DNA of 44,095 nucleotides from Isosphaera sp. (lineage in GTDB: Bacteria; Planctomycetota; Planctomycetia; Gemmatales; Gemmataceae): the NCBI GenBank assembly GCA_013822345.1, contig PNKH01000068.1, forward strand, positions 1 to 44,095, written 5' to 3'. A model generated the notes under the pieces. It did no database searches and had not been told where the DNA came from. It saw only the letters and a list, made by a program, of their open reading frames with translations. This document shows, one piece after another, positions 1-44,095 of the stretch. Each line of letters starts with the position of its first letter. Position 1 is the first letter of the stretch. A program made the position numbers and the translations under genes.

Positions 1-102
1 GGCTGACGTGCCAGGCGGCGGCGTCCCGGACCAGCACGCCCACCCCAGGAAGTCCTCGGTGACCTGGCCGACCGGCCGCCCGTCCACGAACCGCAGCAGC
101 AG
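1..102. other. left edge, no supported gene
   Basis: The first 102 bases precede the 3' end of the tRNA-Asn gene. On the minus strand they can be read without a stop (roughly FVDGRPVGQVTEDFLGW), with G or C at most third positions, so this may be the start or an internal piece of a gene that continues beyond the window. No start codon with a ribosome binding site and no recognisable domain is visible, so no CDS is called. Confidence 0.3.
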
Positions 103-174
103 CTCCCCGAGTAGGACTCGAACCTACAACAAACCGGTTAACAGCCGGTTGCTCTACCATTGAGCTATCGGGGA
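103..174 (-). tRNA. tRNA-Asn (GTT)
   Basis: A 72-nt cloverleaf on the minus strand. The acceptor stem is TCCCCGA paired with TCGGGGA, followed by a G discriminator base. The anticodon loop contains CTGTTAA, giving anticodon GTT (Asn). The T-loop is the standard TTCGAGT and the D-arm contains AGCTCAATGGTAGAGC. No CCA is encoded in the DNA. A promoter candidate lies just upstream at 195-222. Confidence 0.95.
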
Positions 175-194
175 TCGTCCTCCGACTCTAGCAC

Positions 195-222
195 ATCGTA
201 ACGCCGCGGTGGCACCCGACAA
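195..222 (-). promoter_or_regulatory. candidate promoter of tRNA-Asn
   Basis: On the minus strand TTGTCG (217-222) is followed after 16 bases by TACGAT (195-200). The -10 element ends 20 bases before the tRNA 5' end. The same hexamer TTGTCG and the same 16-base spacing are found upstream of tRNA-Asp at 20153, which supports the call. It is a reading by eye, not mapped. Confidence 0.5.
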
Positions 223-265
223 GGGGAACCGGGCTTTTCGACGCCCCGCCCGCGGCCTGCCCCGG

Positions 266-271
266 TATACT
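266..271 (+). promoter_or_regulatory. candidate -10 element
   Basis: TATACT stands out in very GC-rich sequence 47 bases before the start of the isomerase-like gene. No convincing -35 hexamer is visible at 15-19 bases upstream, so only the -10 is proposed. Confidence 0.3.
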
Positions 272-318
272 CGCGGCGACCCGCCGGTTCCGGCCGGCAA
301 ACCCCGAGTACCCCTCCC

Positions 319-1230
319 ATGCCGACCCGTCGCACCTTCCTCACCACGACCGCCGCCGCGGCCGTCGCCACGACCGCCCGGCACGCCCCGGCCGACGAAC
401 ACAAGCTCAAGGGCCGCGTCAACCAGTCCGTCGCCTTCTGGTGCTTCAACGCCCGCGGCGAGAAGTGGTCCGCCGACAAGACCTGCGAGGTCGCCAAGGG
501 ACTCGGGTGCAAGTCGGTCGAACTCATCGGCCCCGAGCACTGGGACACCCTCAAGAAGCACGGCCTGGTCTGCGCCATCGCCCCCAACGGCATGCCCGGG
601 GCACCGTTCATGCGCGGGTTCAACAACCCGAAGTTCCACGCCGAACTCGTCGAGCGGACGTCCAAGGCGATCGACCAGTGCGCCGACGCCAGGTTCCCGA
701 GCGTCATCGCCTTCGTCGGGTACAAGTGGACCGACCCGGACGACCCCAAGTCCGCCCCCATCTCCACCGACGACGCCCGGGCCAACTGCGTCAAGGGGCT
801 GAAGCTCCTCGCCGGCCACGCCGAGAAGAAGGGCGTCACCGTCTGCGTCGAGCACCTCAACACCCGCGACGCGTCCGACCCGATGAAGGGCCACCCCGGG
901 TACCAGGGCGACGACCTCGACCTCGTCGCCGACGTGATCCGCAAGGTCGGCTCCCCCCGGGTCAAACTCCTGTTCGACATCTACCACGTCCAGCTCATGC
1001 ACGGCGACCTGGTCCGCCGGGTCGAACAGTGCAAGGACATCCTCGGCCACGTCCACACCGCCGGGGTGCCCGGCCGCGGCGAGCTCGACGACGCCCAGGA
1101 GATCAACTACCCGGCGGTGATCAAGAAGCTGGTCGACGTCGGCTACACCGGGTACGTCGGCCAGGAGTTCATCCCGACCCGCGACCCGCTCGCCGGGCTG
1201 AAGCAAGCCGTCAAGGTGTGCGACGTGTGA
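319..1230 (+). CDS. secreted hydroxypyruvate isomerase-like TIM-barrel protein
   Basis: 303 residues. The N-terminus MPTRRTFLTTTAAAA is a Tat-type signal (RRTF followed by an Ala/Thr-rich stretch), so the enzyme is probably exported folded, with metal bound. The rest matches the xylose-isomerase-like/hydroxypyruvate isomerase family: a divalent-metal sugar isomerase/epimerase barrel. Candidate metal ligands fall in the expected order: Glu178 (VCVEHLN), Asp220 (LLFDIYH), His246 (GHVHTAG) and Glu283 (VGQEFIP). Planctomycetes encode many Tat-exported copies of this fold with unknown substrates, so hydroxypyruvate itself need not be the substrate. It stands alone, separated from the next gene by a palindromic repeat, so coregulation with the GntR gene is not shown. 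Confidence 0.88.
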   Translation: MPTRRTFLTTTAAAAVATTARHAPADEHKLKGRVNQSVAFWCFNARGEKWSADKTCEVAKGLGCKSVELIGPEHWDTLKKHGLVCAIAPNGMPGAPFMRGFNNPKFHAELVERTSKAIDQCADARFPSVIAFVGYKWTDPDDPKSAPISTDDARANCVKGLKLLAGHAEKKGVTVCVEHLNTRDASDPMKGHPGYQGDDLDLVADVIRKVGSPRVKLLFDIYHVQLMHGDLVRRVEQCKDILGHVHTAGVPGRGELDDAQEINYPAVIKKLVDVGYTGYVGQEFIPTRDPLAGLKQAVKVCDV

Positions 1231-1250
1231 CCCGGCAAGGGTTTGCCGGG
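1231..1250 (+). terminator. short hairpin after the isomerase gene
   Basis: CCCGGCAA and TTGCCGGG form an 8-bp stem directly after the stop codon, with the small loop GGGT. There is no U-tract. Its 3' side overlaps the first bases of the REP-like inverted repeat at 1248, so the two may form alternative structures. A role in termination is inference. Confidence 0.4.
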
Positions 1251-1318
1251 CGAACCGCGACCGTCAGGGAGCGGGTGCCACCCGCGGACACCTACTCCCT
1301 GACGGTCGCGGTTCGCCC
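1248..1318. repeat. REP-like inverted repeat, copy 1
   Basis: Two perfectly complementary 24-base arms (1248-1271 and 1295-1318) around a 23-base loop that itself can fold (CGGGTG with CACCCG). The arm reads GGGCGAACCGCGACCGTCAG then GGAG, so the CGAACCGCG end faces outward. The same unit forms the repeats at 13435-13504 and 15882-15968. There is no coding potential and no flanking target duplication that I can see. Confidence 0.9.
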
Positions 1319-1336
1319 GGCCGTTACATCTCGTCC

Positions 1337-1350
1337 GATTCTACAGAATC
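1337..1350. promoter_or_regulatory. candidate operator for the GntR regulator
   Basis: GATTCTACAGAATC is a 6-2-6 perfect palindrome lying 3 bases upstream of the proposed -35 element and 67 bases before the GntR start. It is AT-rich compared with its surroundings. FCD-type GntR proteins commonly bind short palindromes in their own promoter, so an autoregulatory site is a reasonable inference. Confidence 0.4.
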
Positions 1351-1353
1351 CGG

Positions 1354-1383
1354 TTGCCGTCGCGCGGGGTCGCGGGCTACAAT
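1354..1383 (+). promoter_or_regulatory. candidate promoter of the GntR-cytochrome operon
   Basis: TTGCCG (1354-1359), 18 bases, TACAAT (1378-1383). The -10 ends 34 bases before the GntR start codon. It sits directly downstream of the palindrome at 1337-1350. Confidence 0.45.
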
Positions 1384-1417
1384 CCCCTGACCCACCCCCG
1401 CACCCCGCGCACCCGCG

Positions 1418-2155
1418 ATGTCGGCCAACCCGCCCGAAACCCCGTTCGACCACGGGCTCCGCCGCCAGTCCGTCGTCCGGGCCGTCCTCACCGACATCTT
1501 CCACGGCCGGCTCCGCCCCGGCCAGCGGCTCGTGACCGAGATGCTGGCGAACCGGTTCGGGGTGAGCCATACTCCCATCCGGGAGGCCCTCATCGAGCTC
1601 GGCGGGGTCGGGGTGGTCGACCTCCTCCCGAACCGCGGGGCGGTCGTCCGGCGGGTGACCGTCCAGACCGTCCGCGAGGTGTGCCAGGTCCGTAAGGTCC
1701 TCGAGTGCGAGGCGGTCCGCGGGGCCGCCCGGCGGGCCGACCCGGCCGAGGTCGCGGCGGTCGCCGCGGACATCCGCCGGCTGGCCGGCGGGCCCGCCGA
1801 CCCGGACGCCGTCGCCCGCGCCCGGGACCTCGACAGCCGCCTCCACGACCTGATCCGGGTGTCCTGCGGGAACGCCTTCCTGGCCGCGGAGCTCGAGCGC
1901 CTGCTCACCCTGTTCCGCGCCTTCCGGGACGTGACCTGGGACCTCCGGCTCGCCCGCAACGACTACCACCGGGTCGGGGTCGAGGCGGCCGAGCACCTGG
2001 CGATCACCGACGCCCTGACCGCCCGCGACCCCGCCGCCGCCGCCCGGGCGATGTCCGCCCACATGCGCTCCGGGGTGCTGTACTGGTCCCAGGTGACCGC
2101 GAGCCTGACCGCCCAGCCCGACGACCGGCCCGACGCCCCCACGACGCGCCCCTGA
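1418..2155 (+). CDS. GntR-family transcriptional regulator, FCD subfamily
   Basis: 245 residues. Residues 10-80 form the winged helix-turn-helix, with the typical GntR core (LRPGQRLVTEMLANRFGVSH, then TPIREAL). Residues 85-225 are the all-helical FCD ligand domain. The FCD metal-site residues are all visible: Asp139, His143, His193 and His215, so a metal-assisted acidic ligand such as an organic or uronic acid is likely from family knowledge. The gene starts 15 bases before the cytochrome gene that follows, which implies one transcript, so this regulator probably controls the PSCyt/DUF1501 pair downstream and itself, perhaps through the palindrome at 1337. Confidence 0.92.
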   Translation: MSANPPETPFDHGLRRQSVVRAVLTDIFHGRLRPGQRLVTEMLANRFGVSHTPIREALIELGGVGVVDLLPNRGAVVRRVTVQTVREVCQVRKVLECEAVRGAARRADPAEVAAVAADIRRLAGGPADPDAVARARDLDSRLHDLIRVSCGNAFLAAELERLLTLFRAFRDVTWDLRLARNDYHRVGVEAAEHLAITDALTARDPAAAARAMSAHMRSGVLYWSQVTASLTAQPDDRPDAPTTRP

Positions 2156-2169
2156 CCGGGAACCACGCC

Positions 2170-5100
2170 ATGCCGCGACCGCTCCCCGCCCTCGTGCCCG
2201 CCGCCCTCGCCGCGGCCCTGGTGTTCTCCCCGGCCGCGGCCGAGCCGACCAACCCGGTCGCCCCCGCCCCGGCCCCGGGCGCCGGGAAGCTCGAGTACAA
2301 CCGCGACATCCGCCCGATCCTGGCCGAGAACTGCTTCGCCTGCCACGGCCCGGACAGCGCCGCCCGGAAGGCCGACCTCCGGGTCGACCGCCGCGAGGAC
2401 GCCGTCGCCGCCAAGGCGATCGTCCCCGGGAAGCCGGCCGACAGCGAACTGGTCACCCGCATCTTCGCCGCCGAAGGCGACGGGATGATGCCGCCGGCGA
2501 AGTCGCACAAGAAGCTCACCGCCGCCCAGAAGGCGACGCTCAAGCGGTGGGTCGAGGAAGGGGCCGAGTACCAGCCGCACTGGTCGTTCATCACCCCGAC
2601 CCGGCCGAAGCCGCCGGAGGTGAGGGACAAGGCGTGGGTCCGCAACCCGATCGACAACTTCGTGCTGGCGAAGCTCGAAGCCGCGGGGCTGAAGCCGGCC
2701 CCGGAGGCCGACCGCCGGACGCTCGCCCGCCGCCTGGCGTTCGACCTCACCGGCCTGCCGCCGGAGCCGGCCGACGTCGAGGCGTTCGTGGCCGACAAGT
2801 CCGAGCACTACTACGAGAAGTACGTGACCAAGCTGATGGACTCGCCGCACTGGGGCGAGCACCGCGGCCGGTACTGGCTCGACTACGCCCGGTACGCCGA
2901 CACCCACGGCATCCACTTCGACAACTTCCGCGAGGTGTGGGCGTACCGCGACTGGGTGATCGCGGCGTTCAACCGGAACCAGCCGTTCGACCGGTTCACC
3001 GTGGAGCAGCTGGCCGGCGACCTGCTCCCCGAGCCGACCCTCGACCAGCGGGTCGCGACCGGGTTCAACCGGTGCAACATCACCACCAACGAGGGCGGGA
3101 TCATCGACGACGAGTACGTCGTCCTGTACGCCCGGGACCGGACCGAGACGACCTCGGCCGTCTGGATGGGGCTGACCACCGGGTGCGCCGTCTGCCACGA
3201 CCACAAGTACGACCCGGTGTCGCAGAAGGACTTCTACAGCCTGTCCGCGTTCTTCAACAACACCACCCAGGTGGCGAAGGACGGGAACGTCCCGAACACC
3301 CCCCCGATCATCAACGTGCCGCGGACCGAGGACCGCCCGCGGTTCGACGCGGTGGTCAAGGAGGTGGCGGCGGCGAAGGCCAAGGTCGACGCCCGGAAGG
3401 GCGCGGCCCGGGCGGAGTTCAAGGAGTGGGTGGCGACGGCCAAGCCGGAGGACTTCGGGGCCGAGCCGCCGAAGGACGGCCTGGCGTTCCACGCCCCGCT
3501 CAAGGAGGGGAAGGGTGACGCGGTCGCCGTCACCGCCGCCGGGAAGGAGCAGACCGCCAAGCTCCCGGCCGGGTACAACTGGAACGGCCTCCGCCCCGAC
3601 AAGACGAAGGTGGCGTTCACGATCCAGCAGGGCCCGGCCCTGGAGCTGAAGGAGGTCGGCGACTTCGACCGGACCCAGCCGTTCGCCGTGTCGTTCTGGG
3701 TGAACCCGGGCGGCCGCGGGAAGACCGGGGCGGTGGTCGCCCGGATGGACGAGGGGAACGGGTTCCGCGGGTGGGACGTGTGGCTGCAGAACGACCGGGT
3801 CGGCACCCACCTCGTCAACACCTACCCGCAGGACGCCCTGAAGGTGGTCGCCAAGGCCCCGCTTCCCGCGAACAAGTGGACCCACGTCGTCGTCGCCCAC
3901 GACGGCAGCGGCAAGGCCGCCGGGACGAGGGTGTACTACGACGGCGAGCCGCAGCCGGTCGACGTCGAGACCGACACCCTGAAGTCGACCACCCGGACCG
4001 CGGTCCCGTTCAAGGTCGGGCAGCGGCACACCACGTCCCGCCTCGCCGGGGTGTCGCTGGAAGACCTGCGCGTCTACGACCGCCCGTTCACCGCGGTCGA
4101 CGCCCAACTGGCGGCGGGGTCGCGGAAGACGGCGGACATCGTGGCGAAGCCGGCGGCGAAGCGGACCGCGGCCGAGGCCGAGGAGCTGTTCACCTGGTGG
4201 CTGGTGACCCGGGACGGCGCATACCGCGACCTGTCGGCGGCGTACCGGAAGGTGCAGGCGGAGGAGGTGGCGATCCGCGGCCGCGGGACGATCGCCCACG
4301 TGATGAACGAGAAGCCGGGGGAGCCGGGGGCGTTCGTGCTGTTCCGCGGGGACTACGACAAGAAGCGCGACCCGGTCAAGGCGGCCACCCCGGCGGCGCT
4401 GCCGCGGATGGACCCGGCCCTGCCCCGCAACCGCCTCGGCCTCGCCCAGTGGCTGCTGGCGAAGGACCACCCGCTGACCGCCCGGGTGACGGTGAACCGG
4501 TTCTGGCAGGAGCTGTACGGGACCGGGCTGGTGCGGACGAGCGGCGACTTCGGCATCGCCGGCGAGCTGCCGAGCCACCCGGAGCTGCTCGACTGGCTGG
4601 CGGTCGAGTTCCGCGAGCCGTCGTGGGGTGGCTGCTGCGAGGCCCCGCCGGGGTGGGACGTGAAGGCGTTCTTCCGGCTACTGGTGACCTCGGCGACGTA
4701 CCGCCAGGCGGCGGTGGCGACGGGCGAGAAGCTGGCGAAAGACCGGGACAACCGGCTGATGAGCCGCGGCCCGCGGTTCCGGATGGACGCCGAGATGATC
4801 CGGGACAACGCCCTGGCGGCGAGCGGTCTGCTGGTCCGGAAGCTCGGCGGGCCGAGCGTGAAGCCGTACCAGCCGGACGGGGTGTGGGAGGCGGTGGCGA
4901 TGATCGGGTCGAACACCCGGAACTACAAGGCGGACGCCGGCGAGAACCTGTACCGGCGGAGCATGTACACGTTCTGGAAGCGGTCGGCCCCGCCGGCGGC
5001 GATGGAGGTGCTGAACGCCCCGAACCGGGAGACCTGCACCGTCCGCCGGGACCGGACGAACACCCCGATCGCGGCCCTGCTGACGCTCAACGACGTGCAG

Positions 5101-5403
5101 TTCGTCGAGGCCGCCCGGGTGCTGGCCGAGAAGGCCATGAAGGCCGAGAAGGACGACGACGCCCGGATCGGGTTCGTGTCGGCGCGGCTGCTGGCCCGGC
5201 CGTTCAAGCCGGCGGAGCTGGCGATCGTGAAGGACTCGCTCGGGGCGCTGCGGAAGAACTACCGGGCGAAGCCGGAGGACGCGAGGAAGCTGATCGCGTT
5301 CGGGGAGTCGAAGGCGGACGCGACCCTGGACGCGGCCGAGCTGGCGGCGTGGACGATGCTCGTGAACCAGGTGCTGAACCTGGACGAGGTGCTGAACAAG
5401 TGA
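2170..5403 (+). CDS. secreted PSCyt1-PSCyt2-LamG-PSD1 protein (DUF1549/DUF1553)
   Basis: 1077 residues beginning at MPRPLPALVPA, a Sec-type signal peptide ending near residue 24. Upstream in-frame codons overlap the GntR gene and are not used. Order: planctomycete cytochrome C domain with a haem motif CFACH (55-59); DUF1549 region about 90-360 containing CAVCHDHKYDP (339 on); a LamG/concanavalin-like domain about 495-640 (FAVSFWVNPGG..GAVVARMDEG); DUF1553 from about 750 to the end (HPLTARVTVNRFWQELYG). The two CXXCH motifs indicate covalent haem. The LamG insert suggests carbohydrate or protein binding. The paired DUF1501 gene follows after 286 bases. The family is widespread in planctomycetes but no reaction is established. 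Confidence 0.9.
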   Translation: MPRPLPALVPAALAAALVFSPAAAEPTNPVAPAPAPGAGKLEYNRDIRPILAENCFACHGPDSAARKADLRVDRREDAVAAKAIVPGKPADSELVTRIFAAEGDGMMPPAKSHKKLTAAQKATLKRWVEEGAEYQPHWSFITPTRPKPPEVRDKAWVRNPIDNFVLAKLEAAGLKPAPEADRRTLARRLAFDLTGLPPEPADVEAFVADKSEHYYEKYVTKLMDSPHWGEHRGRYWLDYARYADTHGIHFDNFREVWAYRDWVIAAFNRNQPFDRFTVEQLAGDLLPEPTLDQRVATGFNRCNITTNEGGIIDDEYVVLYARDRTETTSAVWMGLTTGCAVCHDHKYDPVSQKDFYSLSAFFNNTTQVAKDGNVPNTPPIINVPRTEDRPRFDAVVKEVAAAKAKVDARKGAARAEFKEWVATAKPEDFGAEPPKDGLAFHAPLKEGKGDAVAVTAAGKEQTAKLPAGYNWNGLRPDKTKVAFTIQQGPALELKEVGDFDRTQPFAVSFWVNPGGRGKTGAVVARMDEGNGFRGWDVWLQNDRVGTHLVNTYPQDALKVVAKAPLPANKWTHVVVAHDGSGKAAGTRVYYDGEPQPVDVETDTLKSTTRTAVPFKVGQRHTTSRLAGVSLEDLRVYDRPFTAVDAQLAAGSRKTADIVAKPAAKRTAAEAEELFTWWLVTRDGAYRDLSAAYRKVQAEEVAIRGRGTIAHVMNEKPGEPGAFVLFRGDYDKKRDPVKAATPAALPRMDPALPRNRLGLAQWLLAKDHPLTARVTVNRFWQELYGTGLVRTSGDFGIAGELPSHPELLDWLAVEFREPSWGGCCEAPPGWDVKAFFRLLVTSATYRQAAVATGEKLAKDRDNRLMSRGPRFRMDAEMIRDNALAASGLLVRKLGGPSVKPYQPDGVWEAVAMIGSNTRNYKADAGENLYRRSMYTFWKRSAPPAAMEVLNAPNRETCTVRRDRTNTPIAALLTLNDVQFVEAARVLAEKAMKAEKDDDARIGFVSARLLARPFKPAELAIVKDSLGALRKNYRAKPEDARKLIAFGESKADATLDAAELAAWTMLVNQVLNLDEVLNK

Positions 5404-5508
5404 CGTGCCGCGGGCTTGATATCACAGTTTGTGATATCAAGGCCCGGCCCGTAGAGATGCTCGGGTAGCGAGTTGCGAACGTGAGGTCGCAAATTGCGAC
5501 CTCACGTT
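5404..5508 (+). terminator. two consecutive palindromes after the cytochrome gene
   Basis: First hairpin 5411-5446: CGGGCTTGATATCACA and its complement around the loop GTT, with one bulged G; the core is a 12-bp perfect stem. Second 5478-5508: a 31-base palindrome AACGTGAGGTCGCAA-A-TTGCGACCTCACGTT followed by two more T, so it ends in a run of four T. The second is the most intrinsic-terminator-like structure in the window, although its one-base centre means the hairpin must open a few base pairs to form. Either could attenuate transcription before the DUF1501 gene. Confidence 0.55.
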
Positions 5509-5510
5509 TT

Positions 5511-5671
5511 AGCCCCGGAGGGGCGGCGGACGGTAGCCAGGGGTGGAGCGCAGCGCAACCCCTGGCGGCCTACCCGGACCCCCCTCCGCCGTCGCCCGCC
5601 GGGGGTTGCGCTCCGGCCCGTTCCGGGCCTCCGCTCCACCCCCGGCTACCGTCCGCCGCCCCTCCGGGGCT
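5511..5671. repeat. 161-bp long inverted repeat upstream of DUF1501
   Basis: Outer arms of 40 bases (5511-5550 and 5632-5671) match with a single mismatch and start with AGCCCCGGAGGGGCGGCGGA. Further inside, a CGCAACCCC block (near 5555) faces GGGGTTGCG (near 5602) so the structure extends toward the centre. It ends 18 bases before the DUF1501 start codon, so a folded transcript would sit right at the ribosome entry region. Similar AGCCCCGGAGGGGC-type palindromes are known to me as dispersed elements of environmental planctomycete genomes; copy number here cannot be counted. Confidence 0.85.
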
Positions 5672-5689
5672 CACAAACACGAGACACCC

Positions 5690-7159
5690 ATGAACCTGTT
5701 CGACAACCCCCGCGCCCTGGCGATGACCCGCCGGCACTTCTTCCGGTCGTCCGGGTTCTCGCTCGGGGCGACCGCCCTCGCCGCCCTCCAGGCGGACGAC
5801 GCCCGCGCCGCCGGCGGCACCCCGAACGGCGACGGCGCCGCCCTCCCCGAGACGCACTTCCCGGCGAAGTGCAAGCACGTCATCTACCTGCACATGGTCG
5901 GCGGCCCGGCCCAAATGGACCTGTACGACTACAAGCCGAGGATGCTCGACTTCTACGACAAGGACCTCCCCAAGGAGGTCCAGGGCGGGCAGCGGCTCAC
6001 CACCATGACGGACAAGCAGCCGCGGTTCCCGATCGCCCCGTCGAAGTACCGGTTCAAGCAGAAGGGCCGGTGCGGGATGTGGATGAACGACGAACTCCTC
6101 CCGCACACCGCCCGGATGGCGGACGACATGTGCTTCATCCGGAGCATGCACACCGAGGCGATCAACCACGAGCCGGCCATCACCTACATGCAGACCGGCA
6201 ACCAGGTGACCGGCCGGCCGTGCCTCGGGGCGTGGACCAGCTACGGCCTCGGCAGCCTGAACCGCAACCTGCCGGCGTTCGTCGTCATGGTCGCCAAGCC
6301 GAGCAACCAGGAGCAGGTGCAGGCGATCTCCGCCCGGCTGTGGCAGTCCGGGTACCTGCCGGGTGAACACGCGGCGGTCAGCTTCCGGGCGGCCGGCGAC
6401 CCGATCCTGTTCATCAACAACCCGCCGGGCGTCACCCCGGAGGTCCGCCGCACCACCCTCGACGGGCTGAACAAGCTGAACGGGCTGACCGCGGCCGAGC
6501 TGAACGACCCGGAGACGAAGACCCGGATGGCCCAGTACGAGATGGCGTACCGGATGCAGGCGAGCGTCCCGGAGCTGACCGACCTGGCGGCCGAGCCGGC
6601 GAAGGTGCTCGACCTGTACGGCCCGGACGTGCGGAAGCCGGGGACGTTCGCGAACACCGCCCTGACCGCCCGGCGCCTCGTGCAACGCGGGGTGCGGTTC
6701 GTCCAGGTGTACCACAACAACTGGGACCACCACGGCAACCTGGCCGGGCGGATGCCGGACCAGTGCAAGGACGTGGACCAGCCGTGCTGGGCGCTGATCC
6801 AGGACCTGAAGCGGCTCGGGCTGTTCGACAGCACCCTGGTGATCTGGGGCGGGGAGTTCGGCCGGACGATCTACAGCCAGGGCGGGCTGACCAAGACGAA
6901 CTACGGCCGGGACCACCACCCGCGGTGCTTCACGATGTGGATGGCCGGCGGCGGGAGCAAGGGCGGGGCGATCTACGGGGAGACGGACGACTTCAGCTAC
7001 AACATCGTCAAGGACCCGTGCCACATCCGCGACTTCCACGCGACGGTGCTGCACCTGATGGGGATCGACCACGACCGGTTCAGCTTCCGCTTCCAGGGCC
7101 TCGACCAGAAGTTGACCGGGGTCGAGAAGGCGTCCGTCATCAAGGAACTGGTCGGCTGA
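5690..7159 (+). CDS. Tat-exported DUF1501 protein
   Basis: 489 residues starting at MNLFDNPRALA. The Tat motif MTRRHFFRSSGFSLG (12 on) precedes a hydrophobic stretch and an Ala-rich cleavage region near residue 40. DUF1501 is an alkaline-phosphatase/sulfatase-like fold; characteristic family segments are HVIYLHMVGGPAQMDLYDYK, HTEAINHEPA, WGGEFGRT and GRDHHPRCFTMWMAGGG. The last two carry conserved Asp/His/Arg residues of the putative metal site. In planctomycetes DUF1501 genes typically follow a PSCyt/DUF1553 gene, as here, so the two products probably act as a pair outside the cytoplasm. The start at 5690 is chosen because the extra 49 upstream codons would translate the long inverted repeat. 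No substrate is known. Confidence 0.9.
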   Translation: MNLFDNPRALAMTRRHFFRSSGFSLGATALAALQADDARAAGGTPNGDGAALPETHFPAKCKHVIYLHMVGGPAQMDLYDYKPRMLDFYDKDLPKEVQGGQRLTTMTDKQPRFPIAPSKYRFKQKGRCGMWMNDELLPHTARMADDMCFIRSMHTEAINHEPAITYMQTGNQVTGRPCLGAWTSYGLGSLNRNLPAFVVMVAKPSNQEQVQAISARLWQSGYLPGEHAAVSFRAAGDPILFINNPPGVTPEVRRTTLDGLNKLNGLTAAELNDPETKTRMAQYEMAYRMQASVPELTDLAAEPAKVLDLYGPDVRKPGTFANTALTARRLVQRGVRFVQVYHNNWDHHGNLAGRMPDQCKDVDQPCWALIQDLKRLGLFDSTLVIWGGEFGRTIYSQGGLTKTNYGRDHHPRCFTMWMAGGGSKGGAIYGETDDFSYNIVKDPCHIRDFHATVLHLMGIDHDRFSFRFQGLDQKLTGVEKASVIKELVG

Positions 7160-7160
7160 A

Positions 7161-7204
7161 CGGTTCGCTCGCGTCGCAGACGCGTCTGCGACGCGAGCGA
7201 ACCG
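7161..7204. repeat. perfect 44-bp palindrome, GCAGACGCGTCTGC family, copy 1
   Basis: Two 22-base arms with no loop, centred on ACGCGT, beginning one base after the DUF1501 stop. The central 24 bases are identical to the palindrome at 36238-36287, whereas the outer arms differ in a way that keeps each copy perfectly symmetrical. It sits between two convergent genes (DUF1501 plus, unknown secreted protein minus). Confidence 0.92.
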
Positions 7205-7227
7205 GGGTCTACCGTCGCGACCCGCCG

Positions 7228-8280
7228 TCACTTCGGCGGGGCGTACCCGGGCGGCGGCGCCACCACCTCGAAGTCCGACCCCTTGACCTTCCGCAGCTCC
7301 TCGTGCAGCACCGGGATCCGCTCGTCCGGCGCCACCGACAGTGACCAGTCCAGGCCGTTGTCCGCGACCAGCATCCCGTACGTCTTCAGCGCATCCAGGA
7401 TCGTCTTCACCTCCGCCGAGAACGTCGACGTGTCGAAGTCCTTCCGCAGCCGGAACCGCTCGCCCATCCGCGGCAGGTTCTCGTCCGTCTTCCGGCTCGC
7501 CCGGTGCGTCGCCGGGTACACGTAGGCGTTCCGCGTGTTCGAGAACGTCACCCGCAGCGCGTGCTCGATCTTCCCGCGCTTCAGCTCGTCGTACCGGACG
7601 ACCGACGGGAAGATCGGCAGCCCGGCCGCGTCCGAGCTGGTCCACCCGGCCGGCCGCAGCTTGTTCGACGCCATGTCGAACACCGACGCCTGGGCCGCGG
7701 TCCACCCGGCGTCCGTCTTGGTCAGCTTGTAGAACTCGTACAGCTTGCGGTTCACCGGGTCGACCACGATCCCGTGCCGGTCCGCGTCGGGCGTCGGCTT
7801 GCCGCGCTGGACATCGTCGAGCGTCAGGTCCTTCAGCTTCGCCGACCGCTTGAAGTACGCCGGCCACCCCTCGATCGGGGTGGCGTCCGGCGTCGGGTAC
7901 GGCCCGGGGTCGGACTCGTCCGCGTACCGGACGACCTTCACCTCGACCTTCTTCTGATCCGGCGGGACGAGCACGAAGTTCATGTCCGCGTTGTACCGCA
8001 GCGGCTTCGCCGCGAGCGGGGCGATCATCGCCTTCGAGTTGGCGGCCAGCGGCCACTCGTCCACCGGGATGTTCCACGGGTTGTCCGGCGGGAACACCTC
8101 CAGCGACGCCAGGATCGCGTCGGCCTCCGGGGTGTCGAACGCCACCGGCTTGGCGAACTTCGGCATCGCCGCGGCCTTGAGCCGGGCGAGCCGGTCCTGG
8201 TTGACCGTCACCCCCGTCGGGTCGGCGGCCGGCGCGGCGACCGCGGCGAGCAACAGAAAGGACAGCGAGGTCGGTCGCAT
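7228..8280 (-). CDS. conserved secreted protein of unknown function
   Basis: 350 residues with a Sec signal peptide (MRPTSLSFLLLAAVAAPAA, cleavage near 19). I recognise the pattern of a family found across several phyla, with conserved segments ADRHGIVVDPVNRKLYEFY, GWTSSDAAGLPIFPSVVRYDE, HALRVTF, PRMGERFRLRKDFD and YGMLVADNG, but I cannot attach a validated function or a name. The conserved His/Asp/Gly-rich blocks suggest an extracellular enzyme or binding protein. It is monocistronic and convergent to the DUF1501 gene; a good promoter candidate lies upstream at 8314-8341. Confidence 0.8.
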   Translation of the reverse strand: MRPTSLSFLLLAAVAAPAADPTGVTVNQDRLARLKAAAMPKFAKPVAFDTPEADAILASLEVFPPDNPWNIPVDEWPLAANSKAMIAPLAAKPLRYNADMNFVLVPPDQKKVEVKVVRYADESDPGPYPTPDATPIEGWPAYFKRSAKLKDLTLDDVQRGKPTPDADRHGIVVDPVNRKLYEFYKLTKTDAGWTAAQASVFDMASNKLRPAGWTSSDAAGLPIFPSVVRYDELKRGKIEHALRVTFSNTRNAYVYPATHRASRKTDENLPRMGERFRLRKDFDTSTFSAEVKTILDALKTYGMLVADNGLDWSLSVAPDERIPVLHEELRKVKGSDFEVVAPPPGYAPPK

Positions 8281-8313
8281 CGGAGGTCACTCGGGAGGGG
8301 TGGCCGCAGGTCA

Positions 8314-8341
8314 AGCTTACCGCCCGCCCCGGCCGCGTCAA
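8314..8341 (-). promoter_or_regulatory. candidate promoter of the secreted unknown protein
   Basis: On the minus strand TTGACG (8336-8341), 16 bases, TAAGCT (8314-8319), 33 bases before the start codon at 8280. It is one of several candidates in this window with 16-base spacing. No clear match was seen for the divergent permease gene in the rest of this 179-base gap. Confidence 0.45.
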
Positions 8342-8459
8342 ACCTTGCCCCCCGCCCCGGCCCGGCTACACCTTCCCACAACCGACCGAACCGTCGACCG
8401 CCCCCCGGCGTACCGGCGGTTGGCGACCCGTCCCGACCCGCACCCCCCGGGCCCGCGCG

Positions 8460-9734
8460 ATGCTCTCCTGGCTGCCCGAACCGACCGTCCTACTGGCCGG
8501 GCTGCTCCTCGCCCTCGTCCAGTTCCTGGCCGCCCTGCCGTGGCTGTACGCGATCGACCCGAAGGGGTTCCGGGCCACCGCCGCCAGCCCCGGGGCGGCC
8601 GCCTCGGTCGGCGCCGGGCTCCTCGCCGCCGGGGTCGGGCTGGCCTTCTTCATGGGGTACAAGAACGACCCGGTCACCCTGACCTGGTACGGCCGGTACG
8701 TGTACGGGAAGATCCTCCACCTCCAGCTCATCATCGACCTGTTCCTGCTGATGCCGCACCTGCTGACCGCGGTCTGGCCGAAGGGCGGGGCGGTGGCGTT
8801 CGCGGCGTACCGGGAGGCGTGCCGGCAGCCGCTGTTCTGGCTGGTCGTCGCCGGGTCGGCGGCGGCCATGGCGCTGAGCGTGTCGGTCCCGTACTTCACG
8901 TTCGGCGACGACTACAAGATGATGAAGCAGATCGGGTTCGACATCGTGATGCTGGCCGCCGTCCTGTTCGGGGTGCTGGCCGCGAGCATGTCGATCAGCG
9001 AGGAGATCGAGGGGCGGACGGCGGTCACCCTGATGAGCAAGCCGGTCAGCCGGCGGCAGTTCCTGGTCGGCAAGTACCTCGGCATCCTGATGGCCTGCCT
9101 GGTCATGACCCTGCTCCTCGGGTGGGTGCTGAACACCGCCCTGCGGGCGACCCGGGAGTACGACCCGATCAACAACGCCGCCGACCCGACCGACCTGGTG
9201 GCGAAGCCGGTCGACAAGGTGGTCGACCCGATGACCTTCCAGGCCCAGCGGGCGGTGGTGCCGGTGTTCGAGAAGCCGGTCCCGAGCGCCCCGGGGAAGG
9301 CGGTCGGGCGCGGCTGCGGGCTGTGGTTCTCGGACACCGTGGCCCACAGCTTCGGGCTGATGCTCGGGTTCGGGCAGGTGATGATCCTGGTGGCCGTCGC
9401 GTCCGCCCTGGCGACCCGGCTGTCGTTCGTGGTGAACCTGGTCCTGTGCCTGCTCCTGTTCTTCCTCGGCCACCTCGCCCCGGTGCTGGTGCGGGTGACC
9501 GAGGGCGGGGGCGGGACGGCGGTCGGGCTGGTCGGGTTCCTCGGGAAGCTGTTCGACGTGCTTCTGCCGGCCCTCGAGTTCTACAACATGGGGCCGGCGA
9601 TCATCCGCGAGACCCCGCTCGACCTGTGGCGGTTCGCCGGGTACGTCGTGACCGTGTTCGGGTACTCCGTCCTGTACACCTCCATCGCCCTGGTCGTCGG
9701 CCTCCTCCTGTTCGAGGACCGGGACCTGGCGTGA
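8460..9734 (+). CDS. ABC-2-type transporter permease
   Basis: 424 residues with about nine hydrophobic segments, among them LLAGLLLALVQFLAALPWLY (11 on), LFWLVVAGSAAAMALSVSV, IVMLAAVLFGVLAASMSI, YLGILMACLVMTLLLGWV and a long C-terminal set ending in VVGLLLFEDRDL. The segment ISEEIEGRTAVTLMSKPVSR-RQFLVGKY is the typical ABC-2 permease motif that contacts the ATPase. No ATP-binding subunit is encoded nearby, so the partner must lie elsewhere. Substrate unknown. ATG at 8460 has no obvious ribosome binding site. Confidence 0.82.
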   Translation: MLSWLPEPTVLLAGLLLALVQFLAALPWLYAIDPKGFRATAASPGAAASVGAGLLAAGVGLAFFMGYKNDPVTLTWYGRYVYGKILHLQLIIDLFLLMPHLLTAVWPKGGAVAFAAYREACRQPLFWLVVAGSAAAMALSVSVPYFTFGDDYKMMKQIGFDIVMLAAVLFGVLAASMSISEEIEGRTAVTLMSKPVSRRQFLVGKYLGILMACLVMTLLLGWVLNTALRATREYDPINNAADPTDLVAKPVDKVVDPMTFQAQRAVVPVFEKPVPSAPGKAVGRGCGLWFSDTVAHSFGLMLGFGQVMILVAVASALATRLSFVVNLVLCLLLFFLGHLAPVLVRVTEGGGGTAVGLVGFLGKLFDVLLPALEFYNMGPAIIRETPLDLWRFAGYVVTVFGYSVLYTSIALVVGLLLFEDRDLA

Positions 9735-9737
9735 GGA

Positions 9738-9847
9738 GCAGTGGACAGTGGGCGGCGGACAGTGGATAGTGAGGGCGTGAACCCCGGCCGGCCGCCGCGG
9801 TTCTCTTCCCGTGTCTCGACCGTCCACCACCCACTGCCCACTCCCTA
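9738..9847. repeat. GGACAGTGG-type short-motif repeat, imperfect inverted pair
   Basis: 9738-9777 carries reiterations of the word CAGTGGACAGTGGGCGG / GGACAGTGGATAGTGAGG. 9820-9847 carries the reverse-complement type CCACCACCCACTGCCCACTC. The two blocks can pair imperfectly across a 40-base loop. The region lies between the permease stop and the ispH start, which is only 3 bases beyond it. It resembles low-complexity word repeats seen also at 14879, 12179 and 37751 with different words. Confidence 0.6.
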
Positions 9848-9850
9848 CCG

Positions 9851-10780
9851 ATGCACATCATCCTGGCCAACCCGCGGGGCTTCTGCGCCGGGGTGAACAT
9901 GGCGATCGAGAGCCTGGAGCGGGCGCTCGCCGTCTGGGGCAGCCCGCTCTACGTGTACCACGAGATCGTCCACAACCGGCCGATCGTCGAGCGGTTCCGG
10001 GCCCGCGGGGTGGTGTTCGTCGACGACATCGCCGAGGTGCCGGCCGGCGGGACCGTCCTGTACAGCGCGCACGGGGTGTCGCCGGAAATCCGCCGGCGGT
10101 CGGCCGAGCGGTCGCTGCGGGCGATCGACGCCACCTGCCCGCTGGTCACCAAGGTGCACACCGAGGCCGTCCGGTTCGCCCGGGACGGGTACACCATCGT
10201 CCTGGTCGGGCACGAGGGGCACGACGAGGTGGTCGGGACGATGGGCGAGGCGCCGGCGAACATCGTCCTGGTCGAGGACGCGGACGACGTGGCCGCCCTG
10301 ACCATCCCGGCGGACGCGAAGGTGGCGTTCCTGACCCAGACGACGCTGAGCGTGGACGAGGCCCGGGTGGTGGTCGATGCCCTCCGGGCGAAATACCCGC
10401 ACATCGTCGGCCCGGGCAAGGACGACATCTGCTACGCCACCCAGAACCGGCAGGAGGCGGTCCGCGACCTGGTCCCGGCGGCGGACGTGGTGCTGGTGCT
10501 CGGGAGCCAGAACAGCTCGAACAGCCAGCGGCTGGCGGAACTGGCCCGGTCCGCGGGGAAGCGGGCCCACCTGATCGACCGCGTGTCCGAGCTGCGGGAC
10601 GAGTGGTTCGCGCCGGCCGACACGGTGCTGATCACCGCCGGGGCGAGCGCCCCGGAGGACCACGTCCAGGACTGCGTCGAGTACCTCCGCCGGACGTTCG
10701 GGGCGGAGGTCGAGTCGCGGGTGGTGCGGGAGGAGCACGTCAGCTTCCCGCTGCCGCGCGAGCTGCGCGTCCTGGCCTGA
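9851..10780 (+). CDS. ispH: 4-hydroxy-3-methylbut-2-enyl diphosphate reductase
   Basis: 309 residues, full family length. The cytoplasmic iron-sulfur enzyme makes isopentenyl and dimethylallyl diphosphate in the last step of the MEP pathway. The three cluster cysteines are present: Cys12 (RGFCAGV), Cys96 (DATCPLVTKVH) and Cys194 (DICYATQNRQ). The substrate-binding His of VHNRPIV and SAHGVSPE, the catalytic Glu in GHEGHDEVVGTMGE, and the SSNSQRL and TAGASAPE segments are all intact. It is followed 20 bases later by the Uma2 gene, probably by chance rather than by function. Confidence 0.97.
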   Translation: MHIILANPRGFCAGVNMAIESLERALAVWGSPLYVYHEIVHNRPIVERFRARGVVFVDDIAEVPAGGTVLYSAHGVSPEIRRRSAERSLRAIDATCPLVTKVHTEAVRFARDGYTIVLVGHEGHDEVVGTMGEAPANIVLVEDADDVAALTIPADAKVAFLTQTTLSVDEARVVVDALRAKYPHIVGPGKDDICYATQNRQEAVRDLVPAADVVLVLGSQNSSNSQRLAELARSAGKRAHLIDRVSELRDEWFAPADTVLITAGASAPEDHVQDCVEYLRRTFGAEVESRVVREEHVSFPLPRELRVLA

Positions 10781-10800
10781 CCCGCGAGCGGAGGCCGAAC

Positions 10801-11406
10801 ATGGCGACGGTGCAACTCAAGCTCGGGCCGGCGGACCACGGCCGGTCACTGACCCTCGATGACTTCGACGGGGCCGAGTTCGAGCCCGGCCACCGGTACG
10901 AGATCATCGACGGGATGGTGTACGTGTCCCCGCTCGCCAACTTCCCGGAGAACTTCCTGGAAACCTGGCTGTACGACGTCCTCAGAGACTACTCCCGTGC
11001 CCACCCCGAGGTGATCAACTACGTTTCCACCAAGACCCGGGTGTTTGTCCCCCGACGGAGGAAGGCTACGGTCCCCGAGCCGGACATCGCGGCCTACGCG
11101 GACTTCCCGCGCGAACGGCCGGCCCGGGAGATCCGCTGGCAGGACATCAATCCCGTGCTGGTCTGCGAGGTGCTGGTCGAGGGGGACGCACGCAAGGATC
11201 TGACGCGCAATCCGGACCTGTACTTGGCCACCCCGAGCGTCAAGGAGTACTGGGTGCTCGACGGCCGGGACAACGCGGACGAGCCGACCCTGGTCCAGCA
11301 CCGCCGGTACGGCAAGCGGTGGGTCGTCCGGTCGTTCCCGTACGGCTCGACGTTCACGACCAGGCTGCTGCCCGGGTTCACCCTCCCCGTCGATCCGCGA
11401 AAGTGA
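10801..11406 (+). CDS. Uma2-family (DUF820) putative endonuclease
   Basis: 201 residues; ATG at 10801 preceded by GGAGG at a good distance. DUF820/Uma2 proteins have a PD-(D/E)XK nuclease fold. Visible hallmarks: [27 protein letters not shown] (the PD element), [11 protein letters not shown] (the acidic element) and SVKEYWVLD. The usual D...K...Y segment before the EYW motif reads DLTRNPDLY here, so the common lysine is Asn; activity may be altered. Codons ending in A or T are commoner than in neighbouring genes (for example around 10980-11240), which fits recent transfer; such genes are highly multiplied in planctomycetes and cyanobacteria. Biological role unknown. Confidence 0.85.
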
Positions 11407-11413
11407 CAACCCG

Positions 11414-12601
11414 ATGTCACCCGCCCCCGCCCCCGTCCCGGACCACCGCCCCGCCCTCCCCCGCCGCCGGGACTGGCGGATCGGCTGCGCCGGCGCCGGG
11501 TTCGTGATGGCCGACTGCCACCTCGTCGCCTACCGGAACGCCGGGTTCAACCCCGTCGCCATCGCCTCCCGCACCCCGGCCCGCGCCCGCGAGGTCGCCG
11601 CCCGCCACGCCGTCCCCACCGTCCACGAGACGGTCGACGCCCTCCTCGCCGACCCGCGGGTCGAGGTGCTCGACGTGGCCGTCCCGCCGGCGGCCCAGCC
11701 GGACCTGATCCGCCGCGCCCTCGACCTCGGCCGCGGCCGGCTCCGCGGCATCCTCGCCCAGAAGCCGCTCGCCCTGTCGGTCGCCGACGCCCGCGACCTG
11801 GTCGCCCGGTGCGCCGCCGCCGGGGTGGTGCTCGGGGTGAACCAGAACATGCGGTTCGACCAGTCGGTCCGCGCCGCGAAGGACGTGCTGCGGCGCGGGT
11901 GGCTCGGCGAGGTGGTGCTGGCGACGATCGACATGCGGGCGGTGCCGCACTGGATGCCGTGGGCGGAGGGGCTGCCGAGCCTGTCGACGTTCGTGATGAG
12001 CGTCCACCACCTGGACACGTTCCGGTACTGGCTCGGCACCCCGGACCGGGTCCTGGCCAGCACCCGCCCCGACCCCCGCACCCGCTTCCCGCACCGCGAC
12101 GGCGTCAACCTGTACATCCTCGAGTACGACGCCGGCCCGCGGGCCGCGGCGTGGGACGACGTGTGGGCCGGACCGGTGGAAGTTCCAAGTTCCACAGTTC
12201 CAGGTTCCAAGTTGGAAGCAGCGGGATCGAACCTGCAACCTGGAACTGTGGAACTTGGAACTTCTTCGAGGTACATCCGGTGGCGGGTCGAGGGGACGGA
12301 CGGGCTGATGCAGGGGACGATCGGGTGGCCGCGGTACCCGGCCCGGGAGCCGAGCACGCTGGAGTACGCCACCCGCGACCGGCCGGGCGAGTGGGTCCGC
12401 CCGCGGTGGGACGAGGTGTGGTTCCCCGACGCGTTCGTCGGCACCATGGCCCAGCTGCTCGTCGCGATCGAGGACGGGACCGAGCCGGAGGTCTCCGGCC
12501 GGGACAACGTCGAGACGGTGGCCCTGTGCGAGGCGGTGTTCGCGGCCGCGGCCGAGCGGCGGGTGGCGGCGGTGAACGAGTTCCTCGGGGGCCGGATGTG
12601 A
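11414..12601 (+). CDS. Gfo/Idh/MocA-family oxidoreductase with in-frame palindromic insert
   Basis: 395 residues. The N-terminal Rossmann domain ([35 protein letters not shown]) binds NAD(P). The second half is the substrate-binding alpha/beta domain ([31 protein letters not shown]). The usual EKP motif is QKP. About 29-31 residues near position 255-285 ([18 protein letters not shown] and so on) are encoded by a palindromic repeat (12179-12264) between WDDVWAGP and [12 protein letters not shown], which would be nearly adjacent in a normal homologue. The frame is kept, so the gene is called intact. Such enzymes oxidise sugars or cyclitols; the substrate is unknown. The stop overlaps the next start (ATGTGA), so the two genes are translationally coupled. 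Confidence 0.88.
12179..12264. repeat. palindromic element inside a coding gene
   Basis: Two perfectly complementary 28-base arms (12179-12206 and 12237-12264, beginning GAAGTTCCAAGTTCCACAG) around a 30-base loop. The arms are about half G+C, far below the surroundings, and consist of reiterated TTCCAAG/TTCCAGG words. By my translation the element is open in all six frames. It adds about 29 codons to the oxidoreductase without breaking the frame, like Rickettsia palindromic elements. Confidence 0.92.
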
Positions 12602-13434
12602 AGCTCCCGGACCTCCGGATCCGGCAGGCGGTGGCCGTCGCCGACGCCCGCGGGGTGCGGGTGGTCGCCGCGTCCGACGAGTTCGACACCGCCGAGGCCG
12701 AGCGGGTGGCGGTCCTGTTCGGGGCCCGGCCGGCCGGGGTGCGGTGTCCCCTCGCGCACTTCGCCTGCCCGTTCGGCCGGGACGCCGTCGCGGTGGTACG
12801 GGTCGAGGACCGGCCGGGGCCGGGCGACCCGCTCGGGTTCCGCGTCCTGGTGCTGTCCGCCGACCTGTACCGGCACCTCGGCGACCCGTTCGCCGTCTCC
12901 GACCGCTTCCCCGCCGACTGGTCCGTGTCCGGCCGACTCCCCGAGCTGGAGTGGCCGCCGACCCCGCTCCCGGAGCGGACGGTCGAGCAACTCGACGCGG
13001 TGCTGCGGGCCGGCGACGGGCCGCTGCTGCTCGGGGCGACGCAGGCGGTGGTCGACGGGAACCGGGTGCTGCTCGTCCGCCAGGCCCCGGACGAGCCGGC
13101 GGTGCGGGCGGTGTGGCAGCTCCTGCCGGACCGGACCCGGGCGGACCGGTGGCCGGCGTCGTTCGCGTTCTCCGCCGACCTCGGGTTCCACCTCGCCGCC
13201 GGCCCGGCGTTCGCCCGCCCCGAGCGGGAGCCGCGGCCGCTGACCGAGGAGGCGGTGAAGGACTACCCCCAGAGCCGGTACGAGCTGGACCTGCAGATCG
13301 CGGTCGAGTCCGGGGACCGGGCGGCCCTCCGCCGGCTCCTCGCCCGCCGGACCTCCGACGACACGGTCCGGCTCGCGGCGTACATCATCCTGTTCGCGCT
13401 CGTGGTCGCCGCCCTGCTCCGGTTCGTAGTTTGA
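12598..13434 (+). CDS. unknown protein with C-terminal membrane anchor
   Basis: 278 residues from a GTG start at 12598 that overlaps the oxidoreductase stop (ATGTGA arrangement), so translation is probably coupled. The N-terminal 240 residues are soluble with no motif I recognise; segments such as [20 protein letters not shown] and [16 protein letters not shown] look like a folded domain. Residues 257-276 ([19 protein letters not shown]) are a single hydrophobic helix at the extreme C-terminus, so it may be a tail-anchored protein facing the cytoplasm. Coupling to the oxidoreductase hints at a linked role, but no function can be assigned. Confidence 0.72.
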
Positions 13435-13504
13435 GGCGAACCGCGGCCGTCAGGGAGCGGGTGTCCTTCACCCCCCACCCGCTCCCTGACGGCCGCGGTT
13501 CGCC
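13435..13504. repeat. REP-like inverted repeat, copy 2
   Basis: Perfect 29-base arms (13435-13463 and 13476-13504) around a 12-base loop, starting immediately after the stop of the membrane-anchored protein. Arm: GGCGAACCGCGGCCGTCAGG then GAGCGGGTG. Compared with copy 1 the arm has GCGGCCGTC for GCGACCGTC on both sides, so the pairing is conserved. CGAACCGCG again faces outward. The following GGAGGGG at 13505 serves as ribosome binding site of the Nudix gene. Confidence 0.92.
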
Positions 13505-13515
13505 CGGAGGGGTCA

Positions 13516-14109
13516 ATGCCCGCCGACGAGCGCGTCCTGGTGATCCCGGCCGAGCGACTCCGCGCCGCGGGGGACTTCCACGGGTTCCGGCCGGCGGACG
13601 ACGCGTTCCGGGCGGCGCTCCTCGACCCGGTCGGGTTCGAATTCCGCCCGCGGTCCGAGGTCGAGACCGACCCGACTTTCCTACAGCTCATCCCGTACGT
13701 CGTGCTAACGTGGCGGGGCGACGTATTCCACTACTTCCGCGGGGCCGCCGGGACCGAAACCCGTTTGCGGTCGCTCCGGTCGGTGGGGATCGGCGGACAC
13801 ATCTCCGAGGACGACGCGGCGGGCGACGACGCGTACCGGTCCGGAATGATGCGAGAGTTGTCGGAGGAGGTGGCGATCGGCTGCGGGTGGGCCGAGACGT
13901 TCCTCGGGTTCATCCACGACCCCCGCACCCCGGTCGGCCGCGTCCACCTCGGGGTGGTCCACCGGTTCGAGCTGGAGGCGCCGGCCGTCCGGCCGCTCGA
14001 AGCCGCGATCGCCGACCCCGGGTTCGCCCCGGTGGCGGAGCTGACCGCCCAAGCGGCCGAGTTCGAGACGTGGTCGCAGTTCGTGCTGGCGGAGCTGGCC
14101 CGGTGGTGA
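13516..14109 (+). CDS. Nudix-like hydrolase
   Basis: 197 residues. A Nudix box is visible from about residue 89: GIGGHISEDDAAGDD, then GMMRELSEEVAIG, giving the R113-E114-x-x-E117-E118 metal-binding core. The spacing between the GG and the RE is as expected for the family. Residues 1-85 form an N-terminal extension seen in planctomycete members that are often labelled phosphoesterase. Substrates of Nudix enzymes are nucleoside diphosphates linked to another group; which one is not evident. GGAGGGG 6-8 bases before the ATG is one of the better ribosome binding sites in the window. It is convergent to the ftsQ-like gene, six bases away. Confidence 0.82.
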   Translation: MPADERVLVIPAERLRAAGDFHGFRPADDAFRAALLDPVGFEFRPRSEVETDPTFLQLIPYVVLTWRGDVFHYFRGAAGTETRLRSLRSVGIGGHISEDDAAGDDAYRSGMMRELSEEVAIGCGWAETFLGFIHDPRTPVGRVHLGVVHRFELEAPAVRPLEAAIADPGFAPVAELTAQAAEFETWSQFVLAELARW

Positions 14110-14115
14110 CGGCCG

Positions 14116-14781
14116 TCACTCGCCCACGGTCAGCGTCTTCCCGTCCGCGGTCGTGAGCCGCCACCCGCCCGCGGTCCGCTCGATCCGCCGCAGGCGGTGC
14201 GCCTCCGCCAGCCGCACCGCGCGCCGCACCGCCGGGTCTTCCCACGCCCGACCGGCCGGCGACCCCGGCACCGCGACCGGCCCGACCAGTACCGGCAGGC
14301 CGTCCGCCGCGGTCCCCGTCGGCAGCAACACCCCTCCGACGTCCACGACCCGCACCCGGCCGTCCGCCGTCTCGACGGCCAGGCCGGGGGTGCGGAATCG
14401 GAGCCGGACGCGGACCTCGCCTTCCGGGGACACGGTCACCCCGTCGAACGCCGCGACCCACGGGTGGGCGGCGAACGCCGCGCCCAGCGTCCGGGGCAAC
14501 TCGGGGTCGAGGGCCTGGACCGTCTCGGGGGCGTTCGAGACGTACCGCACCTCGGCCAGGAACGTGTCGCGGGTGAGGCCGGGCGGGACGTCGCAGGCGA
14601 GGTCGGCGAACCGGACCGCGTACCGGTCGCGCGGCCCGACCCGCGACCGGGCCAGGTCGCCGATCCTGGCGACGCCCCACACCACGCCGGCGACCGCCGC
14701 CAGCGTCAGGCCGACCGCGACCGCCCAGCGGAGGACGCGCCCGCCGCCGGCCGACTCCTTCGGGTTCCGCCCGGGCTTCAC
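14116..14781 (-). CDS. FtsQ/DivIB-like cell division protein
   Basis: 221 residues from GTG at 14781 (VKPGRNPKESAGG). One N-terminal membrane helix (LRWAVAVGLTLAAVAGVVWG, about 17-36) is followed by a periplasmic part with a POTRA-like segment and the FtsQ-type pattern AAHPWVAAFDGVTVSPEG, VRLRFRTPGLAVE, VVDVGGVLLP, and a C-terminal GGWRLTTADGKTL. Position next to murB matches the dcw cluster of other bacteria. The start is chosen because the sequence CACGTCTGGTGA at this point duplicates the murB end (14916-14927); without the intervening 126 bases, murB TGA and this GTG would overlap. FtsQ normally links FtsA/FtsZ divisome parts to wall synthesis; planctomycetes lack FtsZ, so its partners here are open. 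Confidence 0.7.
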   Translation of the reverse strand: MKPGRNPKESAGGGRVLRWAVAVGLTLAAVAGVVWGVARIGDLARSRVGPRDRYAVRFADLACDVPPGLTRDTFLAEVRYVSNAPETVQALDPELPRTLGAAFAAHPWVAAFDGVTVSPEGEVRVRLRFRTPGLAVETADGRVRVVDVGGVLLPTGTAADGLPVLVGPVAVPGSPAGRAWEDPAVRRAVRLAEAHRLRRIERTAGGWRLTTADGKTLTVGE

Positions 14782-14927
14782 CAGACGTGTTACCCCCACC
14801 CTCGCCGGAGCGGCTTCGGGTCCCGTGTCGCGATCCGCGCTCGGTCGCCGGGCCGCCACACGGCACCCACAACCGCTCAGGACCAAGGACCCAGTGACGA
14901 AGGACCAAGGACCGCTCACCAGACGTG
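14778..14927. mobile_element. possible small insertion flanked by 12-bp direct repeats
   Basis: CACGTCTGGTGA (minus strand) occurs at 14916-14927, as the last codons and stop of murB, and again at 14778-14789, at the start of the ftsQ-like gene. The 126 bases between them contain a 13-base direct repeat AGGACCAAGGACC (plus strand, 14879-14891 and 14901-14913) and no reading frame of note. The arrangement is what a small insertion with 12-bp target duplication would leave. No terminal inverted repeats are obvious, so a local duplication is an alternative. Confidence 0.5.
14879..14913. repeat. direct repeat AGGACCAAGGACC
   Basis: Two identical 13-base copies start 22 bases apart (14879 and 14901). 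On the minus strand the word is GGTCCTTGGTCCT. It belongs to the same style of short reiterated words as the TTCCAAG, CAGTGGA and TCTCGTAG repeats elsewhere in the window and lies within the putative insertion between murB and the ftsQ-like gene. Confidence 0.75.
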
Positions 14928-15794
14928 CAACTCCTGCTCGAGGGCGGCCCCGGTCCGCTCCCGGACGCGGGTGCGGACCAGGTCGACGAGGCGGACGATG
15001 TCGGCGGCCGAGGTGCCGGGCTGGGCGACCGCGTAGTTCGAGTTCCGCTCGCTCAGCTCGGCCCCGCCGACCCGGGCCTTGGCCAGCTTCGCCCGGTCGA
15101 TCAGGGCGGCGGCGGTCTGCCCGGGGGGGTTGCGGAACAGCCGGACGGACGGCTGGAAGCTGAGCGGCTCGGCCGCCTTCCGCAGCACCCACGCCTTCCT
15201 CATCCGGGCCAGCACCGCGGCCGCGTCGCCTCGCGGAAGCTCGAACGTGACGGACAGGATGACCGGCTCGTCGATGTCGCTCTGGTGCTCGGAGAAGGTG
15301 AGCTCGTCCCGGGCCCGGACCGCCACCCGCCCGGCGTCGGTCAGGACGGACACCTCCCGGACCGCGGCCCCGATCTCCCCGCTCCGGTCGCCGACGTTGC
15401 ACCGCACGCTCCCGCCGACGGTGCCGCGGAGCCCGACCAGGGTCTCGAGCCCGGTCAGCCCCTGGCGGACGGTGAACGCGACCAAGTCGAACAGCGGGCC
15501 GCCGCCGCCTGCGGTCACCCGGGTGCCGTCCCACTCGATCCGGGTGAACGCGGGCGCGGTGAGGCGGACGACCGCCCCCGGGACCGGGCCGTCGCGGACC
15601 AGCAGGTTGTGCCCGCCGCCGAGCATCCGGACCGGCACCCCGCCGGCCTGGCAGGCGGCCAGGACGCGGCGGAGCTCGTCCACGTCCCGCGGCTGGACCA
15701 GGAACTCGGCCGGCCCGCCGATCTTCAGGTGGGTGTACGGGGCGAGCGGCTCGTCCCGCCGGGTGATGTCCGGGAAGTCGTCGGCGAGTGACAT
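14916..15794 (-). CDS. murB: UDP-N-acetylenolpyruvoylglucosamine reductase-like protein
   Basis: 292 residues; ATG at 15794 preceded by GGGGAGGAGG. MurB is the cytoplasmic flavoenzyme that makes UDP-MurNAc for peptidoglycan. FAD-binding segments are clear: PYTHLKIGGPAEFLV (19 on), RMLGGGHNLLVRD (56 on), GLRGTVGGSVRCNVG (121 on), and the C-terminal RVGGAELSERNSNYAV and ALEQELHVW. However, by eye alignment the usual AGS(V/F)FKNP motif reads PSVRLFRNP, putting Arg219 where the catalytic Ser belongs, and the FxYRxS segment reads FSEHQS (residues 167-172). It may be a divergent active MurB or a paralogue with changed chemistry. A further 47 in-frame codons upstream would translate repeat sequence and are not used. 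Confidence 0.85.
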   Translation of the reverse strand: MSLADDFPDITRRDEPLAPYTHLKIGGPAEFLVQPRDVDELRRVLAACQAGGVPVRMLGGGHNLLVRDGPVPGAVVRLTAPAFTRIEWDGTRVTAGGGGPLFDLVAFTVRQGLTGLETLVGLRGTVGGSVRCNVGDRSGEIGAAVREVSVLTDAGRVAVRARDELTFSEHQSDIDEPVILSVTFELPRGDAAAVLARMRKAWVLRKAAEPLSFQPSVRLFRNPPGQTAAALIDRAKLAKARVGGAELSERNSNYAVAQPGTSAADIVRLVDLVRTRVRERTGAALEQELHVW

Positions 15795-15881
15795 GGCGCC
15801 TCCTCCCCGTCGGGTATATCGGGGGCGCCGGGGAACGGGAACCGGCCCCGGGCGGGGACCCAGGGCCGTGTCGTTCTCGGC

Positions 15882-15968
15882 GGGGGTGTCGCACCCGCTC
15901 CCGGACGGTCGCGGTTCGCCGTGGTGGCTGGCCAACCGCGACCGTCCGGGAGCGGGTGCGACACCCCC
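15882..15968. repeat. REP-like inverted repeat, copy 3 (opposite arrangement)
   Basis: Perfect 35-base arms (15882-15916 and 15934-15968) around a 17-base loop. Here the GCGGGTG ends face outward and the GCGGTT ends inward, the reverse of copies 1 and 2, showing that the repeating entity is a single unit of about 27 bases paired in either polarity. The core has CCGGACGGTC where copies 1 and 2 have CCTGACGG(T/C)C, changed on both arms. It lies upstream of murB and downstream of the glycosyltransferase; both genes are on the minus strand. Confidence 0.92.
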
Positions 15969-16032
15969 AGACCACCTGACCTCACGAACCCAACGGCCCC
16001 GGCCGCGGACCCGCGAACCCGCCCGGCGGCGC

Positions 16033-17682
16033 TCACCTCGCCTTCAGCGCGTCCGCCGGCACCGCCACCCGGTACACCTCGACGACCGGCCCGTCCGCCG
16101 ACCCGCCCTCCGGCCAGCGGTAGGCTAGCTGCCCCGCGGCGGCGAGGTCGTTCGCCAGGTCCCACAGCGGCAGCCGGGAGTGCGGGCTGGTCTTCCCCCG
16201 CTCCACCACCACCCACGTCACCGGGGCGAGGAGGGCGTGCTTGCGGGTGTACAGGGTCCGCCCGGCGTACCACTCGGCCCACGCCAGCGGGTCGACCACG
16301 GCGTCGTCCGCGGCCGCGTGGGCGGCCAGCCACCGCCCGGCGTGCTTGTGCCCCTCCCGCTGCGGGTGCATCGGCTTCAGGGTGTACGGCAGGGCCGCCG
16401 CCACCAGCGCCAGGAGCATCCCGCCCGCCCCGGCCCGGGCCGGCACCCGGGCCGCCGCCGCCACCGCCCCGAGGGCGTCGGCCAGCGGCCGCAGGGCCGC
16501 CGCCGCGAACGTGCAGCAGAGCATCGTCGCCAGCACCGTGTGCCGCTCCGACACGTACCCGATCCGGGCCGCCAGGTAGACCAGCAACAGCAGGTTCAGG
16601 CCTCCGAGGGCGAGCAGCACCCACGGGCCGGGGTCCGGCAGCAGCAGCTGCCGGCGGCGGGCGACCACGCCGAACAGGGCCAGCGCGCCGACGACGTAGT
16701 GGAGGCTCTTGACCATCTCCTTGCCGACCGCCGCCACCGCCCAGGCGGCCCGGTTCTTCCCCTCGTCCCGCTTCGGGTCCCACCACTCGGCGAACAGCGG
16801 CCCCGCCGCCCCGCCGGCGTTCGCGTTCGGCTGCCCGCGCCAGATCGGGGCCGGCCCGGTGTCCAGCGGGGTGGTGATGAACTTCCCGGTCGGCTTGTTC
16901 GTCAGCTTCCCGATCAGCGCCGCGTACGGCACCGCCACCAGCCCCACCCCGACCGCCAGCGCCGCCAGCCGGGCGGCCGCCCGGTCCCGCGGCCAGTACC
17001 GCCCGACCGCCGCGGCCGCCACCACCAGCCCGACCGCGACCCCGGCCAGGAGCCCCTCCGGCCGGACCAGGTAGCTCGCCCCGGCCGCCAGCCCGCACAG
17101 CAGGAACCCGCCCACCCCGGGGCGGCGGACGGCCCGCACCCCGAACAGCACGGCCGACGACACGCACAGCAGGTACAGCCCCTCGGACAGGGCGTCGCTG
17201 GTCACCCGGGCCGGGACCGGGAGGACCTGGAACAGCAGTGCGGCGGCGAACCCGACGTTCCGGCCGAACAGGATGCGGCCGGTCAGGTACATCGGGACGA
17301 CGAGCAGGACGGCGGCGGCCGCGTTCACCAGCTGGGCGGCGAGCAGCACCCGGTCCGGGAGCGGCAGGTCGCACCCCGCCCGCAGCGCCTTCTCGGCCGC
17401 CCAGACGGCGGCCGGGTATCCGGGCGGCTGCTCGGCCGTCCGGACCACCTCGACCCGGGCCCGGGCGGCGTCGGTGTCCCGGACGACGTTCGGGTCGGAC
17501 AGGTTGAGGGCGAACCGGGCGTAGGTCAGCCCGTCCCGGGCCGGGACGGCGGTGTGGGCGACGAGCCACCCGTGGACGGCCAGCGCGGCGGCGGCCAGCA
17601 CCGCGAGTCGGAGGTAGTCCGGTCCGAACAGGGACTTCCGCCCCGGCACCGCCTCCAGCCGCCCCCCGACGTCCGCCGGCAT
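16033..17682 (-). CDS. membrane glycosyltransferase, PMT/ArnT-like (GT39-type)
   Basis: 549 residues from MPADVGGRLEAVPG. There are about ten hydrophobic helices, starting with YLRLAVLAAAALAVHGWLVA (about 20-39). The first periplasmic loop carries the acidic motif of polyprenyl-phosphate sugar transferases (PARDGLTYARFALNL, with the Asp expected to be catalytic) and later EQPPGYPAAVWAAEKAL, a typical GT39/GT83 signature. The C-terminal part (about 440-549) is soluble. Such enzymes transfer a sugar from a lipid-linked donor to protein or lipid at the outer face of the membrane. The acceptor is unknown. A promoter candidate lies at 17732-17759. The start is chosen as the last Met before the conserved region. 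Confidence 0.78.
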   Translation of the reverse strand: MPADVGGRLEAVPGRKSLFGPDYLRLAVLAAAALAVHGWLVAHTAVPARDGLTYARFALNLSDPNVVRDTDAARARVEVVRTAEQPPGYPAAVWAAEKALRAGCDLPLPDRVLLAAQLVNAAAAVLLVVPMYLTGRILFGRNVGFAAALLFQVLPVPARVTSDALSEGLYLLCVSSAVLFGVRAVRRPGVGGFLLCGLAAGASYLVRPEGLLAGVAVGLVVAAAAVGRYWPRDRAAARLAALAVGVGLVAVPYAALIGKLTNKPTGKFITTPLDTGPAPIWRGQPNANAGGAAGPLFAEWWDPKRDEGKNRAAWAVAAVGKEMVKSLHYVVGALALFGVVARRRQLLLPDPGPWVLLALGGLNLLLLVYLAARIGYVSERHTVLATMLCCTFAAAALRPLADALGAVAAAARVPARAGAGGMLLALVAAALPYTLKPMHPQREGHKHAGRWLAAHAAADDAVVDPLAWAEWYAGRTLYTRKHALLAPVTWVVVERGKTSPHSRLPLWDLANDLAAAGQLAYRWPEGGSADGPVVEVYRVAVPADALKAR

Positions 17683-17731
17683 GACCCACCCCGGTGTCCG
17701 TACCCGCGCCGTGCCCGTTCCGCCGGCGGAC

Positions 17732-17759
17732 GTTATCCCACCCCGCCCCGCCCCGTCAA
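17732..17759 (-). promoter_or_regulatory. candidate promoter of the glycosyltransferase
   Basis: On the minus strand TTGACG (17754-17759), 16 bases, GATAAC (17732-17737), 50 bases upstream of the start codon. The -35 differs from consensus at one base. Confidence 0.42.
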
Positions 17760-17814
17760 CCCGACTCCCACACCCGCCCCGGGCGTGGTACAACCGACCC
17801 AGCCGGAGGCAGCC

Positions 17815-17922
17815 CTGGAGCGCGGCCGTCCCGGCCGCTGCTACCGCGATCGTTCCGGACCGGGGCGGCCGGGGACGTCACCGAGGGCGTGTCGCGGAGC
17901 GGCCGGGACGGCCGCGCTCCAG
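17815..17922. repeat. inverted repeat, CTGGAGCGCGGCCGTCCC family
   Basis: Perfect 25-base arms (17815-17839 and 17898-17922) separated by 58 bases. The arm starts CTGGAGCGCGGCCGTCCCGG. It lies in the 269-base gap between the divergent glycosyltransferase and arfB genes and ends 29 bases before the arfB ATG. I recognise the type as a dispersed palindrome of environmental planctomycete genomes, but only one copy is in this window. Confidence 0.85.
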
Positions 17923-17951
17923 AACCCCCCCGGACCCGCCGAGGTGCTGCC

Positions 17952-18374
17952 ATGCTGGAGGTGACCCCGCAGGTCCGGATCCCGGACGACGAGCTGGAGT
18001 GGTCGTACGCCCGGTCCGGCGGCCCCGGCGGTCAGAACGTGAACAAGGTGGCGTCGAAGGCGGTGCTGCGGTGGAAGGCGGCGGGGACGGCGGCCGCCAT
18101 CCCGGGCCCGGCGCGGGCCCGGATGCGGGCCCGGTTCCCGTCCCGGTTCACCGCCGACGGGGACGTGGTGATCCCGTCGCAGCGGTACCGGGACCAGGAG
18201 CGGAACCGGCTGGACTGCCTGGAGAAGCTGGCGGAGATGATCCGGGCGTGCCTGGCGGAGCCGACCCCGCGGAAGGCGACGAAGCCGACCAAGGGGGCGC
18301 AGCGGCGGCGGGTGGCGGACAAGCGGCGGCAGTCGGAGAAGAAGCGGAACCGCCGCCCGGGCGGGGACGAGTGA
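17952..18374 (+). CDS. arfB: alternative ribosome-rescue release factor ArfB
   Basis: 140 residues, the usual length. It is a codon-independent peptidyl-tRNA hydrolase that frees ribosomes stalled on truncated messages. The RF-1-type catalytic motif is at residues 26-28 (SGGPGGQNVNKV), directly preceded by the WSYARSGGPGG segment that contacts the peptidyl-transferase centre. The basic C-terminal tail (from about residue 112: KATKPTKGAQRRR, DKRRQSEKKRNRR) is the part that threads into the empty mRNA channel, and it distinguishes ArfB from RF1/RF2. ATG at 17952; earlier in-frame codons would translate the palindromic repeat. Confidence 0.93.
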   Translation: MLEVTPQVRIPDDELEWSYARSGGPGGQNVNKVASKAVLRWKAAGTAAAIPGPARARMRARFPSRFTADGDVVIPSQRYRDQERNRLDCLEKLAEMIRACLAEPTPRKATKPTKGAQRRRVADKRRQSEKKRNRRPGGDE

Positions 18375-18388
18375 GGACGGGTTCGGAA

Positions 18389-18432
18389 GGGCGGGGCTCC
18401 CGCCGAGCTTCGGCTCGGCGGGAGCCCCGCCC
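18389..18432. terminator. 20-bp hairpin with UUCG tetraloop between convergent genes
   Basis: Stem 18389-18408 pairs perfectly with 18413-18432 around TTCG closed by a C-G pair, the very stable C(UUCG)G tetraloop. It starts 15 bases after the arfB stop and ends 7 bases before the end of the convergent HTH gene. On the other strand the loop reads CGAA. A bidirectional terminator is likely although no U-tract follows. Confidence 0.7.
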
Positions 18433-18438
18433 CCGGGT

Positions 18439-19959
18439 TCACTGGCCGGTCGGCTCCATCTCGAACAACTTGGCGATCTCGCGGACGAGCGGGGCGGTCG
18501 GCTTCTGCGGCTGCTGATACCCGGACATCGTCTGGAGCATCTCGTAGCCCATCAGCCCGCCGACCAGCGCGAACAGGAGGGCGGGGAGCAGGAACAGGGC
18601 CGGGATCGGCCCCCACGGGACCGGTCGGTACGCCCCGGCCGCGGCGGCCACCTCCGCCTCGTCCTCGTCCTCGTCGTCGTCCCCGCGGCGGCGGCCCTTC
18701 GCCCCCTTCAACACGCTCGCCGCCGACCCGCTCTCGTCCTCCTCCACGTCGGCCAGGTCGACGTCGGCCTCGTCCTCGTCCTCGACGGCGACCGGCTTCT
18801 TCGCCTTCCCTTTCTTCCGGGCGGCGGGGGCGGGGGCCTCGTCCTCCTCGAGGACCACCTCGTCCCCGGAGTCGGCCGGGGCGTCGTCGACCACCACGTC
18901 CAGGTCGGGGTCGGAGGACAGGGCGACCGAGCTGCCGGTCCCGGAGTCCTCCATCGGGGGGATCTCGAAGTCGGTCTCGAAGATGTCCCCCTTGGCCCCG
19001 GCGGCGTCCAGGGCGGCCTCCTCCAGGCTCGACCCGCCGGCGTCGTCCAGGGTGAGCTCGAACTCGCTGTCCGAGTCGGGGGTGACCTTCTTGCTCTTCG
19101 GGCCGCCGAGCCGGGTCCCGGACACCCCGGCGGACGAGTCCAGGGTGAGCTCGAAGTCGACATCCGAGTCCTTGTCGACGCTGCCCGGGGGCGGGGTGGT
19201 CGGCCCGGACTTCCCCTTCTCGAGGGACCGGCCGCTGTCGTTCGGGGTGCGGGACAGGATGCCGCTCTCCCCGCCGCGGCGGCCGGCCCCGCTGCCGCTC
19301 GGCTTGTCCTTCGGCAGTTCCCCGAGGTCGACCTCGTCACTGGTCGGGTCGGGGTTGAGCTTCAGCTCGAAGTCGTCGCTGTCCGCGTCGAGGCTGAGTT
19401 CGAACTCGCTGCTGTCCCCGGTCACGGACCCGCCGATCTTCTTCCCGGAGTCGCCGGAGGTGAGCTTCCCGGACGACTTCGGGGCGGACAGCTTGGCCGA
19501 GCTGCCGGGCTTGATCACCGCCCCGCCGCCGAACTCGGCCGGCAGCTCCTCGGTCTGGACGGTGTCGTCGTCCCGGCCGCGGTCCGGCCGCTTCGGGTCG
19601 CGGGTCTCGAGCCGGACGCTGCTGTCCCCGGTCTTGGGCGGCTTCTTCGGGTCGGCCCCCGGCTCGTCGGCGGTGAGGGAGAACACGTCGTCGTCGGACG
19701 AGTCGAACAGGAGGGGCTCGTCCGGTGCCTTGGGGGCGGCCTGGCCGCGCGGGAGGACGGGGTTGTCGGTGTTGCTGCCGGCGCCGAGCTCGCGGGCCAG
19801 CTCGTCGACCTTCTCGGGCTTGAACCGGAGGGTGGCGCCGTCCCGGATGGGGACGAGGACCTTGAAGGCGGTGTCGGTCTTCAGCCGCCGCTTGAACTCC
19901 TCGGGGGAGATGCCGAGCCGGTCGGCGGCTTCCTCGAGCGTGATCGGACTGGCCGCCAT
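18439..19959 (-). CDS. acidic HTH membrane protein with FEL-type repeats
   Basis: 506 residues from MAASPITLEEAADRLG. Residues 5-60 are an excisionase/MerR-like helix-turn-helix (ITLEEAADRLGISPEEFKRR). Residues 80-440 are a long, highly acidic, Ser/Asp-rich region predicted disordered, containing a recurring motif: SSEFELSLD, DDFELKLN, VDFELTLD, SEFELTLD and a weaker TDFEIPPM (about residues 182-330). Near residue 448-470 a hydrophobic helix (IPALFLLPALLFALVGGLMG) anchors the protein, leaving a short tail. I know proteins of this layout only from planctomycetes and cannot assign a function. The HTH may bind DNA at the membrane, or be a protein-interaction module. Promoter candidate at 20008-20035. 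Confidence 0.8.
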   Translation of the reverse strand: MAASPITLEEAADRLGISPEEFKRRLKTDTAFKVLVPIRDGATLRFKPEKVDELARELGAGSNTDNPVLPRGQAAPKAPDEPLLFDSSDDDVFSLTADEPGADPKKPPKTGDSSVRLETRDPKRPDRGRDDDTVQTEELPAEFGGGAVIKPGSSAKLSAPKSSGKLTSGDSGKKIGGSVTGDSSEFELSLDADSDDFELKLNPDPTSDEVDLGELPKDKPSGSGAGRRGGESGILSRTPNDSGRSLEKGKSGPTTPPPGSVDKDSDVDFELTLDSSAGVSGTRLGGPKSKKVTPDSDSEFELTLDDAGGSSLEEAALDAAGAKGDIFETDFEIPPMEDSGTGSSVALSSDPDLDVVVDDAPADSGDEVVLEEDEAPAPAARKKGKAKKPVAVEDEDEADVDLADVEEDESGSAASVLKGAKGRRRGDDDEDEDEAEVAAAAGAYRPVPWGPIPALFLLPALLFALVGGLMGYEMLQTMSGYQQPQKPTAPLVREIAKLFEMEPTGQ

Positions 19960-20007
19960 GACGGGTGTCCTCGGGTTGTGCGGCTGACGGGCCGGGCCCA
20001 CACCTTC

Positions 20008-20035
20008 ACTGTAAACCACCGGGGCTCGGGCACAA
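20008..20035 (-). promoter_or_regulatory. candidate promoter of the acidic HTH gene
   Basis: On the minus strand TTGTGC (20030-20035), 16 bases, TACAGT (20008-20013), 48 bases upstream of the start codon. Confidence 0.38.
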
Positions 20036-20152
20036 GTGCGGAAACGGGAGCGGGATGGGGACCGGGGGGCGGGTGTGCCGGGCGTGCGGGGGATGCCGGG
20101 TGCGGCGGCCGGACACGGCCGCGCCGCCCGGCGGGGCTGGAGGGAAAAAGCC

Positions 20153-20180
20153 TTGTCGGGGGAGCCGCGGGCGGTAGAAT
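20153..20180 (+). promoter_or_regulatory. candidate promoter of tRNA-Asp
   Basis: TTGTCG (20153-20158), 16 bases, TAGAAT (20175-20180), ending 10 bases before the tRNA 5' end. The same -35 and the same spacing occur at tRNA-Asn. Confidence 0.55.
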
Positions 20181-20190
20181 TGACACGGCT

Positions 20191-20264
<74 letters not shown>

Positions 20265-20274
20265 CTCACCACAA

Positions 20275-20302
20275 GGGCCGCAAGCCGAAGGGTTTGCGGC
20301 CC
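20275..20302 (+). terminator. hairpin downstream of tRNA-Asp
   Basis: GGGCCGCAA and TTGCGGCCC form a 9-bp stem around a 10-base loop, 10 bases after the tRNA. No U-run follows, so Rho-independent function is uncertain. Confidence 0.5.
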
Positions 20303-20554
20303 GCGTCGTTTCGGGTGGCGGTCTCGCCCCACGATAGGGGTTTACTCGGGGACATCGTGCGGACCGCACTACAGTCGTGACGCGGCCGCCGCCCCGGGTC
20401 CGGGTCACCACCCCAGTCTGTTTCCCGACAGCCGGCCTAACCCAACCCCCCGGGCGGGCGGAACGGAACGGCGATTGCATTCGCCACACCTGCCCGACCG
20501 TACCCGCCGGTGTCGCCTGACCCGGCGGCTCGTCCACCCACCCGGAGACGCGCC

Positions 20555-20980
20555 ATGACGAAGCTCGCACCCCTGGCCGTGGTCCTCGGCCTGCTCGCCG
20601 GCGGCTGCAAGGAGGCCAGCACCAGCGCCCCGTCGAAGGACCCGGCCAAGCCGAACAGCCCCCGGAAGCTGACGGTCAAGAGCCCGGGGGACCAGACCGT
20701 CACCCAGGACCGGACGGACGAGATGACCGTCGGGCTGGACCGGGACAACTTCAGCGGGCCTGTCGCCGTCGAGCTGAAGAACCTGCCGAAGGGGGTGACG
20801 GTCGAGACGAAGGACCTGACCGCCGCGGCGGACAAGAACTCGCTGACGGTCACCATCAAGGCCGCCCCGGACGCCCCGCCGGTGGTCGATCACGTGGTCC
20901 AGGTGACGGCCAGGGCCAAGGACCAGGCGGACCTGCCCGAGGCCACCACCGACTTCAAGCTGACGGTGAAGTCGAAGTAG
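20555..20980 (+). CDS. small putative lipoprotein
   Basis: 141 residues. The N-terminus MTKLAPLAVVLGLLAGGCKE has a lipobox (LAGGC), so the mature protein would be lipid-modified at Cys20. The remaining 120 residues look like one beta-sandwich: alternating segments such as RKLTVKSPGDQTVTQDRTDE, VAVELKNLPKGVTVETKD, NSLTVTIKAAPDAPP and TTDFKLTVKSK resemble an Ig-like/NPCBM-associated domain. No enzymatic motif. It may be a surface-attached adaptor, but the function is unknown. Monocistronic; the gap before it (20303-20554) holds TACAGT at 20370 as a possible -10 but no matching -35. Confidence 0.78.
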   Translation: MTKLAPLAVVLGLLAGGCKEASTSAPSKDPAKPNSPRKLTVKSPGDQTVTQDRTDEMTVGLDRDNFSGPVAVELKNLPKGVTVETKDLTAAADKNSLTVTIKAAPDAPPVVDHVVQVTARAKDQADLPEATTDFKLTVKSK

Positions 20981-21167
20981 CCCGGGTCCGGGGGTGTCGG
21001 GCCGCGCGGGCCGCGACCCGGGCGGGGGTGGGGGCGGGAACCGGTGCCCCGGCCGCCCGGCCTCCCCGCGGGGAAGACCGCGGCGTTCGGGGCCACCGGC
21101 GGGACGGCCCCGTTCCGACACCCCCGAACCCGGTGGGTGCGGGCACCACCGCGCCGGCCGGGTCGCG

Positions 21168-22703
21168 TCACGCGAGCGCTTCCCGGCGGAGGTGGCGGAC
21201 GACGCGACCGGCGGGGTCCTCGCCCCCGGTGTCGATCTCGACCATCGCCGCCCGCGCCCGACCGCCCGGCTCCTCCCACCGGTCCGCCGCCCACCGGTAC
21301 ACCGACCAGTCGGCGTCGGACGCGTCGCCCGTCCGCGCCGCCAGCCGCGCCCGCACGAGGTCCGGGTCGGCCCGGCACAGGACGAACACCGCCGGCACCC
21401 CGAGGCGGGCGGCCAGGCCCAGAAACTCGCGCCGCCACCCGTCCTCCCGGAACGAGGCGTCGACCACCACCCGCCCGCCGTCGGCGAGGACCGTCTCCGC
21501 CCGGCGGGCGCACTCCCGGTACGTCCTCTCCGTCCACTCCGGCGTGTACAGGTCGCCGGCGGAGCCGGCGGCCAACTCCTTCCGCACCTCGTCGGACCGG
21601 ATGACGCGGAACCCGGCCCGGCCGGCCAGCCCGCGGGCCAGGGTCGACTTCCCGGTCCCCGGCAGCCCGCCGACCAGCACCAGCGCCGGACGCCGGGCGG
21701 GCGGCTCCAGCTCGCCGAGGGCCACCCGCCAGGCGGCGCGCGACCGGGCCGCCGCCTCCGCCCGGTCGGCGGCCGGCACCTCCGGCTCCAGAGCCTTCAG
21801 CCCGTCGACCTTCCCCCGCACCGCCGCCCGGTACGCGGTGTAGAACGGCAGCAACCCCCTCCCCTCGCCGTCCCCGGCGGCGCGGAAGTAGGCGTCGGCG
21901 AACGCGGCGGCCAGGTCGCGGCGGCCGGCCCGCTTCAGGTCCATCACCAGGAACGAGGCGTCGGCCACCGGGTCGGCGAACCGGAACCGGTCGGCGAACT
22001 CGACGCAGTCGATCACCACCACGTCCCCGGGCGGCGGGCGGTCCGGGAACAGGTAGACGTGGTCGAGCCGCAGGTCCCCGTGGGTGTCCCGCGGCACCCC
22101 CCGGGCGGCCCGGGCCTCGATCAGCGGGCGCAGCTCCGCCAGCGCGGCCTCGGTCAACTCCCGGACCCGGTCGAACACCGGCCCGCCGGCCGGCGCCTGG
22201 CCGAAGTTGTCCCGGGCGTTGGCGGCGACGACCTCGAACCGGCCGCCGGCGGCGACTTCCGGTCCGGCGCCGGCCGCGGCGTGGAACGCGGCCACCCGCG
22301 CGGCCAGCGCCTCCACCGCCGCGCGGGGGATGTCCCCGCGCCCGACCCGGGCGGCGAGGGTGGCGCCGTCCGGCAGGCGGGCCATCCGCACCGCCCACTC
22401 GACCGCCTCGCCGTCCCCGCCGACGCGCAACCCGTCCGCCCCGTCCGTGACCGGCACGACCCCGAGGTAGACGTCCGGGGCGAGCCGGCGGTTGAGCCGC
22501 ACCTCCTCGTCGCAGAAGTGCCGCCGCCGGGCGGGGTCGCGGAAGTCGACGAACCCGAGGTCGACCGGCTTCTTCACCTTGTACACGAAGTCCCCGGCCA
22601 GGAAGACGGCCGAGATGTGCGTCTGCCGGACCTCGACCCCGTCGGCCGGGTGGGGGTAGGCGGTCGGCCGGGACAGCCCGTCGATCAGGCGCGACAGGTT
22701 CAC
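21168..22703 (-). CDS. aminoglycoside-phosphotransferase-like/AAA kinase fusion
   Basis: 511 residues from GTG at 22703, which has GGAGG six bases upstream. The N-terminal two thirds (1-320) is an APH/choline-kinase-like fold: GDFVYKVKKPVDLGFVDF carries the ATP-binding Lys, RDTHGDLRLDHVYLFP the catalytic loop with its Asp, and VVIDCVEFADRFRFADPVAD the metal-binding Asp. The C-terminal third is a P-loop kinase with Walker A GGLPGTGKST (about residue 343) and VVVDASF as a Walker B/zeta-like element. The same fusion is common in bacteria and is annotated as bifunctional APH/ATP-binding protein; the substrate of neither half is known to me. It need not confer resistance. Confidence 0.85.
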   Translation of the reverse strand: MNLSRLIDGLSRPTAYPHPADGVEVRQTHISAVFLAGDFVYKVKKPVDLGFVDFRDPARRRHFCDEEVRLNRRLAPDVYLGVVPVTDGADGLRVGGDGEAVEWAVRMARLPDGATLAARVGRGDIPRAAVEALAARVAAFHAAAGAGPEVAAGGRFEVVAANARDNFGQAPAGGPVFDRVRELTEAALAELRPLIEARAARGVPRDTHGDLRLDHVYLFPDRPPPGDVVVIDCVEFADRFRFADPVADASFLVMDLKRAGRRDLAAAFADAYFRAAGDGEGRGLLPFYTAYRAAVRGKVDGLKALEPEVPAADRAEAAARSRAAWRVALGELEPPARRPALVLVGGLPGTGKSTLARGLAGRAGFRVIRSDEVRKELAAGSAGDLYTPEWTERTYRECARRAETVLADGGRVVVDASFREDGWRREFLGLAARLGVPAVFVLCRADPDLVRARLAARTGDASDADWSVYRWAADRWEEPGGRARAAMVEIDTGGEDPAGRVVRHLRREALA

Positions 22704-23079
22704 CGCCCACCTCCGACTACTGCGGCCGGCCGTGCTACCGGCGCCCGCGCCCGAACCGAGGGGCGGCGGGCGGGCCATACTTCGGTCGAATCGACACCTT
22801 GAGCGAGGCGGTTGACCTCCTACCGGTACGAGCGGCGTCGGGATGTCGCGTCGGCCCACCCGGTCCGAGTTTTGATGCTAGCGGCGCGCGTGCCGCTCCT
22901 CCAGCCCCCAAGCGCCGCTTCCGCCCGGCCACGGCCCGGGGGCGGACACCGGCGCCGCCCCGGTCGCCGGCCGCGGCCGGCGACCAACTCCCTCTCATCC
23001 TCCCAACCCGTATACAGTTCACAGCCTGCCCAACCCGATAACGGATGGGTGTCGCTCCACCCGGCGGCCGGGACGAACC
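22704..23079. other. 376-base divergent intergenic region
   Basis: Separates the kinase fusion (minus) from the efflux operon (plus). It contains no supported gene. A less GC-rich patch at 23005-23040 contains TATACA (23011) and GATAAC (23036), either of which could be the -10 of the efflux operon, but neither has a good -35. I see no metal-responsive operator and no adjacent regulator gene. Confidence 0.5.
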
Positions 23080-24552
23080 ATGCCACAGACCAGGCCGAGG
23101 ACGCGTGCGGCGGCCGCTGTCGTGCTGGCGTCCGTGCTCGGCTTCGCCGGCTGCCAGACCGCCCCGCCCGCCCCCGACCGGACGACCGTCGCCGTCCATT
23201 TGGCTCAGCGCGTCGGCCACACCCTGCCGCGCCACCCGTCCCCGCCGGCCGAACTCGCCCTCCCGCCCGGGGCGTCGTTCGACGACGGGCTGACCGAGGA
23301 CGAGGCGGTCGCCGTCGCCCTGTGGAACAACGCCCTGTTCCAGGAGCAGCTCGTCGACCTCGGCCTCACCCGCGGCGACCTGATCCAGGCGGGGCTGCTC
23401 CCGAACCCCGAGGTCCTCCTCACCCCCGCGATCCCCGACCGGGCGTTCCGGTACGCCTTCGAGTTCGCCCTCGAGTCGCTGTGGCTCCGCCCGATCCGGG
23501 TGCGGTCCGCGGCGCGGGAGGCGGACCGCACCGCCGACCGCCTCGCCCAGGCCGGGCTCGACCTGATGCGGGACGTGCGGCAGGCGTACGCCGACGTGGC
23601 CCTGGCGCGGGAGCGGGTGCGGGTCGCCGGCGAGGCGGTGAAGCTCCGCGGCCGGGTCGCCGAGCTGGCCGAGCGGCGACTGCGGGCCGGCGACATCTCC
23701 CCGCAGGAGGCGGCGACCGCCCGGATCGACGCCCTCCAGGCCGAGCAGGACGCCGCCCGGATCGGGTACGACGTGCCGGTCCTGGAGGAGCGGCTGCGGA
23801 ACCTGATGGGGACCCCCGCCCTCCGCGGGCCGCTCGCGCTCGACCCGTCCCCCCCGCCGCCGTGCCTCGCCCTCGACGTCGACGCCTTGACGCAGGAGGC
23901 GCTTGCCACCCGCCCGGACGCGCTCGCCGCCGCCGAGGCGGTCGCCGCCGCCGAGGCCCGGGTGACGTTCGCGAAGATCGGCTGGGTCCGGGTGATCGGG
24001 ATCGGCGACGCGACGAGCGGCCGGCGGAACGGGAACGAGCTCGGCCCCGGGGTGCGGTTCACCGTCCCGCTGTTCAACCGCAACCAGGGCGGGATCGCCC
24101 GGGCCGAGGCCGAGCTGGACCAGGCGGTGCGGCGGCAGCAGACGGTGGCGAACGGGATCGTCCTCGACGTACAACGGGCGTACCTGCAGTACCGGCAGGC
24201 GTGCGCCGAACTCGACGTGCTCCGCACGAAGGTCCGGCCGGAGGTCGAGACGGCGATCCGCCGGGCGCAGGCGGCGTACCAGGAGGGGAACGTCACCATC
24301 TTCGTCGTGCTGGAGACGACCCGGCAACTGCTCGACAACATGCTCCGCGACGCGGTCCTGACCGCCGACCTGCGGCGGACGTGGGCCGAGTTGGAGCGCG
24401 GCGTCGGGCGGCGGCTCGCGGCGACCGACCGGGCGGACGAGCCCGCCCCCCCGCCGCCCGCCCCGCCGGTGGTGCGACCCGAACCGATCGTCCCGCGGCA
24501 GGAGGTCACGGCGGACGAGCCGAAGTGGACCCCCGCGAGGGCCAGGCCGTGA
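23080..24552 (+). CDS. outer-membrane efflux lipoprotein, TolC/CusC-like
   Basis: 490 residues. The signal peptide ends in a lipobox (VLGFAGCQ), so it is a lipid-anchored TolC-type channel. The two repeated outer-membrane efflux domains (about 60-250 and 270-450) have the long helical pattern of the family: LARERVRVAGEAVKLRGRVA, ELAERRLRAGDISPQEAATA, and near the end EVETAIRRAQAAYQEGNVT. A Pro-rich tail follows. It is the outer part of a tripartite metal efflux system with the two genes downstream. Its stop overlaps the adaptor start (GTGA), so translation is coupled. Confidence 0.9.
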   Translation: MPQTRPRTRAAAAVVLASVLGFAGCQTAPPAPDRTTVAVHLAQRVGHTLPRHPSPPAELALPPGASFDDGLTEDEAVAVALWNNALFQEQLVDLGLTRGDLIQAGLLPNPEVLLTPAIPDRAFRYAFEFALESLWLRPIRVRSAAREADRTADRLAQAGLDLMRDVRQAYADVALARERVRVAGEAVKLRGRVAELAERRLRAGDISPQEAATARIDALQAEQDAARIGYDVPVLEERLRNLMGTPALRGPLALDPSPPPPCLALDVDALTQEALATRPDALAAAEAVAAAEARVTFAKIGWVRVIGIGDATSGRRNGNELGPGVRFTVPLFNRNQGGIARAEAELDQAVRRQQTVANGIVLDVQRAYLQYRQACAELDVLRTKVRPEVETAIRRAQAAYQEGNVTIFVVLETTRQLLDNMLRDAVLTADLRRTWAELERGVGRRLAATDRADEPAPPPPAPPVVRPEPIVPRQEVTADEPKWTPARARP

Positions 24553-25787
24553 GCCGAGTGCAACCGGTAGTGTCGGCCGTTCTCACCCTGGCGCTGGCCG
24601 CCGCGGTCGCGGCCGGGGCGTGGTGGCTGGTCACGAACAAGCCGGCCGTGACGCCGGCCGACAAGCCGACCCCGGCCGCGACCGTCGCCAGGGTGGTGAA
24701 GGAGGACGACCTTAACACCGTCGTGCTGACCGCGGAGGGCGAGAAGCGGATCGGGCTGCGGCTCTCGGAGGTGCGGACCAAGGCCGTCCGCCGGGTGCGG
24801 GTGTACGGCGGGGAGGCGACCGTCCCGGCCGGGCGGACGATCCTCGTCACCGCCCCGCTCGCCGGCACCCTGAAGGCCCCGGTCGGCGGGGTGCCGGCGG
24901 CCGGGAGTTCGGTGAAGACCGGCCGGGCCGTCTTCCAGCTGCAGCCGCTCCTCACCCCGGACGGGCAGGCGACCCTGGCCGCCGCGCTGGCCGACGCCGA
25001 GGGCCAGGTGAACAACGCCAAGGCGCAGGCGGCACTCACCCGGATCGCCCTCGACCGCGCCCGGCGGGTGCTGGGCGAGGGGGCCGGGAGTCAGCGGCAG
25101 GTGGACGAGGCGGAGGCGGCGAACGCCGTGGCGACCAAGACGCTCGACGCGGCCGCCGCCCGCCAGGCGGTGTTGAAGAAGGTGGTCGGGGACGCCGAGG
25201 CCGGGACCGCCGCCCCGATCCCGATCGGCGCCCCGGAGGACGGCATCCTGCGGGCGGTGTCGGCGCTGCCGGGCCAGACGGTGCCGGGCGGCGCGGCGCT
25301 GTTCGAGGTGGTCGACCTGTCGACGGTGTGGGTGCGGGTGCCGCTGCCGGTCGGCGACCTGGACGGGATCGACCGGTCCGAGCCGGCGCGGGTCGGCGCC
25401 CTGTCGGCCCCGGCGGGCGGCGTGTTGGCCAGGCCGGTCGCCGCCCCTCCGTCGGCGAACGCGCTCGCCGCGACGGTCGACGTGTTCTACGAGGTGCCGA
25501 ACACGGACGGGAAGCTGACACCGGGGCAGCGGCTCGGGGTGACGGTCTCGCTCGCCGACGCGAAGGACGGGCCGACGGTGCCGTGGTCGGCGGTGGTGTT
25601 CGACGTCCACGGCGGGACGTGGGTGTACGCCGAGGCGGGGCCGCGGACGTACGCCCGGCGGCGGGTGGTGGTGCGGTACACGCTCGGGGACGACGCGGTC
25701 CTGGCCGACGGCCCGGCGGCCGGGACGAAGGTGGTCGCCGAAGGCGGGCAGGAGCTGTTCGGGGTGGAGACCGGGTTCGTGAAGTGA
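24549..25787 (+). CDS. RND efflux periplasmic adaptor, CusB/CzcB-like
   Basis: 412 residues from GTG at 24549, which overlaps the TolC-like stop. A single N-terminal helix ([20 protein letters not shown], 7-26) anchors it to the inner membrane. Then come the barrel-sandwich half ([20 protein letters not shown]), a coiled-coil hairpin (about 142-214) that docks on the channel, the second sandwich half ([19 protein letters not shown]) and the beta-barrel ([13 protein letters not shown]). The C-terminal domain [17 protein letters not shown] is the membrane-proximal part. No Cys/Met-rich N-terminal metal motif or His-rich tail is present. The pump gene follows after 43 bases. Confidence 0.9.
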
Positions 25788-25830
25788 GAAGGGGTCCCGC
25801 CGCGCACCAGACCACCCCCCGAGCACACCC

Positions 25831-28800
25831 ATGCTCTCCGCCCTGATCTCGTCGTCGGTCCGCGGCCGGGTCGTCGTCCTGGCCCTGTCGGCGCTGCTCG
25901 TCGCCTACGGGCTCCGCACCGCCCGCACCGCCCCGCTCGACGTCTTCCCGGAGTTCGCCCCGCCGAAGGTCGAGGTCCAGACCGAGGCCCCCGGCCTGTC
26001 GACCGACGAGGTCGAGGCGCTCGTCAGCGTCCCACTCGAGAACGCCCTGAACGGCACCCCCGGCCTCAAGACGCTCCGCTCCAAGTCGGTCCTCGGGCTG
26101 TCGTCGGTCGTGCTCCTGTTCGACGAGGGAATCGACCTCCACAAGGCCCGGCAGTACGTCCAGGAGCGGGTCACCGCCGAGGCCCCGCGGCTCCCGGTCG
26201 TCGCCCGCCCACCGGTCATCCTCCAGCCGCTCTCGTCGCTCAGCCGCGTGATGAAGATCGGCCTGTCGTCGCGGACGATGTCGCAGCAGGACATGACCGT
26301 CCTGACCCTGTGGACGATCCGGCCGAAGCTGATGTCCGTCCCCGGGGTGGCGAACGTCGCGATCTGGGGGCAGCGCGACAAGCAGTACCAGGTGCTCGTC
26401 GACCCGGACCGGCTGCGGGCCCAGGGCGTCACCCTCGACCAGGTGACCCGCGCCGCCCAGGACGCCACGGTCCTCGAGTCCGGCGGGTTCGTGGACAAGC
26501 CGAACCAGCGGCTCGCGGTCCGCCACCGGACAACCATCCGCGACCCCGACGACCTCGGCCGGACGGTCGTCGCGTTCCAGAACAACGCCCCGGTCCGGCT
26601 CGGCGACGTGACCGAGGTGACGTTCGGCTCGCCCCCGCCGATCGGGGACGCCATCATCGTCGCCCGGCCGAGGGCCGGCGAGCCGCCGGCCGAGGGCGTG
26701 CCCGGCCTGCTCCTGATCGTCGAGAAGCAGCCGGACGCGAACACCCTGGAGGTGACCCGCCGGGTCGAGGCGGCGCTGCGGGAACTCGAACCGGGCCTGA
26801 CCGGGGTCGAGGTGGACCCGACCATCTTCCGCCCGGCGACCTACGTCGAGCGGGCGGTCGAGAACCTCGGCCGGGCGCTTCTGGTCGGGTGCGGCCTGGT
26901 CGCGGCGATCCTCGTCCTGTTCCTGTTCGACTGGCGGACCGCCCTCATCAGCCTGCTGGCGATCCCCCTGTCGCTGGTGTCGGCGGTGGTGGTGCTGACC
27001 GCCCTCGGCGTCACCCTCGACACGATGGTCATCGCCGGCCTGGTGATCGCGCTCGGGGAGGTGGTCGACGACGCCATCATCGACGTGGAGAATGTCGTCC
27101 GGCGGCTGCGGCTGAACCGGGAAGCGGGCGGCCCGCAGTCGGCGTTCGCGGTCGTGCTCGGGGCGTCGCTGGAGGTCCGCAGCGCGGTCGTGTACGCCAC
27201 CCTGATCGTGATCGTCGTGTTCCTCCCGATCTTCTTCCTGGACGGGATCGCCGGGGCGTTCTTCCGCCCGCTCGCCACCGCCTACATCCTCGCCATCCTC
27301 GCCTCGCTCCTCGTCGCCCTGACGGTCACCCCCGCCCTGTCGTACATGCTCCTGACCGGCGGCCGCGGCCGGCGCGCGGAAGCGCCCGTCGCCCGGCTGC
27401 TGCGGCGGGCGTACGCGGCGGTGCTGCCGCACCTGGTCGGCCGGCCGTACGCGGCGCTCGGCGTCGTCGCGGCGGCGCTCACGCTGAGCTGGGCGGCCGC
27501 CACCCGGTTCGGGTCGGAGTTCCTCCCCGAGTTCCAGGAGACGGACTTCCTGATGCACTTCATCGCCAAGCCGGGGGCGTCGGTCGAGGAGATGGACCGG
27601 CTGACGGTGCTCGCCAGCCGGGAGCTGCGGGACATCCCCGGGGTGCTGAACTTCGGGTCGCACATCGGCCGGGCGGAGGTCGCGGACGAGGTGTACGGCC
27701 CGAACTTCGCCGAGCTGTGGATCAGCATCGACCCGGGCGTCGACTACCCGGCCACGCTGAAGAAGATCCAGGCGGCGATGGACGGCTACCCCGGCCTGTT
27801 CTGCGACGTGCAGACGTACCTGAAGGAGCGGAGCAAGGAGGTGCTGTCCGGGTCGAGCGCGAGCCTGGTCGTCCGGCTGTTCGGCCCGGACCTCGACGTG
27901 CTCCGGGCGAAGGCGAAGGAGGTCGAGAAGGCGATGGCCGGGGTGGAGGGCGTGACCGACCTGAAGGTCGAGTCGCAGACGCTCCTGCCGCAGATCGAGG
28001 TGCGGCTGCGGCCGGAGGCGGCCGAGCGGTACGGCCTGACGCCGGGCCACGTCCGGCGGGCGACGACGACGCTGGTGCGCGGGACGAAGGTCGGGGAGGT
28101 GTACGAGGGGCAGAAGCGGTTCGACGTGGTGGTGTGGGGAGTGCCGGGCTGCCGCGCCGACGTGGCGGCACTGCGGGCGCTGCCGGTCGACACCCCCGCC
28201 GGGGTGCTGGTGCGGCTCGGCGAGGTGGCCGACGTGGTCGTGGTGCCGATGCCGAACGAGATCAAGCGCGAGGCCGCGTCGCGGCGGCTCGACATCACCT
28301 GCAACGTCCGCGGCCGCGACCTGGGGGCGGTGGCGGCGGAGGTCGAGGAGAAGGTGCGGGCGGTGCCGTTCGACCCCGGCTACCACCCGCAGTTCCTCGG
28401 CGAGGAGGCGGCCCGGCGGGAGTCGACCCGGCGGCTGGCGCTGCTCGCCGGCCTGGCCCTGCTCGGCGTCGTCCTCGTCCTCTACTCCGACTTCGCGTCG
28501 TGGCGGCTGACGCTGATCGTGGCGTTCACGCTGCCGTTCGCGCTGGTCGGCGGGCTGGCCGGGGTCGGGCTCGGCGGCGGGGTGGTGTCGCTCGGGTCGC
28601 TAGTCGGGTTCGTCACCGTCCTCGGGATCGCGGCCCGCAACGGCATCATGCTCGTCAGTCACTACCGCCACCTGGAGGACCGCGAGGGCGTGCCGTTCGG
28701 CCCGGACCTGGTGCGGCAGGGGTCCGAGGAACGCCTCGCCCCGATCCTGATGACCGCCCTGGCGACCGGTCTGGCCTTGCTGCCGCTGGTCGTCGCCGGG

Positions 28801-28956
28801 CAGCTGCCGGGGCACGAGGTCGAGTACCCGCTGGCGGTGGTGATCCTCGGCGGGCTGATCACCTCGACCCTCCTGAACCTGTTTCTCCTTCCGCCGCTGT
28901 ACCTCCGGTTCGGCCGGCGGTCGGAGGCCGAGCGCCGCGGGACGGAGGCGGTTTGA
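25831..28956 (+). CDS. heavy-metal efflux RND pump, CusA/CzcA-like
   Basis: 1041 residues, complete. Twelve membrane helices are expected with two large periplasmic loops. The N-terminus ([40 protein letters not shown]) and [20 protein letters not shown] are typical of the heavy-metal branch rather than the multidrug branch. The proton-relay helix 4 reads [18 protein letters not shown] (about 408-425), with both Asp present. Later hallmarks are [14 protein letters not shown] and [18 protein letters not shown]. Metal specificity cannot be read off. Together with the preceding two genes it forms a full transporter; no cation-diffusion or regulatory gene accompanies it. Confidence 0.94.
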
Positions 28957-29036
28957 CGGGCTCCCGGTTTCCGAGGCGGCCGCCGGCGGGGTTAAGATGG
29001 GACGGTGAGTCGTCGCCCGACCCGACCGAGGCGGAC

Positions 29037-29324
29037 ATGGCGGGCGAGGTGAGCGGCGGGGGCCGGGGCCAGGTCACCCGGATCGAGTCGGGCGGCCGGC
29101 CGGTGACCCCGGAGGACGTGTGGAACGCGGCCGTCCGGGCCGGGGCGGACCCCGCCCGGCTGGCCCTGTCGCTGTGCCACGTCCTCGGGGAGGTGACCCT
29201 CGCCGAGATGGAGGCCGGGCGGGAGGACGACCCGGTGCCGGTCCGGTACACGCTGCCGACCGGCGAGGTGGTGGTGTACGCCGCCGGCCTGCACAACCCG
29301 TTCCGCCGCCCCCGGCACGAGTGA
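29037..29324 (+). CDS. small unknown protein
   Basis: 95 residues from ATG at 29037. No signal peptide or membrane helix. The central part (RPVTPEDVWNAAVRAGADPA, LALSLCHVLGEVTLAEMEAG) is helical and the C-terminal part (VRYTLPTGEVVVYAAGLHNP) looks like a beta-hairpin. It is 80 bases after the pump gene but has its own less GC-rich leader, and a link to metal efflux is not shown. No family recognised; codon use is like that of its neighbours, which supports a real gene. Confidence 0.6.
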   Translation: MAGEVSGGGRGQVTRIESGGRPVTPEDVWNAAVRAGADPARLALSLCHVLGEVTLAEMEAGREDDPVPVRYTLPTGEVVVYAAGLHNPFRRPRHE

Positions 29325-29374
29325 CACAGCCGCCCCGGCCCGACCCCGGTTCGGCCGAGACTTCCCGCCCGGAA

Positions 29375-29403
29375 TTGCGGCGGCGGCCGCCGTCGGCTAC
29401 GAT
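29375..29403 (+). promoter_or_regulatory. candidate promoter of the second cytochrome/DUF1501 operon
   Basis: TTGCGG (29375-29380), 17 bases, TACGAT (29398-29403), 73 bases before the ATG at 29477. Confidence 0.4.
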
Positions 29404-29476
29404 TGTCCGTGCCGCTCCGCGCGACCCACCTTGCCCGGCCCCGCCTCGCCGACCCTCCCGCAGCCCGGGTGTCCCG

Positions 29477-31789
29477 ATGCCGTCCTTGCCGCGCCTGCTC
29501 CTCGCCCTCGCCGCCGGGACCGGCCTCGCCGCGACCGCCCGCGGCGACGGGCCGCCGGCCCCGGTCGGGTGCGCCGCGAGCGTCGACCACTCGTTCGAGG
29601 ACGAGGTGTGGGCGAAGGTCGGCGCCCGGTCGTGCCTGACGTGCCACCGCAAGGGCGGCGACGCCGAGGACAGCAAGTTCGTCCTCCAGGATCCGCGGAA
29701 GGCTGAGGGGGCCGCCCGGGACGCGGCCATGCGGCACAACCGCGACGCCTTCGCCAAGATGGCCGCCGCGAAGGAGAAGGACCAGGCCCGCATCCTCCTG
29801 AAGGTGGTCGGTGGTCTCGACCACGGCGGGTCGGAGGTGCTCAAGGCGGACTCCGTCGAGTACCGCACCCTCGCCGCGTTCGTCCGCCGGGTGAACAGCC
29901 CGACCGGAGCCGCGCCGCTCCCCGCGGCCGACCCGAAGGCCGTGCCGTTCTTCGACGGCGTCGTGATGGTCGACGACCGCCAACTGCTCCGCCGCGTCAC
30001 CCTGTCGCTCGCCGGCCGGCTCCCGACCGCCACCGAATCCGCGGCCGTCGCCAAGGACGGGGTGAAGGCGCTGCCCGCGGTCCTCGACGCGCTGATGACC
30101 GAGGACGCGTTCTACGAGCGGCTCCGCGAGGCGTTCAACGACATCTTCCTGACCCTCGGGGTCGACGGGAACCCGGACCAGAACGTCCTCTCCTACGACC
30201 ACTTCCCGACCCGGCAGTGGTACGCCAAGTTCGACCTCAGTCACATCAAGGACGAGGCGGAGCGGCGGAAGGCCGGGTACAAGCTCGCCGCCGACTACCG
30301 CAGGGCCCTCCTGGAAGAGCCGATGCGGCTCGTCGAGTACGTCGTCCGGGCCGGCCGGCCGTTCACCGAGGTGGTGACCGCCGACTACGTCATGCTGTCG
30401 CCGTACACCGCCCGCGGGTACGGGGTGTTCGACGAGGTGAAGGGGCGGTTCAAGAACCCGGACGACCCGTTCGAGTACATCCCGGTCAAGATCAAGGCGC
30501 TGGTCGGGCGGAACAAGGCCGACAACCAGGACTCGGCGACCGGGTTCTACCCGCATGCCGGGCTCCTGGGCACGTTCCAGTACCTGGCCCGGTACCCGAC
30601 GACCGAGACGAACCGGAACCGGCTTCGGGCGCGGATGTACTACCAGCACTTCCTCGGGGTGGACGTGCTGGAGCTGGCCGCCCGGGTGTCGGACGCCGCC
30701 GCGGCGACCGCGAAGCACCCTGTCCCGACCATGCAGGCGGCCGAGTGCGTCGTCTGCCACCGGACGCTCGACCCGGTCGCCGGGCTGTTCCAGGACTACT
30801 GGCGGTTCGCCGAGAAGGGCGTGTACGGCAAGCGAAAAGGCGGGTGGTTCACCGACATGTTCCCGGCCGGGTTCGAGGGCGAGGACCTGCCGGCGGCGGA
30901 GCGGTGGCGGGCCCTGCCGTGGCTCGGCGAGCGGACTGCGAAGGACCCGCGGTTCGCCGTCGCGATGGTCGAGCACGCGTGGTACGTCCTGACCGGCCGG
31001 AAGGTGCTCCTCCCGCCGAAGGACGCGGACGACCCGCTCTACCCGGCGAAGGTGCGGGCGCACCGGGAGCAGCGGCGGGAGGTCGAGGCGGTCGCCGCCC
31101 GGTTCGCCAAGGGCGGGTTCGACCTGAAGGCGGTGTTCAAGGACTTGGTGGCGTCGCCGTTCTACCGGGCGGACGGCCTGGCGACGGCGGTCAAGGACCC
31201 GTGCCGGCGGGCTGAACTAGACGACCTGGGGCTGGTGCGGATGCTGTCGCCGGAGCAGCTCGAGCGGAAGGTCGGGGCGGTGTTCGGCGAGAAGTGGGGC
31301 CGGCTGAACGGCCAGCTCGCGATGCTGTACGGCGGGATCGACTCGCAGGAGGTGACCGAGCGGGCGGCCGACCCGAGCGGGGCGATGGGGGCGATCCAGC
31401 GGATCCTGTCGAACGACGTGGCGTGCAAGCACGTCGCCCGGGACTTCGCCCGCCCGGCCGCCGAGCGGCGGCTGTTCCCAGGGGTCGAGCCGTCGGTCGT
31501 CCCCGGGGCGTCGGAGGCGAGCGACAAGGCGATCCGGGCGGCGATCGTCCACCTGCACGAGCGGGTGCTCGGGCGGCACGACAAGCCGGATTCGCCGGAG
31601 GTCGACCGGACGTTCAAGCTGTTCGCCGGGGTGGTGGGCGACGCGAAGGGGCGGAAGGGCGTCGAGGCGAAGGAGGCGTACGCGTGCCGTCAGGGCGGGG
31701 CGGTGGCCGACGACCCGCACTATACGATCCGGGCGTGGCGGGCGGTGGTGACGTACCTCCTGCGTCGGCCGGAGTTCCTGTACGAGTGA
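29477..31789 (+). CDS. secreted cytochrome-domain protein related to PSCyt2/DUF1592-type proteins
   Basis: 770 residues with a signal peptide (MPSLPRLLLALAAGTGLAAT). Two haem-binding motifs: CLTCH (53-57) near the N-terminus and CVVCH (424-428) within AAECVVCHRTLDPVAGLFQD. The latter resembles the CXXCHxxxDPxG segment of DUF1588-type planctomycete proteins. The region about 165-230 (LLRRVTLSLAGRLPTATES) is DUF1549-like. It is longer and differently arranged from the other three cytochrome proteins here and lacks a clear DUF1553 block. It precedes a DUF1501-like gene, as the others do. A secreted redox role is inferred. Confidence 0.82.
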   Translation: MPSLPRLLLALAAGTGLAATARGDGPPAPVGCAASVDHSFEDEVWAKVGARSCLTCHRKGGDAEDSKFVLQDPRKAEGAARDAAMRHNRDAFAKMAAAKEKDQARILLKVVGGLDHGGSEVLKADSVEYRTLAAFVRRVNSPTGAAPLPAADPKAVPFFDGVVMVDDRQLLRRVTLSLAGRLPTATESAAVAKDGVKALPAVLDALMTEDAFYERLREAFNDIFLTLGVDGNPDQNVLSYDHFPTRQWYAKFDLSHIKDEAERRKAGYKLAADYRRALLEEPMRLVEYVVRAGRPFTEVVTADYVMLSPYTARGYGVFDEVKGRFKNPDDPFEYIPVKIKALVGRNKADNQDSATGFYPHAGLLGTFQYLARYPTTETNRNRLRARMYYQHFLGVDVLELAARVSDAAAATAKHPVPTMQAAECVVCHRTLDPVAGLFQDYWRFAEKGVYGKRKGGWFTDMFPAGFEGEDLPAAERWRALPWLGERTAKDPRFAVAMVEHAWYVLTGRKVLLPPKDADDPLYPAKVRAHREQRREVEAVAARFAKGGFDLKAVFKDLVASPFYRADGLATAVKDPCRRAELDDLGLVRMLSPEQLERKVGAVFGEKWGRLNGQLAMLYGGIDSQEVTERAADPSGAMGAIQRILSNDVACKHVARDFARPAAERRLFPGVEPSVVPGASEASDKAIRAAIVHLHERVLGRHDKPDSPEVDRTFKLFAGVVGDAKGRKGVEAKEAYACRQGGAVADDPHYTIRAWRAVVTYLLRRPEFLYE

Positions 31790-31807
31790 ACCTCCGGGCA
31801 GAAGCCG

Positions 31808-31915
31808 CCCGGGGCGTTGCCCCGGGCTACGTTGTCTCAGCCCTTCGGGCTGAAACCCGAACCCGTTCTTGACCCCGAAGGGGTCGGACAACTTAGCCCG
31901 GGGCAACGCCCCGGG
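31808..31915. repeat. inverted repeat with two inner hairpins
   Basis: Arms of 29 bases (31808-31836 and 31887-31915) begin CCCGGGGCGTTGCCCCGGGC and differ by a single base. Between them lie two independent small hairpins, AGCCCTTCGGGCT (31839-31851) and GACCCCGAAGGGGTC (31871-31885), so the whole would fold as a three-armed, cloverleaf-like structure. It occupies nearly all of the gap between the cytochrome gene and the following DUF1501 gene, ending 16 bases before its ATG. Confidence 0.9.
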
Positions 31916-31931
31916 TTCCGGGGTGGGCCAC

Positions 31932-33209
31932 ATGCGACGCGACTTCCTCAAGACGTGTGCGGCCGCCGGCCTCGGCGTCGCGGTCCCGTTCCGCCCGTCG
32001 GCCGCCCGCGAGAAGGCGAAGGACGAGCCGTACCCCGGCCCGTACTACGTCGTGTTCAACGCCTCCGGCGGGTGGGACACCACCTACCTGATGGACCCCA
32101 AGGGGGTGAACGGGATCAACCGCCTTTACAAGGACGGCGACATCCTCACCAAGGGCGCACACCGATACGCCCCGATCAAGAAGCACGCCGCCGGCGGGAT
32201 GCCGAACGAGGACTTCTACGCCGAGTTCGGCGGCGAGCTGCTGACGTTCAACGGCCTCGACTACTCGGTCAACAACCACTCGCCGGGCGCCCGGTACATG
32301 GCCACCGGGAAGCTCGACAGCCTCGCCTACCCGACGTTCGCCGCCCTCGTCGCCGCCTGCCGCGGCCCGGACTGCCCGCTCGCCTTCCTCACCTTCGGCA
32401 ACTACTCGGCGACCGGCAACCTGGTCGCCATGTCGCGCGTCCCGTACCTGCCGTCGCTCCGGAACATCGCCAACGCCGACGCGGTCGGCGGGAGTGAGAG
32501 GTCGCCGTACCACGACGGGTTCGCCCTCGACCGGATCGAGGAGGCGCTGCGGGACGCGAACGCGGCCCGGGCCGCCGACCCGCGGCTGCCGCGGGCCGAG
32601 CGCGGCGAGAACATGCTGTACGCGGCGCAGGCGAACTCGAAGGCCCTCCAGCGGGTGACGCAGCACATCCCCGCCCAGGTGCCGAAGGAGCGGCTGGCCC
32701 AGCAGGCGGAGATCGCCCTGGCGTCGTTCAAGGCCGGGGTGTGCGTGTCCGCGAACCTGTCCATCGGCCAGTTCGACAGCCACGCGAACAACGACCCGGA
32801 CCAGATGCGGCTGATCCCCGAGTTCCTCGCCGGCATCGCGTACCTGGTCCGCCGGGCCGGCGAGCTGAAGATCCGCGAGCAGCTGGTGGTCGTCGTCCAG
32901 AGCGAGATGGGCCGGACCCCGAACTACAACGCCGGCAACGGCAAGGACCACTGGTCGATCGGGTCGGCCCTGTTCCTCGGCCGCGGGATCAAGGGCGACC
33001 GCGTGGTCGGGGCGACCGACGAGAAGCAGTTCGCCGTCCCGCTCGACCCGAAGACGCTCAAACTCGACAAGGACAAGGGCGTCCGGGTGCGGCCGGAGCA
33101 CGTCCACGAGGCGTTGCGCGAGTTCGCCGGGATCGCCGACCACCCGCTGTCCAAGAAGTTCCCGCTCGGGGTTCCGGAGAAGGAGAGGCTGCGCGGCTTC
33201 TGGGGCTGA
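31932..33209 (+). CDS. Tat-exported DUF1501-like protein
   Basis: 425 residues from MRRDFLKTCAAAGLG, a short Tat signal. It belongs to the DUF1501 group but is divergent: NASGGWDTTYLMDPKG stands where others have the HMxGGxSHxD-type segment, with NGLDYSVNNHSPGARYMATG, IGQFDSHANNDPDQM, VVVQSEMGRTPNYNAGNGKD and HWSIGSALFLGRG carrying the likely Asp/His ligands. The ATG at 31932 lies right after the palindrome, whose last bases provide GGGGTGGG as a possible ribosome binding site. It is presumed to work with the cytochrome protein encoded just upstream. Confidence 0.86.
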   Translation: MRRDFLKTCAAAGLGVAVPFRPSAAREKAKDEPYPGPYYVVFNASGGWDTTYLMDPKGVNGINRLYKDGDILTKGAHRYAPIKKHAAGGMPNEDFYAEFGGELLTFNGLDYSVNNHSPGARYMATGKLDSLAYPTFAALVAACRGPDCPLAFLTFGNYSATGNLVAMSRVPYLPSLRNIANADAVGGSERSPYHDGFALDRIEEALRDANAARAADPRLPRAERGENMLYAAQANSKALQRVTQHIPAQVPKERLAQQAEIALASFKAGVCVSANLSIGQFDSHANNDPDQMRLIPEFLAGIAYLVRRAGELKIREQLVVVVQSEMGRTPNYNAGNGKDHWSIGSALFLGRGIKGDRVVGATDEKQFAVPLDPKTLKLDKDKGVRVRPEHVHEALREFAGIADHPLSKKFPLGVPEKERLRGFWG

Positions 33210-33217
33210 CGCCGGCG

Positions 33218-33348
33218 GAAGCGATCGGAACGCGGATGAAGAGGATCAAAGACCGGATGCAGAGGATCTGAACAGAGTTCGCATTTTTTGCGTCCAATCC
33301 TCTTCATCCTGCCTCTCATCCTCTGCATCCGCGTTCCGATCGCTTCCT
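33218..33348. repeat. 131-bp inverted repeat with ATGAAGAGGAT words
   Basis: Outer arms of 22 bases (33218-33239 and 33327-33348) match perfectly and begin GGAAGCGATCGGAACGCGGA. Inside, both arms carry two copies of the word GGATG(A/C)AGAGGAT in swapped order, giving partial pairing further in, and the loop contains TTTTTT (33285-33290). It fills most of the 187-base gap. This type of word repeat is familiar to me as widely dispersed in environmental bacteria. Confidence 0.85.
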
Positions 33349-33363
33349 GACCAGCTCGACCGC

Positions 33364-33369
33364 TAGAAT
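33364..33369 (+). promoter_or_regulatory. candidate -10 element
   Basis: TAGAAT, 27 bases before the GTG of the next gene and just after the inverted repeat. TCGCTT at 33341-33346 would be a poor -35 at 17-base spacing, inside the repeat arm. Confidence 0.3.
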
Positions 33370-33396
33370 AACGTTCCCGCCGAAGGACGCACCCGC

Positions 33397-36231
33397 GTGA
33401 CCCGCACCCTGCTCTTACCCGCCGTCGCGCTCCTGACCGCCGGCCTGGCCGCGGCCAACGACTTCGACCACTTCGAGAAGAAGATCCGCCCGGTGCTGGT
33501 CGAGCAGTGCTACTCGTGCCACTCGGACGACGCGGAGGCGAAGAAGAAGCTCCGCGGCGGGCTCAAGCTCGACACCCGCGACGCCGTCCTCGCCGGCGGC
33601 GACACCGGCCCCGCGCTCGTGCCCGGCAAGCCGGCCGACAGCCTGCTGCTGAAGTCGCTGCGGTACGACGGCGACGCGAAGATGCCGCCGAAGGGGAAGC
33701 TGCCGGACGCCGTCATCAAGGACTTCGAGGCGTGGGTCGCCGCCGGCGCCCCCGACCCGCGGAAGGCCGGCGGGGCCGCCAAGACCGTCGGCCTCGACCT
33801 CGAGAAGGGGCGGCAGTTCTGGTCGTACCGCCCGGTCGCGAACCCGCCGGCGCCGGCGGTGAAGGACGGGGCCTGGCCGGCCGGCGACCTCGACCGGTTC
33901 GTCCTGGCGGCGTTGGAGGCGAAGGGGCTGAGGCCGGCCCCGGACGCCGACCGCGCCACCCTCGCCCGCCGCCTGTACTTCGACCTCACCGGCCTCCCGC
34001 CGACCCCGGAGCAGACCGACGCGTTCGTCAACGACAAGTCGCCGGACGCCTACGAGAAGCTGGTCGACAAGCTGCTGGCGTCGCCGGGGTTCGGGGAGCG
34101 GTGGGGCCGGCACTGGCTCGACCTCGCCCGGTACGCCGAGTCGGTCACCCTCCGCGGCCTCGTCTTCAAGGAGGCGTGGCGGTACCGGGCGTACGTCCTC
34201 GACGCGTTCGACCGCGACGTGCCGTTCGACCGGTTCGTCCGCGAGCAGGTCGCCGGCGACCTCCTCCCGGCCGCGACCCCCGCCGACCGCACCCGCCAGG
34301 TCGTGGCCACCGGGTACCTGATGCTCGGGAACAACAACCTGGAGGAGCAGGACAAGCGGCAGCTCCGGATGGACGTGGTCGACGAGCAGCTCGACGTGAT
34401 CGCCCGCGGGGTCCTCGCCCAGACGGTCACCTGCGCCCGCTGCCACGACCACAAGTTCGACCCGATCCCGACCAAGGACTACTACGCCCTCGCCGGCATC
34501 CTCCGGAACGCCCGGGCGCTGAAGGACGCGAACGTGTCCCAGTGGCTGGAGGTGCCGCTGCCGGCCGGGCCGGGTGTCGAGGAGGAGGTGCGGAAGCACG
34601 ACGCGGCCGTCGCCGACCTGCAGGCCCGGATCAAGGCGGCGAAGGCGGTCGCGGCGAAGAACCCGCCCCCCGCCGACGCGCCTCCGGCCGCGAAGGGCGT
34701 GCTCGCCCTGAAGGACGTCCCCGGGATCGCGGTCGACGACGCGAAGGCGATGAAGGTCGGGGCGTGGACGGAGTCGAAGCACTCCGGCTCGTACATCGGG
34801 GCCGGGTACGCCCACGACGACAACGGCGGGAAGGGCGAGAAGAGCATCACCTTCGACCCGGAGATCCCGGCGACCGGGAAGTACGAGGTCTGGCTGGCCT
34901 ACTCCGGCGGGGTGAGCCGGGCGGACAACGTCCCGGTCACCGTGTTCAGCGCCGACGGCGAGAAGACGGTCGCCGTCAACATGAAGCAGCCGCCGGGGAT
35001 CGACGGCCGGTTCGTGTCGTTGGGCCAGTTCCGGTTCGAGAAGGACGGGCAGAGCTTCGTCCTGATCTCAAACGAGGGGACGAAGGGGCACGTCACCGCC
35101 GACGCGGTCACTTTCATCCCGGCCGACCAGGTGCCGGCCCCCGGCGCGAAGGCGGCCCCGCCGGCGAAGGGGAAGGATAAGGAGAAGCCGGCCGACGCCG
35201 CGGCCGTGGCCGCGATGGAGGCCGAGCTGAAGCGGCTCCAAGCGGCGGCCCCGAAGCGGCCGATGGCGATGTCGGTGGTGGAGGAGGCGAAGCCCGAGGA
35301 CCTGCGGGTGAACGTCCGCGGGAGCGTCCACAACCTCGGCGAGCCGGCCCCGCGCGGGTTCCTCCGGGTCGCAACGGTCGGCCCGGCCCCGGCGATGCCG
35401 GCCGACCAGAGCGGGCGGGTGCAACTCGCCGACTGGCTCACCTCCAAGGACAACCCGCTGACCGCCCGGGTGTACGCGAATCGGGCCTGGCACTACTTGT
35501 TCGGGTCCGGGATCGTCCGCACCGTGGACAACTTCGGCACCACCGGCGAAACGCCGAGCCACCCGGAACTGCTCGACCACCTCGCCACCCGGTTCGTCGC
35601 CGACGGCTGGAGCGTGAAGAAGCTGGTGCGGACGATCGTCACCAGCCGCACCTACCGGCAGTCCGCCGCGAACTCGGCGGCGGCCGCGGCGGACCCGGAG
35701 AACCGGCTGTTCGGGCGGGCGAACCGGCGGCGGCTGGAGGCGGAGGCGATCCGGGACGCGGTGCTGTCGGTCAGCGGCAAGCTGGCCCCCGCCCCGGACG
35801 GCCCGGCGTTCGCGCCGGGCCTCGCGGCCGACTACGGGTTCAAGCACACCGCCGTGTGCCGGAGCGTGTACCTGCCGGTGTTCCGGAACGCGCTGCCGGA
35901 GCTGTTCGAGGCGTTCGACTTCGCCGACCCGAGCGTGACGACCGGGAAGCGGACGACGAGCACCGTCGCCCCGCAGGCGCTGTTCATGATGAACAACCCG
36001 TTCGCGGTCGAGCAGGCCAAGCACGCCGCCGCCCGGCTGCTGGCCGAGGCGCACCCGGACGACGCGGCGCGGGTGGTGCGGGCGTACCGGCTGACCCTCG
36101 GCCGCGCCCCGACCGCCGGCGAGCGGGCGGTGGCGGCGAAGTTCCTGGCCGCGCAGCCCGACCCGAAGGCCGCGTGGGCGGCGCTGTTCCAGGCGCTGTT
36201 CGCGTCCGCCGACTTCCGCTTTATCGAGTGA
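33397..36231 (+). CDS. secreted PSCyt1-PSCyt2-golvesin-like-PSD1 protein
   Basis: 944 residues from GTG, signal peptide MTRTLLLPAVALLTAGLAAA. PSCyt1 haem motif CYSCH (38-42); DUF1549 region about 150-400 with CARCHDHKFDP (346 on); a beta-sandwich resembling the golvesin C-terminal/xanthan-lyase-associated domain about 445-575 (TGKYEVWLAYSGGVSRADNV, GQFRFEKDGQSFVLISNEG, TADAVTFIP); DUF1553 from about 670 (DNPLTARVYANRAWHYLFG). Compared with the 2170 and 41951 genes the flanking blocks are the same, but the middle insert differs. DUF1501 follows after 82 bases. It is probably a membrane- or wall-proximal haem protein that binds a glycan; the reaction is unknown. Confidence 0.9.
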   Translation: MTRTLLLPAVALLTAGLAAANDFDHFEKKIRPVLVEQCYSCHSDDAEAKKKLRGGLKLDTRDAVLAGGDTGPALVPGKPADSLLLKSLRYDGDAKMPPKGKLPDAVIKDFEAWVAAGAPDPRKAGGAAKTVGLDLEKGRQFWSYRPVANPPAPAVKDGAWPAGDLDRFVLAALEAKGLRPAPDADRATLARRLYFDLTGLPPTPEQTDAFVNDKSPDAYEKLVDKLLASPGFGERWGRHWLDLARYAESVTLRGLVFKEAWRYRAYVLDAFDRDVPFDRFVREQVAGDLLPAATPADRTRQVVATGYLMLGNNNLEEQDKRQLRMDVVDEQLDVIARGVLAQTVTCARCHDHKFDPIPTKDYYALAGILRNARALKDANVSQWLEVPLPAGPGVEEEVRKHDAAVADLQARIKAAKAVAAKNPPPADAPPAAKGVLALKDVPGIAVDDAKAMKVGAWTESKHSGSYIGAGYAHDDNGGKGEKSITFDPEIPATGKYEVWLAYSGGVSRADNVPVTVFSADGEKTVAVNMKQPPGIDGRFVSLGQFRFEKDGQSFVLISNEGTKGHVTADAVTFIPADQVPAPGAKAAPPAKGKDKEKPADAAAVAAMEAELKRLQAAAPKRPMAMSVVEEAKPEDLRVNVRGSVHNLGEPAPRGFLRVATVGPAPAMPADQSGRVQLADWLTSKDNPLTARVYANRAWHYLFGSGIVRTVDNFGTTGETPSHPELLDHLATRFVADGWSVKKLVRTIVTSRTYRQSAANSAAAAADPENRLFGRANRRRLEAEAIRDAVLSVSGKLAPAPDGPAFAPGLAADYGFKHTAVCRSVYLPVFRNALPELFEAFDFADPSVTTGKRTTSTVAPQALFMMNNPFAVEQAKHAAARLLAEAHPDDAARVVRAYRLTLGRAPTAGERAVAAKFLAAQPDPKAAWAALFQALFASADFRFIE

Positions 36232-36237
36232 GTTGTT

Positions 36238-36287
36238 CCCGGTTAGCGACGCGTCGCAGACGCGTCTGCGACGCGTCGCTAACCGGG
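36238..36287. repeat. perfect 50-bp palindrome, GCAGACGCGTCTGC family, copy 2
   Basis: Two 25-base arms with no loop. It begins six bases after the stop of the cytochrome gene and ends 26 bases before the DUF1501 ATG. The central 24 bases equal those of the palindrome at 7161; the flanks read CGGTTAGCGAC instead of CGGTTCGCTC, mirrored on the other side. Confidence 0.92.
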
Positions 36288-36313
36288 GGCCGAGACAAAC
36301 CCCGAGATCTCCG

Positions 36314-37741
36314 ATGCTGCTGCCGCTGTCGCGCCGCGAATGGTTGACCCGGACCGGGTGCGGGTTCGGCTCCCTCGCCCTCGCCGGGCTGGCGTCGGCC
36401 GACGCGGCCCGGGCGGCCCCGGCCGACCCGCTCGCCGCCAGGCCGGGCCACCACAAGGCGCGGGCCAAGCGCGTCATCTTCCTGTTCATGCAGGGCGGGG
36501 TCAGCCACGTCGACTCGTACGACCACAAGCCGCGGCTCGACGCCGACGACGGCAAGCAGATGCCGTTCCACGACTCCCGGATGATCGCCAACAGCGGCGT
36601 CCGGCAGGCGTCGAACAGGCGGGTGATGAAACCGCTCTGGAAGTTCGCCAGGCACGGCCAGAGCGGGATGTGGGCCAGCGACCTGTTCCCCGAGGTCGCC
36701 CGGCACGTCGACGAGCTGTGCTTCGTCAAGTCGATGCACACCGAGGGCGTGGCCCACGGCCCGGCAACGCTCTTCCTCCACTGCGGCAGCACCACCTTCG
36801 TCCGCCCGAGCATGGGGTCGTGGGTGCTGTACGGCCTCGGGACCGAGAACGCGAACCTCCCGGGGTTCGTCAGCATCGCCCCGTCGGCCGGGAACGGCGG
36901 GCCGCGGAACTACGGGAACGCGTTCCTCCCGGCGGTGTACCAGGGGACCCCGCTCGGGCACGCCGGCGGCCCGGCGGCCGACGCCACCATCAAGAACCTC
37001 GCCGGCCCGCTCCCGCCGGCGGCCAAGCAGGCGAACTTCGACCTCCTCCGCGAGCTGCACGCCGAGCAACTGAAGCGCACGCCGGGCGACGCCGAACTGG
37101 AGGCGGTCGCCAACTCCTACGAGCTGGCGTGGCGGATGCAGCGGAACGCCCCGGACGTGCTCGACCTGGCGAAGGAGTCGGCCGAGACGAAGGCGCTGTA
37201 CGGGATCGGCGAGAAGGCGACGGACACCTACGGCCGGCAGTGCCTGATGGCCCGCCGGCTGTGCGAGGCCGGGGTGCGGTTCGTCCAGGTGACGTACGGG
37301 GACAACAGCGCCAACCCGGCGTGGGACCAGCACTCGAACCTGCCGAAGCACGGGGACCACGCCAAGGCGGTCGACAAGCCGATCGCCGGGCTGCTCGCCG
37401 ACCTGAAGCGGCGCGGGCTGCTCGAGGACACCATCGTTTGGTGGGGCGGGGAGTTCGGTCGCACCCCGTACGCGGAGGGGAACGGGACCGGCCGTGACCA
37501 CAACCCGACCGGGTTCACCGTGTGGTGCGCCGGCGGCGGGTTCAAGAAGGGGTTCGCCCACGGCGAGACGGACGAGTTCGGCGGCCAGGCGGTGACCGAC
37601 AAGGTGCATATGCACGACCTGCACGCCACCATCCTGCACCAACTCGGCCTCGACCACGAGAAGCTGACCTACCGGTACGCCGGCCGCGACTTCCGGCTGA
37701 CCGACGTGCACGGCCACGTCGTCAAGGGCGTCCTCGCCTGA
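36314..37741 (+). CDS. Tat-exported DUF1501 protein
   Basis: 475 residues from MLLPLSRREWLTRTGCGFG, a Tat signal with RREWL. Typical DUF1501 segments: VIFLFMQGGVSHVDSYDHKP, SMHTEGVAHGPAT, GVRFVQVTYGDNS, WWGGEFGRTPYAEGNGTGRD, HNPTGFTVWCAGGG, DLHATILHQLGLDHEKL. The Asp/His/Arg residues of the presumed metal centre are present. It is partner of the golvesin-type cytochrome protein encoded upstream. Upstream in-frame codons run through the palindrome and are not used. Confidence 0.92.
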   Translation: MLLPLSRREWLTRTGCGFGSLALAGLASADAARAAPADPLAARPGHHKARAKRVIFLFMQGGVSHVDSYDHKPRLDADDGKQMPFHDSRMIANSGVRQASNRRVMKPLWKFARHGQSGMWASDLFPEVARHVDELCFVKSMHTEGVAHGPATLFLHCGSTTFVRPSMGSWVLYGLGTENANLPGFVSIAPSAGNGGPRNYGNAFLPAVYQGTPLGHAGGPAADATIKNLAGPLPPAAKQANFDLLRELHAEQLKRTPGDAELEAVANSYELAWRMQRNAPDVLDLAKESAETKALYGIGEKATDTYGRQCLMARRLCEAGVRFVQVTYGDNSANPAWDQHSNLPKHGDHAKAVDKPIAGLLADLKRRGLLEDTIVWWGGEFGRTPYAEGNGTGRDHNPTGFTVWCAGGGFKKGFAHGETDEFGGQAVTDKVHMHDLHATILHQLGLDHEKLTYRYAGRDFRLTDVHGHVVKGVLA

Positions 37742-37750
37742 GCTGGCGGG

Positions 37751-37782
37751 TCTCGTAGTCTCGTAGTCTCGTAGTCTCGTAG
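37751..37782. repeat. tandem repeat, four copies of TCTCGTAG
   Basis: Four perfect 8-base units directly after the DUF1501 stop; the last unit's TAG is also the first three bases of the hairpin repeat at 37780. Too short and without spacers to be a CRISPR. Confidence 0.95.
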
Positions 37783-37867
37783 GGTGCGTCGAGGTCCGCT
37801 TCGGACCGACGACGCACCGGGCGGCGCAGGTGCGTCGTCGGTCCGAAGCGGACCTCGACGCACCCTA
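37780..37867. repeat. TAGGGTGCGTCGAGG hairpin, copy 1
   Basis: Perfect 39-base arms (37780-37818 and 37829-37867) around a 10-base loop. Each arm contains a further mini-hairpin, GGTCCG-CTT-CGGACC. It lies between the convergent DUF1501 and DUF1254 genes and ends 12 bases before the stop of the latter. A second copy starts at 44037. Confidence 0.93.
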
Positions 37868-37878
37868 CCAGAATCCAA

Positions 37879-39309
37879 TCACTTCACTTCCTCAAAGTCC
37901 CCGGGCCGCCACGTCCCGTCGAGCGCGGCCGGGCCGGGGCCGTAGATCCGCAGGTACGCGAACCAGCCGCGGCCCGGCACCGTCTGCACCCACCGGCCGG
38001 CCTTCCCCGCCGGGGCCTTCGGGCCGAAGTACAGGTCGACCGTGCCGCCCGGCCCCGGCGAGAGGTCCTCGAACAGCGACCGCAGCGCCGCCCGGTCCTG
38101 CGCCGCCCGCACCTGGCTGCGGGTGGCCGCGTCGTAGGCCGTCACCGACCAGAACAGCCCGGCCGGGACCGGGGCGGGGACGGTCAGCTTGTACGACCTG
38201 CCGCCGTCCAGGTACGCCCCACCCGCGTCCCGGTGGCCGAGCCAGTACACCGACCCGGCCCCCTCCTTCCGCCGGAACATCGCCGGGGAGGTGACGATCG
38301 CCTGGGCGAACCACCGGTCCCGGGCCTCCAGGTCGATCCCGGCCGGGGTCTCGAACCGGGCGCTGTCGGGGACCAGCCCGACCCACTCCCACCGCCGGTC
38401 CTTCCACGCGAGCCGGTCCGGCCGCGTGCTGTCGAACGCCGCCGCCAGCATCTGGTCCCGCCCGGCCTTCGCCGCCCTCTCCAGGATGCCCTTCGTCCGG
38501 GCGTCCGGGGCGAACGGCTTCCCCTTCTCGATCCCCAGGGCGGACAGCAGCCCGTACATCGGCAGGAACCGCACCACCACCGGCTCGGCGTCGACCGCCG
38601 CGTGCAGGTGTTCCCAGAACGCCAGGTTGTCCTCCCACCGCAGCGGGGTGCTGTCGGTGTCGCGGTCGGTCACGTCCACCATCCGCACCAACTTCGGGTC
38701 GGCGGCCGACGCCAGCGGGTAGACGCGGACGGCCTTCAGCGCGTCCAGCGCGGCCTTCGCGTCGCCCTTCGCCGGCAGCGCCCGGAGTGCGACCAGGACC
38801 TTGTACGTCGGCGAGGCGGAGGCCGAGTACCCGTCCGGCACCTTGCCCTCGAAGCCCGGCGGGAGGACGAGGTGCTTGCCGCCCTTCCCCCGGTCCGGGC
38901 CGGTCAGCCCCATGTCCAGCACCCACCCCTGGTGGTGGTCGTTGACCAGGCCGACGAGCGGGCCGGGCGGCAGCTCGACGACGAACGGGCCGGCCTTCAG
39001 GTCGAGCACCCCGCCGCCGTACGGGGTGTCCGAGTTCAGGGTGAACCCGACGTGCCGCGGCCCGGCCGCCAGCACCCGCATCGCCTCGTTGTCCTTGTTC
39101 CCCAGCTCCCGGTGGCCGTGGAACATCGCCTCGGCCGACACCGTCGGGTACCAGAACCGGTACGCGGTGACCGCCCGCTGGTAGTCGGCGTCGTCGCGGG
39201 CCTGTTGGGCCGCGGCCGGCGTAGGGAACCCGCCCCCGGCCGGCGGGTCCTGCCCGGCGGCGAGCGCGGCCAGGGCGGCGGACGCGGCGAGGCAGGGGGC
39301 CGTTCGCAT
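37879..39309 (-). CDS. secreted DUF1254/DUF1214 protein
   Basis: 476 residues with a Sec signal (MRTAPCLAASAALAALAAGQ). The N-terminal part (about 40-170: VTAYRFWYPTVSAEAMFHGH, GFTLNSDTPYGGGVLDLKAG, PFVVELPPG) is DUF1254 and the C-terminal part (about 370-476: LTVPAPVPAGLFWSVTAYDA, VDLYFGPKAPAG, YLRIYGPGPAALDGTWRPGD) is DUF1214. The two usually occur together in exported proteins of unknown enzymatic role. All hallmark segments are intact. It is monocistronic; the 209 bases upstream, up to the end of the FecR-WD40 gene, show no further gene. Confidence 0.9.
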   Translation of the reverse strand: MRTAPCLAASAALAALAAGQDPPAGGGFPTPAAAQQARDDADYQRAVTAYRFWYPTVSAEAMFHGHRELGNKDNEAMRVLAAGPRHVGFTLNSDTPYGGGVLDLKAGPFVVELPPGPLVGLVNDHHQGWVLDMGLTGPDRGKGGKHLVLPPGFEGKVPDGYSASASPTYKVLVALRALPAKGDAKAALDALKAVRVYPLASAADPKLVRMVDVTDRDTDSTPLRWEDNLAFWEHLHAAVDAEPVVVRFLPMYGLLSALGIEKGKPFAPDARTKGILERAAKAGRDQMLAAAFDSTRPDRLAWKDRRWEWVGLVPDSARFETPAGIDLEARDRWFAQAIVTSPAMFRRKEGAGSVYWLGHRDAGGAYLDGGRSYKLTVPAPVPAGLFWSVTAYDAATRSQVRAAQDRAALRSLFEDLSPGPGGTVDLYFGPKAPAGKAGRWVQTVPGRGWFAYLRIYGPGPAALDGTWRPGDFEEVK

Positions 39310-39518
39310 GGTGCCGACTCCGGGGTGCGGACAGTCGGTTCTATGGGGGCGCCCCGCCGCGGGGAACGTCCTTCACCGCCCGCGGTACCGAGATCGGGAC
39401 GCGGCTGCGGCGCGGAGTTCTGGGAGACGCGGGCGGAGCCGGCTGATGGAGGTGCGGAAGGCGGCGCGCCGTCCCGTGGCACGAGCGAGGACGCATGTGC
39501 GACGGACGGCGCCGCCCG

Positions 39519-41261
39519 TCACGGGGCGCGGGACAGGTCCCAGACGCACACCGACTCGCGGAGCGGGCCGGCGGCCAGGGCGGACCCGTCCGGAGAGAAC
39601 GCCAGGCCGGTGATCGGCCGGGTGCCGGCGGTCAGGACGGCCGCGTCAGTCCCGCCGGCCGTGTCCCACAGGTACACCCGCCCGTCCGACCGCCCGGCCG
39701 CCAGCCGCTTCCCGTCCGGGGAGAACGCCAGGGCGGTGACCGGCCGGGCCCACCCGTCGTCCGGGCCGCGGCCGGCCACCCACTGCCCGCCGTCCGCTTC
39801 CCAGACGTACACCGCCCCGTGGTCGGTCGCCCCGGCCAGCCGCCGCCCGTCCGGGGTGAACGCCAGCTCCCGCAGCGGCCGGGCCGGGACCAGGATCGTG
39901 GTGACGACCCGGCCGGCCGTCACGTCCCAGACGGTGAGGGTGTGGACCGGCCGCGGCCCGGCCTGGTCGACCGCCCACGCCGCCCGCTTCCCGTCGTCCG
40001 ACAGGGCGACGGCCCGGGCCGCCCGGGTCAGGGGCACCGCCGGGTGGTTCGGCCCGGCCTCCGTCCAGACCCGGACCCCGGTCGGGCCCTTCGCGGTGTG
40101 ATACCCCACGGCCGCGGTCCGCCCGTCGGCGGACAGCCCCCACACGGCGTACCCCGCGCCGACCGCGTCGGGGGCGTCGAACCCGCCGCGGGCGGCCCCG
40201 GACGCGGTGTCGTACCGCTCGACCCGCCCGTCGGCCCGGCCCAGGAGAACCGTCCGCCCGTCCGCGGACAGGGCGAGGGCCTTCTCCGGCGGGAGCGCGG
40301 GGCCGGGCCCGACGGTGCCGGACGACCGGTCGACGACCGCCACCCGGTTGGCCTTCAGCCGGACCACCAGCCGCCGCCCGTCCGGGGTGAACGCCAGCCC
40401 CCAGTGGGCCTGCACCTTGTGGGTCGCGGCCGGGGCGAGCGCCGACACCGGGGCCGGGCGGACGCCCATCGCGTCCCCGGCGGCGATCACCGCCCCCGAC
40501 CCGGCCGGCACGTCGACGGCCTGCCCGTCGGCGGTCCGCACCGCCCGCACCGTCCCCGACTCCGCCTCCACGTCGGTGGCGTCGGCCGTGACCGCCGAGA
40601 CCAGGAACCGGGCGTCCCGGGCCCGCACCTCGGCCTGGGTGGTGACGACGGTGACCCCTGCCGCCCGGAGGTCGCCGCGGAGCAGACCGGCCGACAGGAC
40701 CAGGCGGAGGCCGGCCCCGGGCATGTCCTCGGCGACCCGCAGCTGGGCGTCCGGGCCGAGCTCGACGCGCGACCCGCCGCCGAGGTCGAGGGTGGCGAAC
40801 CCGTCGCCCGCCTCGGTCCGGATGGTCAGCCCGGGGCGGAGCGGGGTGCCGGCCTCGGCCAGGGCGACCGCCCCCGCCTCGTCGCGCACCTCGGCCCGAC
40901 CCCACACCTCCGCGAACCGGACCGCCGCGACCTCCCGCGGGAGCGCGTCCGGACGTGGCCCGACCGGGGCGCCCGGCCGCAGCGCGAGCCACGCGGCGAG
41001 CGCCGCCGCCGCGGCCAGCGCCGGACCCGCGACCCACCGCCACCGCCGCGCCCGGTCGACCGGGCGCGGCGCGGCGGGCTCGGGCAGGTCGGCCCCGGCC
41101 GGCCCGCCGAGGGCGGCGTGGAGGTCGAGGTACTGGAGGTACCGGGCGCGGGCGGCCGGGTCGGCGGCGACCGCCTCGCCGAGCAGCCGGAGGTCGTCGG
41201 CCGACAGGGTGCCGTCGCACAGCCCGGACAGGAGGCGGTCGAGCTCGGTGGGGGGGGTCAC
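39519..41261 (-). CDS. FecR-domain membrane protein with WD40 propeller
   Basis: 580 residues from GTG at 41261, overlapping the sigma-factor stop (GTGTGA). Residues 1-50 (ELDRLLSGLCDGTLSADDLR, YLQYLDLHAALG) are the cytoplasmic segment typical of planctomycete FecR proteins that follow ECF sigma factors. Residues 74-95 are one membrane helix. Residues about 109-225 form the FecR domain (GDGFATLDLGGGSRVELGPD). From about 262 to the end there are WD40-type repeats with recurring (A/T)FTPDGRRL(V/A) or (A/S)FSPDG motifs and final YVWEADGG, YLWDTAGG and CVWDLSRA blades. It is probably an anti-sigma factor whose extracytoplasmic sensor is a propeller. Confidence 0.86.
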   Translation of the reverse strand: MTPPTELDRLLSGLCDGTLSADDLRLLGEAVAADPAARARYLQYLDLHAALGGPAGADLPEPAAPRPVDRARRWRWVAGPALAAAAALAAWLALRPGAPVGPRPDALPREVAAVRFAEVWGRAEVRDEAGAVALAEAGTPLRPGLTIRTEAGDGFATLDLGGGSRVELGPDAQLRVAEDMPGAGLRLVLSAGLLRGDLRAAGVTVVTTQAEVRARDARFLVSAVTADATDVEAESGTVRAVRTADGQAVDVPAGSGAVIAAGDAMGVRPAPVSALAPAATHKVQAHWGLAFTPDGRRLVVRLKANRVAVVDRSSGTVGPGPALPPEKALALSADGRTVLLGRADGRVERYDTASGAARGGFDAPDAVGAGYAVWGLSADGRTAAVGYHTAKGPTGVRVWTEAGPNHPAVPLTRAARAVALSDDGKRAAWAVDQAGPRPVHTLTVWDVTAGRVVTTILVPARPLRELAFTPDGRRLAGATDHGAVYVWEADGGQWVAGRGPDDGWARPVTALAFSPDGKRLAAGRSDGRVYLWDTAGGTDAAVLTAGTRPITGLAFSPDGSALAAGPLRESVCVWDLSRAP

Positions 41262-41788
41262 ACTTGGTCCTCGGCCGGCGCGCGGGCGGTGACGCAGTCG
41301 AACAGCATGCGGCGGACGCGTTGCAGCGCCTTGTACAGGGTGTGCGGGTTCCGCCCGGTCTCCTCGGCGATCTGCGGGACGGTCTGCCCCCGGCGGTAGT
41401 GCCGGTCGATCAGGTCGCGGTCGGCCGGCGGCAACTGCCCGACGCACCCGTCGAGGGCCTGGCGGCGGAGTTCGAGGAGGTCGTGGGCGTCGGACCGTTC
41501 CGCGGCCACCTGCTCCAGCGCCTCGTCGCCGAGGAACGACGCCCACCGGCGGTTCTTCTCCCGGTGCTTCCTGACTTCCAGGAGCGCGAACCGGAACGCG
41601 ACCGGGAGGAACGGGCGGTCGAGGTCGAGGTCGGCGGCCTTCCGCCACAGGGCGACGCAGGCGGCCTGCAGCACCTCCTGGGCGTCCGTCGGGTTCGGCA
41701 GGAGGGCGAAGACGTACCGGTACACGTCGGCCTGGTTCCGCACCCAGAGCCGGAGAATCCGTTCCTCGATCGGCCCGGCGTCGCCCAT
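41258..41788 (-). CDS. ECF-family RNA polymerase sigma factor
   Basis: 176 residues. Region 2 (ILRLWVRNQADVYRYVFALL, DAQEVLQAACVALWRKAADL) has the -10 binding helix, and region 4 (GQLPPADRDLIDRHYRRGQT, VPQIAEETGRNPHTLYKALQ) is the -35 binding helix-turn-helix. The NPTDAQEVLQ and C-terminal KALQRVRRML features match the sigma factors common in planctomycetes. Its stop overlaps the start of the FecR-WD40 gene, so the two are made together. The divergent PSCyt gene at 41951 is a plausible target. Confidence 0.92.
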   Translation of the reverse strand: MGDAGPIEERILRLWVRNQADVYRYVFALLPNPTDAQEVLQAACVALWRKAADLDLDRPFLPVAFRFALLEVRKHREKNRRWASFLGDEALEQVAAERSDAHDLLELRRQALDGCVGQLPPADRDLIDRHYRRGQTVPQIAEETGRNPHTLYKALQRVRRMLFDCVTARAPAEDQV

Positions 41789-41950
41789 CGGTGCGCCCCC
41801 GCCCCAATCCCCGGCCCCGTCGGGAATTTGGTAGCCGGAATCCGTCCGCCGGCGCGTTTCCCGGGATTTCGGATACTAAACCCGCCGCGACCCCGGGGGT
41901 TGGGCAACGACCGACCCGCCCGGTTCATCCACCGCCCGGACCACCGACCG
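41789..41950. promoter_or_regulatory. divergent control region of sigma factor and PSCyt gene
   Basis: 162 bases between the two start codons. A less GC-rich patch at 41860-41885 contains TTTCGGATACTAAAC, which on the minus strand offers TAGTAT as a -10. No inverted repeat, and no clear ECF consensus pair that could be assigned to either side. Confidence 0.4.
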
Positions 41951-44032
41951 ATGCTGTCGACCCGCGTCATCCCCCCGGCGGCCCTCGTCGCGCTGGCCGT
42001 CGCCCCGGCCCCGGTGGTGGCCGCCGACCCCGCCGGGGTGGACTTCTTCGAGAAGAAGGTCCGCCCGGTGCTGGTCGCGAACTGCTACAAGTGCCACTCG
42101 GCGGAGGCGAACCGGTTCAAGGGCGGGCTGGCCGTCGACACCCGCGGGGGGCTGACCCAGGGCGGCGACACCGGCCCGGCCGTCGTCCCCGGGAAGCCGA
42201 AGGAGAGCCTGATCCTCAAGGCCCTCCGGCACGACGGGCTGAAGATGCCGAACGACTCGACCAAGCTCCCGGACGAGGTGATCGCCGACTTCGAGAAGTG
42301 GGTGGCGATGGGCGCCCCGGACCCGCGGGACGGGAAGTCGACCGCGAAGAAGGGGATCGACTGGGCCGACGCCCGGAAACACTGGGCGTACCAGCCGGTG
42401 AAGCCGCCGGCGGCCCCGGCGGTGAAGGACGCCGCCTGGCCGCGCGGCGACCTCGACCGCCACGTCCTGGCGAAGATTGAGGCGAAGGGGCTGGCCCCCG
42501 CCGCCGACGCCGCCCCGCACACGCTGATCCGCCGGATGACGTTCGCCCTCACCGGCCTCCCGCCCACCCCGGACGAGGTCGCCGCGTTCGAGAAGGCGTT
42601 CGCCGCCGACCCTGACCAGGCCGTCGCCACGGCCGCCGATCGGCTGCTGGCGTCGCCGCGGTTCGGCGAGTACTGGGCCCGCCACTGGATGGACGGGGTG
42701 CGGTACGACCAGCTACACCCGGGCGTCGGCCACTACCGCGACTGGCTGATCCGGGCGCTCAACGCTGACCTCCCGTACGACCGGTTCGTGACGATGCAGC
42801 TGGCCGGTGACCTCCTCCCGGCGGCCGGGAACCCGCGGGCCGACGACGACCGGCTGATCGCGACCCACATGCTGACCCTGAACCTCGGCGAGATGGACGT
42901 GGTCGAGGGGATGGTGGAGGTCGCCGGGCAGCAGTTCCTCGGGCTGTCGATCAACTGCGCGAAGTGCCACGACCACAAGTTCGACGCCCTCACCCAGCAC
43001 GACTACTACGCCCTGGCCGGGGTGTTCACCAGCACCGGGGTGGCCGGCGCCCAGAAGGGCGAGTTCACCACCGCCGTCAGCCTGACCACCGCCCCGGCCG
43101 CGAAGGTCCCGACCCTCCGCGACTCGGCCAAGTTCCTCGGCGACACCAACCTCCTGGTCCGCGGCGAGCGGTCGCAGAAGGGGCCGGTCGTCCCGCGGCG
43201 GTTCCCGGCGGTGCTCGCCGGCGACGCCCAGACCCCGCTCGGCAAGCTGACCAAGGGGAGCGGCCGGCTGGAGCTGGCGAACTGGGTCGCGTCGAAGGAC
43301 AACCCCCTGACCGCCCGGGTCATGGCCAACCGCGTCTGGACGTGGGCGACCGGCCGGCCGGTGGTCGGCACCCCGAACGACTTCGGCCGTCTCGGCGACA
43401 GGCCGGTCAACCCGGAGCTGCTCGACCACCTCGCGGCCCGGTTCGTGGCCGACGGGTGGAGCGTGAAGAAGCTGCTTAAGGGGGTGGTCACGTCGCGGAC
43501 GTTCCGGCAGGGCAGCCGGCCGGCCGACGCGGTCCGGGCCGCCGACCCGGAGAACGCCCTGCTCGCCCGGATGCCGGTCCGCCGGCTCGACGCCGAGCAG
43601 CTCGCCGACGCCCTGTACTTCGTCGGCGGGGTGCTCGACCTCGGCACCCCGCCGCTCGACGCCCGGCAGGCCGGCGGCGCCCCGAAGCCGCCGGGGGTCG
43701 AGAAGGACCGGGCGGCGGTCGGCGGGTACCGGGCGGTCCACGGGATCGGGCTGATCCCGGCCAAGATGTTCGACGCCGCCGACCCGGACCTGCTGACCGT
43801 CCGCCGGGACGAGTCGGTGACCGCCCCGCAGATGCTGTTCTTCCTGAACAACCCGAGCGTCCACGCGCTAACGAAGCTGGCGGCGAAACGGGCCGGCAGC
43901 ACCGAGGCGGCGACCCGGTTGCTGCTCGGCCGAGGCCCGACCCCGGCCGAGGCGGCGTTCGCCGGCAAGAACGGCCTCGACCGGTACTGCCACCTGCTGC
44001 TCTGCTCCAGCGAGTTCCTGTACGTGGAGTGA
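41951..44032 (+). CDS. secreted PSCyt1-PSCyt2-PSD1 protein, compact form
   Basis: 693 residues, signal peptide MLSTRVIPPAALVALAVAPA. PSCyt1 with CYKCH (45-49); DUF1549 about 150-370 with CAKCHDHKFDA (336 on); then DUF1553 from about 430 (DNPLTARVMANRVWTWATG) to the end. It has no LamG, golvesin or other middle insert and is about 250-380 residues shorter than the two related genes here, so it is the minimal form. The haem motifs and the HWMDGVRYDQ, PYDRFVTMQLAGDLLP and LLDHLAARFVADGWSVKKL segments are intact. A DUF1501 partner would be expected downstream, outside the window. Confidence 0.9.
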   Translation: MLSTRVIPPAALVALAVAPAPVVAADPAGVDFFEKKVRPVLVANCYKCHSAEANRFKGGLAVDTRGGLTQGGDTGPAVVPGKPKESLILKALRHDGLKMPNDSTKLPDEVIADFEKWVAMGAPDPRDGKSTAKKGIDWADARKHWAYQPVKPPAAPAVKDAAWPRGDLDRHVLAKIEAKGLAPAADAAPHTLIRRMTFALTGLPPTPDEVAAFEKAFAADPDQAVATAADRLLASPRFGEYWARHWMDGVRYDQLHPGVGHYRDWLIRALNADLPYDRFVTMQLAGDLLPAAGNPRADDDRLIATHMLTLNLGEMDVVEGMVEVAGQQFLGLSINCAKCHDHKFDALTQHDYYALAGVFTSTGVAGAQKGEFTTAVSLTTAPAAKVPTLRDSAKFLGDTNLLVRGERSQKGPVVPRRFPAVLAGDAQTPLGKLTKGSGRLELANWVASKDNPLTARVMANRVWTWATGRPVVGTPNDFGRLGDRPVNPELLDHLAARFVADGWSVKKLLKGVVTSRTFRQGSRPADAVRAADPENALLARMPVRRLDAEQLADALYFVGGVLDLGTPPLDARQAGGAPKPPGVEKDRAAVGGYRAVHGIGLIPAKMFDAADPDLLTVRRDESVTAPQMLFFLNNPSVHALTKLAAKRAGSTEAATRLLLGRGPTPAEAAFAGKNGLDRYCHLLLCSSEFLYVE

Positions 44033-44036
44033 TTTG

Positions 44037-44095
44037 TAGGGTGCCGTCGAGGCCCGCTTCGGGCCGACGACGCACCGGCGCCCCCAGGTGCGTCG
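44037..44095. repeat. TAGGGTGCGTCGAGG hairpin, copy 2 (cut by window end)
   Basis: The left arm (44037-44076) and loop are complete and the right arm is cut after nine bases. Compared with 37780 the inner mini-hairpin reads GGCCCG-CTT-CGGGCC instead of GGTCCG-CTT-CGGACC, a T-A to C-G change on both sides, and the arm has one extra base (GTGCCGTCG). It starts four bases after the stop codon. Confidence 0.88.

Follow-up and report, generated by a model that had tools for sequence, protein, structure and literature searches.

Palindromes with tandem GTTCCA arms: an in-frame copy in a planctomycete oxidoreductase gene and a dispersed family in many phyla

Several described systems come close to the element reported here, and we summarise them from the passages cited. 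Rickettsia palindromic elements (RPEs) have been presented as families encoding a conserved peptide (PMC10969869, PMC3733652, citing Ogata 2000, 2002), those of R. conorii being described with a CGTC end (PMC3733652). GTAG/CGTC REPs are found mostly downstream of genes, where GTAG may supply the TAG stop, and are intragenic in several species including O. terrae (PMC3733652). In Geobacter metallireducens, tandem hepta- and octanucleotide repeats come in pairs, in classes 1 to 3 (GTTGCTYN, TCTCCGTS and MTYCTGA), which the authors regard as possible IHF/HU sites, and multicopy sequences are found within genes too (PMC2700814). Stems made of 7-nt motifs are known from the P6b loop of the Nostoc trnL intron, where one motif class has repeatedly replaced another (PMC4476775). 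Last, TAACTGA heptamers of Beggiatoaceae and others are direct repeats, mostly intergenic and patchily distributed across phyla, and the same paper cites a suggestion that 7 nt may be a polymerase-interacting length (PMC4679880). A preliminary description of this DNA knew of no RPEs described in planctomycetes; in-gene palindromes beyond Rickettsia had already been published, including in the PVC superphylum (O. terrae; PMC3733652). What is already published are in-gene REPs and paired tandem heptamers; what is new is their combination, with a cross-phylum spread and a turnover of words at one site. Among the papers listed on planctomycete and Gemmata palindromes, on heptamers and on GTTCCA itself (few subscription papers covered, the word judged by title), no description of the family was recognised.

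The starting point is a palindrome in the window, that is, the whole 44,095-nt stretch of Isosphaera sp. DNA that was analysed, whose features are as follows.

11414–12601, + strand: Gfo/Idh/MocA-type oxidoreductase gene with the in-frame palindrome, 395 aa, PF01408
12176–12274, + strand: 33 codons between WDDVWAGP and IRWRVEG, in place of the relatives' 10 (counted from residue numbers)
12179–12264, unstranded: whole palindrome, 86 nt, stop-free in all six frames
12179–12206, unstranded: perfect portion of the left arm, made of GTTCCA words joined by linkers A, CA and G
12207–12236, unstranded: inner imperfectly paired part and loop, which differs from the loops of other copies
12237–12264, unstranded: perfect portion of the right arm (left arm reverse-complemented)

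The preliminary description had reported an inverted repeat with perfect 28-nt arms, lying within the reading frame of the oxidoreductase gene without breaking it and free of stops in all six frames, and our own reading agrees with it on each of these points. The full repeat has 38-nt arms that are 92% complementary, with 10 nt between them, and only the outer 28 nt of both arms are a perfect complement. Its G+C content is 51% against 75–77% (about 75%) in the flanks, a ratio of two thirds where about half had been claimed. The arm motif GAAGTTCCAAGTTCCACAG occurs twice in the window (expected 0, 100 shuffles), and the RNA fold of the palindrome reaches -58.5 kcal/mol (z = -10.8); Rfam matches, to microRNA and HBV epsilon families, were set aside, being under the gathering scores and reflecting the hairpin only. 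This copy runs from GAAG to CTTC, with GGTG and TTCG as flanks. Both arms consist of tandem GTTCCA words separated by linkers of 1–3 nt, hence a period of about 7. An array of heptamers puts every codon phase in every frame, and the heptamer GTTCCAR is stop-free on either strand. However, about half of all heptamers (8264/16384) are stop-free in the same way, so an open array does not by itself point to adaptation.

Comparison with homologues, as the preliminary description had proposed, reveals what happened to the carrier gene. The set comprises 29 loci, the window gene and 28 homologues, of which 26 were aligned by motif (L015, L016 and L035 escaped this step, but the first two entered a further alignment). 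All 25 aligned relatives lack the palindrome, and 24 of them have 10 residues between WDDVW[AST]GP and the next strand, while a class-level relative (L030) has 18 and the window protein 33. Ten codons have thus been exchanged for a net gain of 23 residues, which is not a clean insertion. A DNA alignment with six homologues finds no counterpart of the 30 native nucleotides outside the palindrome. In an AlphaFold2 model built from 26 sequences (mean pLDDT 79.5), residues 249–285 have pLDDT < 50 and lie between predicted strands 243–248 and 288–294. The model makes a floppy surface loop the most likely form of the insert, the enzyme is presumably still functional with its 33 residues, and our best interpretation of the window copy is a passenger that is tolerated.

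This palindrome is not alone. The host genome yields nine BLAST matches (the window copy included, on both strands) and 30 near-matches to a two-word pattern at about ten places, against none for the control, while a pattern with two-base linkers, whose spacing is wrong, gave none either. Strict GTTCCA palindromes are found in 14/19 genomes of the genus, host included, where the control word has 0 matches; the strict pattern was not found in the other five, four of which are at least 95% complete. Among 392 sampled Planctomycetota genomes, the host genome is the only one with a GTTCCA palindrome, the reversed control word producing palindromes in three. In GTDB contigs at least 117 stretches contain the word-palindrome, against about 0.03 chance matches expected in the whole collection by our own arithmetic with equal bases. 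The 80 titles among the matches listed name, besides planctomycetes, Chloroflexi, Methylomirabilota, Acidobacteria, Elusimicrobia, Pseudomonadota, deltaproteobacterial lineages (counted as a phylum), Bacteroidota, Gemmatimonadetes, Verrucomicrobia and Spirochaetia. The element is therefore not confined to one distant phylum, since it is found under record titles, mostly of metagenome bins, of at least ten others. Twenty genomes picked for having a match contain 1–31 forward matches each, the reversed control word matching four times in G427 (the genome of the Tgt copy described below) and not at all in the other 19; these counts, like those for the 19 genus genomes, include overlapping matches of one element. 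Copies in the single-contig genomes G002 and G008 make an assembly artefact unlikely. Spread by viruses was rejected, GTTCCA being found in only two viral contigs, the same number as for one control word (another control word had none).

What do the copies have in common? After removal of 17 duplicates from 127 palindromes, 110 distinct ones remained, 46 from the genus and 64 from elsewhere (a few of the 127 with misplaced centres, such as L135, L145, L151, L164 and L215, were retained). Linkers are mirrored between the two arms of a palindrome: 49/73 pairs are identical in the genus (mean 22.5 and maximum 34 in 2000 shuffles) and 46/81 in other phyla (mean 28.0, maximum 40). Loops are another matter. 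Among the 780 pairs formed by 40 genus loops, 31 have a common 9-mer, which is mostly a short inner-arm stretch such as GTTGAAG, and the bulk of the loop is common to one pair only, L202/L206, whose flanks are 94% identical and which is thus one orthologous copy. Mirrored linkers and nearly unique loops indicate that arms vary as pairs and that the elements are unlike copies of one master. Inspection by eye reveals no target-site duplication at the window site or at a second in-frame site, in the glutamate synthase gene GltB; at both, local sequence has been replaced and there is no same-species empty site. Two further ideas were abandoned. That the loop is a remnant of native sequence is unsupported (best p = 0.14, by local alignment with four window homologue segments and one of GltB), and the outer stretch shared at L223 was dropped as proof of arm copying because the gene model makes part of it both genes' own stop codons.

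Most copies lie outside genes. A gene model seeded with known genes, which replaced a self-trained one, places 3/46 genus copies inside genes; of the remaining 43, 35 lie between co-directional genes, three between two stops and five between two starts, and for 24/41 stop-facing ends the distance to the stop codon is between -4 and +8 nt, all by gene models that are rough. An earlier count of '15 in-frame hairpins' was discarded, self-training on 400 kb of a 73% G+C genome having drifted to apparent antisense ORFs. Besides the window copy, the genus has in-frame copies in GltB of G010, identified by its Pfam glutamate synthase domains, and in an FAD/Fe-S oxidase of G004. At the GltB site native local sequence is replaced, as in the window, and G008 GltB, 96% identical over the searched stretch, lacks the palindrome. 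In other phyla 3/64 copies are in frame by a weak per-locus, self-trained model that served only to choose candidates: one is in Tgt of an acidobacterial MAG (residues 178 and 215 of the query correspond to 184 and 196 in PDB 1ozm), one, as predicted by that model, in GlcF of a verrucomicrobial MAG, and the sixth in-frame copy overall, L114 from Chloroflexi, is within a TP-rich linker. Candidate L093 was dropped (scores 0.7 and 0.7, right flank at a contig end), while L108 and L119 duplicate the genus elements L212 and L236, the latter outside genes by the pooled model. In-frame palindromes are hereby extended to planctomycete, acidobacterial and verrucomicrobial housekeeping genes. As for the coding-tolerant repeat of the preliminary description, the in-frame copies in conserved genes are in line with such tolerance, but 43/46 genus copies lie outside genes.

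How, then, does the family compare with known systems, as far as the cited passages describe them? Its resemblance to RPEs lies in short palindromes that are in frame in unrelated conserved genes, plausibly as tolerated loops. However, GTTCCA copies share arm words, have unique loops, sit mostly outside genes and occur in many phyla. The RPE-like behaviour that was claimed is thus right in one respect, a dispersed family in frame in several unrelated conserved genes, but there is no RPE homology, and kinship is contradicted by copies that share arm words without a common full-length sequence and by the missing CGTC tag at the window copy, the only one scored. Likeness to REPs/REPINs extends to a location mostly 3' of genes (the downstream placement typical of GTAG REPs/REPINs, which the genus copies have), a possible supply of TAG, and intragenic copies including those of a verrucomicrobium (PMC3733652). 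In contrast, GTTCCA arms are tandem words and not a 20–40-nt unit (PMC3733652), with neither tag at the window copy; GTAG, too, was scored at this copy only and is absent from it, the TAG at some others being the gene's own stop. The paired repeats of Geobacter are similar tandem words of about 7–9 nt that lie on opposite strands and, in classes 1 and 2, are variably spaced, and GTTCCA palindromes likewise have tandem 7–8-nt words on opposite strands at variable spacing; the words differ, however, the reading given is IHF/HU binding, and the cited passages of PMC2700814 contain no in-frame analysis. Nostoc P6b offers 7-nt stem motifs and class replacement at one site, but in a single intron loop, whereas GTTCCA hairpins are dispersed in the genome (PMC4476775). 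TAACTGA repeats are also mostly intergenic heptamers, patchy across phyla and with a few in ORFs, but they are direct repeats mostly upstream of start codons, not hairpins (PMC4679880).

One intercistronic site was followed through the genus. L205, L214 and L219 represent the same orthologous spacer, flanked by genes for a lolC/E-like permease and a lolD-like ATPase (names taken from best NCBIfam matches, which are under the curated cut-offs). Summed over three species pairs, 200/204 arm positions are identical, against 556/733 in the flanks and 44/72 in the loop. A search for LolD in the 19 genus genomes gave 18 close homologues (at least 75% identity) and 17 usable spacers (L417 is cut by a contig end and G018 has a distant match only). 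Four of these spacers have GTTCCA hairpins (G008, G013, G004, G009) and five have heptad hairpins of other words, read by eye as GTCATTN (G001, G000), GTTATTN (G006) and GCGGANT (G014, G002), with best lags of 7 or 14; heptad hairpins of about four words are thus present in 9/17 species. With the 8-nt words of G016 and the other palindromes of G010 and G003, hairpins of any kind reach 12/17. In G005 there are heptads without a strong hairpin, no hairpin was found in the spacers of G011, G012 and G017, and one further spacer is not fully readable. By eye, words also differ elsewhere: the host genome and G001 hold other palindromes at the place of the GltB copy, and G001 and G003 hold palindromes of other words at the oxidase site. 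lolC/E-lolD, GltB and the FAD/Fe-S oxidase are hence sites at which related species differ, having either no hairpin or other words.

Our preferred reading, to which we assign a probability of roughly one half, is that of a non-coding dispersed hairpin with tandem GTTCCA arms, shaped by slippage, template switching and purging selection. Arms would lengthen and shorten by slippage at the word period, and their pairing would be maintained either by hairpin-templated repair or by selection for pairing. Arms rather than whole elements would reach new sites, probably via template switching at replication forks, which would account for unique loops, lost local sequence and the lack of visible target duplication. 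Selection would then purge harmful copies, leaving intercistronic hairpins, some of which may serve as mRNA hairpins and become conserved, and a few in-frame copies that sit in surface loops and are tolerated since no frame of the word contains a stop. Loops that differ from copy to copy, arms that mirror each other, replacement of local sequence and turnover of words seem, taken together, to be fitted best by slippage and hairpin-templated copying at replication forks, but we infer this mode of spread and saw no hairpin move between sites. Nor would slippage and template switching be sufficient alone, since finding one word in distant phyla calls for transfer, a shared protein or convergence. 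A bolder generalisation, which we put forward tentatively, is that of a class of self-renewing word-armed hairpins present in many phyla, in which hairpin and period persist while the word is swapped wholesale, a transposase-free class defined by architecture that adds all-frame-open surface loops to proteins. Its period would be 7 nt at the sites followed and 7–9 nt more widely. Of 205 hairpins covered by a general survey of 1.2 Mb, 14 are periodic, with lags of 7 (two), 8 (five), 9 (four, two of them doubtful) and 3, 4 and 6 (one each), and no lag-7 hairpin in 400 kb of the host genome, so that 7 nt is not special in that survey. Either way, the origin, spread and overwriting of repeats with no known transposase become testable by strain sequencing.

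Selection is already part of this scheme, but it could also be the whole of it, the arms being selected binding sites (for a protein of IHF/HU type or another that binds the word) or REP-like stabilising mRNA hairpins, found between genes because that is where they act, and the in-gene copies mere side effects. Under either reading, conservation at lolC/E-lolD suggests, from sequence comparison, selection on at least some of the intercistronic copies, the simplest role being that of mRNA hairpins. An unmirrored linker pattern there, kept by eye in three species, argues against frequent arm-to-arm conversion at this site and for sequence-specific selection. That arms are more conserved than coding flanks, that 12/17 species have a hairpin in this spacer, that copies sit after stop codons, that the RNA fold is strong and that the Geobacter authors consider IHF/HU sites possible (PMC2700814) all point the same way. 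However, replacement of words at one site is incompatible with word-specific binding, five genus genomes (four of them at least 95% complete) do without the strict pattern, and a binding site gives no cause for in-frame copies in unrelated enzymes, which together make selection as the sole explanation rather unlikely.

A mobile element of REP/REPIN or RPE type, mobilised in trans by a RAYT (Y1) transposase, is an improbable alternative to slippage and template switching, and one already weakened. Y1 genes are indeed present in the host genome G000 (five matches) and in 5/6 other element-bearing genomes, and palindromes of other families adjoin some of those in G000. GTTCCA tandems, by contrast, are at none of the five G000 Y1 loci (one-base linkers only) and at none of 30 Y1 loci from other genomes (35 matches, 30 with loci), with about 1.5 kb inspected on each side in both cases; G429, which has the most element matches of the 20 selected genomes (31 forward), has no Y1 match, the window copy lacks GTAG and CGTC tags, and loops are not common to copies. 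The idea that each hairpin is a local inverted duplication of a short tandem heptamer, a common mutational outcome producing no dispersed family, would explain unique loops, other heptad words at the same sites, palindromes of the reversed control word (in 3/392 genomes of the phylum and four times in G427) and the one control word of two that equals GTTCCA in viral contigs, but it is very doubtful given that one word dominates the genus (14/19 genomes, the control matching in none) and turns up again in many phyla, with no control match in 19 of the 20 selected genomes.

GTTCCA palindromes share their genomes with other families. In 400-kb samples there are 102 hairpins in the host, a very high density (0 in block shuffles), 34 in G006 and 13 in G008; 138 of these 149 were taken (score at least 20, arms at least 18), three at stretch ends being set aside, and 6/96, 0/30 and 0/9, respectively, are in frame in genes. 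Two conserved proteins with in-frame palindromes of other families are threonine synthase (residues 256 and 283 of the query correspond to 208 and 211 in PDB 2zsj) and RarA (221 and 255 correspond to 217 and 229 in 3pvs). A second family, made of GGCGAACCGCGACCGTCAGGGAGCGGGTG and its complement, is found in the window at 1245–1321, 13435–13504 and 15882–15968, the copy at 13435 beginning directly behind a stop codon (ORF end 13434), and elsewhere in the host genome it has in-frame copies in the genes for GltB, threonine synthase and RarA and in a PKS-like one (names assigned by eye). Three of the five Y1 loci of the host (L293, L295 and L297) have palindromes of yet other families beside them, such as GGCAGGCAGGAATGCC and GTCCGAGCCCGAGCGC, as would be expected of REP/RAYT pairs. 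Further tandem words include GGGGTGAR-like ones of 8 nt, which form arms at L324:15711, L327:12091, L328:7741, L330:15380 and L337:6725. The window itself also contains a hairpin at 33217–33347, with 51-nt arms of 9-nt, GAAGAGGAT-like words (a family with three occurrences in 400 kb of genome sequence), and perfect loop-less palindromes around CGTCTGCGACGC at 7161–7204 and 36238–36287.
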